The notes under the pieces are model-generated. The model was not told where the DNA came from. It worked only from the letters and a program-made list of their open reading frames with translations, and did not search any database. 64,000 bases of DNA from Frateuria terrea (GTDB lineage Bacteria > Pseudomonadota > Gammaproteobacteria > Xanthomonadales > Rhodanobacteraceae). The DNA lies in NCBI RefSeq assembly GCF_900115705.1, contig NZ_FOXL01000002.1:248001-312000 (forward strand). The letters are read 5' to 3'. Below, one piece after another: positions 1-64,000 of this stretch (positions are counted from its first letter, which is position 1; every line of letters begins with the position of its first letter). A program made the position numbers and the translations under genes.

Positions 1-287
1 GGTTCGCCGATGACCGAGGGCATCCGTTCGCCGGCGAGCACATGGATGCGCGCCAGCTCGCCGCGGACGGCCTGCGCGTAGGCGCCGGCCATCAGGGCAT
101 TGTTCACGTCCAGTTCGCCGCTGACCTTCAGCTGCGTCTGCGCCCGTTCCCACTGGCCGAGCAGCGCCAGCAACTGGAACAGGAACACCCGGCAGCGCGC
201 GTCCGCCGGGTTGCTGCGTACCTGCGAGGTAAGACCCTGCAGCGCCTCGTCCAACCGTCCTTCCTTGAGCATGTTCTCGGGTGTCAT
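1..287 (-). CDS. tagJ: Type VI secretion accessory protein TagJ/ImpE (partial)
   Basis: The first 95 codons of a gene that runs off the left edge of the window. The protein begins MTPENMLKEGRLDEAL and has a helical-repeat look (a stretch of alternating Leu/Ala helices, with residues such as PADARCRVFLFQLLALLGQW), typical of the ImpE/SciE family. In other bacteria this family is an accessory of the type VI secretion system, and some members bind the ClpV ATPase or the TssB sheath. It follows hcp by 62 bp on the same strand, in the order tssB-tssC-hcp-tagJ, which strongly supports the call. No clear Shine-Dalgarno is visible before the ATG. The C-terminal part is not visible. Confidence 0.8.
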   Translation of the reverse strand, partial: MTPENMLKEGRLDEALQGLTSQVRSNPADARCRVFLFQLLALLGQWERAQTQLKVSGELDVNNALMAGAYAQAVRGELARIHVLAGERMPSVIGE

Positions 288-349
288 GGCTTGGGCTCTG
301 ACGGTCTTCAGTTGGGTTGGAACGAGGGCTGCGGGCAGACGGGCCGGCC

Positions 350-853
350 TTAGGCCTTGGCCACGCCCTGGATGTCGTAGGTGAACTCCTTGGCACCGCC
401 CTGCTTGGCACCCTTGTCGTCCTGCGGCTGGAACGAGTACTTGAACTTGCCGAAGTGCAAGGTCACGTTCTCGGTCAGGCGGTCTTCGCCGCCGCTGCCG
501 CCGGTGGAGACGGAGGTGATCAGCACGCCCTCGGACAGCTCGATGGTGAGGAAGTCGGTCTGCTCGCCGGTGGCGTTGGTCACGTAGATCCACGCCTGGT
601 CGATGCGCCCGCCGGTGCAGCAGGCGTCCAGCAACGCGTTGGAGCAACCGTCCACATACTTGGTGATGGAGATGTCCTGCACGTGGGCCTTGCCGCCGCT
701 GGCCGCGCCCGCGCCGGTGTGCAGGTCGCCGGAGTTGCTGACGCCCCACGACCACGCCAGGATCGGCACCTCGCCCTTGTGCTTCTTGTGGTTGGACGCG
801 CCTTCGATCTTGACCTTGCCGGCGCCGAACTTGATGTGCATGTCGAATGCCAT
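350..853 (-). CDS. hcp: Type VI secretion tube protein Hcp
   Basis: A 167-residue protein starting MAFDMHIKFGAGKVKIEG, the usual length and N-terminus of Hcp. Hcp hexameric rings stack into the inner tube of the type VI apparatus and are released with effectors when the sheath contracts. Family features visible here are the SWGVSN segment near residue 35, the KAHVQDISITKYVD segment, and the alternating beta-strand pattern. There is no signal peptide, as expected for a protein loaded from the cytoplasm. It lies between tssC (163 bp upstream) and tagJ. The 163-bp gap could allow separate expression of hcp, but I see no clear promoter there. Confidence 0.93.
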   Translation of the reverse strand: MAFDMHIKFGAGKVKIEGASNHKKHKGEVPILAWSWGVSNSGDLHTGAGAASGGKAHVQDISITKYVDGCSNALLDACCTGGRIDQAWIYVTNATGEQTDFLTIELSEGVLITSVSTGGSGGEDRLTENVTLHFGKFKYSFQPQDDKGAKQGGAKEFTYDIQGVAKA

Positions 854-1016
854 GAAACCTTCTCCCTACGTCTCGTGTTGGTTGTTCGATATCGCCGGCC
901 GGGCTCTCATGGGCCGCCACCGGTCGCCCTCGTGCTGAGGTGTTGATGCAGTTCCCGCCTCGGCGCATGGACCCGTCCGGCGACCCGAAGCGGGCGCCGC
1001 CGGCCGGTCGTATTCG

Positions 1017-2510
1017 TCAGGCCTTGGCCGCGGACGGCAGGCGCGAGACCAGCCGCAGCGACACGGTCAGGCCCTCGAGCTGGTAGTGCGGCTTGAGGAA
1101 GAACTTGGACGTGTAGTACCCCGGTGCCCCCTCGACCTCTTCCACCACCACCTCGGCGGCCGACAGCGGCTTGCGCGCCTTGGTCTCCTCGCTGGAGTTG
1201 GCCGGGTCGCCGTCGACGTACTGCATGACCCAGTTGGTCAGCCAGTTCTGCATCTGCTCGCGGTCGCTGAAGGAACCGATCTTGTCGCGCACGATGCACT
1301 TGAGGTAATGCGCGAAGCGGCAGCAGGCGAACATGTACGGCAGGCGGCAGCCGAGCGCGGCGTTGGCGGTCGCGTCCGGGTCGTCGTACTCCTCCGGCTT
1401 GGCCAGCGACTGCGCACTGATGAAGGCGGCCATGTCCGAGTTCTTCCGATGCACCAGCGGCATCAGCCCCATCTTGTCCAACTCCGCCGAGCGGCGGTCG
1501 GTGATGGCGATCTCGGTCGGGCACTTCATGTCCACGCCGCCGTCGTCGGTCGGGAAGGCGTGCACCGGCAGGCCCTCGACCGCGCCGCCGGACTCGATGC
1601 CGCGGATGCGCGAGCACCAGCCGTAGGCCTTGAACGAGCGGTTGATGTTCACCGCCATCGCGTAGGCGGCGTTCTGCCAGGTGTACTTGTTCGAGTCGGC
1701 ACCGGAAGTGTCTTCCTCGAAGTCGAATTCCTCGACCGGATTGGTGCCGGCGCCGTAGGGGAGGCGGGCCAGCGTGCGCGGCATCGCCAGCGCCAGGTAC
1801 TTGGCGTCGTCGGACTCGCGCAACGAGCGCCAGGAGGCGTAGTCGGGCGTGGAGAAGATCTTGGCCAGGTCGCGCGGGTTGGAAAGCTCGTTCCAGCTCT
1901 CCATGCCCATCAGCGTGGAGTTGGCGGCAGCGATGAACGGCGCATGCGCGGCGGCGGCGACCTGGGCGATGCCGCCGAGCAGCTCCACGTCCGGCGGGCT
2001 GTGGTCGAAGTAGTAGTCACCGACCAGGCAGCCGTACGGCTCGCCGCCCAGCTGGCCGTATTCCTCTTCGTACATCTTCTTGAAGATCGGGCTCTGGTCC
2101 CAGGCGGTGCCCTTGTAGCGCTTGAGCGTCTTGCCCAGCTCCTTCTTGGAGATGTTCATGACGCGGATCTTCAGGAGCTGGTCGGTCTCGGTGTTGTTGA
2201 CCAGGTGATGCAGGCCGCGCCAGGCGCTTTCCAGTTTCTGGAAGTCGGCGTGGTGCATGATCTGGTTGATCTGCTCGCTGAGCTTGCGGTCGATCTCGGC
2301 GATGTAGGCGTTGATCGTCTGGGCGACGTCGTCGGAGACGATGTCGGACTTGCCCAGCACCTGCTCGGCCAGCGTGCGGACGGCCGATTCGACCTCTTCC
2401 TTGGCGCGCTCGCTCTTAGGCTTGAATTCGCGGCTCAGCAGCGCGGCGAAATCGCCAGCCTCGAGGGTTTCGGCGGCCTGCCCGCGTTCGGCAACGGTTT
2501 CGGTAGACAT
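1017..2510 (-). CDS. tssC: Type VI secretion contractile sheath large subunit TssC
   Basis: A 497-residue protein of normal TssC/VipB length. With TssB it assembles the cytoplasmic contractile sheath that drives the Hcp tube and spike out of the cell. Typical stretches are DFQKLESAWRGLHHLV in the N-terminal third, YGCLVGDYYFDHSPPDVELL, the central NSTLMGMESWNELSNPRDL region, and the C-terminal YYTSKFFLKPHYQLEGL strand that interlocks sheath subunits. The gene follows tssB by only 6 bp, so the two are almost certainly translated together. The ATG start is the first in-frame one after the tssB stop. Confidence 0.95.
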   Translation of the reverse strand: MSTETVAERGQAAETLEAGDFAALLSREFKPKSERAKEEVESAVRTLAEQVLGKSDIVSDDVAQTINAYIAEIDRKLSEQINQIMHHADFQKLESAWRGLHHLVNNTETDQLLKIRVMNISKKELGKTLKRYKGTAWDQSPIFKKMYEEEYGQLGGEPYGCLVGDYYFDHSPPDVELLGGIAQVAAAAHAPFIAAANSTLMGMESWNELSNPRDLAKIFSTPDYASWRSLRESDDAKYLALAMPRTLARLPYGAGTNPVEEFDFEEDTSGADSNKYTWQNAAYAMAVNINRSFKAYGWCSRIRGIESGGAVEGLPVHAFPTDDGGVDMKCPTEIAITDRRSAELDKMGLMPLVHRKNSDMAAFISAQSLAKPEEYDDPDATANAALGCRLPYMFACCRFAHYLKCIVRDKIGSFSDREQMQNWLTNWVMQYVDGDPANSSEETKARKPLSAAEVVVEEVEGAPGYYTSKFFLKPHYQLEGLTVSLRLVSRLPSAAKA

Positions 2511-2516
2511 GTGTGC

Positions 2517-3023
2517 TTACTCCGCGTCGGAAGGCTTGGCGGCCGAAACCAGCGACTGCAGCAAGGCCGGATCGTTGATCGCCTGGGCGATCAGCTTCTC
2601 GGCGCCGGCCTTGCCGTCCATGTAGGTGTTGAGGTTGGCCAGCTGCGTGCGCGCCTCCAGCAGCTTGGCGACCGGGGCGACCTTGCGCGCCACCGCGGCG
2701 GGCGAGAAGTCGTCCATGCTTTCGAAGGTGATGTCCACGCTGAGGTTGCCCTCGCCGGTGAGCGTGTTGGGCACCGCGAAGGAAACGCGCGGCTTCATCG
2801 ACTGCAGGCGGCTGTCGAAATTGTCGACGTCGATTTCCAGCGCCTTGCGATCCTCGATCGAGGGCAGCTCGGCGTTGTTGGCGCCGGACAGGTCCGACAT
2901 CACGCCCATCACGAACGGCACCTGCACCTTCTTCTGTGCGCCGTAGACCTCGACGTCGTACTCGATCTGCACCCGCGGCGCGCGGTTGCGCGCGATGAAC
3001 TTCTGACTGCTTTGCTTGGCCAT
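2517..3023 (-). CDS. tssB: Type VI secretion contractile sheath small subunit TssB
   Basis: A 168-residue protein starting MAKQSSQKFIARNRAPRVQI, matching TssB/VipA length and N-terminus. It carries YDVEVYGAQKKVQVPFVMGVMSDLSG, the signature start of the family, and a C-terminal helix. Longer in-frame extensions upstream are possible, but this ATG is chosen because AGGAG lies about 9 nt before it and the family begins here. TssB and TssC form the sheath heterodimer. It is the first type VI gene of this transcription unit in the window. The 279 bp upstream, before the ECF sigma gene, contain no convincing gene; they presumably hold the promoter. Confidence 0.95.
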   Translation of the reverse strand: MAKQSSQKFIARNRAPRVQIEYDVEVYGAQKKVQVPFVMGVMSDLSGANNAELPSIEDRKALEIDVDNFDSRLQSMKPRVSFAVPNTLTGEGNLSVDITFESMDDFSPAAVARKVAPVAKLLEARTQLANLNTYMDGKAGAEKLIAQAINDPALLQSLVSAAKPSDAE

Positions 3024-3302
3024 TGCGGCTGTCTCCTGGGACTTGAGGTCTTCCGGTTGAACGCGACGCCCTGGGTGCGCGCACGTCCCTGCAGCGCATC
3101 CGGACGGCACGATCGCCGCGGAACCGGCGGTTCCGCGCAATGCAGGTGGCTGCCGGACTGGCGTAGCAAAGGGCGGACTGAACGCCTTCCCACTGTTCTA
3201 GTGCGTGGAGCCCTTCACGGATCGGCCACGTGCGTGAACGCCGCGTTCAGGCAGCGTTCACAAAGACAAGACAGGGTTTCGTCCGGGTGCAATCCGCCCG
3301 GC

Positions 3303-3863
3303 TCAGGCCTGCAGTTCGCGCTGCAGCCAGGCCCGCGCCAATCGCCACTCGCGTTGCACGGTGGTGGCGGAAATCCCCAGGGCGGCGGCGATCTGTTCGG
3401 CGCTCAGGCCGACGAAGAAACGCATCGAGACGATGCTGGCCTGGCGAGGGTCGAGTTGTTCCAGCGCATCCAGCGAATCGAGCAGGGCGACGTAATCGAT
3501 CTCGGGCATCAGCGAGCCGGAGATCTCGGAGAGCTCGATGCGGTCGCAGTCCTGCGGCCGCTTGGCAGCCTGTCGGCGACGGGCCGAGTCGACCAGCACC
3601 TCGCGCATGGCCCGTGCCGCCACGCCGAGCAAATGGCCGCGGCTTTCCCACTGCGGCGGGCAATGGCCACCGAAGACCTTCAGGTAGGCCTCGTTGACCA
3701 GCGCCGTGGCGCTCAGCGTTCGTTCGCTGGTGTTGCGGCGCAATTGCGCGCCAGCCAGTCGATGCAGCGCCGCGTACATCTGCCGCAACGCTTCCTCCAG
3801 CGCGGCGGCATCGCCCGCCTGCGCCGAATGCAGCAGTCGCGTCACGTCGACACTGTTGTTCAC
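3303..3863 (-). CDS. ECF-family RNA polymerase sigma factor (TIGR02999-like)
   Basis: A 186-residue sigma-70-like protein. Region 2 includes TLSATALVNEAYLKVFG, a hallmark of the ECF subgroup known as TIGR02999/Sigma70_ECF. Region 4 is the helix-turn-helix LSAEQIAAALGISATTVQREWRLARAWL. The start chosen is GTG, with a purine-rich GGGAAGGG about 12 nt upstream. A longer ATG start would add 45 residues that do not resemble a sigma factor. The gene lies upstream of and on the same strand as the type VI genes. No anti-sigma gene flanks it, and members of this subgroup are often linked to protein kinases rather than membrane anti-sigmas. A role in type VI control is only inferred from position. Confidence 0.8.
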   Translation of the reverse strand: MNNSVDVTRLLHSAQAGDAAALEEALRQMYAALHRLAGAQLRRNTSERTLSATALVNEAYLKVFGGHCPPQWESRGHLLGVAARAMREVLVDSARRRQAAKRPQDCDRIELSEISGSLMPEIDYVALLDSLDALEQLDPRQASIVSMRFFVGLSAEQIAAALGISATTVQREWRLARAWLQRELQA

Positions 3864-4036
3864 GGCTATGGTGGTCCCTTCCCGCCCGATGGCTCCGGGG
3901 CGGCAGGCGCCGGCCGGATCGACGGCCAGGCTCGGCCGCTGGAAAAAAGTATAGGCCAAACCCTTGCCGGCGACAGGAAGCAGGCTTCGTTTCCGCACTA
4001 CTGGGGCGCCGCAGATGCCCTGCTAGACTCGGCCGC

Positions 4037-5065
4037 ATGCTCAAGATCGACACCCACGCGCACATCCTGCCCCGCGACTGGCCGAACCTGACGGCAAAGT
4101 ACGGCAACGATCGTTTCCCGGTAATGACGCACAGCGATGGTCGGCACCGGATCTACAAGGACGGCAAGTTCTTCCGCGAAGTGTGGGATTCGGCGTTCGA
4201 TCCGCAGACACGCATCGACGACTACGCCCGCTTCGGCGTGGACGTACAGGTGATCTCCACCGTACCGGTGCTGTTTTCCTATTGGGCGCCCGGCTACCAG
4301 GCGCTGGAGCTGCACAGGCACCTCAACGATCACATGGCGCAGATCTGCCAGGATTTCCCGCGCCATTATGCGGGCATCGGCACCGTGCCGCTGCAGGCGC
4401 CGGAGCTGGCCGTCCGCGAGCTGGAGCGCTGCATCGACGAACTGGGCCTGTCGGGCGTGCAGATCGGATCGCACTGCAACGCATGGAACCTGGACGCGCC
4501 CGAACTGTTTCCGTTCTTCGAGGCCGCGGCGGACCTGGGTGCGGCGATCCTGGTGCACCCGTGGGACATGATGGGCACCGACAGCATGCCCAAATACTGG
4601 ATGCCCTGGCTGGTCGGCATGCCGGCCGAGCAGTCGCGCGCCGGCTGCTGCCTGGCCTTCGGCGGGGTGCTGGAGCGGCTGCCGAAGCTGCGCGTGATGC
4701 TCGCCCACGGCGGCGGCAGCTTTCCCTGGTCGATCGGGCGCATCGAGCACGGTTTCCGGATGCGTCCGGACCTGGTCGCCACCGACAACCCGCGCAACCC
4801 GCGCGAATACCTCAAGCGCCTGTACTTCGACTCCTGCGTGCACGACGAGCGGGCGCTGCGTTATCTCCTGGATGTGACCGGCGTCGATCGCGTCATGCTG
4901 GGCACCGACTATCCTTTCCCGCTGGGCGAGCAGGAGCCCGGCAGCGGCATCGAGGCGCTCGGGCTGGATGATGCGGACCGCGCGCGACTGTTCCACGGTA
5001 CCGCGCTGGAATGGCTGGGCCTGCCCCTGCAGCGTTTCAACCAAGGCACTCCGGAGCGTCCATGA
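4037..5065 (+). CDS. 2-amino-3-carboxymuconate-6-semialdehyde decarboxylase (ACMSD)
   Basis: A 342-residue metal-dependent amidohydrolase of the ACMSD type. ACMSD decarboxylates the semialdehyde formed from 3-hydroxyanthranilate and so diverts tryptophan carbon away from NAD synthesis. Visible zinc ligands are the N-terminal DTHAH (His7, His9), His174 in LVHPWD, His224 in MLAHGGG and Asp291 in MLGTDYPF. The FPKFQ-like insertions of other amidohydrolases are absent, while WDMMGTDSMPKYWMPWLVGMP is typical for ACMSD. The stop overlaps the next gene (ATGA). Kynureninase two genes downstream supports the assignment. No regulator gene is adjacent. Confidence 0.88.
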   Translation: MLKIDTHAHILPRDWPNLTAKYGNDRFPVMTHSDGRHRIYKDGKFFREVWDSAFDPQTRIDDYARFGVDVQVISTVPVLFSYWAPGYQALELHRHLNDHMAQICQDFPRHYAGIGTVPLQAPELAVRELERCIDELGLSGVQIGSHCNAWNLDAPELFPFFEAAADLGAAILVHPWDMMGTDSMPKYWMPWLVGMPAEQSRAGCCLAFGGVLERLPKLRVMLAHGGGSFPWSIGRIEHGFRMRPDLVATDNPRNPREYLKRLYFDSCVHDERALRYLLDVTGVDRVMLGTDYPFPLGEQEPGSGIEALGLDDADRARLFHGTALEWLGLPLQRFNQGTPERP

Positions 5066-5574
5066 GCCCTATCCGCATTTCCTTCCTGGCCGGCACCCTG
5101 CTGCTGGCCGGCACCGCCTGCGCCACCGACGTCAGCATGGCCGGCGGCAGCGTTGGCTTCAGCACGCCGGACAACTGGGTTTCCATCATGGAAACCCAGG
5201 GCGAACCGGAAATGCGCGTGTTCCAGGTCCCCGACCCGTCGCCCACCGCACGCGACAACCTTTCCTACGTGTCGGTGGAAGTGGAACAGGTGGGCGATCT
5301 GGCCGCGTTCGATCAGTACGTCGGCGCTGCCAACCGCAAGGTCCAGGCATTGTCCGGCTACCGGGCGATCGGCAATCCGGACGGTCCCAACAGCTACGTC
5401 TACACCGCGCAGGAACACGGCGCGGCCTACCGCTACAACGACCGCTACTGGTTCAAGAACAACCACGCGATCCACCTGCGCTGCGCGCGCCCCGAACGCA
5501 GCCAGGCCGGCGCCGCCTGGGCCGGATCGTTCGATAAGGGTTGCGACGCGGTGGCCACCAGCCTGGCACGATGA
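5062..5574 (+). CDS. Small exported protein of unknown function between ACMSD and kynU
   Basis: A 170-residue protein with an N-terminal signal peptide (MSPIRISFLAGTLLLAGTACA, probable cleavage near residue 21 after ACA). The mature part contains FSTPDNWVSIMETQGEPEMRVFQVPD, suggesting a small beta-rich domain, and two cysteines near the C-terminus that could form a disulfide. I do not recognise the family. Its ATG overlaps the ACMSD stop by 4 bp, and kynU follows after 10 bp, so it is co-transcribed with kynurenine-pathway enzymes even though it is predicted to act in the periplasm. An in-frame start 17 codons upstream would remove the signal peptide and is therefore unlikely. Confidence 0.75.
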   Translation: MSPIRISFLAGTLLLAGTACATDVSMAGGSVGFSTPDNWVSIMETQGEPEMRVFQVPDPSPTARDNLSYVSVEVEQVGDLAAFDQYVGAANRKVQALSGYRAIGNPDGPNSYVYTAQEHGAAYRYNDRYWFKNNHAIHLRCARPERSQAGAAWAGSFDKGCDAVATSLAR

Positions 5575-5584
5575 GGTTCAAGGC

Positions 5585-6859
5585 ATGACCGATTACCAGG
5601 CGACGCCGGGATGGGCCGCCGCCGCTGACGACGCCGATCCGCTGCGCGCCTTCCGCGACGAGTTCCTGATTCCCCCGCACGAAGGCCGCCACTCCAACTA
5701 TTTCTGCGGCAACTCGCTGGGCCTGCAGCCGCGCGCGGTACGCGAGGCGATCGCAGCGGAACTCGACTACTGGGGCGAACTGGGCGTCGAGGGCCATTTC
5801 AAGGGCCGGCTGCCGTGGATGGACTACCACGAGTTCGTGCGCGACGACCTCGCCGAGGTGGTCGGTGCATCGCCCTCCGAAGTGGTGGCGATGAACACGC
5901 TGGGCGTAAACCTGCACCTGATGATGGTGAGCTTCTATCGCCCTACACCCGGCCGGCACGCCATCCTGATCGAGGCCGGCGCCTTTCCGACCGATCGCTA
6001 TGCGGTCGAGTCGCAGATCCGCTTCCACGGCTACGATCCCGCCACGGCGCTGATCGAGCTGGAAGCAGACGAGCCCAACGGCACCATCTCAGAGGCCGCA
6101 TTCGAACGGGCGCTGGCCGAACACGGCGCGCGCACCGCGTTGGTGATGCTGCCGGGCGTGCAGTACCGCACCGGCCAGGCTTTCGATCTGAAGGCCATCG
6201 CGCGCCTCGCGCACGCACAGGGTTGCCAGGTCGGCTTCGACCTTGCCCACGCCGTCGGCAACCTGCCGCTGCAGTTGCACGACAGCGACGCCGACTTTGC
6301 CATCTGGTGCAGCTACAAGTATTTGAACGCGGGTCCTGGCGCGGTCGGCGGCGCCTTCGTGCACGAGCGCCACGCGCGCGAGGCGCTGCCGCGCTTCGCC
6401 GGCTGGTGGGGCCACGACAAGACCACCCGCTTCCAGATGGGACCGCAGTTCGTGCCCACGCCCGGTGCCGATGGCTGGCAGCTGTCCAACCCGCCGATCC
6501 TGGCGCTGGTGCCGCTACGCGTGTCGCTGGATATCTTCCGCCGCGCCGGCATGAAACGCCTGCGCGAAAAGTCGCTTGCGCTGACCGGTTACCTCGAGTG
6601 GTTGGTGCGCACGCAATTGTCCGATGTGCTGGAGATCGTCACCCCGGCCGACCCGGCGCGGCGCGGCGCGCAGCTCTCGATCCGCGTGCTCGGCGGGCGC
6701 GCCCGGGGGCGCGCGCTGTTCGAGCACCTGATGGCCAACGGGATCATCGGCGATTGGCGCGAACCGGACGTCATCCGCATCTCCCCCGCCCCGCTCTACA
6801 ACCGACACGCCGACTGCCTGGCCTTCGCCGAGGCGGTGCGGCGCTGGGTTGACGCATAG
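5585..6859 (+). CDS. kynU: Kynureninase
   Basis: A 424-residue fold-type I PLP enzyme that hydrolyses kynurenine or 3-hydroxykynurenine to anthranilate or 3-hydroxyanthranilate plus alanine. Lys245 in WCSYKYLNAGPG is the expected PLP-binding lysine. The N-terminal YFCGNSLGLQPRAV, the VGFDLAHAVGN aspartate motif and the C-terminal ISPAPLYNRHADCLAF are diagnostic. The reading frame is open for 144 codons further upstream, but that part overlaps the preceding gene, so the ATG 10 bp after it is taken as the start. With ACMSD it forms a small kynurenine-catabolic unit. Tryptophan dioxygenase, kynurenine monooxygenase and 3-hydroxyanthranilate dioxygenase are not in this window. Confidence 0.95.
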   Translation: MTDYQATPGWAAAADDADPLRAFRDEFLIPPHEGRHSNYFCGNSLGLQPRAVREAIAAELDYWGELGVEGHFKGRLPWMDYHEFVRDDLAEVVGASPSEVVAMNTLGVNLHLMMVSFYRPTPGRHAILIEAGAFPTDRYAVESQIRFHGYDPATALIELEADEPNGTISEAAFERALAEHGARTALVMLPGVQYRTGQAFDLKAIARLAHAQGCQVGFDLAHAVGNLPLQLHDSDADFAIWCSYKYLNAGPGAVGGAFVHERHAREALPRFAGWWGHDKTTRFQMGPQFVPTPGADGWQLSNPPILALVPLRVSLDIFRRAGMKRLREKSLALTGYLEWLVRTQLSDVLEIVTPADPARRGAQLSIRVLGGRARGRALFEHLMANGIIGDWREPDVIRISPAPLYNRHADCLAFAEAVRRWVDA

Positions 6860-7312
6860 CGGCGCGGCATCTCCACCACGCTCAGGCCGCGGGGAGTGGA
6901 TACTCGCGGCCCTCACGCTGGATGCGCCGGTACCTTGAACGCCGCGCCGCCTTCATCGCGAGGGCCTTTGCGCACCGCGGCCAGCCCGGCAGCCGCGGTC
7001 CAGTACGACACGAGGCGCCGCCACTCATCGCGGTTGCGCCCATCGCCTGTCGACGCGGGCAACCGGGCATCGGCGTCGCTCGCGGGAACCGGACACAGCA
7101 GGTGGTGCTCGGCCGCCCGGCGCAGCTTCACAGGCGTGCATCGCCACCCGCTGATGCGTAAATCGCCGCGGCATTCGCTGTCTCCACGTGTGAATCAGGT
7201 CGCGCGGGGTCTGCATGGACCCGGCAGGCTGGCAGCGGATCCTCGGCAATTCATGCGACCTTGAAGGCCTCCGCGCCATCTTCGCAAGCCCTGGCGATGG
7301 AGGATGCAACCC
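6860..7312. other. Intergenic region with no supported gene
   Basis: About 450 bp between kynU and the stress protein. Short open frames exist on both strands (for example a 72-codon one on the minus strand) but none shows a ribosome-binding site, a recognisable domain or a plausible composition; they are arginine-rich, as expected for GC-rich noncoding DNA. No tRNA fold or strong terminator hairpin was found. The last 15 bases carry the GGAGG that serves the next gene. Confidence 0.6.
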
Positions 7313-7813
7313 ATGAAGAACGACGCTCCGCACGACGATGCCGACCTGCGCAAGCTCGGCGAACTCATCGACGACATCGAGGTGGCCATGCTCACCACCG
7401 TGGCCGCCGACGGCTCGCTCGTCAGCCGCCCGCTGCAGACGCTGAAGCTCACGGCCGACGGCGACCTGGTGTTCTTCACCGCCGCCGACAGCCCCAAGGT
7501 CGGCCAGCTCACCGACGACCTCGACGTAAACCTCGCCTACGCCAACCAGGACGACAAATGCTACGTGTCCGTGCGTGGACGGGCGCGGATCAACCGCGAC
7601 CAGGCACTGATCGAGGAGCTTTGGTCACCCGCGCAGAACGTGTTCTTCTCAGGCAAGGACGATCCCAACCTCACCGTGCTGCGTGTACGTGTGCGCGATG
7701 CGATGTACTGGGAGTCGGCGGGCAACTTCGTGGAGCGTGTGCTCGACTTTGCGCGCGGCATGTGGAGCGAGCAGCCGCGCGACCTGGGGCACCAGGGACA
7801 CCTGCACGGCTGA
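7313..7813 (+). CDS. Pyridoxamine 5'-phosphate oxidase-like general stress protein
   Basis: A 166-residue split-barrel protein of the general stress protein 26 type (pyridoxamine-oxidase-like fold, usually flavin-binding). Family features are DIEVAMLTTVAADGSLVSRPLQTL at the N-terminus, LVFFTAADSPKVGQL, and the C-terminal YWESAGNFVERVLDFA. A GGAGG ends exactly where an upstream in-frame ATG begins, so the second ATG, 9 nt after GGAGG, is the proper start. The physiological substrate of this family is not settled; related proteins bind FMN or FAD and respond to stress. It is a single gene convergent with the histidine kinase on the other strand. Confidence 0.85.
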   Translation: MKNDAPHDDADLRKLGELIDDIEVAMLTTVAADGSLVSRPLQTLKLTADGDLVFFTAADSPKVGQLTDDLDVNLAYANQDDKCYVSVRGRARINRDQALIEELWSPAQNVFFSGKDDPNLTVLRVRVRDAMYWESAGNFVERVLDFARGMWSEQPRDLGHQGHLHG

Positions 7814-7819
7814 CCGGCG

Positions 7820-10381
7820 TCAGGCGCCTTCCAGTACCTGCCGCAGCTTTCGGCCCAGCTCGTCGAGCGTGTACGGCTTGCCCAGCAGCGGTGCGTCCTC
7901 TTCCAGCGTGCCATTGTGGCGGGTGGCCGCGGGCGAGTAGCCGGTGGTGAACAACACTTTCAGACCCGGCCGGCGCCGGCGCGCTTCCGTGGCAAGCCGG
8001 CGTCCATCGGTTCCGGGCATGACCACGTCGGTGAACAGCAGCGCGATCTCCGGGTGCGTGTCGAGCATGTCCAGCGCAGCCTCGGCGCCGTCGGCCTGCA
8101 GTACTCGATAGCCCAGCTCGCGCAAGGCCTCGGCGTTGACCTGGCGTACTGCCGGCTCGTCGTCCACCAGCAGGATCAGCTCCTGCCGCCCGACCGGCAA
8201 CGGCGGCGCGGAAATGCCCGCCTCCGGCGCATTCATCTTGCCGCTCATCCGCGGCAGGTACACCTTGACGCTGGTACCGCGACCGGGCTCCGAGTAGATC
8301 GTCACGTGGCCGCCGGACTGTCTCACGAAGCCATATACCTGGCTCAGGCCAAGCCCCGTGCCCTGCCCCGCCTGCTTGGTCGTGAAGAACGGATCGAACG
8401 CGCGCGCGGCCACCTCCGGCGCCATGCCGACGCCAGTGTCGCTTACCGTGATCGACACATACTCGCCCGCTTCCATGTCCGGGTGGCTGGCGGCATAGCG
8501 CCGGTCGAGCGTGGCGTTCGCCGTCTCGATGGCCAGCCGCCCGCCGCCCCGCATGGCATCGCGGGCGTTGACCGCAAGGTTGAGAACCACGTTCTCGAGC
8601 TGGTTCGCGTCGACCAGCGTCGGCCACAGCCCCTGCGCAAGCACGACTTCAAGGCGGATGTCCGCGCCGATCGCATGACGCAGCAGCTCGTACATGCCTG
8701 CCACCAGTGCGTTGGCGTCCAGCGGCTGCGGGTTGAGCGGTTGCTGGCGGGCGAAGGCGAGCAGGCGCTGGGTCAGCGTGGCTGCGCGATCGGCCGCCTC
8801 CATGGCGTTGTCCGCGTGCCGTCGTTCGGCGGATCCTTCCGGGAGGCGGCGCTTGAGCAGGTCGAGCGAGCCGATCACCACCGCCAGCATGTTGTTGAAA
8901 TCGTGCGCGATGCCGCCGGTCAGGTGACCGACCGCTTCCATCTTCTGGCTCTGCCGCAATGCCGCCTCGGCCTTGGCCAGCGCCTGTGCCTGCTCCTTCT
9001 GCTCGGAGACGTCGCGACCACTGGCGTAGATCGTGTCCTCGTCCTGGCTGGCCACCCAGGAAATGCAGCGATAGCTGCCATCCCTGTGCCGCATGCGGTT
9101 CTCGAACGCGGGCCCCTTGGCCAGGTTGGCGAAGAATGGCCGCTCGCCCGCAGGACGGTCGTCCGGATGGACGAACTCGTAGGCCCGATGCCCGACCACG
9201 TCCGCCGCCTGCCAGCCCAGCACCGTGCTCCAGGCATCGCTGACCTGCAGGAAATAGCCATGCTCATCGACCACCGCCTGCAGGTCGCGCGAATGCTTCC
9301 AGGCACGATCGCGTTCGCGCGTGCGCGCCTCGACACGCTGTTCCAGCGTTTCATTGAGTTCGCGCAGGCGGTCCTCGGCAGCACGGCGCTCGTCGATCTC
9401 GCGCTGCGCCACGGCGTAGAGGTTGGCATTGTCGATGGCGATGGCCGCGTGCGCGGCGATGCCGACCATCAACCGCTCGTGCCGCAGCGAAAACCGTCCA
9501 GGCTCGGGATGGCCGAAGAAAAGCCCGCCCAATACCCGGCCCGAGCGTGAAACCACCGGCACGGCAAGGTAACTGCGCACCGGCGGATGGCCCGGTGGCA
9601 GGCCGTGGTAAGGCGGGCTCTTGCCATACCGGGGATCGAGTAGCACGTCATCGCAGCGGACCAGGCTCTCGCCGGCGAGCGTGGGCCGGAACAATACGCT
9701 GGTGCGCGGCATCGGATAACGGTCGAACGCATGCCGGTCGACGCCGGAGAGGGTATAGAGCAGCATGCTCTCGCCCGCCTCGTTGGTGGTGTTGTAGAAG
9801 AACGCGCCCATGCTGGCGCCGATGAGCGCGACGCCGGCATCGGTGACCGTCTGGACGATGCGTTCCAGCTCCAGTTCGCTGGCCACCGTCGAGCCGACGC
9901 GGTTGAGCGTTTCCAACGCCTGGCTCTCCTCGCGCAAGGCCTGCTCGGCCTGCACGCGCGCCGTGTCGTCGTGCATGGTGAGCACCGCGCCGAGCGGCCT
10001 GCCATCGCCGTCGAGAATCGGGCGCGCCGAGCCCTGCGCGATGACTTCGGTGCCGTCCGCGCGGCGGATCCGCCAGCGCGCATCAGCGACGACCTCGCCG
10101 TCCAGCACCGCGCGCGCCAGCGGCAGCCGTCCGGGCGCATACGGCTGGCCATCCTCGGTCAACAACTGGTAGGCGCTGGCATAGTCGCCCGGCCCGACGT
10201 CGAGCTGGCGAACTCCGTGCAGGCGCGCCGCGGCCTCGTTCACGTAGGTGATCCGCCCGGCCGTGTCGGTCAGGATCACGCCTTCGGCCAGCTGGCCCAG
10301 GATCGCCGCCTGCTCGGCCGCAAGCAGGGCACGCGAGAGGCCGCCGTGCGCGCCTTCAGCTTCGGTCACGGCAATTACCAC
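7820..10381 (-). CDS. Hybrid sensor histidine kinase/response regulator (PAS-GAF-PAS-HisKA-HATPase-REC)
   Basis: An 853-residue cytoplasmic hybrid kinase with no transmembrane segment. Domain order: PAS (about 25-130, with VILTDTAGRITYVNEAAARLHG), GAF (about 175-325), a short coiled coil, a second PAS (about 370-480), HisKA with the phospho-acceptor His493 in GGIAHDFNNML, an HATPase with NARDAM, DTGVGM and GTGLGL boxes, and a C-terminal receiver whose phospho-aspartate is Asp785 in LLFTDVVMP. The GTG start is weakly supported: no clear Shine-Dalgarno is present. It lies 116 bp downstream of argH in the same direction, so read-through from the arginine operon is possible. No output partner is adjacent. 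The input signal cannot be deduced; soluble PAS/GAF kinases often sense redox or small ligands. Confidence 0.9.
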   Translation of the reverse strand: MVIAVTEAEGAHGGLSRALLAAEQAAILGQLAEGVILTDTAGRITYVNEAAARLHGVRQLDVGPGDYASAYQLLTEDGQPYAPGRLPLARAVLDGEVVADARWRIRRADGTEVIAQGSARPILDGDGRPLGAVLTMHDDTARVQAEQALREESQALETLNRVGSTVASELELERIVQTVTDAGVALIGASMGAFFYNTTNEAGESMLLYTLSGVDRHAFDRYPMPRTSVLFRPTLAGESLVRCDDVLLDPRYGKSPPYHGLPPGHPPVRSYLAVPVVSRSGRVLGGLFFGHPEPGRFSLRHERLMVGIAAHAAIAIDNANLYAVAQREIDERRAAEDRLRELNETLEQRVEARTRERDRAWKHSRDLQAVVDEHGYFLQVSDAWSTVLGWQAADVVGHRAYEFVHPDDRPAGERPFFANLAKGPAFENRMRHRDGSYRCISWVASQDEDTIYASGRDVSEQKEQAQALAKAEAALRQSQKMEAVGHLTGGIAHDFNNMLAVVIGSLDLLKRRLPEGSAERRHADNAMEAADRAATLTQRLLAFARQQPLNPQPLDANALVAGMYELLRHAIGADIRLEVVLAQGLWPTLVDANQLENVVLNLAVNARDAMRGGGRLAIETANATLDRRYAASHPDMEAGEYVSITVSDTGVGMAPEVAARAFDPFFTTKQAGQGTGLGLSQVYGFVRQSGGHVTIYSEPGRGTSVKVYLPRMSGKMNAPEAGISAPPLPVGRQELILLVDDEPAVRQVNAEALRELGYRVLQADGAEAALDMLDTHPEIALLFTDVVMPGTDGRRLATEARRRRPGLKVLFTTGYSPAATRHNGTLEEDAPLLGKPYTLDELGRKLRQVLEGA

Positions 10382-10497
10382 CGCTGGTCAGCGCGGCATG
10401 CCGGGCCTGGCGGTGCTCCGCGGGCATGGTCGGAGGCATGGGCGCGAGTATCGGCCGGGCGCCGTGAAACGACCCTCAAACGGGCTGAATGGCCGGT

Positions 10498-11793
10498 TCA
10501 GTCTGGCAGAGCGCGCAGGCGCGCGGCCAGTTCGGCCAGCCGCAAATCTGCGCCGCCGCCTGGCGAGACACGCTCGGCCAGGCTGCGCTCCGGCGTGCGT
10601 CCCTCGCCTGCCGCGGCAGCGGCGGCAGCCGCAGCGCGATAGGCATCGCGGAAGGGCACACCCTGCGCCGCCTGCTCGATCGCCACGTCGGTGGCGTACA
10701 TGGCCGGCTCGATCGCCGCGCGCATGGCCGGCTCGTTCCAGCGCAGGCGGCCGATCAGGTCGGGGACCAGTTCCAGCGCGGCCAGGCCGTGCGTCATGCC
10801 GTGGAACATCGAGCCCTTGGAAAATTGCAGGTCGCGCTGGTACCCCGAGGGCAGCGACAACAGCTGCTCGATCTCGCAACGCGCCGCCGCCACGGTCGCA
10901 TAGCTGGCGCGCAACAGTTCCACCACATCCGGGTTGCGCTTGTTGGGCATGATCGAACTGCCGGTGGTGTACTCCGGCGGCAGGCTGACGAAGCCGAATT
11001 CGGCGGTAGTGAACAGGGACAGGTCCCAGGCCATCCGGCGCAAGTCCAGCAATGCGCTGGCCAGTGCTTCCAGCGCGGCCAGCTCGAACTTGCCGCGCGA
11101 GAGCTGGGCGTAGATCGGCGACGCCTGCATGCGCGAGAAGCCGAGCGCCTGGGTGGTATGCGCGCGATCGAGCGGCAGGTTCACGCCGTAGCCGGCCGCG
11201 GTGCCCAGCGGGTTGGCATCGATCCAGGCGAGGGTCTGCTGCGCGCGCAGCGCGTCGTCGATGAAGCCCTCGGCGAAACCGGCGAACCACATGGCGGTGG
11301 AGGACACCACCGCGCGCTGCAGGTGCGTATAGCCGGGCAGCGGAAGGGCCGGTTGCGCCGCGCGATCGAGGCACGCGGCCGCAATGGCGCGGCAGTGCGT
11401 CGCCAGCGCAGAGAGCTTTTCCTTCAGCCACAGCCGTGTGGCGACCAGGATCTGGTCGTTGCGGCTGCGCCCGGTGTGCACGCGCCGGCCCGCGTCGCCG
11501 AGGCGCTCGGTGAGCCGGGCCTCGATGGCCGAGTGGCCATCTTCGTAGCGCTCGTCCAGCACGAAGGTGCCGGAGCGGAAGTCCTCCGCCAACGCATCGA
11601 GCTCGCGCGCCAGCGAGGCGGCTTCGCCTGCCGCCACGATGCCGATGCGCGCGAGGCCCTCCACGTGCGCCTTGCTGGCGGTGATGTCGTGCAGGAAGAA
11701 CTCGCGGTCGAGCAGCACGTCGTTGCCGGCGAGGAAACGCATGATGCGCGCGTCCACCTGCACGTCGGGCTTCTGCCACAGGAGATCGGTCAT
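10498..11793 (-). CDS. argH: Argininosuccinate lyase
   Basis: A 431-residue member of the fumarase/aspartase superfamily catalysing the last step of arginine synthesis, argininosuccinate to arginine plus fumarate. The signature [12 protein letters not shown] is intact, as are SRNDQI near residue 110 and the THLQ segment. It is slightly shorter than the E. coli enzyme, mainly at the C-terminus, which ends in an Ala-rich tract. It is the last arginine gene of the operon, 27 bp after argC. Confidence 0.97.
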
Positions 11794-11820
11794 GGGTGGT
11801 GTCCTTGAACGCGGCTGGCG

Positions 11821-12798
11821 TTACGCGTGAACGGGCGGGCTTTGCTGCGGGATCGCCGTCGCTTCCGGCAGACCCAGCGCGCGGTTGATGTTTTGCATGG
11901 CCTGCGTCGCGGCGCCCTTGAGCAGGTTGTCCAGCGTCGCGACCACCACTACACGGCGCCCGTCCAGAGACATGGCAAAGCCGCCGACCTCCGCGTGATG
12001 CCGCCCGGCGATGCGGCTCACCCACGGCGCTTCCTCGACCACGCGCACCAGCGGCTCGGTGCCATAGGCATGGTGGAAGCGTGCCATGACCTCATCGCGC
12101 TTCATCGCGCGCGCAAGGTAGAGGTTGCAGGTGACGGTCAGGCCACGGAAGTGCGGCGCGACGTGCGGCATGAACTCGACCGGCACGCCCAGGTGCGCCG
12201 AGGTTTCGCGCTCGTGCATGTGGCCGGTGAGCGCATAGGGCATGAGGTTGTCGCGCAGCTTTTCCGGGTCGTTCTTGTCCGAAGGCGTGGTGCCAGCGCC
12301 CGAGTAGCCCGACACGCCGAAGCACACCGGCGGTGCGGCGAGCAGGTCCTTCAACGGGGCAACCGCCAGCTGGATCGCCGTGGCGTAGCAGCCCGGATTG
12401 CTGATTCGCCGCTGGCCTCGCCAGCGTTCGCGGGTCAGTTCCGGCAGGCCGTAGTACCAGCGTTCGTCGAAGCGGTAGTCGGCCGACAGGTCGACGATCA
12501 GCGGGTTCGCGCCGGCCTTGCCGAAGGCCTCCACGCAGGCACCGGCCTTGCCGTTGGGCAGGGCCAGGATCACCACGTCGGCGCCCAGCGCCGGCAGATC
12601 CTCGTGCGCAGGAGCGCTGTAGCGAAGCTCGCCGGCGTATTCGGCCACATGGGCGTCCACGCGCTGGCCGTCCAGTTCGCGCGAGGAAACATAGGCCAGC
12701 TCCAGCGCAGGATGATCTGCGATCAGGCGGATCAACTCGGCGCCGGTATGCCCGCGCGCGCCGACGATGCCAACGGTTTTCCTGTCCATCTCAGCCAT
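11821..12798 (-). CDS. argC: N-acetyl-gamma-glutamyl-phosphate reductase
   Basis: A 325-residue NADPH-dependent reductase that converts N-acetylglutamyl phosphate to the semialdehyde. It has the N-terminal dinucleotide motif [15 protein letters not shown] and the catalytic Cys137 in ISNPGCYAT. The ATG giving MAEMDRK is preferred, with GAGGG just upstream; a second ATG three codons later is also possible. The gene starts 11 bp after the stop of argB, consistent with translational coupling of the two enzymes that share the unstable acyl-phosphate intermediate. Confidence 0.95.
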
Positions 12799-12809
12799 GT
12801 GCCCGGCCC

Positions 12810-14153
12810 TCAAGCTGCATTGTCTTTCAAGGGGGATGCGTCGACCAGCGTGGGCACCCGCCGCGCGCAATGCGCCACGCAGCGTTCGATCAGGCCGAAG
12901 TCGTCGATGCCGTACCAGTACACCTTCCAGCGCGGCTGCTTGAGCGAGCCATCGCATTCGGCGTCGTAGAACGGATTGATGTTGTTGCCGTGGCGCGAGC
13001 GCCAGAACAGCCGAGGATGCTCCTCGCGCATCACCAGCCACACGGCGCGCCCCAGGCCTTCGCCCTGCGCCTCGTCGAGCACGGCGAACTTGTCCAGGTA
13101 GGCCACGCCCTCCTCCTGCGTCAGGATCATCGCGGCGCGGTAGTTCTCGCTCACGTAGATGCGGTGGGGCCGCGTGCGTTCGAAGTAGTCCGGTACCAGC
13201 TTGCGGCCGAAGCTCGACTCGATCAGATCACGCATGCGGCGCGGGTCTACCCCGTCCCAGGAATCGAACGTCAGCACTTTCTCGCCACGCCGCACCAGCG
13301 TGCCGGAGCCCTTGTGGGTGAACAGCTCCTTGGCCAGCTCGGCCGGCCGCGTGATCGAGATCGACGAGGTCAGCGGCAGGTCGGCCAGCAGGTCGGCGAT
13401 CTGCTCGAGCTTGAGCCGCATGCCGCCATCGATCCAAGGCTGCGCCATCAGGTGCGCGTATTCCGTGGAAAGGTTGATCGAGTCGATCACCTGCCCTTGC
13501 GCGTCGAGCAGCCCGCCGGTACCGGTGAGGAAAACGATCTTGTACGGCTGCAGCACGCGTACCAGCTCGTTGGCTGCCACGTCCGCATTGATGTTGAGCA
13601 GCTGGCCTTCGGCAGTCTCGCCCAGGCTGGCGATCACCGGAATCGCATTGGCGCGCAGCGCCGCCTCGATCGGCGCGAGCTCGATGCCGGTGACCTTGCC
13701 GACCATGCCAAGGGCGTCACGGTCGAGGTATTCGGACGTAAAGACGCCCGCTGCCACCGACACGGCGCGCGTGTCCATCGCATGCAACGCGTCGACCAGG
13801 CGCAGGTTCTGCTGCTGGAAAACGCGGCGCACGATGCCAAGCGCCTGCGGGGTGGTCACGCGCAGGCCGCCGATGGTCTGCTTGGCAATGCCGGCAGCCG
13901 CCAGTTCCTGGTCCAGCTGCGGCCCGGCGCCGTGCAGCACGATCGGGGTGAGTCCCACCTGCTGCAGGAAGGTCAGCGACGAGGCCAGCGCCGGCAGGTC
14001 GTCGCGCAGCACCGCTCCGCCGACCTTGACCACGGCGAAGCGCTTGGCGTCGACCTGCGAGAAGCGCTTGAGATACTGCTGGATTTCCTTCGCGCTGCCC
14101 ATCGCCGAGAGCAGGCGCACGATGGTCTGGCGGGTCTTGGAGTCTATGGTCAT
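12810..14153 (-). CDS. argB: Bifunctional N-acetylglutamate kinase/N-acetylglutamate synthase
   Basis: A 447-residue fusion. Residues about 1-290 form an amino-acid kinase domain ([31 protein letters not shown]); residues about 295-440 form a GNAT-like acetyltransferase ([31 protein letters not shown]). In Xanthomonadales this fused form makes and phosphorylates N-acetylglutamate and is the target of arginine inhibition. No separate argA is seen here. An AT-rich palindrome sits 57 bp upstream of the start, inside the 166-bp gap to argE, and may mark an internal promoter or operator. Confidence 0.95.
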
Positions 14154-14209
14154 GGCTCAGATGGTTCGCGCAGCGACTGTTTGCCGGCAGGGCAAGGAAG
14201 GGAGAGGAA

Positions 14210-14225
14210 ATGTATATCGATACAT
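14210..14225. promoter_or_regulatory. AT-rich inverted repeat in the argE-argB gap
   Basis: ATGTAT and ATACAT arms flank a 4-bp centre (ATCG), an AT-rich island in very GC-rich DNA, 57 bp before the argB start. It shares about 9 of 14 positions with the classical ArgR box, so it could be an operator or part of an internal promoter (TATACA on the minus strand). This is a weak resemblance, offered as a candidate only. Confidence 0.3.
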
Positions 14226-14319
14226 GACCGAGCGATGACGCAGGCCCTGTGGGCAAACAGCCCCTGCCCGAAGGGTTGCCTCGCAACGCGAATCATTCGA
14301 GCCGCGACCACAGACTTCC

Positions 14320-15420
14320 TCATGCGTTTCCACGGCTGGCGATCCGGTAGAGGTTGTTCGCGTAGTGCTGCAGTTGCTCGAGCGCGACCCATTCGTCTGC
14401 ACTGTGCGCCTGGGCGATGTCGCCCGGACCGTAGACGAAGGCCGTGTAGCCGGCAGCGGAAAAAAGCGCGGCTTCGGTCCAGAAGTCCACGGCGTTGCCG
14501 ACCGGCAGTTCGAGTTCGTCGGCCAGGTCGCGCGAGGCGAGGCGCCGCGCCTCCGCCGTGGCGGTGTCGCCCGCCGGCAACGAGGCACCTCGGAAGGTTT
14601 CCTCGAAGTGCGCCGGCCGAACCTCGCCCAGGCGGCGGAAACACGCCAGCAGGCCATCGGGGTCCATCGTCGGCAGCGGCCGGAAGCCGAAGCGCACTTC
14701 GGCTGCCGGCGCGATCACGTTGGCCTTGATGCCACCTTCCACCCGGCCGATGTTGAAGCGCAGGCCGGTCAGCCCGCCGAAACGCTCGTGCGACTGCGCG
14801 GCGACGAAATCCAGCGCCGTCGTACCCCAGCGCATAGCCTGGTGCAGTGCGCTGTCCGCGGGGCGCTGCTCGCCGGATGCATGGCCGGCGTGGCCGGCGA
14901 AGCGCATCAGCACCGACTGGATGCCGCGGTGCGCCAGCACCGCCTCGCCACGGGTGGGTTCGGCCACGATCACGGCGTCGTAGGAAGGTGCACCGACGAC
15001 AAAGCCGGCGATGCAGCGCGCGTCGTTGGCCTCCTCGTCTGAGGAGAACAGCAGCGCCAGCGGACCCTCGGTCGCCTGCGCCACCGCCAGCAATGCCGCG
15101 GCGGCGCCCTTGATGTCGCAGGCACCCAGGCCGATCGCCCTGTCGCCGCTCACGCGCAGGACGTGCGGATCGGCGCTCCAGGCCGGCGAGTCGGGCACGG
15201 TGTCCACGTGCACGTTGAACAGCAGCCGTGGCTGGCCGCGCACGGCATGCAGGCTCACTGCGCCGTCGCCGTAGTCGGTCACCGTTAACTGGAAACCCGG
15301 CAATTGGGCGCGCAGGTAGTCGAAGATGCCGTCGGTGCCGATCACCCGCGGCGGGTTGCGCGTGTCGAAGGCGACCAGCGCGCGCAGGTGTTCCAGCGTG
15401 GCATCCAGCAAGGCGTTCAT
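14320..15420 (-). CDS. argE: Acetylornithine/acetylcitrulline deacetylase
   Basis: A 366-residue M20-family zinc deacetylase. Visible metal and catalytic residues are in NVHVDTVPD (His), GACDIKG (Asp), SSDEEAND (Glu-Glu) and AEPTRGE. In Xanthomonadales the partner carbamoyltransferase makes N-acetylcitrulline, so this enzyme most likely removes the acetyl group from acetylcitrulline to give citrulline, rather than acting on acetylornithine alone. That specificity is inferred from the neighbouring argF', not read from this protein. It lies 22 bp after argG. Confidence 0.92.
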   Translation of the reverse strand: MNALLDATLEHLRALVAFDTRNPPRVIGTDGIFDYLRAQLPGFQLTVTDYGDGAVSLHAVRGQPRLLFNVHVDTVPDSPAWSADPHVLRVSGDRAIGLGACDIKGAAAALLAVAQATEGPLALLFSSDEEANDARCIAGFVVGAPSYDAVIVAEPTRGEAVLAHRGIQSVLMRFAGHAGHASGEQRPADSALHQAMRWGTTALDFVAAQSHERFGGLTGLRFNIGRVEGGIKANVIAPAAEVRFGFRPLPTMDPDGLLACFRRLGEVRPAHFEETFRGASLPAGDTATAEARRLASRDLADELELPVGNAVDFWTEAALFSAAGYTAFVYGPGDIAQAHSADEWVALEQLQHYANNLYRIASRGNA

Positions 15421-15442
15421 CGCGGGCTCCGGCCAGCTGCGT

Positions 15443-16648
15443 TCATTCCTTGGCGCCCCGGTTCACTTCTGCCCACAGCGTCGAACTCATGCCGAACAGC
15501 TTGATGAAGCCTTCGGCTTCCTCGACGCCCCAGTCGGCGGACTGCGCGTAGGTGGCGCCCTTGGCGTTGAGGATGCGGGGCGATTCGATTGCCACCGCAT
15601 CGACGGTGCCACCATGCGTCTGCAACGTCACGACGCCACTGACGGTGGCCTGGCTGGAGGCCAGGAAGGCTTCCAGGTCGGTCTTCAGCGGATCGTGGAA
15701 GAAGCCCTCGTAGACCACCTCCACCCACTTGCGCGCCACCTCCGGCTTGAAGCGGTTCTGCTGCTTGGACAGCACTGACTCCTCCAGCGCGCGGTGCGCG
15801 GCAAGCAATGCGACGAGGCCGGGCGCCTCGAACACGATGCGGCCCTTCAGCCCGATCGTGGTATCGCCGGTGTACATGCCGCGGCCCACGCCGTAACGGG
15901 CGAACAGCGCGTTGAGCTTCGCCAGCAGCCGATGCCCCGGCAGGCGTTCGCCATCCAGGCTCACCGCCTCGCCGCGCTCGAAGCCGATCTTCACCGCCAG
16001 CGGTTCGGACGGCCATTCGTTGCGCGGCCTGCACCAGCCGCGGGCGCCCTCTCCCGGCGCCTGCCACCTGTCGATTTCGCCGCCGGACATGGTCACGCCC
16101 AGCAGGTTCTCGTTGATGGTGTAGGCCTGCTGCTTGGCGCGCACGCCGAAACCGCGCTCCTCCAGGTACTTCTGCTCGTAGGCGCGTGTCTGCGTGTGCT
16201 GCTTCTGGATTTCCCGGATCGGCGCGACGATGCGGTAGTCGCCCAGTGCCTTCACCGCCAGGTCGAAGCGCACTTGATCGTTGCCCATGCCGGTGCAGCC
16301 GTGCGCGATGGCGTTCGTGCCGAGCTCGGCGCAACGCTTGAGCGCCGCCTCGACGATCAGGTAGCGGTCGGACACCAGTAGCGGATACTGCCCCTGGTAA
16401 GCCTCACCCGCCCACACGAACGGCTTGACGAAGCCATTCCAGATCGCCGGACCACCGTCGACGGTGAGATGGCTGGCAACACCCAGTTCCCTGGCGCGGT
16501 GCTCGATGAAGGCACGTTCCTCGTCGTCCACGCCCCCGGTGTCGGCGAACACGGTGTGCACGTCCCAGCCCTGCTCTTTGAGGTAGGGCACGCAGAAGCT
16601 GGTGTCGAGGCCACCGGAAAAGGCGAGGACGATGTCTTGCTGGCTCAT
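15443..16648 (-). CDS. argG: Argininosuccinate synthase
   Basis: A 401-residue ATP-dependent ligase joining citrulline and aspartate. The N-terminal P-loop-like [10 protein letters not shown] and the [14 protein letters not shown] motif are intact, with the expected full length. It is 25 bp downstream of argF' and 22 bp upstream of argE, so it sits in the middle of the arginine operon. Confidence 0.96.
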
Positions 16649-16673
16649 GGGTTGTCTCGTTCGGGGGGCGGCG

Positions 16674-17678
16674 TCAGGAGGCGAGCAGCGAGGCCATCAC
16701 GGCCTTCTGCACATGCAGGCGGTTCTCGGCTTCATCGATGGCGATGCAGTACGGCGCATCCATCACGGCGTCGGTCGCCTTGACGTTGCGGCGCAACGGC
16801 AGGCAATGGCTGAACAGGCCGTGGTCAGTGAGCGCCATCTTGGCCTCGTCAACCATGAAATGCCGATGTGCTTCGCGAATGGGCTTTTCCTGTTCCCAGC
16901 GGCCGAAGTACGGCAGCGCGCCCCAGCTCTTGGCGTACACGACGTGGGCGCCGGCGTAGGCCTCCTCGATGTCGTGGCTGACCCTCAGCGAGCCGCCGTT
17001 GGCCTTGGCGTTCTGCCGCCCGGCTTCCATGTAGCGCTCGTCGAGCACGTACTCGGGCGTCGGGCACAGCAGGGTCACGTCCATGCCCAGCTTGGTGGCG
17101 ATCAGCAGCGCCGAATTGGCCACCGCCGTGTTGAGCGGCTTGGGGTGGTAGGTCCAGGTCAATACGTACTTCCGGTTCTGCAGGTCGCCCAGGTGCTCCT
17201 TGAGTGCCAGCGCATGCGCCAGCTCCTGGCAGGGATGGGTGATCGTCTCCATGTTGATCACCGGCACGGTCGCGTAGCGGGCAAACGCCTTGATGACGCG
17301 ATCCTCGCGATCGACCGACCAGTCCTGGAACTTCGGAAAGGCGCGCACGGCGATCAGGTCGACGTAGCGGCTGAGCACCCGCGCCACCTCGGCGATGTGT
17401 TCTTCCGCCTCCCCGTCCATCACGGTGCCGACCTCGAACTCGATCGGCCATGCGTCCTTGCCCGGCGCCAGCACGATCGCGTGGCCGCCGAGGTGGAAGG
17501 CGCCCAGCTCAAAGCTGGTGCGTGTGCGCATCGAAGGGTTGAAGAACAGCAGCGCGATGGACTTGCCGGCCAGTTGCTGGCCTCGCGGCGAACGCTTGAA
17601 AGCGGCGGCCTGTTCCAGCAAGGCGTCGATCTCGGCGCGGCTGTAGTCCTGGGTGGTGAGGAAGTGTCGTGGGGCCAT
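16674..17678 (-). CDS. argF': N-acetylornithine carbamoyltransferase
   Basis: A 334-residue carbamoyltransferase of the N-acetylornithine type. It carries the carbamoyl-phosphate motif [11 protein letters not shown], the [21 protein letters not shown] loop with Glu92, which in the Xanthomonas enzyme is tied to acetylornithine specificity, the [11 protein letters not shown] motif, and [15 protein letters not shown], which is absent from ordinary ornithine carbamoyltransferases. From memory it is closely similar to the Xanthomonas campestris enzyme along its length. A longer upstream reading frame exists, but this ATG has AAAGGAGC at proper spacing and matches the family start. It is the first gene of the arginine operon and is preceded by a terminator-like hairpin and a short Arg-rich ORF. 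Confidence 0.96.
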
Positions 17679-17787
17679 GCGTTGGAAGCTCCTTTGGGGA
17701 GTGCGGCTATGGATGCCGCTTGTGCTTTGCGCAGATGATCTTGCGCACATGTGAACCGCTCCGGCGTTCGTGACGGGTTCCAAAAGC

Positions 17788-17817
17788 AAAAAACCCGGCG
17801 CGGTGGCCGGGTTTTTT
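17788..17817. terminator. Perfect-stem terminator hairpin before argF'
   Basis: Two 12-base arms, AAAAAACCCGGC and GCCGGGTTTTTT, flank a 6-base loop. The A and T runs make it a good intrinsic terminator in both directions. On the minus strand it lies 110 nt upstream of the argF' start and 33 nt after the stop of the small Arg-rich ORF, so it would stop transcription before argF' unless something prevents it from forming. That is the geometry of an attenuator. Confidence 0.75.
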
Positions 17818-17850
17818 CGTCGTTGCGCCTGAGGCGCGTGCAGCGACAGC

Positions 17851-17955
17851 CTACCCGGCCGGATGTCGGACCAGCGGTCGGCGCGCACGCGAGGTCATGC
17901 CAGCGGCCATACGGGCGCTGGTGAGCACGGTAGCGGTGTAGACGGCTGCGGACAT
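17851..17955 (-). CDS. Candidate Arg-rich leader peptide of the arginine operon
   Basis: A 34-codon ATG-to-TAG frame. Its last 20 residues include five Arg codons, four of them within TSRARRPLVRHPAG. The Shine-Dalgarno is weak (GGA 7 nt before the ATG). A GC-rich dyad (GCGCC-TGA-GGCGC) lies between its stop and the terminator hairpin and could form the alternative structure needed for attenuation. Known leader peptides of amino acid operons (trp, his, leu, phe) have this layout. An arginine version is not something I know to be established in this group. Random occurrence is possible because GC-rich DNA is Arg-codon-rich. Confidence 0.4.
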   Translation of the reverse strand: MSAAVYTATVLTSARMAAGMTSRARRPLVRHPAG

Positions 17956-18015
17956 GGGGTTTCCGGATAGGGAGCCGGCATCATGCCGGCAATCGTTTGG
18001 CGACGCAACAACTAT

Positions 18016-18047
18016 TTTTGGACGTCCATACGAACGGACGTCCAAAA
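18016..18047. repeat. Inverted repeat made of two GGACGTCC palindromes
   Basis: Two 12-base arms, TTTTGGACGTCC and GGACGTCCAAAA, are separated by 8 bp. Each contains the self-complementary octamer GGACGTCC, so the element can act as a long hairpin or as two identical operator half-units 20 bp apart. It lies between the glycine-zipper gene and the leader of the arginine operon, about 60 bp upstream of the leader ORF. Its arms with A/T runs could extend the adjacent terminator. Its role is undetermined. Confidence 0.6.
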
Positions 18048-18070
18048 CGAAACCGCCGCCCGGAGGCGGC
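18043..18070 (-). terminator. Terminator after the glycine-zipper gene
   Basis: A GCCGCC/GGCGGC stem with a 4-base loop lies 12 bp after the stop of the upstream gene and is followed on the minus strand by GGTTTCGTTTT. This looks like an intrinsic terminator with a modest T tract. It abuts the GGACGTCC inverted repeat. Confidence 0.55.
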
Positions 18071-18081
18071 CGTCGTTGCGG

Positions 18082-18618
18082 TCATTCGGCGGGGGCGACG
18101 CTCACCCGCACCCGCAGGCGCTCACCCGGATCGTAGTTCAGGCGCGAGACGTAGACGTCCCCGTGATAGCGGTACTCCACGTCGTAGCCCATCAGGCGGC
18201 GCTGCTCGCTCACCGAGCTGACCTGGCGGCAGCGGGTCACCGTGTCGTCGTACTCGCGCTCGCCGCGGCGCGCCACGCCATGGCCGACCGCGCCGCCGGC
18301 CACTGCGCCGGCAACGGTAGCTGCCTTGCGGCCATCGCCCTTGCCGACGGTGTTGCCGAGCACGCCGCCGATCACCGCACCCAGCACCGTGCCGGCCGTG
18401 GTGTTGCCGCCACCTTCGCGACGCACCACCGGTTCGTCGTAGCACTCCTGCTGGGGCACCTCGGTGCGGGCCACGCCGTACACCGGATCGACGCGCAACA
18501 CGTCGGCCCAGCCGTAGTGGGTGTTGGCATCGTCGCCATCGGCGTAACGCCCGTCCTGCGCATGCACGCCACCGGCCGCGAGGAGCAACGCCAGGGCGGG
18601 GAGCAACATCTTGTTCAT
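18082..18618 (-). CDS. Exported glycine-zipper 2TM protein
   Basis: A 178-residue protein with a signal peptide (MNKMLLPALALLLAAGGVHA, cleavage near residue 20). The centre is a glycine zipper, AGTVLGAVIGGVLGNTVGKG continuing into VAGAVAGGAVGHGVA, typical of the Rick_17kDa/glycine-zipper 2TM family of envelope proteins such as SlyB and Pcp. Unlike those it lacks a lipobox. The C-terminal half (EYRYHGDVYVSRLNYDPGERLRV) resembles the tail common in Xanthomonadales members. The start is set by TGGAGG 5 nt upstream; a longer frame upstream would bury the signal peptide. Function in envelope integrity is inferred from the family. Confidence 0.85.
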   Translation of the reverse strand: MNKMLLPALALLLAAGGVHAQDGRYADGDDANTHYGWADVLRVDPVYGVARTEVPQQECYDEPVVRREGGGNTTAGTVLGAVIGGVLGNTVGKGDGRKAATVAGAVAGGAVGHGVARRGEREYDDTVTRCRQVSSVSEQRRLMGYDVEYRYHGDVYVSRLNYDPGERLRVRVSVAPAE

Positions 18619-18867
18619 GGGACCTCCAGCATGGTCCGAAAAGCGCTTCTGCGCGGTTGTCATTGCAACAAATTCACGCTGAATCAACGCTTAGAGCGTC
18701 CGGAGGACGACCGGCGGCGCTGGGTCTGTTCAGGGGATTGTCGGGTTCCCCCTGGAGGAAGGCCGCTCATTTGCGAGTACCGCGAGCCTCGCCCCAACCC
18801 CCGGAAGGGAGAGGGAGCGCATGGTGCCTGTTAAGATGCGCGGCTTGGCCGCGCCACAGGCGATCCG

Positions 18868-20235
18868 ATGTCGATTTCGCTCTACAACAGCCTGACCCGC
18901 CGCACCGACACCTTCGTGCCGCTCGATCCGGAGCGGGTGACCATGTACCTGTGCGGTCCGACCGTCTACAACTACGTGCATATCGGCAACGCGCGCGGCC
19001 CGGTGGTGTTCGATGTGCTGGTACGGCTGTTGCGGCGGCACTACCCGCGCGTGGTCTATGCACGCAACATCACCGACGTGGACGACAAGATCAACGCCGC
19101 GGCGCGCGGACAGGGCGTGGAGATCGGCGTGATCACGGGGCGCTTCACGCACGCCTATCGCGATGACATGGCCGCCCTGGGCATCGCCCCGCCGGACGTT
19201 GAACCGCATGCCACCGCGCACATCGGCGAGATCATCGCCATGATCGGGGCACTGATCGCCGGCGGCCATGCCTACGCGGCCGAGGGCCACGTGCTGTTCG
19301 ACGTGGGCACGTACCCTGCATACGGGCAACTTTCCGGGCGCGATACCGACGAGCTGATCGCCGGCGCACGCATCGAGGTAGCGCCGTACAAGAAGAACCC
19401 GACCGACTTCGTGCTGTGGAAGCCCTCCACACCCGAGCTGCCCGGCTGGGACAGTCCGTGGGGCCGCGGCCGGCCCGGCTGGCACATCGAGTGCTCGGCA
19501 ATGAGCGCGGCGCACCTGGGCAACACGATCGATATCCACGCTGGCGGGGTCGACCTCACCTTCCCGCACCACGAGAACGAAATCGCCCAATCCACCTGCG
19601 CGCATGGTGGCCAGGTGTTCGCCCGTTGGTGGTTGCACAACGGCATGCTCACCTTCGACGGACGCAAGATGTCCAAGTCGCTGGGCAACGTGCTGCTGGT
19701 GCACGAGTTGCTCAAGCGCCATCCGCCCGAAGCGCTGCGCCTGCTGCTACTGCGCGGCCACTACCGGCAGCCGCTGGATTGGTCGGATGCCGCATTGGCG
19801 CAGGCGGTGAGCACGCTGGACGGATGGTATCGCGTGTTGCGCGACCTGGCGCACGTGCCAGTGGAGGGCGAGCTGCCGGTGCCGCCGCGGGTCGAGGCGG
19901 CGCTGTGCGACGATCTCAACACGCCCCAGGCGCTGGCCGAACTTGCGCTGCTGGCCGACGCGGCGCGCCAGTCCGGCCAGGCCGGGGCCAAGGCCGCGCT
20001 GCTCGGCGGCGGCGCCCTGCTCGGCCTGCTGCAGCAGGATCCGGAGGCCTGGTTCAGGCGCGGCGACGACGCGGTCGATGCGGCGCGCATCGAGGCCCTG
20101 CTGGAAGAGCGCCGCACCGCCCGCGCCGCCCGCGACTTCGCCCGGGCTGACGCGATTCGCAACGAGCTGTCGGCGATGGGCGTGGTGATCGAGGACGGCG
20201 CGCAGGGCACGCGCTGGAGCATCCAGAAGAGTTGA
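18868..20235 (+). CDS. cysS: Cysteinyl-tRNA synthetase
   Basis: A 455-residue class I aminoacyl-tRNA synthetase. The HIGH-type motif is in [14 protein letters not shown], the KMSKS loop is [10 protein letters not shown], and the cysteine-binding zinc site is represented by MYLCGPT and the WHIECSAM and HHENE segments. The length matches the family. The 249 bp upstream hold no gene but include a stretch resembling a dispersed intergenic repeat (CCCCAACCCCC ... GGGAGAGGG). Confidence 0.97.
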
Positions 20236-20290
20236 GCCTGGCTGGGGCGCGCTTCAGCCCGCGATTTGCCGTACGCGCGATAATGCCCGC

Positions 20291-20719
20291 ATGAATACCG
20301 CATCCCCCAGCGCCGAGCAGGCGCAACAGGACATCGCCGAGGAGTTCGCCTTCTTCGGCGACTGGTCCGAACGCTATCAATACCTAATCGACCTGGGCAG
20401 GCAACTGCCGCCCTTCCCGGAAGAATGCAAGACCGAGGAGCACCGCGTGCACGGCTGCCAGTCGATGGTATGGCTGGTGCCCAGCGGCGACGCGGCGAAG
20501 ATGCATTTTGCCGCCACCAGCGACTCGGCCATCGTTTCTGGCCTGATCGCGCTGGTGCTGCGGGTCTACTCGGGTCGGCCCGCCGCCGAGATCGTCGCCA
20601 CCGAACCGGAGTTTGTGCAGTCGATCGGCCTGGCTAAGCATCTTTCGCCGACGCGCTCCAACGGGTTGGCTGCGATGCTGGCCAAGCTCAAGGGATATGC
20701 GGCGCAGGCGCTGGCCTGA
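20291..20719 (+). CDS. sufE: SufE-family sulfur acceptor
   Basis: A 142-residue SufE/CsdE protein. The sulfur-accepting cysteine is Cys56 in HRVHGCQSMVW. Other conserved features are EEFAFFGDWSERYQYLIDLG and the C-terminal LSPTRSNGLAAMLAKLK. SufE takes persulfide sulfur from a SufS-type cysteine desulfurase and stimulates Fe-S cluster assembly. It follows cysS by 55 bp on the same strand and may be co-transcribed; the rest of a suf operon is not in the window. Confidence 0.93.
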   Translation: MNTASPSAEQAQQDIAEEFAFFGDWSERYQYLIDLGRQLPPFPEECKTEEHRVHGCQSMVWLVPSGDAAKMHFAATSDSAIVSGLIALVLRVYSGRPAAEIVATEPEFVQSIGLAKHLSPTRSNGLAAMLAKLKGYAAQALA

Positions 20720-20830
20720 CCCGCCCCTTCGCTGCCTGCATGGCAAGCTGGACGGAGTTCGCTGGGCCGACGCCACTGATGCACCATTCTCCTGCGCGCA
20801 GACGGTAGCCGCCTTTCCAACCAAAAACAA

Positions 20831-20852
20831 AGCCCCGCGCGAAGGCGGGGCT
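20831..20852. terminator. Bidirectional terminator between sufE and dksA
   Basis: An 8-bp stem AGCCCCGC/GCGGGGCT with a 6-base loop lies between two convergent genes. On the minus strand it is followed by TTTGTTTTTGG, a good T tract for dksA, whose stop is 26 bp away. On the plus strand a weaker TTCGTCTCTTTT follows, serving cysS-sufE. Confidence 0.8.
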
Positions 20853-20877
20853 TCGTCTCTTTTCCGTCGGCGCGCGA

Positions 20878-22134
20878 TCAGTCGCCCATCTGCTTCTGCA
20901 GATGCTCGCGGCGCTCCTGCGCATCGAGCGACAGCGTGGCGATCGGGCGGGCGTCCAGGCGCTCCAGGCCGATCTCCTCGTCGGTCTCCTCGCAATACCC
21001 GTAGCGGCCTTCCTCGATCCGGCGCATGGCCTTGTCGATCTTGGAGATCAGCTTGCGATAGCGGTCGCGCGTGCGCAATTCCAGCGAGTTCTCGGTCTCG
21101 CGGGTGGCGCGCTCGGCCTCGTCGCCGACGTCGCGCACTTCGTCGCGCAGGTTTTCCATCGTCTGGCGCGACTCTTCCACCAACTGGTCGCGCCAGTCGC
21201 GCAACTTGTTGCGGAAGTAGGCCAGGTGCCTGGGGTTCATGTACTCCTCGTCGTTCGAGGGACGGTAGCCCGGCGGCAGGTCGATGTTGATGGTGGAAGG
21301 CAGGGCGTAACGGCCATCCTCGCGGGTCACGCCATTGTCGAGAGTTGTAGCGGAATTATTCATTGAGGACTGCGGGGTCTTCTGCTTCTTGAGTGGGGTA
21401 TGGCGTGCGGTGGCCGTGGCCACGCGCGGGGACACCATCGCGACGGCACTCGCCACTTTGCCCTTCATGGGCGCAACGGCGGGTGATGGAGATGTTTGCT
21501 TGGCGACGACCGGCGCGGCCTGCTTGAGCGGCGCCGGTGCGCTGGCGGCGGCTTTGACAGGCTTGGCCGGCGCGGATCTTCCTGCAGCGGCCTTCTCGAC
21601 GATCTTGTACGGCACCTTCGTGACGGCCTTGGTCGCAGCCTTGCCGGCCTTCGCGGGCGCAGCCGGCTTCGGCGCTGCCTTGTTGGCCTGCTTGGCCGGC
21701 GCCGCCTTTTTCGGAGCCGGTTTGCCCGCGGGCCTGGTCGGATTTTTCGCCGCAGGCCTGGACGGGGACTTGGCCGGCTTGCCGGCCGGCGCAGTCTTCT
21801 TCACTGCCGGAGCCGGCTTGCGGGCGACGGTCTTGCTGGCAGGCTTCTTCGCGGCAGGCGCCTTTTTGGCGGGGGCCTTCTTTGCCACGGACTTGGCCGC
21901 GGGCTTCGCGGCCGTCTTGCCGGCAACCGGCTTGCGCGCAACCGATTTCTTCACCGCCACTTGCTTGGCTGCCGGCTTGCGTGCGGGCGCGGCCTTCTTG
22001 GAGGCGGCGCTCTTGGCGGCCCGGGCGCTGCTGGCGGCGACCTTGGGCTTGGCGGCCTTGGCTTCTTTCGCCTTGCCCGCAGGCTTCCCTTTCTGCGCCT
22101 TGGCGGCGGTCGAACTACGCGTCGTTTTCGCCAT
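20878..22134 (-). CDS. dksA: DksA-type RNA polymerase-binding regulator with long Lys/Ala/Pro-rich N-terminal extension
   Basis: A 418-residue protein in two parts. Residues 1-257 are a low-complexity Lys/Ala/Pro tract resembling histone H1 or AlgP tails (repeats such as KPAAK and KKAPAKK). Residues 258-418 form a complete DksA unit of 161 residues: a coiled-coil hairpin (NKLRDWRDQLVEESRQTM) and the C-terminal YGYCEETDEEIGLERL region. Of the four zinc-binding cysteines of E. coli DksA only Cys381 remains; the other three are Thr, Ser and Ala. DksA works with ppGpp to modulate initiation at RNA polymerase. The tail might bind nucleic acid. The start has AAGGGAA upstream. Met258 is a possible internal start but lacks a Shine-Dalgarno. 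Confidence 0.9.
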   Translation of the reverse strand: MAKTTRSSTAAKAQKGKPAGKAKEAKAAKPKVAASSARAAKSAASKKAAPARKPAAKQVAVKKSVARKPVAGKTAAKPAAKSVAKKAPAKKAPAAKKPASKTVARKPAPAVKKTAPAGKPAKSPSRPAAKNPTRPAGKPAPKKAAPAKQANKAAPKPAAPAKAGKAATKAVTKVPYKIVEKAAAGRSAPAKPVKAAASAPAPLKQAAPVVAKQTSPSPAVAPMKGKVASAVAMVSPRVATATARHTPLKKQKTPQSSMNNSATTLDNGVTREDGRYALPSTINIDLPPGYRPSNDEEYMNPRHLAYFRNKLRDWRDQLVEESRQTMENLRDEVRDVGDEAERATRETENSLELRTRDRYRKLISKIDKAMRRIEEGRYGYCEETDEEIGLERLDARPIATLSLDAQERREHLQKQMGD

Positions 22135-22167
22135 TTCCCTTCACCGTTTTGGCCGTGGCGGCCGGGT

Positions 22168-22196
22168 GTTATAGCCCATGCGCCTTACACCAGCAA
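22168..22196 (-). promoter_or_regulatory. Sigma-70 promoter for dksA
   Basis: On the minus strand TTGCTG (-35) and TATAAC (-10) are separated by exactly 17 bp. The -10 element ends 34 bp before the dksA start, giving a leader of about 27 nt. Match quality is high for DNA of this GC content. Confidence 0.6.
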
Positions 22197-22225
22197 CAGG
22201 CATCTGGAATACTTGGAGGCACTAC

Positions 22226-22252
22226 ATGCCGCGAGCCGTTTGGGCTGCGTGA
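22226..22252 (+). CDS. Eight-codon upstream ORF coupled to yidD
   Basis: A short frame MPRAVWAA with a strong GGAGG 6 nt upstream of its ATG. Its TGA stop overlaps the GTG start of yidD (GTGA). yidD has no Shine-Dalgarno of its own, so ribosomes would reach it by termination-reinitiation. No independent evidence that the peptide itself has a function. Confidence 0.45.
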   Translation: MPRAVWAA

Positions 22253-22521
22253 ACAAAGTGACCCGATTCCTGCTCCTCCTGCTCGGCTTGTACAAACGCT
22301 TGCTGAGCCCCCTGCTGGGTCAGCGTTGCCGCTTCCACCCCAGCTGTTCCGATTATGCACGGATTGCCATTGTGCGCTTCGGTCCCGTACGCGGAGGCAC
22401 GCTCACGCTGTGGCGCATCATGCGCTGCCAGCCGCTGTGTACCGGCGGCACGGACCCCGTGCCGGAGCATTTCCATTTCACCCACTGTCGCCCCCGAGGC
22501 GAATCCCGACCCCAGCGATGA
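22249..22521 (+). CDS. yidD: Membrane protein insertion efficiency factor YidD
   Basis: A 90-residue protein with the YidD signature: an N-terminal hydrophobic/amphipathic helix (FLLLLLGLYKRLLSPLLG) followed by CRFHPSCSDYARIAI and the Cys residues of MRCQPLCTGG. It is thought to help YidC-mediated membrane insertion. It is usually found beside rnpA and yidC near the origin; here it stands alone, divergent from dksA. The GTG start overlaps an eight-codon upstream ORF. A TTG three codons earlier is an alternative start. Confidence 0.88.
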   Translation: MNKVTRFLLLLLGLYKRLLSPLLGQRCRFHPSCSDYARIAIVRFGPVRGGTLTLWRIMRCQPLCTGGTDPVPEHFHFTHCRPRGESRPQR

Positions 22522-22681
22522 ACCGGCGAAACGGTCAGTGATCCCCGCCAGGCCTGGACAGATTAAACCTGCGGCGCCGAAGCACCGCTGACATTCGATC
22601 CCGCACCAGGAGGAAGCGAGCGGGAGCCGCGTACATTGGCAAAGGGAAGGCAATAAGCTGTTCGCGAGGACGGCAAAGCCC

Positions 22682-23629
22682 CTAGCCCGCGGAGCCATAG
22701 CCGCCCGGCACGCCCTTGCTGGCGTAGGCGACCGCGTCGTGCGGATGCAGGCTTTCCTGATGTTCCAGCCGCACGTGGAAATCGGCGATGCGCGGATCGG
22801 CGTCGAGCGCCTTCTGGATGCGCCGCGCTGCATCTTCGCAAAACATCAGATTGCCGCCATTGGCCAGCGCGAAGGCTTGCTCGTCTTCGCGCTTGACCGC
22901 GGTCTGCACCGGCGTACCGAGCGCCCCTTCGACGCGATCCAGGGTGGAGATCAGGTTGAAACCCACGCCATCGGCCAGGCGCACCAGCAGCCGCGCCACG
23001 CTGCGCTGCGCATGCGGCGTGGCGACAATGCCCTGCTCGCTGCCCAGCCATGCCATTACGGCGGCATGGTCGACCGGCTTGCCAGCGTCGAAATCGCGCG
23101 CGAACTGTTCCTGGATGAGCTGGCGCGACAACGCGGCGGAGGCCGGACAGGTCGAGGAATAGACCACTTCGGTGCCCAGCTCCAGTTGGAAGCCGTCCGC
23201 GCCGAGACTGGCCTCGATCGACACCGGATAGGCGCGCCAGCCGCTGTTGGCGCTGCGCAGCGCAGACCTGCGGACCAGATGGTCGAAGCGGATACTGAGG
23301 CGGGCGCGATCGGACAGGTCGTGGTGCGACTCCAGAAACGCCCGCAGCAGCGCTTCGATGGTCGCCGCATCCAGCGGATTGGCGCTGAGATGCCTGTCGA
23401 CCAGCAGGTAGAGCCGCGACATGTGGATGCCGCGCTTGTCCGGCCGGGTCAGGTTGACGAAGGCTCCCACCTGCGCGCTGGCGCGCTCGATGCTGCCGTC
23501 GCCGGCGTCGAAACGCACCGGCACCTCGATGCCGTCCATGCCCACCCAGTCCAACGCGCCGGCAAGGTGCGGCTGCGCCTGGACGGCGACATCGGGCAGC
23601 AGGCGGGCGGTGTTTTCGTGGCTGTGCAT
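22682..23629 (-). CDS. folE2: GTP cyclohydrolase I type 2 (FolE2)
   Basis: A 315-residue protein of the FolE2/GCYH-IB family, which converts GTP to dihydroneopterin triphosphate at the start of folate synthesis and needs less or no zinc compared with FolE. Family landmarks are NLTRPDKRGIHMSRLY, the catalytic cysteine in YSSTCPASAALSRQL, and the C-terminal MFCEDAARRIQKAL and HQESLHPHDA segments. FolE2 is often a zinc-starvation substitute for FolE. No Zur-type box was recognised upstream, and whether a second folE exists cannot be seen here. It is a single gene; the 160 bp downstream to yidD hold nothing recognisable. Confidence 0.92.
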   Translation of the reverse strand: MHSHENTARLLPDVAVQAQPHLAGALDWVGMDGIEVPVRFDAGDGSIERASAQVGAFVNLTRPDKRGIHMSRLYLLVDRHLSANPLDAATIEALLRAFLESHHDLSDRARLSIRFDHLVRRSALRSANSGWRAYPVSIEASLGADGFQLELGTEVVYSSTCPASAALSRQLIQEQFARDFDAGKPVDHAAVMAWLGSEQGIVATPHAQRSVARLLVRLADGVGFNLISTLDRVEGALGTPVQTAVKREDEQAFALANGGNLMFCEDAARRIQKALDADPRIADFHVRLEHQESLHPHDAVAYASKGVPGGYGSAG

Positions 23630-23753
23630 GGGAAGTCCTAGCGGCAGGCGGCGGCGCCGCGCGGCTCTCTATTTTGGGGCAGCGGACGCGGGGGCAACAG
23701 CCACGATGCGGAAACACTGTGTTGAGTGCCCGCCACCCCTGCCCCCGGTTTGA

Positions 23754-24605
23754 TCAGGCAGCGCCCGCACGTCGCCAGCGGCGCGCGGCCTGCCAGGCCG
23801 CCAGCGTCGTCGCCAGCCCGCCGGCCGGACGCGCACGCTGCTGCAGCGCTTGCAACGGCTCGGCGGCGCCCGCGGCGCGTTGGGTCAGCCGTTCCCCCTC
23901 GCGGGACTCGATGGCACGGAACACGCTCAGCGGGCCGGGCAACCGGGCCGCTGAGCGCCAGGCCGCGGCGATTTCGCCCAGTTGCTCGCGCACGGCGGCA
24001 TTGCGCGCGGCGCCGGGGCGACGCAACTGGTCGCGGCTCAGGCCGTGACGCGCCAGCGAGGCCATCGGCAGCGGCAGCCGGTCGCGCTCGGCATCGTCAT
24101 CCAGGCGGCGTAGCGCGTGCAGCAGGTGCCCCAGCGTGGCGAGCCGGGCGGCGCGCTCGGATGAGGCGGCATTGCCGAACCACCAGGCGGTCTCCAGCGC
24201 AGCCAGCGCACCATGCAACTGCGAGACCGCCGCCAGTTGGGCGGCAAAGTCGGCGGCGGTGCCCTCTTCCAGTTGCGCCATCGCCGCCAGCACCGGTGCG
24301 AGCCAGCGCTCACCGCCGATGCGGCTGGCCCGCTCGTCGTCGAACAGCACCCGGGTCAACGGATGGCGACCGCCGCTCTCGGCGGCGCCAGCCAGTTCTT
24401 CCGCCCACCAGTTGAGCTTGGTGGCGGCCACGTGCGGTTCGCGGATGCCGTAGGCTGCAGCGAGGAGTTCCTGTTCCAGCGCCGCCAGCGCGATATGCCC
24501 GGCGTGGCGCGACGGTTCGACGAACGCGAGCGCGACGCGCTGTGCCGGCTGTGCGGCCAGCCATTTGTCGACATAGCTCTGCAGCGCGTCGTGGCCGGCG
24601 TCCAT
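23754..24605 (-). CDS. Squalene/phytoene synthase family protein
   Basis: A 283-residue all-helical protein of the trans-isoprenyl (head-to-head) synthase superfamily. AAYGIREPHVAATKLNWWAEEL near residue 65 corresponds to the first conserved helix, but the two aspartate-rich motifs of true synthases are weak; RRLDDDAERDRLPLP is the best candidate. It may be an NDUFAF6-like relative without carotenoid or squalene activity. The ATG overlaps the gph stop (ATGA), so it is the last gene of the mtaD-yciI-ubiG-gph unit, which also makes ubiquinone through ubiG. No other carotenoid or hopanoid gene is present. Confidence 0.75.
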   Translation of the reverse strand: MDAGHDALQSYVDKWLAAQPAQRVALAFVEPSRHAGHIALAALEQELLAAAYGIREPHVAATKLNWWAEELAGAAESGGRHPLTRVLFDDERASRIGGERWLAPVLAAMAQLEEGTAADFAAQLAAVSQLHGALAALETAWWFGNAASSERAARLATLGHLLHALRRLDDDAERDRLPLPMASLARHGLSRDQLRRPGAARNAAVREQLGEIAAAWRSAARLPGPLSVFRAIESREGERLTQRAAGAAEPLQALQQRARPAGGLATTLAAWQAARRWRRAGAA

Positions 24606-25285
24606 CACGCCACCGCCTGGCCGCGGCGCAGCCACCGGGCGAACTGATCGGGCGTGTCGAGCACGGCGTCGGCGTTCCATTCGTGCGGGTCGCCACCGTC
24701 CAGATAGCCCCATGCCACCGCCACGGTGTACAGCCCGGCCGCCGCGCCGGCCATCACGTCGCGCCGATCGTCGCCGACGAACAGGCTGCGGATCGGGTCG
24801 ATGCCGGCGCGCTCACAGGCCAGGCGCACCGGCGCCGGATCGGGCTTTTTCACGGGCAGGGTGTCGCCGCTGACGACCGCCGACGCGCGGCCAGCCCATC
24901 CGATCCGCCGCAACAGCTCGTCCGTCAGGAAGCCTGCCTTGTTGGTGACGATACCCCAGCGCACGCCGGCGGCCTCGAGCTGGTCCAGCATGGGCTCGAT
25001 TCCCTCGAAGGGACGCGTGGCCTGGCCCATCACCGCTCCGTACAGTTCGAGATAGCGATCCACCCGCGCCTCGACCGCGGGTTCGCCCAGCTGGCCGAAG
25101 GCGCAGCGCAATACCGCGCGCGCGCCGCGCGAGACCACTTCGCGCACTGGCGCATAGGGCGGCACCGGCGCGCCCTCCTCTTCGCACTGGCGTTTGAGCG
25201 CGGCATAGAGATCCGGCGCGCTGTCGAGCAAGGTGCCGTCGAGGTCGAACAGCACGCCTTCGAGGGTGAGCGGCAACGGCTTCAT
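24605..25285 (-). CDS. gph: Phosphoglycolate phosphatase-type HAD hydrolase
   Basis: A 226-residue haloacid-dehalogenase hydrolase. Motif I is DLDGTLLDSAPDL, motif II is in WGIVTNKAG, motif III is the lysine in VKKPDP, and motif IV is FVGDDRRD. The alpha-helical cap between motifs I and II has the usual Gph size. Position next to ubiG is the standard arrangement in gammaproteobacteria (ubiG-gph). It may dephosphorylate 2-phosphoglycolate from DNA repair; some xanthomonad homologues are annotated as MupP-like (N-acetylmuramic acid 6-phosphate phosphatase), and the sequence alone does not decide. It overlaps both neighbours by 4 bp. Confidence 0.85.
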   Translation of the reverse strand: MKPLPLTLEGVLFDLDGTLLDSAPDLYAALKRQCEEEGAPVPPYAPVREVVSRGARAVLRCAFGQLGEPAVEARVDRYLELYGAVMGQATRPFEGIEPMLDQLEAAGVRWGIVTNKAGFLTDELLRRIGWAGRASAVVSGDTLPVKKPDPAPVRLACERAGIDPIRSLFVGDDRRDVMAGAAAGLYTVAVAWGYLDGGDPHEWNADAVLDTPDQFARWLRRGQAVA

Positions 25286-25995
25286 GCCGGCTTGCGCGCG
25301 GACAACAGGTAGTTGACCGCCGTGATGCGGCTCAACGAGGCCTTGCGGGTGAGCGGGTTGTAGGCCAGGCCCGAGACATCCTCCAGTTCCAGCCCCGCGT
25401 GGCGCAACAGTCGGCCGAGCTCTGAGGGCTTGAGGAACTGCGCGTAGTGGTGGGTGCCGCGCGGCAGCAGGCGCATCACGTACTCGGCGCCGAGGATCGC
25501 CGCGCCGAAGGCGGCAGGCGTGCGATTGAGCGTGGACATGAACAGGCGGGCGCCCGGTTTGAGCAGCCCGGCCAGGTCACGGACCAGCGCGACCGGGTCG
25601 GGAACGTGCTCGATCAGTTCCATGCAGCACACCGCGTCGAAGCTGGATGGTTCGCTGGCTGCCAGCGCGGCCGAGGACTGCACTCGGTAGTCGACCTTCA
25701 GCTCCGACTCGAACAGGTGCAGCTTGGCCACCTCGATCACCTTCTCGCCCAGGTCGATGCCGGTGACCTGCGCGCCCTCGCGCGCCAGCGCTTCGCTGAG
25801 CAGACCGCCGCCGCAGCCGACGTCGGCGACCTTGGCGCGCGGCAGGTCCACGCGTGCGGCGACGTAGGCTGCGCGCACCGGATTGAGGTCGTGCAGTGGG
25901 CGCGATTCGCCGTCTGGATCCCACCAGCGGGCAGCCAGCTTGTCGAAGCGGGCGATTTCGTCGGGACTGACGTTGGCGGTGGTTGTTTCGGTCAT
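25282..25995 (-). CDS. ubiG: Ubiquinone biosynthesis O-methyltransferase
   Basis: A 237-residue SAM-dependent methyltransferase that performs both O-methylations of ubiquinone synthesis. It has the family start DEIARFDKLAARWWDPDGESRPLHDLNPVR, motif I VADVGCGGGLLSEALAREG, and CMELIEHVPDP. The ATG chosen has AAGGA 8 nt upstream; an earlier in-frame start adds seven residues. Its stop overlaps the gph start by 4 bp. Confidence 0.96.
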   Translation of the reverse strand: MTETTTANVSPDEIARFDKLAARWWDPDGESRPLHDLNPVRAAYVAARVDLPRAKVADVGCGGGLLSEALAREGAQVTGIDLGEKVIEVAKLHLFESELKVDYRVQSSAALAASEPSSFDAVCCMELIEHVPDPVALVRDLAGLLKPGARLFMSTLNRTPAAFGAAILGAEYVMRLLPRGTHHYAQFLKPSELGRLLRHAGLELEDVSGLAYNPLTRKASLSRITAVNYLLSARKPA

Positions 25996-26049
25996 CGGGG
26001 TGTCCTTCGACTTCACTTCGCTACGCCCGGGTAGGGCTCGCGCGCGAGG

Positions 26050-26304
26050 CTAGCGCGCCTGCCATTCGTACACTGTCACGTCCCAGCCGCCGCTTACATG
26101 GGCTGGATCGCGGTGGGCGACGGCATGCGCCTCGACCAGGTCCGTCGCGCGCAGCAGGTAGGCGCCGCCCGACTTGTCGCCGAACGGGCCGGAGCGCTCC
26201 ACGCGGCCCTCTGCACGCAGTTCGTCGAGGAAGCGCTGGTGTGCCGGCACCACGGCAGGATCGAACTGCGGACGACGCATCACCATGACCAGATACAGAT
26301 TCAT
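26050..26304 (-). CDS. YciI-family protein
   Basis: An 84-residue ferredoxin-like-fold protein with the YciI pattern: MNLYLVMVMRRPQFDPA, an AHQRFLDELRAEGRVERSGPF segment, and a His-Asp pair in the C-terminal half (AHRDPAHVSGGW). Some relatives are dehalogenases or isomerases, but the role of most is unknown. It starts 9 bp after mtaD and precedes ubiG by 54 bp, so it belongs to the same unit. Confidence 0.85.
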   Translation of the reverse strand: MNLYLVMVMRRPQFDPAVVPAHQRFLDELRAEGRVERSGPFGDKSGGAYLLRATDLVEAHAVAHRDPAHVSGGWDVTVYEWQAR

Positions 26305-26313
26305 GCGTACCTC

Positions 26314-27645
26314 TCAGGAGAACGCGGCGATGCGCTCGCGCCAGGCGTGCGCCTTGGCCAGGATCGCCGCCGGATCGATGTCTACCAGCTCGCGCGCGGC
26401 CAGCTTGCGGCGACCGGCAATCCACACGTCGGTGACCTGGTGCCGGCCGGCCGCGTAGGCGAGCTGCGAGGCGACATGGAACAGCGGCTGTGTCTCGATG
26501 TCGCTCAGCCGCACGGCGGCGAGGTCGGCCTGCTTGCCCGGCTCGATCGAACCGATGCGGCTTTCCAGGCCCATCGCCCTGGCGCCGTTGAGCGTGGCCG
26601 CGCGAAGGGCATAGGCTGCTTCGAACGCGGCCGCATCGGCGGCCACCGCCTTGGCCAGCAGCGCGGCAGTACGCAGTTCGCCGATCATGTCCAGGTCGTT
26701 GTTCGACGCGCAGCCGTCGGTGCCGATGGCCAGGTTGACGCCGGCGCGGCGCAGCTTCTCGGCCGGGCAGAATCCGGAGGCCAGCTTGAGGTTGGACTCG
26801 GGGCAATGCACCACCGACACGCCCGCTTCGGCGCAGGCGGCGATCTCGCCTTCGGTCAGCTGCGTCATGTGCACGGCGATCAGCCGGTCGTTGACCAGGC
26901 CCAGCTTCTGCAGGCGCTGGAACGGACGCAGGCCGGACTTCTTCCTTTCTTCCTCGACCTCGGTCGCGGTCTCGTGCAGGTGCAGGTGGACCGGGATGTC
27001 GAGCTGGTCGGCCAGCACGCGGATGCGCTCGAAGCTCTGGTCGGACACGGTGTACGGCGCGTGCGGCGCGAACGCCGTGCCGACCAGGCCGTCGCCGCGG
27101 AAGCTGTCATGCACTTCGCCGGCGCGCTCGAAGTACTCGTCCTGGCTCTTGGCCCAGGCGGTCGGAAATTCGATCACGGGCAGGCCAACCACGGCGCGGA
27201 AGCCCAGGCGCCGGTAGGTCGCCCCGATCACGTCGGGAAAGAAGTAGTTCTCGTTGGCGCAGGTGGTGCCGCCGCGCAACATCTCGGCCACCGCCAGTTC
27301 GACGCCGTCGCGCACGAACTCCGGCCCGATCACCTTGGCTTCTGCCGGCCAGATGTGTTGCTGCAACCAGGCCATCAGCGGCAGGTCGTCGGCCAGCCCG
27401 CGCAGCAGCGTCATCGGGTTGTGCGTGTGGCTGTTGACCAGGCCGGGGATCAACGCGTGTTCGAGCAGTTCCACCCGCTCGCGCGGCGCGTAAGTGCCGC
27501 GTGCCTGGGCGATCGGCAGGATCGCCCTGATCTGGCCGCCGTCGACCGCGACCGCATGGTTGTCCAGCACGACGGCGTGCGGCTCGACCGGAACCACCCA
27601 GCGGGCTTCGATGAGCAGGTCGATCTCGGTGGCGGCTGGAGTCAT
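26314..27645 (-). CDS. mtaD: TRZ/ATZ-family amidohydrolase, probable 5-methylthioadenosine/S-adenosylhomocysteine deaminase
   Basis: A 443-residue metal-dependent amidohydrolase. Zinc ligands are visible in LVNSHTHNPMTLL, HLHLHETATE, VVHCPES and GTDGCASNND. The family deaminates adenosine-type compounds such as methylthioadenosine and S-adenosylhomocysteine, which fits placement upstream of the SAM-dependent methyltransferase ubiG, whose by-product is S-adenosylhomocysteine. Exact specificity is not readable from sequence. The reading frame continues upstream into the efp region, but the ATG used has GAGG 7 nt before it and lies just after the efp terminator. Confidence 0.85.
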   Translation of the reverse strand: MTPAATEIDLLIEARWVVPVEPHAVVLDNHAVAVDGGQIRAILPIAQARGTYAPRERVELLEHALIPGLVNSHTHNPMTLLRGLADDLPLMAWLQQHIWPAEAKVIGPEFVRDGVELAVAEMLRGGTTCANENYFFPDVIGATYRRLGFRAVVGLPVIEFPTAWAKSQDEYFERAGEVHDSFRGDGLVGTAFAPHAPYTVSDQSFERIRVLADQLDIPVHLHLHETATEVEEERKKSGLRPFQRLQKLGLVNDRLIAVHMTQLTEGEIAACAEAGVSVVHCPESNLKLASGFCPAEKLRRAGVNLAIGTDGCASNNDLDMIGELRTAALLAKAVAADAAAFEAAYALRAATLNGARAMGLESRIGSIEPGKQADLAAVRLSDIETQPLFHVASQLAYAAGRHQVTDVWIAGRRKLAARELVDIDPAAILAKAHAWRERIAAFS

Positions 27646-27672
27646 TGCGGCCTCGTCTGGCGGGGAACGAAA

Positions 27673-27701
27673 ACGGCACGGCGCCTGCGCTGCCGTGCCG
27701 T
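27673..27701 (-). terminator. Terminator after efp
   Basis: Nine-base arms ACGGCACGG and CCGTGCCGT enclose an 11-base loop, and on the minus strand the stem runs into TTTTCGTT. It begins 22 bp after the efp stop and ends 28 bp before mtaD, so it separates efp from the mtaD-ubiG unit. Confidence 0.7.
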
Positions 27702-27722
27702 CGGGTTTGCTGCTGCGGGCGC

Positions 27723-28292
27723 TTACTTGCCGACGCGGCTGACGTATTCGCCGGTACGGGTGTCGACCTTGATTATCTCGTCGGTGCCCACGAACAGCGG
27801 CACGCGCACCACGGCTCCGGTTTCCAGCGTGGCCGGCTTGCCACCGCCGCCGGAGGTGTCGCCGCGGACGCCCGGATCCGTCTCGGTGATCTTCAGCTCG
27901 ACGAAGTTCGGCGGCTGCACGGTGATGATCTCGCCGTTGAACAGCGTCACCACGCATTCTTCCTCGCCCTTGAGCCACTTCGCCGCATCGCCCACGCCGG
28001 CCTTGCTGGCCTGGTGCTGCTCGAAGGTTTCCTGCTGCATGAAGTGCCAGAACTCGCCGTCGGAGTAGAGGAACTGCATGTCGGTGTCGGTGACGTCGGC
28101 GACCTCGAAGGAGTCGGACGACTTCATGGTCTGCTCGGTGGTGCGGCCCGTCTTCAGGTTGCGGATGAAGATGCGGGTGAACGCCTGGCCCTTGCCGGGC
28201 TTGATGAAGTCGGCGTCGGTGATGACCCACGGATCGTTGTTGTGAAGGATCTTCATACCCTTCTTGACGTCGTTGAGACCGGCGGTCGCCAT
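27723..28292 (-). CDS. efp: Elongation factor P
   Basis: A 189-residue three-domain EF-P that relieves ribosome stalling at polyproline. Lys34, in the loop IKPGKGQAF, is the residue modified by the EpmA/EpmB route, and epmB is the divergent neighbour. The C-terminal [25 protein letters not shown] is typical. The start with [14 protein letters not shown] matches the family; GGAG lies about 10 nt upstream. Confidence 0.97.
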
Positions 28293-28380
28293 GCGCTTTC
28301 TGCTCCAGAGGTAAACACCGCCGGTTCCGGCGGCTAAAATAGGGGTTTGCACGGGCCCAAAGCCCGCCTCAAGGCCGACC

Positions 28381-29391
28381 ATGATAACCGCAAGCCCCGC
28401 CGCCCGCCTATCGCCGGCCGCGCCCGACTGGCGCGAGCTGTGGCGCGATGCCATCACCGACGCCGGCGAGCTGCTGCAGGTCCTGGGGCTCGCGCACCTC
28501 TCCGACCGGCTGCCTCCGGGCGATGCCGGTTTCGCGTTGCGGGTGCCGCGCGGTTTCGTCGCGCGGATGCGCCCGGGCGATCCGCGCGACCCGTTGCTGC
28601 TGCAGGTGCTGCCGCAACTGGCCGAGCTGGATCGGGTGCCGGGTTTCGGCGCCGACGCGGTAGGTGACCTGGCCTCGCTCGAGGCCCGGGGCGTGCTGCA
28701 CAAGTACCAGGGCCGCGCGCTGCTGATCGCCAGCGGCAGTTGCGCGGTCAACTGCCGTTATTGCTTCCGCCGGCACTTCCCTTACGGCGATGGGATCGCC
28801 GCCGCCGGACAGTGGCGGCAGGCGCTGGCCCACCTGCAGTCCGATCCGACCATCAGCGAGTTGATCCTGTCCGGCGGCGATCCGCTGGCGCTCTCCAACT
28901 CCAAGCTCGAAGAGCTTGGCCGGGGGCTGGCCGAACTGCCGCACGTGACCCGCTTGCGGATCCACACCCGCCTGCCGGTGGTGCTGCCCGAGCGGGTCGA
29001 CGCAGCCTTCCTGGCCTGGTTCGACGCGTTGCCGCTGCAGAAGGTTGTCGTGCTGCATGCCAACCACGCCAACGAGTTCAACCCGGCCGTGGACGCCGCC
29101 TGCGCGGCACTGCGCCAGGCCGGCGCCACCCTGCTCAACCAGTCGGTGCTGCTGCGCGGGATCAATGACGACACGGCCACGCTGGCCGCGCTGTCCGAAC
29201 GCTTGTTCGCCACAGGCGTACTGCCCTACTACCTGCACCAGCTCGACCGCGTGCAGGGCGCGGCGCATTTCGAGGTGGACGATGCGCGGGCGCTTGCGCT
29301 GGTCGAAGGGATGCGCGGCCGCCTGCCCGGCTACCTGGTGCCACGGCTGGTGCGCGAGGTCGCCGGGGACGCGTCCAAGCGTCCGCTGTAG
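28381..29391 (+). CDS. epmB: EF-P beta-lysylation protein EpmB (lysine 2,3-aminomutase-like)
   Basis: A 336-residue radical SAM enzyme. The Fe-S cysteines are Cys121, Cys125 and Cys128 in [15 protein letters not shown], and LSGGDPLAL and [13 protein letters not shown] are typical of lysine 2,3-aminomutases. EpmB makes (R)-beta-lysine for attachment to Lys34 of EF-P by EpmA. It is divergent from efp with 88 bp between starts. epmA is not in the window. No good Shine-Dalgarno precedes the ATG. Confidence 0.94.
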
Positions 29392-29603
29392 TCCCATGGC
29401 CCGGTCGTGCCGGAACAGATCTCCCATCTCCGGCCCGGCGAAGACGAGGCGGACGTTGCCGTTGTTCGTCCTGCCGCTGGCGCTCTTCCGGCGAATCCGC
29501 TACAAACCGTGAACGGGGATGAACGGCCGAACGCCGGCTCGCCTCCGGTCGCGGCGAGGGGCGCCAGCGATCCAGCCGATCCAAGGGCAGCCGCCAGGGC
29601 TCA

Positions 29604-31643
29604 ATGAAAAAAGATTCCGTCATCAAGATCCTCTTCGTCGAGAAATCCGTCGAGGACGCCGAGCAGATCATCAGCCTGTTGCGCAATGCAGGCATCGCCG
29701 TCCGCCCGGCGCGGGCGACCCAGGCCGACCAGATGCAGGCGGCACTGGACGAGCTGGAACCGGACGTCGTCCTGTTCGACCCGGCTGCTGGCCTGGAACT
29801 GCGCGAAGTGGTCCACCTGCTGGATGCGCACGGGCGCGACGTGGCGCTGGTGGCGCTGGTGAACCAGCTCGATACCCAGAGCGTGGCGGAAATGTTCGTC
29901 GGCGGCGTGCGTGGCACGGCGCTGCGCACCCAGCCGAAGCAGTTGATTGCGGTGCTGCAGCGCGAGTTCGACGCACTGCATACGCGCCGCCAGGTGCGCC
30001 TGCTGGAGGCTGCACTGCGTGAATCCGAGCGCCGTTGCGATGCCCTGCTCGACTCCTCCACCGACGCCATCGCCTACGTGCACGAAGGCATGCACGTGCG
30101 CGCCAACCGCGCCTACCTGGAAACCTTCGGCTACGACGATTTCGAAGACCTGCTTGGCCTGCCGGTCCTGGACATGATCGGCACCGCCGATGCCGAAACC
30201 TTCAAGAACCTGTTGCGCGCCCATTCGCGCAAGGAGAAGGCACCCAGCCAGCAGGAACTGCAGGCGCGCCGCGCCGACGGTGGCACCTTCAAGGCCACCG
30301 TGGAGTTCGCCAGCGCGACCTTCGAGGGCGAACCCTGCCTGCAGATCGTGTTCCGCCGCCAGCAGGTCGACCAGGCACTGATCGAACAGCTGCAACGCGA
30401 TCCGGTCACCGGCCTGCTCAACCGCGCCCGCACGCTGGAATACATCGACGAGGCGGTCGCCGCCGCGGCCAAGGGCAAGAAGGGCCAGACCCTGCTGCTG
30501 ATCGAGCCGGACAACTGGCAGACGATCGTCGCCGGCATCGGCCTGGGACAGGCGGACGAACTGCTGGCCGCCTTCGCCGGACGGGTCAGCGCCCTCCTTG
30601 GCGAGACCGACATGGCCGGCCTGCTGGCCGAACATACCATCGGCGTCATGCTCGACACGCGCAGCGACGAGGGGATCAAGCAGTGGATCAACGGCCTGCT
30701 GCAGGCGGTGGCGAGCGAGATCTTCGACGCCGGCACCCGTTCGATCACCGTCGCCGCGAGCATTGGCGGCAGCCTGCTGGGCGAGAAGAACGCCAACGCC
30801 GAGCTGCTGCTCAACCAGGCCAGCCAGGCCCTGCGCAACGCGCAGAGCCAGGGCGGCGGGCGCATGGAACTGCACGACCCCGCAGCGCGTGAAAAAGCCG
30901 AGGAAGAGCGCGAGCGCTACTGGCTGCAACTGCTCAAGCAGGCGCTGGAGCAGAACAACTTCGTGCTCTACCACCAGCACACGGTCAGCCTGCAGGACGC
31001 CGAAGGCGAATACTCCGAAGTGCTGCTGCGCATGAATGGCCCGCAGGGCGAGGTGCTGCCCGGCTTCTTCATGCCCATAGCCGAGAAGCACCAGCTCACC
31101 CCGGCCATCGACCGCTGGGTGATCAACCGCGCCATCGAAGTGCTCAAGGCGCGCGATGGCCAGGGCATCCAGACCACCTTCTTCGTCAAGCTCACCGCCG
31201 ACTCGATGCAGGACGCCGCCTTCCTGCCCTGGCTGGAAGACCGCCTCAAGCGCGCCGCCCTGCGCCAGGGCCAGCTGGTGCTGGAGATGACCGAGAGCAA
31301 GGTGGTGACGCTGCTGCGCCCGGCGCAGGAATTCATCCAGCGCTGGAAGAAGATGGGCGGGCGCTTCGCGCTGGAACAGTTCGGCTCAGGCCTCAACTCA
31401 TTCCAGTTGCTGGCGCACATCGACGCGGACTACCTGAAGATCGACCGCACCTACATGAACCAGTTGCCGCAGCACCCCGAGAACCAGAAGAAGATCGGCG
31501 AGATCTGCGCCCAGGCCCACGAGATGAAGCGCCTCACCGTGGCCGAGTGGGTCGAGGATGCCACCAGCACTTCGCTGCTGTTCGCCTGCGGCGTGGACTT
31601 CGTGCAAGGCAACTTCCTGCAGGAGCCGCAGCGATTGCTGTAG
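29604..31643 (+). CDS. fimX: FimX-like c-di-GMP effector (REC-PAS-degenerate GGDEF-degenerate EAL)
   Basis: A 679-residue multidomain protein. Order: receiver-like domain (about 8-125, with DVVLFDPAAG in place of a standard acceptor loop), PAS (about 140-250), a degenerate GGDEF domain (about 262-420, no GGDEF motif) and EAL (about 435-670). The EAL motif is EVLLR at 472-476, and the normal DDFGTG loop reads EQFGSG at 591-596, so phosphodiesterase activity is unlikely. This matches FimX of Pseudomonas and Xanthomonas, which binds c-di-GMP and acts on type IV pilus assembly through PilB and PilZ. It is a single gene. A strong terminator follows. Confidence 0.85.
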   Translation: MKKDSVIKILFVEKSVEDAEQIISLLRNAGIAVRPARATQADQMQAALDELEPDVVLFDPAAGLELREVVHLLDAHGRDVALVALVNQLDTQSVAEMFVGGVRGTALRTQPKQLIAVLQREFDALHTRRQVRLLEAALRESERRCDALLDSSTDAIAYVHEGMHVRANRAYLETFGYDDFEDLLGLPVLDMIGTADAETFKNLLRAHSRKEKAPSQQELQARRADGGTFKATVEFASATFEGEPCLQIVFRRQQVDQALIEQLQRDPVTGLLNRARTLEYIDEAVAAAAKGKKGQTLLLIEPDNWQTIVAGIGLGQADELLAAFAGRVSALLGETDMAGLLAEHTIGVMLDTRSDEGIKQWINGLLQAVASEIFDAGTRSITVAASIGGSLLGEKNANAELLLNQASQALRNAQSQGGGRMELHDPAAREKAEEERERYWLQLLKQALEQNNFVLYHQHTVSLQDAEGEYSEVLLRMNGPQGEVLPGFFMPIAEKHQLTPAIDRWVINRAIEVLKARDGQGIQTTFFVKLTADSMQDAAFLPWLEDRLKRAALRQGQLVLEMTESKVVTLLRPAQEFIQRWKKMGGRFALEQFGSGLNSFQLLAHIDADYLKIDRTYMNQLPQHPENQKKIGEICAQAHEMKRLTVAEWVEDATSTSLLFACGVDFVQGNFLQEPQRLL

Positions 31644-31690
31644 CCGGCCGCCCGCAGAGCCGGCTGCAGCCAGCTTCCTGGCCAGAACGA

Positions 31691-31724
31691 AAAAAGCCCC
31701 GCGGATCGCTCCGCGGGGCTTTTT
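31691..31724. terminator. Strong bidirectional terminator between fimX-like gene and rplS
   Basis: A perfect 15-base inverted repeat (AAAAAGCCCCGCGGA and its complement) with a 4-base loop, flanked by A and T runs on both sides. It lies between convergent genes and should terminate both. Confidence 0.9.
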
Positions 31725-31747
31725 CGTACGTGCGCAGCTGCCTTCGC

Positions 31748-32140
31748 TTACTCGGCGGCAGCGGCCTTGGCGGCCGCCTTGGCAGCCGACACGGCGGCGA
31801 TGTCTTCCTTGATGCGGGCAGCCTTGCCTTCCAGGCCACGCAGGAAGTACAGCTTGGCGCCGCGCACCTTGCCCTTGCGCTTGACCTGCACCGAATCGAT
31901 CGCCGGGCTGTGCGCCTGGAACACGCGCTCCACGCCGGTGCCGTGCGAGATCTTGCGCACGGTGAAGGCCGAATGCAGGCCGCGGCTGCGCTTGGCGATG
32001 ACGATGCCCTCAAAGGCCTGCACGCGTTCGCGGTTGCCTTCCTTCACCTTGACGTTGACCACCACGGTGTCGCCAGGGCCGAATTCCGGCAGCTGGCGGG
32101 TGATCTGCTCGGCTTCGAACTGTTCGATGATCTTGTTCAT
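31748..32140 (-). CDS. rplS: 50S ribosomal protein L19 (bL19)
   Basis: A 130-residue protein with the bL19 core ([66 protein letters not shown]) and an Ala-rich C-terminal tail longer than in E. coli. The start at MNKIIEQFE is the family one. It ends the rpsP-rimM-trmD-rplS operon, 24 bp after trmD. Confidence 0.97.
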
Positions 32141-32164
32141 GGCAACACCTGATTGAATTTGCAA

Positions 32165-32947
32165 TTACTGCGGCTTGACGGCCGCTTCGTCGTGCCGCTG
32201 CTGCTCTTGTCGAGCATGCTCGCGGCGGAATTCTTCAAGCAATGCGCGGGACTCCTTGTCCAGCGCGCATTGCGCCAAAAGGTCGGGCCGTCGCAGCCAG
32301 GTCCGTCCCAGCGACTGCTTCAGGCGCCAACGGCGGATCGCCGCGTGGTCGCCGGAGAGCAGCACCTCCGGCACGTCACCCAGTGCGTCATGCACCGGCT
32401 TCGCATAGTGCGGACAGTCGAGCAGCCCGTTCGAGAACGAATCCTGCTCGGCGGACTGCGCGTCATTCAACGCGCCCTCCTGCAACCGTCCCACCGCGTC
32501 GATGACCACCGCCGCGCCGAGCTCGCCCCCGGACAGCACATAATCGCCGATGGAGAGCTCCTCGTCGACCTCGTGCGCCAGCAGGCGTTCGTCCACACCC
32601 TCGTAACGCCCGCAGAGCAAGGCGAGGCGCGGCATCTTGGCCAGCGCTTCCACCCTGCCCTGCGTCAGCCGCGCTCCCTGCGGACTGAGATAAATCACGT
32701 GCGCCGGTTCCGGCGCCGCCTCGCGCATGGCCTTCATGGCCGCCCGCAAGGGCTCGATCAGCATCACCATCCCGGGTCCGCCGCCGCACGTGCGGCCGTC
32801 CACGGTGCGGTAATTGTCGGTGGCGTAGTCGCGCGGGTTCCAGGTTTCCACCTGCAGCAACTGCCGCTGTTGCGCGCGTCCCACCACACCGACGGCGGCG
32901 CACTGGCGCATGAAGTCGGGAAACAGCGTGACGACATCGATGCGCAT
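32165..32947 (-). CDS. trmD: tRNA (guanine-N1-)-methyltransferase
   Basis: A 260-residue SPOUT-class methyltransferase that makes m1G37 next to the anticodon. Key segments are [31 protein letters not shown] and [10 protein letters not shown], which form the trefoil-knot SAM site. It is third in the standard ribosomal operon, 14 bp after rimM. Confidence 0.97.
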
Positions 32948-32961
32948 CGGATCCTCGATTC

Positions 32962-33477
32962 CTAGAACTCCGGATCCCAGTCCACCACCATGCGTCCGCC
33001 GGAAAGATCCACCGAACGCACGTAAGTCCCCTGGACGAAGGGCACCAGCCGCTCGCGCGTGCCGTCCCTCACTACCACCACGTCGTTGGCGCCGGTGGCG
33101 AACAGGTGGCTTACCCGTCCCAGCGGCACCCCTTCGGTGGTGACGACCTCCAGACCTTCGAGGTCGACCCAGTAATACTCGTCCTTGCCGGGCGACGGCA
33201 GCAGCTCGCGGGCGACGTGAATGTCCTTGCCCACCAGCGCTGCGGCAGCATCGCGGTCATCCACGCCGGGCAGTTGGCAGATGAGCCCCTTGCCCTGCGG
33301 ACGCCCGGTGATCCCGGCGACCTCCATCACTTCGCCCGGCGCCTTTTCGAGCAGCCAGGGCTGGTACTTGAAGATCTGCGTGCGGGGCTCGGTCCAGGAT
33401 TCAATCTTGAGCGCGCCCTGCACACCGTACAGCCCGACGATGCGCCCGACCAGGACGCGTCGACCGGCTGTGGCCAT
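32962..33477 (-). CDS. rimM: 16S rRNA processing protein RimM
   Basis: A 171-residue protein with the RimM N-terminal beta-barrel ([24 protein letters not shown]) and the C-terminal PRC-barrel ([36 protein letters not shown]). RimM assists maturation of the 30S head and binds S19. The ATG starts 2 bp after the rpsP stop and has no separate Shine-Dalgarno, so translational coupling to rpsP is likely. Confidence 0.96.
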
Positions 33478-33479
33478 GC

Positions 33480-33737
33480 TTAGGCGGCAGCCTGCTGCTT
33501 GCCCGCTTCCTTGAGCAGGGCGGCGACCTTGTCGGTCAGCTGGGCACCCTTGCCCACCCACTCGTTGACGCGCTCGACGTTGAGTTCGAGGCGCTTGTCC
33601 TTGCCGGACGCGACCGGGTTGTAGAAGCCCACGTTCTCGATGCTGCGACCATCACGCTTGTTGCGCTGGTCGGTCACGACGACGTGGTAGAACGGACGGC
33701 CCTTGGCGCCACCGCGCGAAAGACGAATCTTGACCAT
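33480..33737 (-). CDS. rpsP: 30S ribosomal protein S16 (bS16)
   Basis: An 85-residue protein starting [23 protein letters not shown], the standard S16 N-terminus, with GFYNP and a C-terminal Ala-rich end. It opens the rpsP-rimM-trmD-rplS operon. GGAGC lies about 8 nt before the ATG. A promoter candidate is listed upstream. Confidence 0.97.
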
Positions 33738-33805
33738 AAGTAAAAGCTCCAGAGGTGCCGGCGACACCGGCAACACGCACGGGATCCGCGCGCGGTAAAC
33801 GCGGC

Positions 33806-33833
33806 ATTTTAGTGGAATTTCGGTAAAAGGGAA
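33806..33833 (-). promoter_or_regulatory. Candidate promoter of the rpsP operon
   Basis: On the minus strand TAAAAT (-10) is preceded at 16 bp by TTCCCT (a poor -35), in the only AT-rich patch upstream of rpsP. The -10 lies about 69 bp before the rpsP start. Plausible from position and composition, but the -35 is weak. Confidence 0.4.
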
Positions 33834-33898
33834 GCCCTTGGCGGGCTACCGGGGGAACGCCAGCTCTTGCCGGGGCCCCAGCGCGTGCCCTTTACGCC

Positions 33899-35281
33899 TC
33901 AACGCATCGGTGGAAACCCCCCACCCATCCCGCCCATGCCCTTCATGGCCCCGCGCATCTGTCGCAGCAGGCCCTTGGTGCCGCCCTTGGAGAGCTTGGA
34001 CATCATTTTCTCCATCTGCATGTACTGCTTGAGCAGACGGTTGACGTCGGCCGGCTGGGTGCCCGAGCCACGCGCCACGCGCGCGCGGCGCGAGCCGTTG
34101 AGCAGGTCGGGATGGCGGCGCTCCTTCTTGGTCATCGAGCCGATGATCGCGACCATGCGCCTGATCTCGTTGTCGTTGACCTTGGACTTGACGTTGTCCG
34201 GCAGGTTGGCCACGCCAGGCAGCTTGTCCATCAGGCCGGCCAGGCCGCCCATGTTGTTCATCTGCTCGAGCTGGTCGCGCATGTCGTTCAGGTCGAAGCG
34301 CTTGCCCTTCATCACCTTCTGGGCAAGCTGTTGAGCCTTCTCCTGGTCGACCTTGCGCTCGACTTCCTCGACCAGCGACAGCACGTCGCCCATGCCGAGG
34401 ATGCGCTGCGCCACGCGGTCAGGATGGAAGGGCTCCAGCGCGTCGGTCTTCTCGCCGGCACCGAGGAACTTGATCGGCCGCCCGGTGACGTAGCGCACCG
34501 AAAGCGCCGCGCCGCCGCGGGCATCGCCGTCGGTCTTGGTCAGCACCACACCGGTCAGCGGCAGCGCCTCGCTGAAGGCCTTGGCGGTGGTGGCGGCGTC
34601 CTGGCCAGTCATCGAATCGACCACGAACAGCGTCTCGACCGGCGTGATAGCCGCATGCAGCGCCTTGATCTCGCCCATCATGGCTTCGTCGATGTGCAGG
34701 CGGCCGGCGGTATCCACCAGCAGCACGTCGACCACTTCGCGGCGGGCCGCGGCGATCGCCGCCTTCGCAATGTCGACCGGGTCCTGGCCCGCTTCGGACG
34801 GGAAGAACTTCACGCCGACCTGCTCGGCCAGCGTGCGCAACTGCTCGATGGCGGCCGGACGGTAGACGTCGCAGCTGACCACCATGACTTTCTTTTTCTT
34901 GCGCTCGGTGAGGAAGCGGGCCAGCTTCGCCACCGTGGTGGTCTTGCCCGCGCCTTGCAAGCCGGCCATCAGCACCACCGCCGGCGGCTGCTGGGCGAGG
35001 CTGAGTTCGGCGTTGGCCGTGCCCATCACCTTGGTCAGCTCGTCGCTGACCACCTTCACCAGTGCCTGACCGGGCGAAAGGCTCTTCAACACCTCCTGGC
35101 CGACCGCCCGCACCTTCACCCGCTCGATCAGAGCCTGCACCACCGGCAGCGCGACGTCGGCCTCCAGCAGCGCGATGCGCACCTCGCGCAGGGACTCGCG
35201 GATATTTTCCTCGGTCAGCCGCCCGCGCCCGCGCAGGCGGTTGACGGTGGTGGAGAGGCGCTGGCTCAAGGACTCGAACAT
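33899..35281 (-). CDS. ffh: Signal recognition particle protein Ffh
   Basis: A 460-residue SRP54 GTPase. N domain about 1-90; G domain with GLQGAGKTTT (P-loop), DTAGR and TKTDGDARGG; and a Met-rich M domain (about 300-460, ending in GGMGGGFPP) that binds 4.5S RNA and signal sequences. Divergent ccsA-like gene and downstream rpsP operon give the usual gammaproteobacterial neighbourhood. It ends about 160 bp before rpsP. Confidence 0.98.
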   Translation of the reverse strand: MFESLSQRLSTTVNRLRGRGRLTEENIRESLREVRIALLEADVALPVVQALIERVKVRAVGQEVLKSLSPGQALVKVVSDELTKVMGTANAELSLAQQPPAVVLMAGLQGAGKTTTVAKLARFLTERKKKKVMVVSCDVYRPAAIEQLRTLAEQVGVKFFPSEAGQDPVDIAKAAIAAARREVVDVLLVDTAGRLHIDEAMMGEIKALHAAITPVETLFVVDSMTGQDAATTAKAFSEALPLTGVVLTKTDGDARGGAALSVRYVTGRPIKFLGAGEKTDALEPFHPDRVAQRILGMGDVLSLVEEVERKVDQEKAQQLAQKVMKGKRFDLNDMRDQLEQMNNMGGLAGLMDKLPGVANLPDNVKSKVNDNEIRRMVAIIGSMTKKERRHPDLLNGSRRARVARGSGTQPADVNRLLKQYMQMEKMMSKLSKGGTKGLLRQMRGAMKGMGGMGGGFPPMR

Positions 35282-35511
35282 GGGCTGGCTACGGTTGGCA
35301 GGAACAAGCGGGCCAATATATCAGAGGGGCCTTCCGGCAGCCCTTAACGCGCCGCGTCCGCAAAAGCGAATGCGACGCCAACGTGTCCCGCAACGCACCT
35401 TTCCGCCGGACTGCCTGCGCCGGCGACTTGCGGTTGCGGCGCGTTTGCAGGCTGCGGCACCCGCCGGCGCTTCGTTCACCCGGCGAAAGCCGTGTGCGAC
35501 ACTTCCCGCTC

Positions 35512-36330
35512 ATGCTGCCTGCCTTCTCGATCATCGCCATTGCCTGCTACCTGCTCGCCACCGGCCTGCTCGCCTGGCCGCTGTTCGGGCGAGGGACGGC
35601 AACGCCGTCGCCGGCATGGCAGCGCCCGGCCCTGGCGATAGCGATGCTGGCGGTACTGGCGCACGCCACGGTGCTGCTGGGCATGCACCGCGGCGCACTG
35701 GACCTGCACTTCTTTGCTGCGCTTTCGCTGGTTGCCTGCGTGGTCTCGGCACTGACCCTCTTCGTCAACCTGAGCCGGCCGGTGGCGGCGCTGGGCGTGG
35801 TGGTGTTCCCACTGGCGGCCGTGCTGCTGGCGGTCGACAGCTTCCTGGCACCGCCGACGGTCCCGGTGGCGATGGGATGGCAGATCAAGCTGCACGTCAC
35901 GGTGGCGCTGGTGGCCTTCAGCCTGCTGTCGATCGCCGCGGTGCTGGCGCTCGGCCTGGCGGTACAGGAGCGCGGCCTGCGCCACCGGCAATTCGGCCCC
36001 TGGCTGCGTGCGCTGCCGCCGCTGACGCTCACCGAGACCTTGTTGTTCCGCATGATCGGCGCGGGCTTCGCTCTGCTCACGTTGACCCTGGTCACCGGCA
36101 CCCTGTTCGTCGGCAACCTGTTTGGCCAGCATCTTGTGCACAAAACGGTGTTGTCGATCGTCGCCTGGCTGGTGTTCGGCGTGTTGCTCTATGGACGCTG
36201 GCGCTTCGGCTGGCGCGGGAGGCGCGCGGTCAACCTCACGCTGACCGGCATGGCCGTGCTCGTGCTCGCGTTCTTCGGTTCGAAGTTCGTCCTGGAGCTG
36301 ATCCTGCACCGGCCGCTGCCGCCGCTGTAG
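35512..36330 (+). CDS. Cytochrome c assembly (CcsA/YpjD-like) membrane protein
   Basis: A 272-residue integral membrane protein with about eight transmembrane segments and the PF01578-type core (VAMGWQIKLHVTVALVAFSLLSIAAV, with the conserved His of KLHV). Homologues next to ffh are called YpjD or CorB-like; some support haem or cytochrome assembly, others are linked to magnesium efflux. The start is uncertain: the ATG has no Shine-Dalgarno, and an in-frame GTG six codons upstream is possible. A small inverted repeat (CCTCGCC/GGCGAGG) lies about 30 bp after the stop but lacks a T tract. Confidence 0.85.
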   Translation: MLPAFSIIAIACYLLATGLLAWPLFGRGTATPSPAWQRPALAIAMLAVLAHATVLLGMHRGALDLHFFAALSLVACVVSALTLFVNLSRPVAALGVVVFPLAAVLLAVDSFLAPPTVPVAMGWQIKLHVTVALVAFSLLSIAAVLALGLAVQERGLRHRQFGPWLRALPPLTLTETLLFRMIGAGFALLTLTLVTGTLFVGNLFGQHLVHKTVLSIVAWLVFGVLLYGRWRFGWRGRRAVNLTLTGMAVLVLAFFGSKFVLELILHRPLPPL

Positions 36331-36514
36331 CGCAAGCGGCGGGTCGGCCAGTCCTGCCCGCCCTCGCCGCTAAGTCGTAGGCGAGGTCGGATTTACCACA
36401 TGGACCTCCCGTGTCCCACCGCCCTCGCGCCCGGATGCACGCGCTCGGCTGCCTGTAGTCTTTCCGAGCCAAGACGCAGCGCTCTCAGGGAAAAGAGAAC
36501 CGATCGATTGGGCC

Positions 36515-37906
36515 TCAGGCGTCGCGGCAGGCGTCGATGGCCTGGGAAAGGCGCTCCACGCCGATCACTTCCATCTCGCCGACCTTGCCTTTCTTCGGCG
36601 CGTTCGCCTTGGGCACGATGCCACGGCGGAAGCCGTGGGTGGCGGCCTCCTTCAGGCGCTCCTCGCCATTGGGGACCGGGCGAATCTCGCCGGACAGACC
36701 GACTTCGCCGAAGGCAATGGTCTTGTCCGGCAGCGGACGGTCGCGCAGCGAGGACAGCACCGCCAGCAGCACCGGCAGGTCGGCGGCGGTCTCCTGCACG
36801 CGGATGCCGCCGACCACGTTGACGAACACGTCCTGGTCGTAGGCCGCCACGCCGCCGTGCCGGTGCAGCACCGCCAGCAACATCGCCAGGCGATTCTGCT
36901 CCAGGCCCAGCGCGACACGGCGCGGGTTGCCGAGCGAACTCTGGTCGACCAGCGCCTGCACCTCGACCAGCAGCGGGCGGGTGCCTTCGCGGGTGACCAT
37001 CACCGCGCTGCCGGAGGTCGGCCCCGAATGCGCGGAGAGGAAGATCGCCGACGGATTGGGCACCTCGCGCAGGCCCTTGTCGGACATCGCGAACACGCCC
37101 AGCTCGTTGACCGCGCCGAAGCGGTTCTTGAACGCGCGCAGTACCCGGAAACGGCTGCCCGACTCGCCCTCGAAGTACAGCACCGCATCGACCATGTGCT
37201 CGAGCACGCGCGGGCCGGCGATGCCGCCTTCCTTGGTGACGTGACCGACCAGGAACACGGAGGTGCCGGTTTCCTTGGCGAACCGCGTCAACTTGGCCGC
37301 CGACTCGCGCACCTGGCTGACCGAACCGGGGGCTGCGGTGAGCAGCTCGGTCCAGATGGTCTGGATCGAGTCGATCACCAGCACGTGCGGGCGCGTGGCG
37401 ATGGCCTGCTCGAGGATGCGCTCGATGCAGGTCTCGGCGAGCGCCTGCAGCGGCTCCAGCGGCAGCCCCAGGCGCTGCGCGCGGGCGGCCACCTGCGAGA
37501 GCGATTCCTCGCCGGTGACGTAGACGCTCGCCAGGTGCGCGCCCAGCGTGCCAAGCATCTGCAGCAGCAGCGTGGACTTGCCGATGCCCGGATCGCCGCC
37601 GATCAGCACCACCGAACCCTGCACCAATCCGCCACCGAGCACGCGATCGAGTTCGCCGATGCCGGTGTGCGTGCGCGCCTCGGTGGTCAGCGCGACGGCC
37701 GTCAATGGCGTGACCCTGGCCGCACCGGCCGCGTTGCCGGCGTAGCTGGAGCGCTGCGCGCCGACCGAGGCCTTGGTCGAGGACGCCGGTGCCAGCACCA
37801 CTTCGCTCAGCGTGTTCCACACGCCGCACTCGACACACTGTCCCTGCCATTTGGAGTGCTCGGCGCCGCAATCGGTGCAGACGTAGGCGGTCTTGGCTTT
37901 GGCCAT
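36515..37906 (-). CDS. radA: DNA repair protein RadA
   Basis: A 463-residue protein: an N-terminal C4 zinc finger (CTDCGAEHSKWQGQCVECGVW), a RecA-like ATPase with Walker A GDPGIGKSTLL, the RadA-specific KNRFG motif (FKNRFGAVNELG), and a Lon-like C-terminal domain. RadA promotes branch migration in recombination. It appears to be a single gene. Confidence 0.97.
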   Translation of the reverse strand: MAKAKTAYVCTDCGAEHSKWQGQCVECGVWNTLSEVVLAPASSTKASVGAQRSSYAGNAAGAARVTPLTAVALTTEARTHTGIGELDRVLGGGLVQGSVVLIGGDPGIGKSTLLLQMLGTLGAHLASVYVTGEESLSQVAARAQRLGLPLEPLQALAETCIERILEQAIATRPHVLVIDSIQTIWTELLTAAPGSVSQVRESAAKLTRFAKETGTSVFLVGHVTKEGGIAGPRVLEHMVDAVLYFEGESGSRFRVLRAFKNRFGAVNELGVFAMSDKGLREVPNPSAIFLSAHSGPTSGSAVMVTREGTRPLLVEVQALVDQSSLGNPRRVALGLEQNRLAMLLAVLHRHGGVAAYDQDVFVNVVGGIRVQETAADLPVLLAVLSSLRDRPLPDKTIAFGEVGLSGEIRPVPNGEERLKEAATHGFRRGIVPKANAPKKGKVGEMEVIGVERLSQAIDACRDA

Positions 37907-37998
37907 TGAGGTTGTCCCTAAGCAAGGGCGAGAAGTAATGGGGCGAGCTTAGCCCGCTGCTTTCGCATCGGGCGAGACAGCACGGACCGAAACGCTCG

Positions 37999-39087
37999 TC
38001 AGCTTTCGTCTTCGACGAACAGCACGCGCCGCGTCATGCCGCAAGTGAGGTCGTAGCTGATGGTGCCGGCGTGGCGGGCGACGGTTTCCGCCGGCAGGCG
38101 CTCACCCCACAGGGTGACGCGGTCGCCGACCTTGGCCTGTGGCGCCTTGCGCAGATCCAGCGTGATGAGGTCCATCGAGACGCGGCCGATCAACGGCACG
38201 CTCATGTCGCCGACCAGCACCGGCGTGCCGCCGGCGGCGCTGCGCGGGTAGCCGTCGCCGTAGCCGACGGCGGCGACGCCTATGGCCATGTCTTCCGGGC
38301 AGGTCCAGATGCCGTTGTAGCCGATGCGCTCGCCCTTGGCCGTGCGGTTGATGGCAATCAGCCGCGTGGCGAGAGTCATCGCCGGGCGGAAGCCGAAGTC
38401 CGCGCCGCTCTTGCCGTCGACCACCGAGAGGCCGTACAGCAGGCCGCCGGTGCGCACCCAATCCACGCGCGCCTCCGGCCAGCCGAGCACCGCGGCCGAA
38501 TTGGACAGCGAACGCGGGCCCGGCAGGCCGCGTGTAGCCTCGTCGAAGCGGGCGATCTGCGTGCGCGTCTGCTCGCCCGCGAACACTTCGGAATCGGAAA
38601 AATGGCTGAGCAGGCCGATCTCCGGATCGAGGCCGGGCATCGCCGCCAGGCGCGCGTGCACGTCGGCGACGCGTTCGGGAGCGAAGCCGAGGCGGTGCAT
38701 GCCGCTGTCGATCTTCAGCCACACGCGCAGGCGACCGCGTCCCGGTGCGGCCTCAGCCAGCCAGTGCAATTGCGCCTCGTGGTGGATGGCTGCATCGAGC
38801 TGCAACCGCTGCATTTCGGCGATGTCGCCCGGCTGATCGGGCCCGGACAGCACCACGATACGCTGGCGATGACCGGCGGCGCGCAGGCGCAGGCCGTCGC
38901 CGAGCGCAGCCACGGCGAAGCACTCCGCATCCGCGTCCAGCGCGCGCGCGACGCGCTCGAGGCCATGGCCGTAGGCGTCCGCCTTGACCACTGCCATCAC
39001 GCGCGCGGGCGCAGCCATCGCCTTGATGCGGGCAAGGTTGTGGCGCAATGCGCCGAGGTGGATCGTCGCGGTGGTCGTGCGGCTCAT
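37999..39087 (-). CDS. alr: Alanine racemase
   Basis: A 362-residue fold-type III PLP enzyme interconverting L- and D-alanine for peptidoglycan. Lys35 in VVKADAYGHG binds PLP, and the catalytic Tyr is in RIGYNGIW. The C-terminal beta-domain has VSMDLITLDL. It lies 154 bp downstream of dnaB on the same strand, the usual dnaB-alr order, and 92 bp upstream of radA. Confidence 0.96.
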   Translation of the reverse strand: MSRTTTATIHLGALRHNLARIKAMAAPARVMAVVKADAYGHGLERVARALDADAECFAVAALGDGLRLRAAGHRQRIVVLSGPDQPGDIAEMQRLQLDAAIHHEAQLHWLAEAAPGRGRLRVWLKIDSGMHRLGFAPERVADVHARLAAMPGLDPEIGLLSHFSDSEVFAGEQTRTQIARFDEATRGLPGPRSLSNSAAVLGWPEARVDWVRTGGLLYGLSVVDGKSGADFGFRPAMTLATRLIAINRTAKGERIGYNGIWTCPEDMAIGVAAVGYGDGYPRSAAGGTPVLVGDMSVPLIGRVSMDLITLDLRKAPQAKVGDRVTLWGERLPAETVARHAGTISYDLTCGMTRRVLFVEDES

Positions 39088-39241
39088 GGCTCGGTGCGGT
39101 AACGAGGGAAACGGGGGCGCCGGAGCACGCCGCTGGCGGACACGCTAGGGCACGAGGGCACACGCTCGCCCGCCTTGGGTCGTGGCCGGCGGACTGGCCC
39201 AGGTTGCATCCTTCCGGATCGCCGCTCCGGGGCGACCTTCC

Positions 39242-40639
39242 TCAATCGAACGATCCCACGAACGAGTCCGGCGCGTAGTTCTCGAACTTGGTGTAGTGGC
39301 CGAGGAAGGCCAGCTTGACCGTGTCGGTGGGGCCGTTTCGCTGCTTGCCGATGATGATCTCGGCCAGGCCTTTGTCCGGCGATTCCTTGTTGTAGTACTC
39401 GTCGCGGTAGATGAACATGATCACGTCGGCGTCCTGCTCGATGGCGCCCGACTCGCGCAGGTCGGACATCATCGGGCGCTTGTCGGCGCGCTGTTCCAGC
39501 GAGCGGTTCAACTGCGACAGGGCGATCACCGGCACGTTCAGCTCCTTGGCCAGGCCCTTGAGTGAACGCGAGATTTCTGAAATCTCGGTGGCGCGGTTCT
39601 CCTTGTTCCCGGGCACCTGCATCAGCTGCAGGTAGTCGATCACGATCAGCCCCAGTCCGCCGTGCTCGCGGTGCAGTCGGCGCGAGCGCGAGCGCAATTC
39701 GACCGGCGAGAGTCCGGGCGTATCGTCGATGAAGATCTTGGCCTCGGAGAGGATCGCGATGGCGTTGGTCACGCGCGGCCAGTCCTCCTCTGAAAGGTCG
39801 CCATTGCGCAGGTGCTGGGCGTGGATGCGGCCGATCGAGGAGATCAGGCGCAACGCCAGCTGCGAGGAGGACATTTCCATCGAGAAGATCACCACCGGCT
39901 TTTTCGCGCGCAGCGCGGCGGCCTCGGCGATATTCACCGAGAACGCGGTCTTGCCCATCGAGGGGCGCGCCGCGACGATGATGAGGTCCGACGGCTGCAG
40001 GCCGGAGGTCAGTTCGTCCAGGTCGTTGAAGCCGGTGGAGATGCCGGTGAGCTGGCCGCGGTTCTCGTAGCGCTCGGTGAGCAGGCGGAAGGCGTCCTTG
40101 ACCGCCTCGCGCATCGACACCGAGTCCTTCTTGCCGCGCGCGCCCGACTCGGCGATCTTGAAGACCGCCTGCTCGGCGTTCTCCAGCACCTCCTGCACGC
40201 TCTTGCCTTCGGGCCGGTAGCCGTCCTCGGTGATGCCGGTGCCCGCGTCGATCAGCTGCCGCAGGACCGATTTCTCGCGCACGATGTCGGCGTAGGCGCC
40301 GATGTTGGCCGCACTCGGCGTGGCATTGGCCAGTTCGATCAGGTAGCTGGCGCCGCCGACCATCTCGGCCAGGCCGTTGGCTTCGAACCAGTCGCCCAGG
40401 GTCACCGCGTCGCAGGGCATGCCCTTGTTGGCAAGCTCCGTGATCGCGCGCCAGATCAGGCGATGGTCCTTGCGGTAGAAGTCGCCCTCGCCCAGCTTGT
40501 CGGCGACCTTGTCCAGCGCGTCGGGGGCGAGCATCAGCCCGCCCAGCACGGCCTGTTCGGCATCGATCGAATGCGGCGGCACGCGCAGCGCCTCGACGGC
40601 GGAGCCTTGGCCGCTCTTGCGCTCGGGAACAAAGGACAT
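39242..40639 (-). CDS. dnaB: Replicative DNA helicase DnaB
   Basis: A 465-residue hexameric helicase. The N-terminal domain includes PHSIDAEQAVLGGLML; the RecA-like C-terminal domain carries Walker A ARPSMGKTAFS and the DnaB motifs IFSMEMSSSQLALR and IVIDYLQLM. No intein is present. A longer frame upstream is open for 77 codons but lacks family similarity; the ATG used follows GAGGA by 11 nt. Two DnaA-box-like sites lie about 100-125 bp upstream. Confidence 0.97.
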   Translation of the reverse strand: MSFVPERKSGQGSAVEALRVPPHSIDAEQAVLGGLMLAPDALDKVADKLGEGDFYRKDHRLIWRAITELANKGMPCDAVTLGDWFEANGLAEMVGGASYLIELANATPSAANIGAYADIVREKSVLRQLIDAGTGITEDGYRPEGKSVQEVLENAEQAVFKIAESGARGKKDSVSMREAVKDAFRLLTERYENRGQLTGISTGFNDLDELTSGLQPSDLIIVAARPSMGKTAFSVNIAEAAALRAKKPVVIFSMEMSSSQLALRLISSIGRIHAQHLRNGDLSEEDWPRVTNAIAILSEAKIFIDDTPGLSPVELRSRSRRLHREHGGLGLIVIDYLQLMQVPGNKENRATEISEISRSLKGLAKELNVPVIALSQLNRSLEQRADKRPMMSDLRESGAIEQDADVIMFIYRDEYYNKESPDKGLAEIIIGKQRNGPTDTVKLAFLGHYTKFENYAPDSFVGSFD

Positions 40640-40735
40640 GGGCTGGTTTTCCTCGCAGGCTGCCGTGCCGCCGATGGCGGCTGGCATGAAGGCAGAGGAT
40701 ACGCGGCGCCCTCTCAGCCGACGAGACAATAAGTC

Positions 40736-40765
40736 TGTGGATAAGCTGTGGGCGCCGGTGGATAA
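40736..40765. promoter_or_regulatory. Two DnaA-box-like sites upstream of dnaB
   Basis: TGTGGATAA is a perfect DnaA box read on the minus strand (TTATCCACA). GGTGGATAA, 21 bp further along, differs at one base. Both have the same orientation and lie in the short gap between dnaB and the aldo/keto reductase. They could let DnaA control dnaB transcription. Confidence 0.5.
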
Positions 40766-40832
40766 GAGCCGCCCTTCGCGACCCGAAAGGCATCGAGCGG
40801 CCGCAAACGACTGGCTGCTCCTTTCCGGAAAA

Positions 40833-41696
40833 TCAGCGCGCCGCGGCTTCCAGCGCGCGGTAATCCTCATCGGACAACTCCAGTTGCGCGGCGCCCACGT
40901 TCTCGCGCAGGTGCTCCACCCGCGAGGTGCCGGGAATCGGCAGCATCACCGGCGAACGCTTGAGCAGCCAGGCCAGCGCGACCTGGCCGTTGCTGGCGCC
41001 GAGTCGCTGGGCGATGCGGCTAAGCACCGAGCCGGGCGCGGCCAGGTCGCCCGCCGCCAACGGATACCACGGGATGAAGCCGATGCCCTGCGCCTGGCAA
41101 TACTCCAGCACCGCCTCGCTCTTGCGGTCGGCGAGGTTGTAGAGGTTCTGCACGGTGGCGACCGGGAAGTGCTTGCGCGCGGCCTCGATCTCCTCCACGC
41201 CCACTTCGCTCAGGCCCACGTGGCGGATCAAGCCTTCCTTGCGCATGGCCGCGATGACCTCGAGCTGCTCCTCGCGCGGCACCTTCGCGTCGATGCGGTG
41301 CAGTTGCCACAGATCGATGCGCTCCACGCCCAGCCGGCGCAGGCTCATCAGCACGCACTGGCGCAAGTACTCCGGCCGGCCGAGCGGCGCCCAGACGTCC
41401 GGTCCGTGACGGGTCAGGCCACCCTTGGTGGCGATCAGCATGCCCCGGTAGGGATGCAGGACCTCGCGGATGAGGTCTTCGCTCACCTCCGGACCGTAGC
41501 TGTCGGCGGTGTCGATGAGGTTCACGCCCAGCTCCGGCAGGGCCCGCAGCGTCGCGCGGGCGCCCTGTGGATCGGCCGGCTCGCCCCAGATGCCCTTGCC
41601 GGTGATGCGCATGGCGCCGAAGCCCAGGCGGTGCACGGGAATGTCGCCGCCGACCATGAACTGGCCGGAGGAAGCTGCATGGGGGGAACTGTCCAT
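40833..41696 (-). CDS. Aldo/keto reductase
   Basis: A 287-residue NADPH-type oxidoreductase with a TIM-barrel pattern. The catalytic tetrad is visible: Asp and Tyr in DTADSYGP, Lys in IATKGG, His in [16 protein letters not shown] and [13 protein letters not shown] are typical of the YdbC/YajO-like group that reduces aldehydes or pyridoxal. The ATG has AAGGA 9 nt upstream. It is a single gene, divergent from the ZIP transporter. Substrate unknown. Confidence 0.88.
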
Positions 41697-41799
41697 CGCC
41701 GATGTCCTTGCAAGGGAAAATCCCGTTATGGGGCCGCCGGACGACGAGGCAAGCACATCGCGTTTGCGACCCTGCCGCGGCTCCGACGAGGAGCGGCAG

Positions 41800-42555
41800 A
41801 TGGTTCTACTGTGGCTGCAAGCGGCGTGGGGCTTCGTGCCGGGCGCGGCGCTGCTGATCGGTGCTGCCGTGGGCTATTTCGCCCGCGTACCCCAGCGGGT
41901 GATCGCCAACATCATCGCCCTCGGCAGCGGCGTGCTGATTTCCGCGCTGTCGTTCGAACTCATGGACCAGGCCTACCGCCGCGGCGGCTTCGACTCCACC
42001 GCGATCGGCTTCCTGGGCGTAGCGGCGATCTATTCGGCGGTCAACGGGTACCTGTCGCGCAACGGCGCCAAGCACCGCAAGCGCTCGGGCCACCAGCAGC
42101 CGTCCGAGAGCCAGCAGGGCGGCAGTGGCCTGGCGATCGCCGCCGGCTCGTTGCTGGATGGCATTCCCGAATCGATCGTGATCGGCCTGAGCATGCTCAA
42201 GGGCGGTGCGGTGAGCCTGGTGGCGGTGGCAGCGATCTTCCTGTCCAACATTCCCGAGGGATTGTCCAGCACTGCCGGCATGCGCCACGCGGGGCGCTCG
42301 ATCGCCTATGTGGCCGGCGTGTGGGTGGGCATCGCGGTGATCTCGGGCATCGCCTCGCTGGTCGGCTACGCCGTGTTCCAGCATTTCTCGGCGGAGGTGG
42401 TGGCGGCGGCCACGGCGGTGGCGGCGGGTGCGATCCTGGCGATGCTGGCGGACACGATGATGCCGGAGGCCTTCGAGCACGCGCACGACCTGGCCGGGTT
42501 GATCACGGTGGTCGGTTTCCTGGCGGCGTTCGTGCTCAGCAAGCTGGGGGGCTGA
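41800..42555 (+). CDS. ZIP-family metal transporter
   Basis: A 251-residue inner-membrane protein with about seven to eight helices. The metal-binding helices of ZIP proteins are recognisable: [13 protein letters not shown] and [14 protein letters not shown], plus the His-rich loop of [13 protein letters not shown] near the end. A cytoplasmic basic/Gln loop ([16 protein letters not shown]) lies between helices 3 and 4. The likely cargo is zinc or another divalent metal; specificity is not readable. The ATG follows GAGGAG closely, and the frame is open further upstream without support. Confidence 0.85.
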
Positions 42556-42568
42556 GCGGTGGCCACTC

Positions 42569-42835
42569 CTAGCGCAGCTGGCTGTCCTTGCTGCCGCGGC
42601 GGTTGTAGCCGCTGATTGCGCGCTGCTCCTTGTCCTGCGCCTCCTGGCAGGCCACGCACAGGCGTACGCCAGGCACGGCCTTGCGGCGCGCCTCGGGAAT
42701 CGGTGCATCGCACTCTTCGCAGTGGCTCAGGCTCGGCCCCTGCGGCAGCTTGCTGCGCGCGCGCTTGATGGCGTCCTTCACGGTCGCGTCGATCTGGTCC
42801 TGTACGGCGCCGTCGCCGGCCCAACCGATGGCCAT
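42569..42835 (-). CDS. DksA/TraR-type C4 zinc-finger protein
   Basis: An 88-residue protein of the YbiI/TraR type. The four zinc cysteines are intact in CEECDAPIPEARRKAVPGVRLCVAC, unlike the large DksA of this window. It lacks the long coiled coil. Small TraR-like proteins can bind the RNA polymerase secondary channel, but this one's function is unknown. The ATG follows CGGAG by 6 nt. A longer frame upstream is not supported. Confidence 0.85.
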   Translation of the reverse strand: MAIGWAGDGAVQDQIDATVKDAIKRARSKLPQGPSLSHCEECDAPIPEARRKAVPGVRLCVACQEAQDKEQRAISGYNRRGSKDSQLR

Positions 42836-42913
42836 GGCAGTCTCCGGAAATCGTCGGGAGACCGATGCTACCGTGAGCGGAGTGAACGCAGGCTCGGTGC
42901 CAGCGGAGGAGAC

Positions 42914-43381
42914 GTGCCGATCACCAGCGCCGGCATCCTGATGTATCGCCTGCATGCCACCGGCCTGCAGGTACTGCTCGCCCATCCGGGCGGGCCGTTC
43001 TGGCGCCGTCGCGACGAGGGCGCATGGATGCTGCCCAAGGGCGAACTGCTGCCCGGCGAGGAGGCCGAGACGGCAGCGCGGCGCGAGTTCGAGGAAGAAC
43101 TCGGCGCACCAGCGCCAGGCCCGGTGCACCCGCTCGGGCGCCTGCGCCAGCGTGGAGGCAAATGGGTCGAGGCGTTTGCGATGGAAGGCGATTTCGATCC
43201 GGTCGCACTGCGCAGCAACACCTTCGAACTGGAGTGGCCGCCGCACAGCGGGCGCCGCGCATCCTTCCCCGAGATCGACCGGGTAGCATGGTTCGCGCCG
43301 GCGCAGGCACGGGCAAAGATCCTGGCAAGCCAGGCGCAGTGGCTTGATCGGCTGGAGGAAGGCCTGGCGCGAGGATGGTGA
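42914..43381 (+). CDS. NUDIX hydrolase
   Basis: A 155-residue Nudix protein with the complete Nudix box GELLPGEEAETAARREFEEELG. The N-terminal SAGILMYRLHATGLQVLLAHPGGPFW and C-terminal EIDRVAWFAPAQARAKI match the group that handles nucleoside di- or triphosphates or diadenosine polyphosphates. GTG start with GGAGGAG immediately upstream; no ATG fits. Substrate unknown. Confidence 0.88.
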   Translation: MPITSAGILMYRLHATGLQVLLAHPGGPFWRRRDEGAWMLPKGELLPGEEAETAARREFEEELGAPAPGPVHPLGRLRQRGGKWVEAFAMEGDFDPVALRSNTFELEWPPHSGRRASFPEIDRVAWFAPAQARAKILASQAQWLDRLEEGLARGW

Positions 43382-43510
43382 GCGGGCACGGCGCTTTGGA
43401 GCGTCGGCCCGGTCGCGAGGCGGCCTCTTTCGCCCGCACTTCGCCGGTCACGCAAGCCCGGGCAAGGTGGCCCTGCCGGATCACGTGGCCTGGGCCGGAA
43501 CGCGGTTTGA

Positions 43511-44023
43511 ATGGCACCCATGCCTGCCACGACGCAAATGCCGCTGCTGTTCTGCGATGCCATGCTGGCCAGTCTCGCCCGATGGCTGCGCGCGGCGGGC
43601 TACGACACGTCACTGGCACCGGCCAGCGCGACGGACCGGGCAGTGCTGGATACCTGTCGTGCGCAATCGCGAATCGTGCTCACGCGCGACCGTCACCTGG
43701 CTGCGCACGCCGGTGTGTGCGTCCACGCGAGGCTGCTGGCCGCAGACAGGCTCGATGCTCAGGCGGTGGAGCTGACCGCGGCGCTCGGCATCGACTGGAC
43801 GCGCGCTCCGTTCAGCCGCTGCCTGCTCGACAACACGCCCCTGCACGAGGCCACCGAGCAGGAACGCCAACGCGTGCCACCTCGCGCCCGTGGCCTGCCG
43901 GGACCGTTCCGTGCCTGTCCCCTGTGCGGCCGCCTCTACTGGCCCGGCAGCCACGTGCGTCGCATGCAGTCACGGCTGCAGCAATGGCACGCACTTGCCC
44001 GCTCCACCTCCCCGCCCGGCTGA
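43511..44023 (+). CDS. Mut7-C RNase domain protein
   Basis: About 170 residues. The N-terminal half is a PIN-like Mut7-C domain (FCDAMLASLARWLRAAGYDT, RIVLTRDRHLA), the C-terminal half a zinc ribbon with CPLCGRLYWPGSH and an upstream Cys in FSRCLLDN. The family is predicted to be an RNase with a metal-binding tail. Three ATGs lie within the first ten codons and none has a strong Shine-Dalgarno; the first is used here. It is followed immediately by a convergent gene. Confidence 0.8.
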   Translation: MAPMPATTQMPLLFCDAMLASLARWLRAAGYDTSLAPASATDRAVLDTCRAQSRIVLTRDRHLAAHAGVCVHARLLAADRLDAQAVELTAALGIDWTRAPFSRCLLDNTPLHEATEQERQRVPPRARGLPGPFRACPLCGRLYWPGSHVRRMQSRLQQWHALARSTSPPG

Positions 44024-44025
44024 GG

Positions 44026-45795
44026 TCAGGCGACCACGACCCCTTCACCCTGCTTGCCGGCCACCACGCAGTTGCGGCCGGCCCGCTTGGCGCGATAGAG
44101 CGCGTGGTCGGCATCCATCAGCAGCTGGCGCAGGTCATAGCCGGACTCGTCCGTCCACGCCACGCCGAAGCTGGCCGACACCGGGATGCCGGGATCTTCC
44201 CGTTCGCTCAGCGCGGCGATCGCACGCCGGATCGACTCGGCGCGCTCGATGCCGCTGTCCAGCCCGCAATCGGGCAACAACACACCGAACTCCTCGCCGC
44301 CGAGGCGGCCGAACACGTCGCTGGGGCGGACGAATTCCTGGCATGCCATCACCGCGCGCCGCAGCACCTGGTCGCCCATGGCATGGCCGTAGGTGTCGTT
44401 GGTCAGCTTGAAATGGTCCAGGTCGATCAACAGCAGGCAACCACTGCGCGCGGATCGCGCTGCGTGGTACAGCGCGTGCTCGGCCTCGCTCATGAAGTGC
44501 TTGCGGTTGTAGATGCCGGTCAGGCTGTCGCATTGGGCCATGCGCATGAACTGCAGTTGCGAGCGCTTCAGACGCAGCAGCCACAGCCCGATCACCAGCA
44601 GCCCGAGCGCGAGCACGGCGATGTACAGCCGGCTGGCCTCCACGGCCTTGCGATCCAGCGCCTGTTGCAACTGGAGGATCTGGTTCTTGCGTGCCAGCGC
44701 GTCGAAGTCGGCCTTCTTCGCCCGCACCTCTTGCTTGACCATCTGGTAGGCGAGCGCCTTGGCGCTGACGTCGTCCAGATAGGCCTTGTCGGCCGCCATG
44801 TATTTCTCCAGGAATGCCAGTGCAGCCTGGTAGTGGCCGGCCTTCTGCTCGATCCGGTACAACAGCCGGTAGGCGTCCACCAGCGGCCTGGTGTACTCGC
44901 CGCTGATGCTCGACTCCAGCGCCGCCAGAGCGTACTGCCTGGCCCGGCCGGTGTTCCCGGCGAGGTCGTAGGCCTGCGCCAGCTGGGCGTCGAACTGGGA
45001 GATCAGATCACGGTAGCGGTCGAGCTTGACGCCCTGGTAGTTGGCTTCCAGCAGCCGGATCGTGTCCCCGGCGCGCCCCTGGCTCAGGTAGTACTCGGCC
45101 AGGTCGCCACGGATCACGTTGGCGAACAGCCTTTCGCCCGTCTTCGTGCACCGTTCGATGCCGGCACGGAAATCCTGCTCCGGCGCCGCCAGCTTGCCCA
45201 GGTGGTAAGCCGCGTGGAGCACGAAATAGTTCGCTTTGCACTGCGCAGCCGCGGAGGACAATTCCTTGGTCATGCGGTTGGCGTAGTCGGCGGCGAGGTC
45301 GTACTGGCCCGTGCCGCCATACAGCTGTGCCGCCTCCGATTCGACCTGGTATCGCGCCTGCCGGTCGGTCACCCCGGGCAGCAGCCTGAGCAACTGGTCG
45401 AGGCGGACGAACGCTTCGGTGTAGCGGTGTCCCAGTCCCAACATGTTGACCGAGGTGGCACCCGCCCGGGCACGCAGCGTGATGTCGCCGGCCTGGTCGG
45501 CAACGGCCATCGCCAGGGTGGTTGCCTTGGGATAGTCGCCGATCCAGGCGGCTTCCCAGGCCTGCAGGTAACGCAGGTACCACAGCTGCTCGGTCGGCAA
45601 ACGGGAGGCACCCTGGTCGAGCTGGTCGAGCAGGCGGACGAAGCGCGCGTTGTCGGTGGTCTTGATGCCGTCGGCCAGCTCGAGCAGCGCCTCCGGATCG
45701 TGTGCCGCGGCTGGCGGCTGGGCACGCACGGGACCTGCCAGAGCGGCCGAAAGCAGCAGGCCACCCATCGCCAGGAGGAAGGGCCTCGTGTGCAT
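44026..45795 (-). CDS. Membrane diguanylate cyclase with periplasmic TPR-like sensor
   Basis: A 589-residue protein: a signal peptide or first helix (residues about 5-25), a long helical TPR-like periplasmic region (about 30-385), one transmembrane helix (about 388-406) and a C-terminal GGDEF domain. The active-site motif is GGEEF at 499-503 and the upstream FKLTNDTYGHAMGD segment is intact, so it should make c-di-GMP. No RxxD inhibitory site is evident before the motif. The TPR part suggests sensing through a periplasmic partner. Together with the FimX-like effector it indicates c-di-GMP control of surface behaviour. Confidence 0.9.
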   Translation of the reverse strand: MHTRPFLLAMGGLLLSAALAGPVRAQPPAAAHDPEALLELADGIKTTDNARFVRLLDQLDQGASRLPTEQLWYLRYLQAWEAAWIGDYPKATTLAMAVADQAGDITLRARAGATSVNMLGLGHRYTEAFVRLDQLLRLLPGVTDRQARYQVESEAAQLYGGTGQYDLAADYANRMTKELSSAAAQCKANYFVLHAAYHLGKLAAPEQDFRAGIERCTKTGERLFANVIRGDLAEYYLSQGRAGDTIRLLEANYQGVKLDRYRDLISQFDAQLAQAYDLAGNTGRARQYALAALESSISGEYTRPLVDAYRLLYRIEQKAGHYQAALAFLEKYMAADKAYLDDVSAKALAYQMVKQEVRAKKADFDALARKNQILQLQQALDRKAVEASRLYIAVLALGLLVIGLWLLRLKRSQLQFMRMAQCDSLTGIYNRKHFMSEAEHALYHAARSARSGCLLLIDLDHFKLTNDTYGHAMGDQVLRRAVMACQEFVRPSDVFGRLGGEEFGVLLPDCGLDSGIERAESIRRAIAALSEREDPGIPVSASFGVAWTDESGYDLRQLLMDADHALYRAKRAGRNCVVAGKQGEGVVVA

Positions 45796-45835
45796 GGACG
45801 TGGTAGCGAGCGGTGCCGACCGACGGTGCCGGTCG

Positions 45836-46093
45836 TCAGCGTTGCAGTTCGGGCTGGCGCTCGTCGGCGTCGCCCTCGTCCTCATCGGGTGCCTCTTCTT
45901 CCTCGCCCGGGATCTGCACGCAGATCAGCAGGGCCCGTCCAAGCAGGCGCTGCACCGCCTCGACATCGCGGGCGGCCAAAGCGGACGCCAGGCCGGGAAC
46001 CAGGTTCGCGCCAGCTGCTTGCAGCGCGTCTTCGGCGCCGTGGAAAACGCTGGCGTCCGAGCCCACGCGCTCAAGAAATTCGATCGCATCCAT
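45836..46093 (-). CDS. Small acidic protein of unknown function
   Basis: An 85-residue protein starting MDAIEFLERVGSDASVFHG, with a helical N-terminal region, a single Cys, and a strongly acidic tail (GEEEEAPDEDEGDADE). GGGGGAAG lies just before the ATG. It is 40 bp upstream of the diguanylate cyclase on the same strand, so the two are probably co-transcribed. The leading FLERV pattern recalls Nif11-like peptides but the similarity is too slight to call. Function unknown. Confidence 0.65.
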   Translation of the reverse strand: MDAIEFLERVGSDASVFHGAEDALQAAGANLVPGLASALAARDVEAVQRLLGRALLICVQIPGEEEEAPDEDEGDADERQPELQR

Positions 46094-46294
46094 ACTTCCC
46101 CCGATGGGCCGCCGATGGCCCGAGATACCCTGTCCAGCTACCCCTTACGGCGCCCCCCTGGCAACCGCCTGCCCATAATGGCCAATGCCGCGGCGGAAAG
46201 CCACCGCCCCGGCAGCCACCACCTTCGAGATCGATTCACGGCCGCCAGACGCGCCAGGCTATGCAATCGGCCCTCGTAATCCGGAGCTCCGACC

Positions 46295-46819
46295 ATGCCC
46301 AACATCCTCGACACGCTCGAGAGCGAACACGACCGCCTGCGCGAACTGTTCGCGCAGATCAACAAGACCGCTGATCCCGAAACCGACGCGCGCCACGACC
46401 TGCTCAAGCGGATCGAGGCCGTGCTGATTCCGCACGCGAAATGGGAAGAGACGGTCTTCTACCCGGCCTTCGAGGATCGCGCGAACCACGACCAGAAGCT
46501 GATCTATGCCGAGGCGATCCAGGAACATCGCGCAGTCGAGCTGGCAGTGCTTCCGGACATTCACGCCGCCGACGTGGATTCGCGGCAGTTCGCCGGCTCC
46601 GTGCAGGTCTGCGGCGAGCTGGTCAAGCACCACGCGCACGAGGAAGAAACCAAGATGTTCGATGCCGCGCGGCAGCTGTTCAGCGCCGAGGAGCTGGCCG
46701 ACTTCGACCGCAAGTACGCCAGTTGGAAGGATTCCTCGGGAGCCGACGCCATTACCAGCTACGCCAAGGTCAAGACCGCGGCGATGGCCTTCATGCGCAA
46801 TCCGGGTTCGCCGGCCTGA
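46295..46819 (+). CDS. Hemerythrin HHE domain protein
   Basis: A 174-residue four-helix protein with the HHE/hemerythrin pattern: LESEHDRLRELF, IPHAKWEETVFYPAF, QEHRAVELAVL and KHHAHEEETKMF supply the His and Glu ligands of a di-iron site. Single-domain members bind O2 or NO or protect against oxidative and nitrosative stress. Its neighbours are stress-type genes. Confidence 0.88.
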   Translation: MPNILDTLESEHDRLRELFAQINKTADPETDARHDLLKRIEAVLIPHAKWEETVFYPAFEDRANHDQKLIYAEAIQEHRAVELAVLPDIHAADVDSRQFAGSVQVCGELVKHHAHEEETKMFDAARQLFSAEELADFDRKYASWKDSSGADAITSYAKVKTAAMAFMRNPGSPA

Positions 46820-46883
46820 GCGGCGACACCTGCTCCTACCTGCGCAGCGCCTGCTCGTCTGGCCACGGCGGGAATGAGACCCG

Positions 46884-47141
46884 GTGAGCGGGCTGATCGA
46901 CGCCCTGCAGTGGCCGGCCATGGCGATCACCCTGGTCGCCGCCTGGCTGGTGGGTTCGCTCTCCCGGCGCAGGCGCACCTGGGGCTTCTGGTGCTTCGTG
47001 CTCAGCAACGTGTTGTGGGTGGCCTGGGGTTGGCATGACCACGCCTGGGCGCTGATCGGTCTGCAGGCCGGGCTGTTCATCTCCAACCTCCGCGGGGTGT
47101 TGAAGAACGACGACGGGCCCGCGACGGACCGCGCCGCTTGA
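46884..47141 (+). CDS. Small membrane protein
   Basis: An 85-residue protein with two or three hydrophobic helices (MAITLVAAWLVGSL, TWGFWCFVLSNVLWVAWGW, ALIGLQAGLFISNLRGV) separated by an Arg-rich turn (SRRRR). The layout recalls SemiSWEET/PnuC-like or small YbfA-type proteins, but no family is certain. The start is a GTG without a good Shine-Dalgarno, 64 bp after the hemerythrin gene. Confidence 0.6.
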   Translation: MSGLIDALQWPAMAITLVAAWLVGSLSRRRRTWGFWCFVLSNVLWVAWGWHDHAWALIGLQAGLFISNLRGVLKNDDGPATDRAA

Positions 47142-47153
47142 GGGCGTGCCGCA

Positions 47154-47576
47154 TCAGGCCCGGCGACGGCGCCGCAGCATCCACACCGCCAGTGCCGCGC
47201 CCGCCACTCCGAACGCGGCCGCGCGAGCACGGGGCGAGCGCTGCACGTCTTCCACCAGCCCCTCGGCCACGTTCACGCGGTCGGCCAGCAGCAGGAGCAT
47301 CCAGTGGCGCAGGTCGCTCTCGCTGCGCCGGAACGCGCGCCGGCGGATCCAGCCGCTCAGGCCGCTGGGTGGCACGCTGGTGCCGAAGACCGGCGTGATG
47401 CCGGGCCGCTCGATGGAGTGCAGCACTTCCACCGTATGCGGCTGCTGCGCGGGGCGGTCCCAGTGCACACCCTCCAGCCGCGGTGGCGTGCGTTCCATCG
47501 GCACGGCCGGACGCCTGGCGGGGTCGAGGTCTACGCCCCAGTCGGGAATGTGCGAGTGGTCGGTCGCCTGGTTCAT
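47154..47576 (-). CDS. Tail-anchored hypothetical protein
   Basis: A 140-residue protein with a soluble Pro-rich N-terminal half (DPARRPAVPMERTPPRLEGVHWDRP), a helical middle, and one C-terminal transmembrane helix (AAAFGVAGAALAVWML) ending in RRRRRA. GAAGG lies 8 nt before the ATG. It starts 11 bp after the alcohol dehydrogenase stop, so the two form an operon. No known family. Confidence 0.7.
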   Translation of the reverse strand: MNQATDHSHIPDWGVDLDPARRPAVPMERTPPRLEGVHWDRPAQQPHTVEVLHSIERPGITPVFGTSVPPSGLSGWIRRRAFRRSESDLRHWMLLLLADRVNVAEGLVEDVQRSPRARAAAFGVAGAALAVWMLRRRRRA

Positions 47577-47587
47577 GGGTCTGGCCT

Positions 47588-48790
47588 TCAATGCAGGTTG
47601 CTGGATGCCGGGCGGCCGACCGGCGTGGGCGTGTCGATGCGGCCGGCGCGCGGCGGGATCAGCACGGTCTTGATGCAGCCGTCCTGCTTGGCCGAGAAGC
47701 GGTGGTAGGCCTCGTCGACCTCCTCCAGCGGGACGCGGTGGGTGATCAGCTCGCGCGGCTTGAGCCGGCCGGCGCGGATGTGTTCGATCAGGTGCGGCAG
47801 GTGGCGCTTCACGCTGGCCTGGTTCATGCGCAGCGTCAGGCCCTTGTTCATCGCGCTGCCGATCGGCACGGCGTTAAAGGTGGGTCCGTAGACGCCCACG
47901 ATCGAAACGTTGCCGCCGCGGCGCACCGAGTTGATCGCCCAATGCAGCGCCGTGGCAGCGCCGGCCTGCAGCTTGAGCTTCACGCCGGTGAGCGTCTGCA
48001 TGAAGTTGCCGTCGGCCTCGCAGCCGACTGCATCGATGCAGACATCGGCACCCTGCCAATCGGTCATCTTCTTGATGTGCAGGGCCATGTCTTCCACTTC
48101 GCGGAAGTCGACCGTCTCGGCCTGGGCAAAGCGCCGCGCGAAGTCCAGGCGATAGTCGACCTGGTCGACCACGATCACCCTGCCCGCACCCATCAGCCAG
48201 GCGCAGCGCGCGGCCATCAGTCCGATCGGACCGGCGCCGAACACCACCACGGTATCGTTCTCGTGGATGTCGCCCATCTCGGCGGCCTGGTAGCCGGTGG
48301 GCACCACGTCGGTGAGCAGCACCGCGTCCTCGACATGGATGTCCGGCGGGATCACGGTGGGACCGATGTCGGCGAAGGGCACGCGCACGTACTCGGCCTG
48401 GCCTCCGTTGTAGCCGCCGGCGCTGTGCGAGTAGCCGTAGGCGCCGCCGATCGAGGTGGCTTCAGGGTTGACGTTCTCGCAGTTGCCGTAGAGCTCGTGC
48501 GAGCACGAGGCGCAGGTGCCGCAGAACACGTTGAACGGCACCAGCACGTGGTCGCCGACCTTCAGGTTGCGCACGTTCGGGCCGACCTCCTCGACCACGC
48601 CGGTGAACTCGTGGCCGAAGATCGAGCCGACCCGCGTGTCCGGCACCAGACCGTGGTAGAGGTGCAGGTCCGAGCCGCAGATGCAGGCGCGCGTCACCCG
48701 CACGATGGCGTCGTCCGGATGTTCGATCGCCGGCTCGGGTACGTGGGCGGCGCGCACCCGGTAGGGCCGGCGATAAGTGGTGGCAAGCAT
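47588..48790 (-). CDS. Zinc-dependent alcohol dehydrogenase
   Basis: A 400-residue medium-chain dehydrogenase. Catalytic zinc ligands are in CICGSDLHLYHG and GHEFTGVV; the structural zinc site is FNVFCGTCASCSHELYGNC with four cysteines; the cofactor fold is VVVFGAGPIGLMAARCA. Length and the GGYNGGQAEYVRVPFAD segment fit the FdhA/formaldehyde dehydrogenase-like group. The ATG is preceded by CCGGAGGACG. Substrate unproven; glutathione-independent formaldehyde oxidation is one candidate. Confidence 0.87.
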   Translation of the reverse strand: MLATTYRRPYRVRAAHVPEPAIEHPDDAIVRVTRACICGSDLHLYHGLVPDTRVGSIFGHEFTGVVEEVGPNVRNLKVGDHVLVPFNVFCGTCASCSHELYGNCENVNPEATSIGGAYGYSHSAGGYNGGQAEYVRVPFADIGPTVIPPDIHVEDAVLLTDVVPTGYQAAEMGDIHENDTVVVFGAGPIGLMAARCAWLMGAGRVIVVDQVDYRLDFARRFAQAETVDFREVEDMALHIKKMTDWQGADVCIDAVGCEADGNFMQTLTGVKLKLQAGAATALHWAINSVRRGGNVSIVGVYGPTFNAVPIGSAMNKGLTLRMNQASVKRHLPHLIEHIRAGRLKPRELITHRVPLEEVDEAYHRFSAKQDGCIKTVLIPPRAGRIDTPTPVGRPASSNLH

Positions 48791-49013
48791 GGTCGTCCTC
48801 CGGTGCGCGCACACGATGTGCGGGAAGCTAACCGCGTCCATGTCGTCAGTGCGGGAAAAGGCCACGCAAGATTTTCAGCTGCACCGCGCGTGTGCCTGCC
48901 TGGCCGGCAGGCAGGCAACGGCTGCGAAATGCTTGCACCGCCCTCACCCGTGCTGAACACGTCCCAGCCTATACAGGACCTGCCTGCACCCGGCAGGCGA
49001 GGAGGAGACACCC

Positions 49014-49193
49014 ATGAACGACAACCGCATCGAAGGCACCGAGCACCAGGTCAAGGGCGCCGTGAAGGAAGGCGTAGGCAAGCTGACCGGCAACACCTCC
49101 AAGGAAGTGGCCGGCAACGTCGAAAAGAACGCCGGCAAGGTGCAGAAGAACGTGGGCCAGGCCCAGGACGAGATCGAGGACCTGGACGACTGA
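49014..49193 (+). CDS. CsbD-family stress protein
   Basis: A 59-residue hydrophilic protein starting MNDNRIEGTEHQVKGAVKEGVGKLTGN, a textbook CsbD domain of Lys/Glu-rich helices. It has an excellent GAGGAGGAG Shine-Dalgarno. Members are strongly induced in general stress in many bacteria; the molecular role is unknown. Confidence 0.93.
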   Translation: MNDNRIEGTEHQVKGAVKEGVGKLTGNTSKEVAGNVEKNAGKVQKNVGQAQDEIEDLDD

Positions 49194-49337
49194 AGGCCCC
49201 AACCCGTCGCCCGCGCCCGGCCAGGGCCGCGGGCGGCCCTGCATGACACGCGACCCACGCAACCATCACCGGCGCGCGCGAAACATACGGCATGGCCGCC
49301 GGCCATACCGACCGGGGCCTTCTACCGGGGAAGCGCC

Positions 49338-49853
49338 ATGAAGACCCGCTGCGTATTCAGCACTCCCGACCTCACCACCGCGCGTGCCCTGATGAGCGCC
49401 GCGCGCCAGGCCGGCATTCCCGACGACGATATCTCGCTGATCGCCCGCGAGGACATCGAACTGCAACAGATTCGCGACCACCTGATGACTGGTCGCACCG
49501 ACTTCTATCCAGCGGCTGCCCGCGGTGCCGTCTGCGGCGGCGGCACGGGCGTGCTGCTGGGCCTGGTCGCGATCGCGGTGCCCCCGCTGGGCGTGACCCT
49601 GGCCGGGGCCGCCGCGATCGCACTGGCGGGCGCGGCGGTCGGCTGTTGGACGGGCGCGCTGGTGGGCACCGACGTGCCCGACGTGGTCCACCGCAAATTC
49701 AAGCGCGAGATCGACGAAGGCCGCATCCTGGTCGTCATCGACGCCTCTCGCGATTCCCTCAGCGCCGCTTGCCCGGCGCTGCTTGCCACGGGTGCCAGGC
49801 ACCTGCCGCTGCACGCGCATCCCGAGGTGCCGCAACTGGCCGGTGCCACATAG
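49338..49853 (+). CDS. Hypothetical stress-type protein with a glycine-zipper hydrophobic centre
   Basis: A 171-residue protein. The first 60 residues (CVFSTPDLTTARALMSAARQAGIPDDDISLIARED) look like the small alpha/beta domain of YflT/DUF1269-type stress proteins; residues about 60-110 are a Gly/Ala-rich double hydrophobic segment that could insert in the membrane; the end is soluble. Located 144 bp after the CsbD gene. Function unknown. Confidence 0.7.
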   Translation: MKTRCVFSTPDLTTARALMSAARQAGIPDDDISLIAREDIELQQIRDHLMTGRTDFYPAAARGAVCGGGTGVLLGLVAIAVPPLGVTLAGAAAIALAGAAVGCWTGALVGTDVPDVVHRKFKREIDEGRILVVIDASRDSLSAACPALLATGARHLPLHAHPEVPQLAGAT

Positions 49854-49859
49854 CGGCGT

Positions 49860-50330
49860 TCAGGCCCGATGGTAGGGATGACCGGCCAGCAGCGTGCTGG
49901 CGCGGTAGAGCTGTTCGGCCAGCACCAGCCGCACCAGCATGTGCGGCAGCGTGAGGGGGCCGAGCGACCAGCGCTGGTCGGCGCGCGCCAGCACTTCGGG
50001 CGCGTGGCCGTCCGGGCCGCCGATCAGGAACGCCAGGTCGCGCCCGGCCATGCGCCAGTTCGCCAGCTGGGCCGCCAGCTCCTCGCTGGACCAGGTCTTG
50101 CCGCGGCCATCGAGGGCGATCACGTGCGTGTCGCGAGGCAGCGCCGCGAGAATCGCCTGGCCTTCGTCGTGCATGGCGCGGGCGTCGTCGCGGCCTTTGC
50201 CGCGGACGCCGGGCTTGAGCTCGACCAGTTCCAGCGGGAGATCGTGCGAGAGGCGTTTGCGGTATTCGGCGAATCCCTCGGCTACCCAGCCGGGCATGCG
50301 TTCGCCGATGGCAAGCAAGCGGGCCCGCAT
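49860..50330 (-). CDS. rlmH: 23S rRNA (pseudouridine1915-N3)-methyltransferase RlmH
   Basis: A 156-residue SPOUT methyltransferase, the normal RlmH length. The SAM knot is LAFLIGGPDGHAPEV, with LTLPHMLVRLVLAEQLYRASTLLAGHPYHRA at the end, diagnostic of the family. The ATG giving MRARLLAIGERMPGW is preferred over an upstream one. It lies 207 bp after rsfS, a wider gap than usual, filled by an intergenic repeat-like sequence. Confidence 0.95.
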   Translation of the reverse strand: MRARLLAIGERMPGWVAEGFAEYRKRLSHDLPLELVELKPGVRGKGRDDARAMHDEGQAILAALPRDTHVIALDGRGKTWSSEELAAQLANWRMAGRDLAFLIGGPDGHAPEVLARADQRWSLGPLTLPHMLVRLVLAEQLYRASTLLAGHPYHRA

Positions 50331-50537
50331 GCCCGCTTCAATTGAACGAAGCGGCGCGCGGCGCCACGTTCGCCTCCTCTGCCCCATTCTTGGCCAGAAA
50401 TGGGAGAGAGGATCGAGGTGAGGGGCCGGGGCTCGCTGGAATGGTCATCGGAAGGACACCCTGAAGAACGGCACGCGTTTCGCAGCAAGTGAATCGCAAG
50501 AGCAGCCCCTCTCCACAGGGCAGAGCGAGCCAACGCG

Positions 50538-50945
50538 TCAGCCGACGCTGGCCGCATCCATCCCCGGCTCGCGGTCGCCGACCGTCCACAACCGCTCCAG
50601 GCCGTAGAACTCGCGGATGCGCGGCAGCATGACGTGCACGATCACGTCGCCCAGGTCGACCAGCACCCATTCGGCCTCCTGCTCGCCCTCGACGCCCAGC
50701 GGCATCACCCCCGCCTTCTTGGCGAACTTGACCACTTCGTCGGCAATCGATTTGACGTGACGCGCCGAGGTGCCCGAGGCGATTACCAGCAGGTCGGCGA
50801 TGGAGGTTTTGCCGCGGACGTCGATCTCGCGGATGTCCTTGGCCTTGAGCTCTTCCAGCGCATCGATCACGTGCGTGCGCAGGTTGGTGGCATCGGCCGC
50901 TTTCGTGGCGGCGACGGACGGCTGGCTGCGGGAAGACTTGCTCAA
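50538..50945 (-). CDS. rsfS: Ribosomal silencing factor RsfS
   Basis: A 135-residue protein whose core ([51 protein letters not shown]) is typical RsfS/Iojap, which binds L14 and blocks subunit joining in starved cells. The core is preceded by a Ser/Ala-rich N-terminus. The TTG start is preferred because GAGG lies 9 nt upstream; an ATG 16 codons further out is an alternative. Confidence 0.92.
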
Positions 50946-51020
50946 GTTCGGGTGCCTCGGGGCGTGCGTGGGGCGCGGAATGGCGCAAGGCAAGTATACC
51001 CGGCGGCGCTCAATGGCACG

Positions 51021-52085
51021 TCAAGCGGCCGTGCAGCGGGCGGCGGCGTACTCTTCCATCAGCACGCGGACCAGCTCGGCGGCGGGCATCGGGCGCACGA
51101 GCGCGGCCGCCTGGCCGCACCATTCGGAAAGCAGGTCGCCGCGCCCGGCCGCGGCGGCAGCCCGCCGCAGGGGCGCGGTCAGCGCGTTGAGGACGGGATA
51201 CGGCGGCAGCTCGCCGGCGAACGGCTGCATGGCCTCCACGAAGCGGTTGCGCAGGCCTCGCGCGGCACGGCCGGAGAAGCTGTAGATCGTGCCGACGCGA
51301 TGGTCCTGCGCCTGCAGCAGGTCGCGCTTCCAGGCCTCGGCGGCGGCCGACTCCGGGCAGGCGAGGAAGGCGGTGCCGAGTTGGCTGGCGTCGGCGCCCA
51401 GCACTTCGGCGGCGACCATGCCGCGTCCATCCATGATGCCGCCGGCGGCGATCACCGGGACGTCCACCGCCGCCACGGCGAGCGGCACCAATGCGAACAG
51501 GCCGACCATCGCCTCCTCCGGCGCATGCAGGAAGGTGCCCCGATGGCCGCCGGCCTCGGCACCCTGCACGCTTACCGCATCGGCGCCGCGCGCGGCCCAG
51601 GCGCGTGCCTCGGCCACGCTGGTGGCGGTGCCGACCACGCGGATGCCGCGCGCCTGCAGTTCGCGCACCTGCGTGTGGTCAAGCAGGTCGAAGGCGAAAC
51701 TCGCCACCGCCGGGCGAGCCTCGCGCAGCGCGGCGAGCTGGTCGGAGAAGCGCGGCGCCCAGCGTGCCGGACGCTCCGTGCGCACGGCCAGGCCCTCGCT
51801 TTCCATCAACGCATCGAGCCGCCGGCGGATGGCGTCCACTTGTGCCTCGTCCACGACGAAATCGTCAGGCAGCACGAAAAGGTTGAGGGCAAACGGCTGG
51901 TTGGTGGCTGCGCGGATCTGCGCGGCCTGGTCGAGCAACGACTGCGGTTCGAGGTAGCCCGCGCCGAGCGATCCCAGCGCGCCGGCGGCACTCACCGCGG
52001 ACACCAGCGCAGGCGTGTTGGAGCCGGACATCGGCGCCTGGATCAGCGGATGCCGGACACCCAGCGAGCGAAGGAAGGCGGACAC
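51021..52085 (-). CDS. Nitronate monooxygenase-like flavoprotein
   Basis: A 354-residue FMN TIM-barrel protein of the NMO/2-nitropropane dioxygenase family. Motifs visible: PLIQAPMSGSNTPALVSAVSAAGALGSLG, the catalytic-histidine segment SVQGAEAGGHRG, VIAAGGIMDGRGM and GTAFLACPES. Such enzymes detoxify nitronates such as propionate-3-nitronate; some homologues act on other substrates. GTG start with GAGGAG 7 nt upstream. Confidence 0.85.
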   Translation of the reverse strand: MSAFLRSLGVRHPLIQAPMSGSNTPALVSAVSAAGALGSLGAGYLEPQSLLDQAAQIRAATNQPFALNLFVLPDDFVVDEAQVDAIRRRLDALMESEGLAVRTERPARWAPRFSDQLAALREARPAVASFAFDLLDHTQVRELQARGIRVVGTATSVAEARAWAARGADAVSVQGAEAGGHRGTFLHAPEEAMVGLFALVPLAVAAVDVPVIAAGGIMDGRGMVAAEVLGADASQLGTAFLACPESAAAEAWKRDLLQAQDHRVGTIYSFSGRAARGLRNRFVEAMQPFAGELPPYPVLNALTAPLRRAAAAAGRGDLLSEWCGQAAALVRPMPAAELVRVLMEEYAAARCTAA

Positions 52086-52125
52086 GGCGGACTCCTCGGC
52101 GGCGACACGCCATTGTCGCGCCGGA

Positions 52126-52737
52126 TCAGGCCGCGCGCGACGGCTCGCCAGCCAGCACGGCCATGCGCTCGACCTCCCGTTCCAGTGCGCCTGCCATGGC
52201 CGCGCCGCGCTGGATGAAGAGGTCGGCAAGCAGGCGGTAGTAGGTCAGCGTGCCGTCACGCCCGCCGGTGAAACGGTCGAACACGCCGCGGCCGACGCCG
52301 GGGCGCCCGAGGTCAGCGACGATCGCCCGCGCGTTGTGCAGCTTGTCGCAGCCGGAAACCAGCAGCATGTCGTCCGACGCGTGGGCGAGGTGTGCGAGGT
52401 AGGCCTGCTTGCGCCGGAGCCAGTCGCGGCGGCGGGCGTCGGCATCGGCTACTGCGGCCTTGCCTTCGGCACTACCGTCGGTGCAGCCGCGCACGATGGC
52501 CAGTACCCGTGCGCCGAAACGGTCGCCGATCACCGCGGCGTGCGCCTCGCCGCAGTCCTCCAGCACGTCGTGCAGCAGGCCGGCGATCGCCTGGTCCTCG
52601 TCGCCGCCGTGCCCGAGCACCAGGCTGGCCACGCCCAGCAGGTGCTCGATGTAGGGAATGGCGGTGCCCTTGCGGCACTGGTGCGCATGGGCGACGCGCG
52701 CGTAGTCGACGGCGGCGGTGAAGCGTTCGGTGAGCAT
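52126..52737 (-). CDS. HD-domain phosphohydrolase
   Basis: A 203-residue HD-superfamily protein. The His and Asp metal ligands are in AHAHQ, YIEHLLGV, LLHDVLEDCG and KLHNARAIVADL, the last two recalling the hydrolase half of RelA/SpoT proteins. It lacks the synthetase, TGS and ACT domains, so it may be a small alarmone hydrolase or another nucleotide phosphatase. The ATG has GGAGG upstream. Confidence 0.8.
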   Translation of the reverse strand: MLTERFTAAVDYARVAHAHQCRKGTAIPYIEHLLGVASLVLGHGGDEDQAIAGLLHDVLEDCGEAHAAVIGDRFGARVLAIVRGCTDGSAEGKAAVADADARRRDWLRRKQAYLAHLAHASDDMLLVSGCDKLHNARAIVADLGRPGVGRGVFDRFTGGRDGTLTYYRLLADLFIQRGAAMAGALEREVERMAVLAGEPSRAA

Positions 52738-52783
52738 GGCGGTGCCTCCCTGTGGGACGCGGCCAGCCTGCCGGCCGCGCGTC

Positions 52784-53452
52784 TCAGGTGGCGCGACCCG
52801 ATTCCCTGGACAGCAGCCGCCCGCCCAGCGCGGCATTGGCCGCGACCACCATGCCCACCGCGAGCGCATGCATCGCCAGGTCGGTGGCCGCCGCATCGAA
52901 GGCGTGGCAGATCTCCAGCAGGCTGGCCGAGGCCGCTGCGCTGGCCAATCCGACCATGACTGCGGTGAGCACCGGCCGCAGCGGGCAGGCGCGGCGCAGC
53001 AGCGCGATCAGCAGCACCGAGAGCGGCACGGAGAACGCGATGATGAAGAACAGGCAGTCGCCAGCCTCCGGTGCGCTGGCCACGTGGGTGGCCGGTGCGA
53101 CCCAGCCGCGCAGGCAGCCCAGCCCGCTGGCACCGATCCACAGCAACGCCGGCGCCAGCGGCAGCCAGGCCCAGGCGGTCCGGCGCCCGGGAACGGCCAG
53201 CGCGAAGGCGGCCCAGGCGGCGGCAACCGCGGTCAGCACCGCGCCCAGGCCAGCCCAGCCCAGGTCCGGCGCACCGGCCCAGCGCGCAAGCATCGGCGCG
53301 GTACCGTAACGCGCGAACAGTGCCACCGCGAAGACGGCGACCACCACCAGCCAGCCCAGCGTGCGCAGCCACGGTGGGCGCAGCCGGCGCACCGGCGCCA
53401 GTTCGGCGCCTAGCGAGGCTATCAGGCGGTCGTGGGCGTGCGGATCGGCCAT
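52784..53452 (-). CDS. nrsF: NrsF-type membrane anti-sigma factor
   Basis: A 222-residue membrane protein with about six transmembrane helices after a short cytoplasmic N-terminus (MADPHAHDRLIASLGAELAPVRRL). The pattern, including paired cysteines such as GCLRG and DCLFF, matches the DUF1109/NrsF family, which in Caulobacter inhibits the ECF sigma factor SigF and loses that hold when cysteines sense heavy metals or oxidants. Its start lies 4 bp after the stop of the sigma gene. Confidence 0.85.
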   Translation of the reverse strand: MADPHAHDRLIASLGAELAPVRRLRPPWLRTLGWLVVVAVFAVALFARYGTAPMLARWAGAPDLGWAGLGAVLTAVAAAWAAFALAVPGRRTAWAWLPLAPALLWIGASGLGCLRGWVAPATHVASAPEAGDCLFFIIAFSVPLSVLLIALLRRACPLRPVLTAVMVGLASAAASASLLEICHAFDAAATDLAMHALAVGMVVAANAALGGRLLSRESGRAT

Positions 53453-53456
53453 CGTT

Positions 53457-54107
53457 CTAGTCCTCTCCGTGGATGCGCCCGCGCAGGGCCTTCAAAGCGC
53501 GGTGCAGGTTCACCTTGAGCGCGCCGGTGCTGCGGCCGGTCCGTGACGCGGCTTCCTCCAGCGTCAGCTCCTTCAGCCCGAGCTGTTCGACCGCCTCGCG
53601 CTGGCCTGGCGGCAGTTCGTCGATCGCCGCGCGAAGGCGGCGCGCCTGCTGTGCGCGTTCGCTCTCGGCGCTGGCGTCCTGCTCGTCCGGATGCAGCGCC
53701 ACCGCCACCTCGTCGCTGACCTCGCGGTGCGCCTGCCGACCGCTGCGACGCAGGCCGTCGATCGCGCGGCGGCCAGCCAGCGCCGCCAGCCAGGCGTCAT
53801 AGGAACGGGCCGGATCGTAGGTGTGGCGCACGCGATGGATCGTCAGCAGGGTCTCCTGCACCACGTCGTCCAGCTGGTCGTGGCCGACGCCCTGGCGACG
53901 CGCGACGGCGCGTATCAACCCCACCGAATCGGCCAGCACGCGCTCGTAGGCGCGCCGGTCGCCCGCCTGGGCGGCCGCCATCCACGCCGCGCGGCGGCGT
54001 TCGGGAGTCTCGTTGGCGCGGTCGGCTGGCACGGCCGGATCGATGCTCGCCCGGAGGGGGAAGCATGCATCTGGAACCATGAAGGCGGTGGCGGTCAAGT
54101 CCTGCAT
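53457..54107 (-). CDS. sigF: SigF-type ECF sigma factor
   Basis: A sigma-70 ECF protein of about 216 residues. Region 2 includes QDDVVQETLLTIHRVRHTYDPARSY-type sequence (DQLDDVVQETLLTIHR), and region 4 the helix-turn-helix LTLEEAASRTGRSTGALKVNLHRALKAL. The paired NrsF gene identifies it as SigF-like. The start is uncertain (ATG used; a second ATG nine codons later would also do), but a GTAACC-N16-CGAA element 29 bp upstream supports one of these two. Its predicted regulon here includes the divergent dipZ-msrB. Confidence 0.88.
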   Translation of the reverse strand: MQDLTATAFMVPDACFPLRASIDPAVPADRANETPERRRAAWMAAAQAGDRRAYERVLADSVGLIRAVARRQGVGHDQLDDVVQETLLTIHRVRHTYDPARSYDAWLAALAGRRAIDGLRRSGRQAHREVSDEVAVALHPDEQDASAESERAQQARRLRAAIDELPPGQREAVEQLGLKELTLEEAASRTGRSTGALKVNLHRALKALRGRIHGED

Positions 54108-54135
54108 CGGGCCGAGCTTGGAGGCATGCGGTGGA

Positions 54136-54161
54136 TTCGCCGCATCCGGCGCCGGGGTTAC
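54136..54161 (-). promoter_or_regulatory. SigF-type promoter for sigF-nrsF
   Basis: On the minus strand GTAACC (-35) and CGAA (-10) are separated by exactly 16 bp. The -10 is 29 bp before the sigF start. The same element faces the other way 64 bp further on. It resembles the GTAACC/CGAA promoter I recall for SigF of Caulobacter. Confidence 0.8.
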
Positions 54162-54224
54162 GCCGTATGCGAGAACGTATCGCCGGTGGGCCGTCCGCCG
54201 CACGGTGGCCGTTCGCGCCACGAT

Positions 54225-54250
54225 GTAACCGCCCACCCCACCCCGCCGAA
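54225..54250 (+). promoter_or_regulatory. SigF-type promoter for dipZ-msrB
   Basis: GTAACC (-35), 16 bp, then CGAA (-10), the same spacing and bases as the opposing element. The -10 ends 31 bp before the dipZ ATG, giving a leader near 25 nt. Confidence 0.8.
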
Positions 54251-54281
54251 TACCCACCACACTCCCGTGGAATCCAACCCC

Positions 54282-56000
54282 ATGCTCCTGCTGATCCTTG
54301 CCTACCTGGGCGGCGTCCTGACCATCCTCAGCCCGTGCATCCTGCCGGTGCTGCCGTTCGTCTTCGCCCGTGCCGACCGGCCGTTCGCGCGCAACGGCCT
54401 GCCGATGCTGCTGGGCATGGCGCTCACCTTCGCGCTGGTCGCCACGCTGGCGGCGGTCGGCGGCGGCTGGGCGATCCGCGCCAACCAGTACGGCCGCGCG
54501 ATCGCGCTGGTGGTGCTGGCGCTGCTCGGACTCACCCTGCTTTCGACCCGCGTCGCCGAATGGCTGACGCGGCCGTTCGTCGCGCTGGGCAACCGGCTCT
54601 CGCAGCGGTCGGACAGCGAAGGCTCGGCATGGTCCGCCGCCGGCCTGGGCGTAGCCACCGGCCTGTTGTGGGCGCCCTGCGCGGGCCCGATCCTGGGGCT
54701 GCTGCTTACCGGCGCCGCGCTCAACGGCGCCAGCGTGCAGACCACGCTGCTGCTGCTCACCTACGCCGCGGGCGCGGCCACCTCGCTGGCGCTGGCGCTG
54801 TTGATCGGTGGGAAAGTGTTCGCCCTGATGAAGCGCTCGCTCGGCGCCGGTGAATGGGTGCGCCGCGCCCTCGGCATGCTGGTGCTGGTCGGTGTGGCGG
54901 CGATCGCGCTGGGTCTGGACACCGGCCTGCTGACCCGCGTGGCCCTGGCCAACACCGGCGGCCTTGAGCAGAAGCTGCTTGATGCCACTCGCCCGTCGCC
55001 AGCGCCGGAGCCGGTGCACGCAACCGGTGCACCGCTGCCGGTCGAAGGCGAGATGCCCTCGCTGGCCGGCGCCACCGGCTGGTTCAATTCCCCGCCGCTC
55101 ACCCGCCAGGCGCTGCGCGGAAAGGTAGTGCTGGTCGACTTCTGGACCTATTCCTGCATCAACTGCCTGCGCTCGCTGCCCTACGTGCACGGCTGGTACG
55201 ACAAGTACAAGGACCACGGCCTGGTGGTGATCGGCGTGCACGCGCCGGAGTTCGCCTTCGAGAAGGAGCCGTCGAACGTGGCTCAGGCGGTGAAGGAGCT
55301 CGGCGTGGGCTACCCCGTCGCGCTCGACAACGACTACGCCATCTGGCAGGGCTTCGACAACCAGTATTGGCCGGCGCACTACTTCATCGACGCGAAGGGA
55401 AAGATCCGCGCGCACCATTTCGGCGAGGGCGACTACGCGCAGAGCGAGGACACCATCCGCCAGCTGCTCACCGAGGCGGGCTATGGCGACCTGCCCGGCG
55501 GCTACGTGCAGCCCGGCGCGAAGGGTGCGCAGGCGGCCGGCTCGGGCGACGACATGCGCTCGCCGGAAACCTACGTCGGCTATGCCCGCAGCGCGCACTT
55601 CGCCGGAGGTCAGGTCGCCCATGACGACGCCTGGGACTACCGCGCGCCGGCCACGCTGCTGCCCGGCCAGTGGTCGCTCGACGGCCGCTGGACCGTGCAT
55701 GCCGAAAACGCCGTGCTGGACCGTGCGAACGGTGGCATCGCCTATCGCTTCCGCGGCCGCGACCTGCATCTGGTGCTCGGCCCGGGCGCGGACGGCAAGC
55801 CGGTGCGCTTCCGCGTCACCCTCGACGGCAAGCCGCCGGGCGCGGATCACGGCATGGACGTCGACGCGGACGGCTACGGCACCGTCACCGAGCAGCGCCT
55901 GTACCAGCTCGTGCGGCAGAAGCGCGGCCAGGGCGAGCGGCTGTTCAGGATCACCTTCCTCGACCCGGGCGTGCGCGCGTACGCCTTCACCTTCGGCTGA
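54282..56000 (+). CDS. dipZ: DipZ-type thiol:disulfide interchange protein
   Basis: A 572-residue inner-membrane protein with three parts: a CcdA/DsbD-like six-helix domain (about 1-220) with redox cysteines Cys19 (SPCILPVLP) and Cys133 (WAPCAGP); a periplasmic thioredoxin-like TlpA domain with Cys292-Ile-Asn-Cys295 (YSCINCLRS); and a C-terminal beta-sandwich (about 440-572) like the mycobacterial DipZ tail. Together they would carry electrons from cytoplasmic thioredoxin to periplasmic proteins. msrB follows by 19 bp. No Shine-Dalgarno is visible; a GTG five codons upstream is possible. Confidence 0.88.
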   Translation: MLLLILAYLGGVLTILSPCILPVLPFVFARADRPFARNGLPMLLGMALTFALVATLAAVGGGWAIRANQYGRAIALVVLALLGLTLLSTRVAEWLTRPFVALGNRLSQRSDSEGSAWSAAGLGVATGLLWAPCAGPILGLLLTGAALNGASVQTTLLLLTYAAGAATSLALALLIGGKVFALMKRSLGAGEWVRRALGMLVLVGVAAIALGLDTGLLTRVALANTGGLEQKLLDATRPSPAPEPVHATGAPLPVEGEMPSLAGATGWFNSPPLTRQALRGKVVLVDFWTYSCINCLRSLPYVHGWYDKYKDHGLVVIGVHAPEFAFEKEPSNVAQAVKELGVGYPVALDNDYAIWQGFDNQYWPAHYFIDAKGKIRAHHFGEGDYAQSEDTIRQLLTEAGYGDLPGGYVQPGAKGAQAAGSGDDMRSPETYVGYARSAHFAGGQVAHDDAWDYRAPATLLPGQWSLDGRWTVHAENAVLDRANGGIAYRFRGRDLHLVLGPGADGKPVRFRVTLDGKPPGADHGMDVDADGYGTVTEQRLYQLVRQKRGQGERLFRITFLDPGVRAYAFTFG

Positions 56001-56019
56001 ACGATCCGGGAGGTTCCCC

Positions 56020-56625
56020 ATGTCACGTACCAACGACATCTTCGCGATGGAACGGCGGCGCTTCCTCGGCACCGCGCTGACCGGCGGCGTGCTCGCCGCG
56101 GTGGGTGGCGGGGTGCTCATTCCGCGCCTGTCCGCACGCTCGGCGCCGGCCCCGTCGGCCGCGAACGGCAAGGACATGCTGCTCGAATGCTTCGCCGACG
56201 ATGGCCACCGGCTGGGGCCCTGCCACGTGCGCAAGCTGGTGCTCACCGATGCCCAGTGGCGCGAGCGCCTGCCCGCGGCGTCCTACCAGGTCATGCGCCA
56301 CGACGGCACCGAGCTTGCCTTCAGCGGAGCGCACGAAAAGCCGCCGGTCCCCGGCCTGTTCCGCTGCCTGGCGTGCGACACCGCGCTCTACGACGCCGCC
56401 ACCGAATTCGACTCCGGCACCGGCTGGCCCAGCTTCTGGCAACCGATCGCCAAACAGAACGTCATCGAGAGCACCGACCGCATGTTCGGCTGGACCCGCA
56501 CCGCGGTCAGTTGCGCCGGCTGCGACAGCCACCTGGGCCACGTGTTCACCGACGGGCCGGAGCCGACCGGGCTACGCTATTGCATGAATTCGGTGGCGCT
56601 GCGCTTCGTGCCCCGGGTCGGCTGA
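56020..56625 (+). CDS. msrB: Exported methionine-R-sulfoxide reductase MsrB
   Basis: A 201-residue MsrB with an N-terminal twin-arginine-like signal (RRRFLGTALTGGVLAAVGGGV; RRRFLG at residues 12-17). The catalytic cysteine is Cys188 in LRYCMNSVAL; structural zinc cysteines are 116/119 (FRCLACD) and 165/168 (SCAGC). It reduces methionine-R-sulfoxide, here probably in the periplasm with electrons delivered by the co-transcribed DipZ. Good Shine-Dalgarno (GGGAGG). Shares the SigF-type promoter of dipZ. Confidence 0.93.
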   Translation: MSRTNDIFAMERRRFLGTALTGGVLAAVGGGVLIPRLSARSAPAPSAANGKDMLLECFADDGHRLGPCHVRKLVLTDAQWRERLPAASYQVMRHDGTELAFSGAHEKPPVPGLFRCLACDTALYDAATEFDSGTGWPSFWQPIAKQNVIESTDRMFGWTRTAVSCAGCDSHLGHVFTDGPEPTGLRYCMNSVALRFVPRVG

Positions 56626-56631
56626 GCGAAG

Positions 56632-57087
56632 CTACAGGTCCTTGCGGTAGACGACGAAGCCGGAGCGCTCGGCCAGCTTGTCGTACAGCGCCATGGCCGT
56701 GGCGTTGCCCTCGTGCGTCTGCCAGTACACCCGCTGGCTGCCCGCCGCGCGGGCACGTTGGTAAACGGTCTCGATCAGCGCGCGCCCCACCCCGCGCCCG
56801 CGTGCGGCAGGCACCGTAAAGAGGTCCTGCAGATAGCAGCTGGGCTCGACGCGGATGGTGCTGCGATGGAACAGGTAGTGCGCAAGGCCAAGCAACTGGC
56901 CGTCCGCTTCCGCCACCAGCGCATGGACCGGTTCGTGGGGGTCGAAGAAGCGCGACCAGGTCGTCGCGGTGATTCGGCCAGGCAGCGCAGTCGTGCCCGC
57001 TCGACCGTAGAAGGCGTTGTAGCCGAGCCACAGAGGCAACCATGCGTCGTAATCGGTCAGCGCCACGTCCCGCACGCTGACCGCCAT
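56632..57087 (-). CDS. GNAT acetyltransferase
   Basis: A 151-residue GCN5-family acetyltransferase with the acetyl-CoA loop FTVPAARGRGVGRALIETV and YWQTHEGNATAMALYDKLA. Substrate unknown. An in-frame GTG two codons upstream overlaps the nadD stop (GTGA), so coupled translation from nadD is likely whichever start is used. Confidence 0.85.
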   Translation of the reverse strand: MAVSVRDVALTDYDAWLPLWLGYNAFYGRAGTTALPGRITATTWSRFFDPHEPVHALVAEADGQLLGLAHYLFHRSTIRVEPSCYLQDLFTVPAARGRGVGRALIETVYQRARAAGSQRVYWQTHEGNATAMALYDKLAERSGFVVYRKDL

Positions 57088-57089
57088 GT

Positions 57090-57746
57090 TCACGGCGCCC
57101 GTACCGCCTGCGCGTCCTGCCGGTAGGGCGCCAGCAGCGCAGCGTCCTGGAACAGCGCCTCGGGAAGTAGGAAGCGCGGCTCCCGCCCGGCGGCGAGCAG
57201 GTCGCGGATGCGGGTGGAGGAGATCTCCAGCGGCGTCACCATGAGCTCGACCACCTTTCCTGCTGGCTGCTCGTGCAGCCGCCGCGGGTCGCCCACCTGC
57301 CGCGTGGCCATCTCTCGAGCAAGTTCCGCCGGCCAGTCGTGCGTCATGCCCGGACGGGAGAGCACGCCCAGGTGCGCGACCTCGAACAGCTCGCGCCAGC
57401 GGTGCCAGCCCGGCAGGCCGGTGAAGGCGTCGGCGCCGAGCAGCAGGATGAGCGGCCGGTTGCGCTCCTCCGCACGCAGCTCGGCGAGGGTGTCGACGGT
57501 GTAGGAAGGACCGCCCCGCGCGAGCTCGCGGGTTTCCAGGCCGAGCCGGTCCTGGCCGCGCAACGCGGCGCGCAGCATGGCCACGCGGCTGGTCGCATCG
57601 GCGACGGGCGGTGGCCGGTGCGGCGGGATGCTGGCTGGCATCAGGCGCACCTCGGCGTCGAGCAGTTCCGACGCCTCCCACGCCACCGCCAGATGGGCGA
57701 TGTGGACCGGGTCGAAGGTGCCCCCAAGGACGGCTAGCGGGCGCAT
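57090..57746 (-). CDS. nadD: Nicotinate-nucleotide adenylyltransferase
   Basis: A 218-residue enzyme making nicotinate adenine dinucleotide. GGTFDPVHIAHL holds the nucleotidyl-transferase (H/T)xGH-like motif, and ISSTRIR is the second signature. Standard place after holA, 22 bp downstream. Confidence 0.95.
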   Translation of the reverse strand: MRPLAVLGGTFDPVHIAHLAVAWEASELLDAEVRLMPASIPPHRPPPVADATSRVAMLRAALRGQDRLGLETRELARGGPSYTVDTLAELRAEERNRPLILLLGADAFTGLPGWHRWRELFEVAHLGVLSRPGMTHDWPAELAREMATRQVGDPRRLHEQPAGKVVELMVTPLEISSTRIRDLLAAGREPRFLLPEALFQDAALLAPYRQDAQAVRAP

Positions 57747-57768
57747 GCGGTTCCTGCCCCCGAAGCGC

Positions 57769-58779
57769 TCATGCCAGCGCCGCGGCCGCGCGCGGTTCGG
57801 CGATGGCGGCGATGAGCCGCTCCGCTTCCAGCCATGGCTCGCCCCACTCGCGCCCCTTGGCCATGCGGTCGATGCGCGAGGCGCGCGCCAGGCAGGCCAG
57901 CCAATGGTCGCGCGGGGCGCGGCGCAGGGCCTTGCGGAAGAGTTGTTCGCGCGCCGGCCACAGGCGCTCGGCGCGCGCCTGCGCGGCGAAATCGCGGGCG
58001 TTGGCCAGGCGCAGGGCAAGCTGCAACTGGTTCACCAGCCAGCCCATCAGCGGGATCAGGTCCTCGCCTTCGCCACGCAGGCCGGCCAGGATGTGCAGCG
58101 CGCGGCCGCCGTCGCCGGCGAAGGCGGCGTCGGTGAGCTTGAACGCGTCGTAGCGGGCGCTATCGGCGACCAGGTTTTCCATCTCGGCCGCGTCGATGCG
58201 GCCGCTGCCGTGCAGCACGACGAGCTTGTCGATCTCCTGCGCCGCGGCGAGCAGATTGCCTTCGACGCGCTCGGCCAGCAGCGCGGCGGCGTCAGGCGTG
58301 GCGGCGAGGCCGCGCGAGGCAAGCCGCGCACCGATCCAGCTGGCCCACTCCTGCGGCTTGGGCGCATTGAACACCGCCAGCACGCCGGCGGCATCGACCT
58401 GCCTGGTCCACGCGCCCTCGTGCTTGTTGCTCCACTCCACCGCGGTGATCAGCAGGGTCACGTCCGGTGGCGGGTCGGCGCAGAACGCGGCGATTGCCTT
58501 GGCGCCCTCCACGCCCGGCCGGCCGGTAGGCAGGCGCAGGTCCAGCAGGCGGCGGCTGGCGAACAGCGACATGCCGGCGGCGGAGCGCGCCAGGTCGTCC
58601 CAGTCGAAGTGCTGGCCGGCCTCGAGCACCTCGCGCTCGGCATAGCCGAGTTCACGCGCCCGCGCGCGCAGCGCATCGGCGGCCTCCAGCACCAGCAGTT
58701 CCTCGCCCGCGAGCAGGTACACCGGCGCCAGGCGGTCGGAGGCCAGCGCCTTGTGCCACTGGGCGGGTGACATGGACAT
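57769..58779 (-). CDS. holA: DNA polymerase III delta subunit
   Basis: A 336-residue clamp-loader subunit. LAPVYLLAGEELLVLEAADALRARA at the N-terminus is typical, and EMENLVADSARYDAFKLTDAAFAG marks the central domain. It starts within a base of the lptE stop, so the two are coupled. MSMS or the second Met two codons on are equivalent starts. Confidence 0.94.
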   Translation of the reverse strand: MSMSPAQWHKALASDRLAPVYLLAGEELLVLEAADALRARARELGYAEREVLEAGQHFDWDDLARSAAGMSLFASRRLLDLRLPTGRPGVEGAKAIAAFCADPPPDVTLLITAVEWSNKHEGAWTRQVDAAGVLAVFNAPKPQEWASWIGARLASRGLAATPDAAALLAERVEGNLLAAAQEIDKLVVLHGSGRIDAAEMENLVADSARYDAFKLTDAAFAGDGGRALHILAGLRGEGEDLIPLMGWLVNQLQLALRLANARDFAAQARAERLWPAREQLFRKALRRAPRDHWLACLARASRIDRMAKGREWGEPWLEAERLIAAIAEPRAAAALA

Positions 58780-58780
58780 G

Positions 58781-59311
58781 TCAGCCCGCGCTGGACGTCG
58801 CGGCTGGCTCCGCCGTCTGGCGGCGGCCCGCGGCCTGCAGGCGGAACAGGATCGCCTGCACCATGTCGTCATTGAGGCTGCGGCGGATCTCATCCACCTG
58901 CGCCTCGGTACCGATGGTGTTGGTGGCGTCGTAGCTGAAGTCGCGCGACATGTCGATGCGCTGTTCGGGCACCAGCGCCTGCCCGTTGCTGTCGTCGACC
59001 TCGAAGCGCACCTGATAGCGCACGGCGTACTCGGTGACGCGCGCACCGCCGCTGACGCTCAGCGTCTCGGTATCGAACGCGGCCACCGGGACCTTCAGCT
59101 CCGCGACGCCGGGACCGCCTTCGTCCTGCAGCGTGACGCCGGAGTCCTCCAGCGCACGGGCCAGGTCGCGCTGCAGCTCGCCGCCGCCGTTGACGGAAAG
59201 GTGCACGTGCTGCATCGACGCGGGCAGCGCCGCGCTCTGGCGCAGGTGGAAGCCGCATGCCGACAGCGCGAGGACGGCGACCAGCAACGAAACTCGGGAC
59301 AGATGGTTCAT
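58781..59311 (-). CDS. lptE: LPS assembly lipoprotein LptE
   Basis: A 176-residue outer-membrane lipoprotein with lipobox LSAC (Cys19) followed by GFHLR, the LptE signature. It plugs the LptD barrel. It lies 4 bp after leuS, the conserved order. Confidence 0.93.
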   Translation of the reverse strand: MNHLSRVSLLVAVLALSACGFHLRQSAALPASMQHVHLSVNGGGELQRDLARALEDSGVTLQDEGGPGVAELKVPVAAFDTETLSVSGGARVTEYAVRYQVRFEVDDSNGQALVPEQRIDMSRDFSYDATNTIGTEAQVDEIRRSLNDDMVQAILFRLQAAGRRQTAEPAATSSAG

Positions 59312-59315
59312 GGAC

Positions 59316-62216
<2,901 letters not shown>

Positions 62217-62258
62217 TCAGCTGATGGGGCGGAGCCCATCCCTTGCCCGCCGGATGGG

Positions 62259-62861
62259 CTATGGCGCTACCGGACAAGGGGGCGCCTGGCCGGCGGCGAT
62301 GGCATGGGCGACCTGCGCGATCTGCCCGGCGAGCGCGGCCAGAGCGTGCTGGTGGCCTTCGACCAACGCGTCGTAACCGGGCCCGACCGGTTCGCGGACC
62401 TGGCTGGTGCAGGCAAGCATGGCGTCGCCCTGCAGTTGGCGCACGCTCCAGGCCGCGTCGACCAGTGCGTAGTCGCCCGGCGCCGAATCGAAACGGCGCA
62501 GGTCAACCTTGATGCGCAGGCGCGACTTGCCGTCGCCCGGCAAACCGGTGGCGTCCTGGGCGTGCAGCGCCTGGGCGAGGTCCGCCGACAGCGCGCCGCG
62601 CACTTCGTCGGCCAGCGGCGCGATCCAGCGCTCGCCGCCCAGCGGTACGGCACCCTGCCCGCCCTGGCGGATCACCAGCTGCGGCTGGTCGACCTGGGCC
62701 GGGATGCCCACCGGCAACAGCTCGAACTGGAACGGCGCTGCCGGTGCCGGCTGCCCGGCCTGCGCCGGCGGAACCAGGGTGTAGTAGTGCGCCGGTTGCG
62801 ACGCACAGGAGGCCAGCGCCAGCACCAGCGAGGCAGCCGGCAGGTATCGCGTGCGGATCAT
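62259..62861 (-). CDS. pqiC: PqiC-family lipoprotein
   Basis: A 200-residue outer-membrane lipoprotein with lipobox LASC (Cys19) and the ABC-transport auxiliary (YmbA/PqiC) domain: HYYTLVPP and the LVIRQGGQ segment. PqiC binds the PqiB tunnel. Its ATG overlaps the pqiB stop (ATGA). Confidence 0.88.
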   Translation of the reverse strand: MIRTRYLPAASLVLALASCASQPAHYYTLVPPAQAGQPAPAAPFQFELLPVGIPAQVDQPQLVIRQGGQGAVPLGGERWIAPLADEVRGALSADLAQALHAQDATGLPGDGKSRLRIKVDLRRFDSAPGDYALVDAAWSVRQLQGDAMLACTSQVREPVGPGYDALVEGHQHALAALAGQIAQVAHAIAAGQAPPCPVAP

Positions 62862-64000
62862 GGCTTGCTCCCTTGCCGAGAGGGCGGCGGGTTGGTGCGC
62901 CCGGATTGAGCCGGCGGCGGATCGTCCGGCCGGCCGCGGATCAACGCCTCCGGATGCACGCCCAGGTAATCGGTCAGCGCGCGCAGCGAGCGCGCCATGC
63001 GCTGCAGTTCCTGCAATGTGCTGCCCAGGTTCTGCTGCAGTGGGGAATCCGCCGACAGCGCGTTGTCGGCGCTGCCCAGCGTGCGCTGCGCGCCCTTGAG
63101 CGTGCCCTTGAGCTCCGGCAGCACGCCACCGTTGACCTGCTTGAGCGTGTGGTCCAGGTCCGCCAGCGTGTGGTCCAGATTGCGGCCGATGCTGTCGAAC
63201 GGAACCTTCTGCACCCTGGTCACGATATCGGCCAGTTGCTCCTGCAGCTTGTCGAAGCTGCCGGGCGCGGTGGGCAGCTCGATCGGCGTGGCGGCCGCAT
63301 CGAAAGTGGCCCTGGGTGCCTTGGGCACGAAGTCCAGCGCGATGTAGAGCTGCCCGGTCAGCAGGTTGCCGGTGCGCGCCTGCGCGCGCAGGCCGTGCGC
63401 GACCAGCGGCCCGAACATGCGCGCGAGGTCGACCCGGCCGTCCTTCATGCCCGCCTGCGCGGCAAGCTTGTCGTACGCATGGCCCAGCCGCTGCGGGTAG
63501 ATCACGGCGCCCACGTTCAACGGGAAGCGCGTGTCCTTCGCGTCGTAGTCCATGTTGATGGACACCACCTTGCCGATGTTGATGCCGAGGAATTCGACCG
63601 GCGCGTCCATCGCCAGCCCGCGCAGCGACTGGTTGAAGCGCATGCGGACGTAGCGCGGCGGGCCATCCGGCGGAGCCATCGCGGTGGCCTGATCGTTGAA
63701 CAGGGTGAAGTCGGCATCCTCGGCCGCGGGTGTGGCGTCGTGCGGGCCACGCGGTTCCTCGAAGGCCACGCCGCCGGCGATCACCGTCGCCAGCGACTGC
63801 GTGTTGAGCTTCAACCCGTTGGCCCCCAGCGAGACGTCCACGCCGCTGGCGTTCCAGAAGCGGGTCGAGCGGGTGACGAAGCGGTCGTTCGGACCGTCGA
63901 CGAAGATGCGCAGGGACACGCCCTTGCCGTCCTTGTCCAGCGTGTAGGACGACACCCGGCCGACCTGGATACGCCGGTAGTAGACGGGCGATCCGGTATC
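62858..64000 (-). CDS. pqiB: PqiB-like MCE-domain intermembrane transport protein (partial)
   Basis: The C-terminal 380 codons of an MCE/MlaD protein whose start is beyond the right edge. Several MCE domains are visible (TGSPVYYRRIQVGRVSSYTLD, APVEFLGINIGKVVSINMDYD, LTGQLYIALDFVP), followed by the helical end (QLADIVTRVQKVPFDSIGRNLDHTLADLDHTL). PqiB makes a tunnel for lipids between the membranes. pqiA would be expected upstream. Confidence 0.9.
   Translation of the reverse strand, partial: DTGSPVYYRRIQVGRVSSYTLDKDGKGVSLRIFVDGPNDRFVTRSTRFWNASGVDVSLGANGLKLNTQSLATVIAGGVAFEEPRGPHDATPAAEDADFTLFNDQATAMAPPDGPPRYVRMRFNQSLRGLAMDAPVEFLGINIGKVVSINMDYDAKDTRFPLNVGAVIYPQRLGHAYDKLAAQAGMKDGRVDLARMFGPLVAHGLRAQARTGNLLTGQLYIALDFVPKAPRATFDAAATPIELPTAPGSFDKLQEQLADIVTRVQKVPFDSIGRNLDHTLADLDHTLKQVNGGVLPELKGTLKGAQRTLGSADNALSADSPLQQNLGSTLQELQRMARSLRALTDYLGVHPEALIRGRPDDPPPAQSGRTNPPPSRQGSKP

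Follow-up and report, generated by a model that had tools for sequence, protein, structure and literature searches.

The region between sigF and dipZ in Frateuria terrea very probably holds two separate, opposed promoters of the ECF16 type, both read by SigF, one serving autoregulation of sigF-nrsF and the other expression of dipZ-msrB. Both appear to belong to a small regulon for envelope methionine repair. The promoters, their conservation and the genes concerned were read directly from sequence, starting from a 64,000-nt stretch of contig NZ_FOXL01000002.1 (the window). In what follows L, G, g and C numbers denote loci, genomes, genera and contigs.

Opposed promoters and the genes they face

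As the original prediction had it, the same GTAACC-N16-CGAA element lies on both strands, with a spacer of exactly 16 in each (Table 1). The sigF and dipZ ATGs are separated by the expected 174 bp, and the -10 elements end, as described, about 30 bp from the start codons: 28 nt before the sigF ATG (54107) on the minus strand and 31 nt before the dipZ ATG (54282) on the plus strand, where an in-frame GTG at 54267 would shorten the distance to 16 nt. A search of the window for GTAACC-N15-17-CGAA returned two matches, one per strand, which are this pair only. Across 100 dinucleotide shuffles of the window the mean was 0.04 matches, and two or more occurred in 1 of 100, bearing out the claim that a double match by chance is very unlikely. 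The element had been matched to the SigF promoter of Caulobacter, and it is identical to the SigF-binding sequence printed for that organism, GTAACC-N16-CGAA (PMC3511200). It also fits the reported ECF group 16 consensus, given as tGTAACc-N16-CGAA (PMC3420878) or (T/C)GTAAC-N17-CGAA (PMC8315932).

Table 1. Coordinates of the putative promoters, genes and NrsF cysteine codons in the window
Feature	Position	Strand	Details
Putative ECF16/SigF-type promoter of sigF-nrsF	54136..54161	-	-35 GTAACC 54161-54156; -10 CGAA 54139-54136
Putative ECF16/SigF-type promoter of dipZ-msrB	54225..54250	+	-35 GTAACC 54225-54230; -10 CGAA 54247-54250
sigF, ECF sigma factor, 216 aa	53457..54107	-	Pfam regions 2 and 4
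nrsF, six-helix membrane anti-sigma factor, divergent type, 222 aa	52784..53452	-	PF06532, E 2.1e-17
dipZ, membrane DsbD-like domain and periplasmic thioredoxin-like domains, 572 aa	54282..56000	+	DsbD_TM, AhpC/Redoxin, Thioredoxin_10
msrB, twin-arginine-like leader (by eye), 201 aa	56020..56625	+	PF01641 (MsrB/SelR); TIGR00357 over cut-off
NrsF Cys113 codon	53114..53116	-	81/81 of the window's NrsF type; absent in four canonical rows and G010
NrsF Cys133 codon	53054..53056	-	81/81 of the type; 27/27 aligned rows, canonical included; aligns with first canonical cysteine

The names sigF, nrsF, dipZ and msrB hold, and Pfam domains agree with them. Among the NCBIfam models shown, the SigF protein exceeds the cut-off of the general sigma70-ECF model only; the best specific models fall below theirs. 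NrsF, encoded next to sigF, scores 64.1 bits against PF06532 (cut-off 26.8). Its structure model has six long helices plus short ones (pLDDT 86.7, pTM 0.83). In the window, as in the genus loci, nrsF is followed by an HD-domain gene.

Conservation of the pair

Both elements are present in all 20 relatives with the window's NrsF type whose regions were examined. Scanning a collection of species genomes with an NrsF alignment yielded 103 relatives, of which 80 were retained. Of these, 76 are titled Frateuria, Rhodanobacter, Dyella, Fulvimonas, Rhodanobacteraceae, Lysobacteraceae or Lysobacterales; the rest are three unplaced Proteobacteria bins and one genome titled Eremiobacteraeota. With one locus cut by a contig end (L185), 79 could be scored for the sigF-facing element, and all 79 have it with at most one mismatch (52 perfect). 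Among the 78 loci with a divergent dipZ or msrB, the element facing those genes occurs at N16 in 75 (66 perfect) and, perfectly, at N15 in the other three. Six loci have msrB without dipZ opposite sigF. The locus with neither gene, L204, has no facing element at fewer than two mismatches.

The spacing is the feature under constraint. N16 matches with at most one mismatch were found in 143 of 156 strand-regions; other spacers from N13 to N19 gave 0-6, the reversed pattern gave none, and 200 permuted cores averaged 1.2 (maximum 31). Because all 37 single mismatches fall at position 6 of the -35 element, the kept core is GTAAC-N17-CGAA.

The motif in the genome and genus

In the F. terrea genome (3.84 Mb, 16 contigs), GTAACC-N15-17-CGAA matches 16 times, against nine matches of the reversed pattern used as control. 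At N16 the numbers are five and one, and four of the five sites precede sigF or msr genes. Two of the five are the window pair; one each lies on C10, C5 and C11. An msrA begins 38 nt beyond the end of the C10 site; its product starts MIRRWFVLLPLAGALLAGCG and is lipoprotein-like by eye. The C5 site ends about 46 nt before a frame-broken gene similar to pyrimidine-dimer glycosylases (PF03013 on one piece, E 7.9e-13), after which come msrB and msrA, neither with a visible leader; since the broken gene stands between site and msrB, the tie of this site to the cytosolic msrB-msrA pair is weak. The C11 site, antisense inside a small-protein gene, was taken to be a chance match. In this genome the msrA and msrB models have two matches each, all downstream of an N16 site. 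The looser GTAAC-N17-CGAA adds C10:282140 and C15:145691; none of the ORFs inspected around these two was recognised as an msr or stress gene. The proposed clustering of genomic matches on msr genes was observed. The metal-stress part of that proposal is unsupported here, because no site in this genome was seen next to a recognised metal gene.

Six genomes of the genus contain 32 exact N16 sites, compared with 15 reversed-control matches. We assigned 22 of them: six to sigF, six to dipZ, six to lipoprotein msrA and four to positions upstream of cytosolic msrB-msrA. The remaining ten, eight of which were inspected, may be background matches or additional targets; none was assigned to sigF or an msr gene.

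The gene between the motif and the cytosolic msrB has decayed differently in four genomes of the genus (L116:3204-4882 on C5, L093, L076 and L094), with the motif retained. In G002 only a remnant of this gene is left, with 245 nt between the end of the motif and msrB. An Hsp20-like ORF (by eye) now lies between motif and msrB in L093 and L076. A perfect motif stands directly before a DoxX gene (PF07681) in L075 (G002:C1:682789-682814), a possible further SigF target, and a perfect motif in L087 (G005:C3:247536-247561) accompanies a gene similar to DoxX by eye in another frame. Another perfect copy, in L082 (G005:C2:223341-223366), precedes a carboxymuconolactone-decarboxylase/AhpD-like gene (PF02627). 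In L078 (G001) and L092 (G005) the motif lies some way upstream of alcohol/aldehyde dehydrogenase-like genes.

Wider regulon in relatives

Lipoprotein-type msrA carries the motif upstream in all 21 genomes of the window's NrsF type (20 perfect, one with one mismatch) among the best 30 places examined. The motif lies at most 105 nt before the start in these genomes; the G021 start is miscalled. None of the other nine of the best 30, three with canonical NrsF included, has the motif at fewer than two mismatches.

A third motif near the end of nrsF was found in 23 of the 80 loci. In 20 it precedes a gene for a secreted methionine-rich, MXKDX-like protein, in L228 one for a DUF2282 bufferin-like protein, and in L212 and L219 nothing recognisable. 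TIGR02953 was over cut-off in two of three MXKDX-like proteins tested. Of three MXKDX-model matches away from nrsF in other genomes, the one in L103 adjoins a perfect motif and those in L106 and L107 do not. None of the six genus genomes has an MXKDX match over cut-off, and no SigF motif within one mismatch was found at the weak match in the F. terrea genome (L109). That genome's sole match to the model, at 22 bits, is a secreted protein with MQGNG/MQSNG repeats (L119, about 2100-2951; C8:578094).

In five of the nine third-motif relatives of the examined set (L052, L058, L059, L061 and L064) the TAA stop of nrsF forms part of the GTAACC or GTAACT that would serve the following gene as -35 element. 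In L057 (about 7761-9040, G028) and L228:6757-7071 the third motif precedes a gene whose product is methionine-rich at its start and bufferin-like (DUF2282) at its end, and in L057 the bufferin-like gene is followed by a DUF692-like ORF (by eye).

We surveyed 117 family genomes, of which 57 have the window's NrsF type (66 matches less eight of the canonical type and one weak match, G010). The MsrP model was over cut-off in 29 of the 117: in none of the 57 and in 29 of the 60 others. By genus the split is 0 of 14 against 8 of 12 (Fisher p 3e-4, with genera not independent and phylogeny a confounder). Since it follows genera, few events may account for it. In the F. terrea genome itself the MsrP model has no match.

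Sub-cut-off matches to the MsrP model occur in 18 of the 57 genomes, 12 of them at 102-109 bits. We compared those 12 with 8 of the 11 comparable places in genomes without the window's NrsF type. In all 20 a cytochrome b561-like gene stands ahead of a molybdopterin-domain gene, which in the 12 encodes a shorter, related molybdoprotein; the layout is like that of MsrQP and the family is distinct. GTAAC-N17-CGAA stands before the cytochrome gene in nine of the 12 (eight with perfect GTAACC; motif-less are G089, G102 and G105) and in none of the eight. Within genus g24, among orthologous operons at 84-94 percent identity, the motif is present in the NrsF-bearing G028, G069 and G107 and missing from the two examined members that are absent from the listed NrsF matches, G095 and G119. 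That it tracks NrsF presence within one genus supports a working link. The nrsF loci of the nine show dipZ in G069, G078 and G092 and only msrB in G008, G028, G033, G072 and G107, with that of G084 cut by a contig end, so the pair is not a simple replacement for dipZ.

A divergent NrsF and its cysteines

The window's NrsF type scores about 60-81 bits against PF06532; within this family canonical NrsF reaches 226-242, and one second copy 98. The canonical, high-scoring type was seen in G014, G015, G036, G073, G100, G112, G124 and G135; a DUF692-like ORF (by eye) lies near it in L047 (G015).

The canonical anti-sigma factors have a pair of cysteines, C131/C181 in NrsF and C129/C179 in OsrA. For OsrA of Bradyrhizobium, binding is reported to require C129, and release upon H2O2 to require C179 (PMC3420878). 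In the window's type the first of the pair is kept (Table 1) and the second column is not, being His183 in 81 of 81. Cys182, beside that column, is present in 75 of 81; a one-residue shift of the alignment could match it, yet it is missing in six of 81. In the structure model Cys113 lies close to where helix 99-115 ends and Cys133 close to where helix 127-153 begins, and Cys182 is the last residue of helix 160-182. With a cytoplasmic N-terminus, an orientation we infer, all three would be on the periplasmic side. We predict that Cys113 and Cys133 form the redox switch. A Foldseek search of the model against the PDB returned nothing at E <= 0.001.

Alternative explanations

Accidental matches could be suspected from the 15 reversed-control N16 matches over the six genus genomes, a suspicion met by the shuffled expectation of 0.04 for the window and by retention of the element in 79 loci with other spacers nearly empty; conservation refutes chance, whose probability we consider negligible. 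The symmetric layout, with 12-16 nt between the -35 elements in many loci, could suggest instead one inverted operator for a dimeric regulator. Where each strand has a single element (73 loci), 36 different gaps occur, from -16 to 4389 (median 23), and the inner spacer stays at 16; this variation favours two promoters. Single copies before msrA and the MXKDX gene also argue against an operator, which we reject as highly improbable.

Other explanations keep SigF as the reader of both promoters. A second, SigF-independent promoter might supply most dipZ-msrB and sigF expression, since part of the Caulobacter sigF promoter activity is reported to outlast loss of SigF (PMC3511200). A consensus scan of 53400-54400, a weak test in GC-rich DNA, found no sigma-70-like site, and we regard this arrangement as unlikely. 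Less likely still is that the natural signal is a metal (copper, chromate or cadmium), with Msr induction secondary. Its precedent is Caulobacter SigF, which is reported to respond to chromium and cadmium and not to generators of reactive oxygen species (PMC3511200); in addition, a bufferin-like gene stands behind the third motif in two relatives (L057 and L228), and bufferins are described as copper-linked (PMC12452194). Against a metal signal are the recurring targets, namely msr genes, dipZ and MXKDX, and the responses described for EcfF, to H2O2 and singlet oxygen (PMC3420878), and for BcrS, to HOCl (PMC8315932). Some observations also count against two SigF promoters within a methionine-repair regulon. 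The C. crescentus sigF promoter is described as not exclusively SigF-dependent and not strongly autoregulated under metal stress, with msrA homologs unchanged (PMC3511200). Ten of the 32 genus sites lie outside sigF and msr genes, against 15 control matches; the C5 link is weak, three of the 12 b561-molybdoprotein operons are motif-less, and one of three MXKDX matches away from nrsF has the motif.

Proposed mechanism and significance

NrsF would keep SigF at the membrane until an oxidant on the periplasmic side of NrsF loosened its hold. Freed SigF would then transcribe its own operon, the exported MsrA and MsrB for repair of S- and R-sulfoxides, DipZ to bring electrons across the membrane for both enzymes, and, where present, a sacrificial methionine-rich protein. 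Transcription, export, electron transfer from DipZ to Msr, the signal and NrsF release are predicted from homology and by analogy with EcfF, BcrS and Caulobacter SigF. Autoregulation and anti-sigma gating are reported for Bradyrhizobium (PMC3420878), Brucella (PMC8315932) and, in part, Caulobacter (PMC3511200).

Because the same promoter precedes other methionine-repair genes in the F. terrea genome and in relatives, the sequences suggest that one switch runs envelope methionine repair in Rhodanobacteraceae. More tentatively, it is possible, if short of probable, both that one ECF16-type sigma factor runs the family's envelope methionine-redox network and that the NrsF switch has moved from a C131-C181-type pair to Cys113 and Cys133, on either side of the second periplasmic loop. 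That network would comprise lipoprotein MsrA, Tat-exported MsrB and fused DipZ, in many cases with a methionine-rich protein and in some with the b561-molybdoprotein, in genomes without MsrP proper.

MsrPQ is a well-studied route of envelope methionine repair. Here a family without MsrP proper would place both stereospecific Msr enzymes under one promoter, together with their electron donor and, in many cases, a scavenger. The regulon is compact, with few promoters, so that sigma factor, anti-sigma factor and signal can all be tested, and the change in NrsF cysteines opens oxidant sensing by ECF16 anti-sigma factors to point mutants.

Comparison with known systems

A close counterpart is EcfF-OsrA of Bradyrhizobium japonicum, with an ECF16 sigma factor, a DUF1109 anti-sigma factor and a near-identical promoter. 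Its reported regulon has three methionine sulfoxide reductases (one predicted periplasmic), a DsbD-like protein and a membrane-anchored thioredoxin, and its motif, GTAAC(g,a)-N14-15-(c,t)CG(t,a), differs from GTAACC-N16-CGAA (PMC3420878). In the window, by contrast, DipZ is one fused protein encoded divergently from sigF, and NrsF does not retain the second of the two OsrA cysteines.

Opposed promoters between sigma gene and target are described for Brucella bcrX/bcrS, and the ECF16 system BcrS-AbcS/bcrXQP also shares an MXKDX target and a methionine sulfoxide reductase in the regulon (PMC8315932). There, MsrQP homologs are in one operon with the MXKDX gene (PMC8315932), whereas the Rhodanobacteraceae type has exported MsrA, MsrB and DipZ, and its MXKDX gene, where present, has its own putative promoter. 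Divergent targets with matching motifs are likewise reported for Sinorhizobium RpoE7 (PMC6180224).

Caulobacter crescentus SigF-NrsF has the identical motif and encodes NrsF in the sigF operon. It is described as metal-responsive, with msrA homologs unchanged and an NrsF using C131 and C181 (PMC3511200), unlike the window's type. The perchlorate-island SigF/NrsF-yedYZ-mrpX system shares sigF/nrsF, a methionine-rich peptide and periplasmic methionine sulfoxide reduction, and two such islands have msrA/msrB homologs predicted to be exported (PMC4623255). YedYZ is the key reductase of those islands (PMC4623255), whereas no MsrP was over cut-off in the 57 genomes with the window's NrsF type. In the reductase, these genomes differ from the MrpX/BcrX-type reactive-chlorine scavenging module, which uses MsrPQ (YedYZ).

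Among the open-licence literature matches listed, no title or abstract start describes such a regulon in Rhodanobacteraceae. ECF16 control of Msr, named as a shared theme (PMC8315932), a proposed DsbD-like donor (PMC3420878) and exported msrA/msrB beside sigF/nrsF (PMC4623255) are already known; new here are the make-up of the regulon and the NrsF type.
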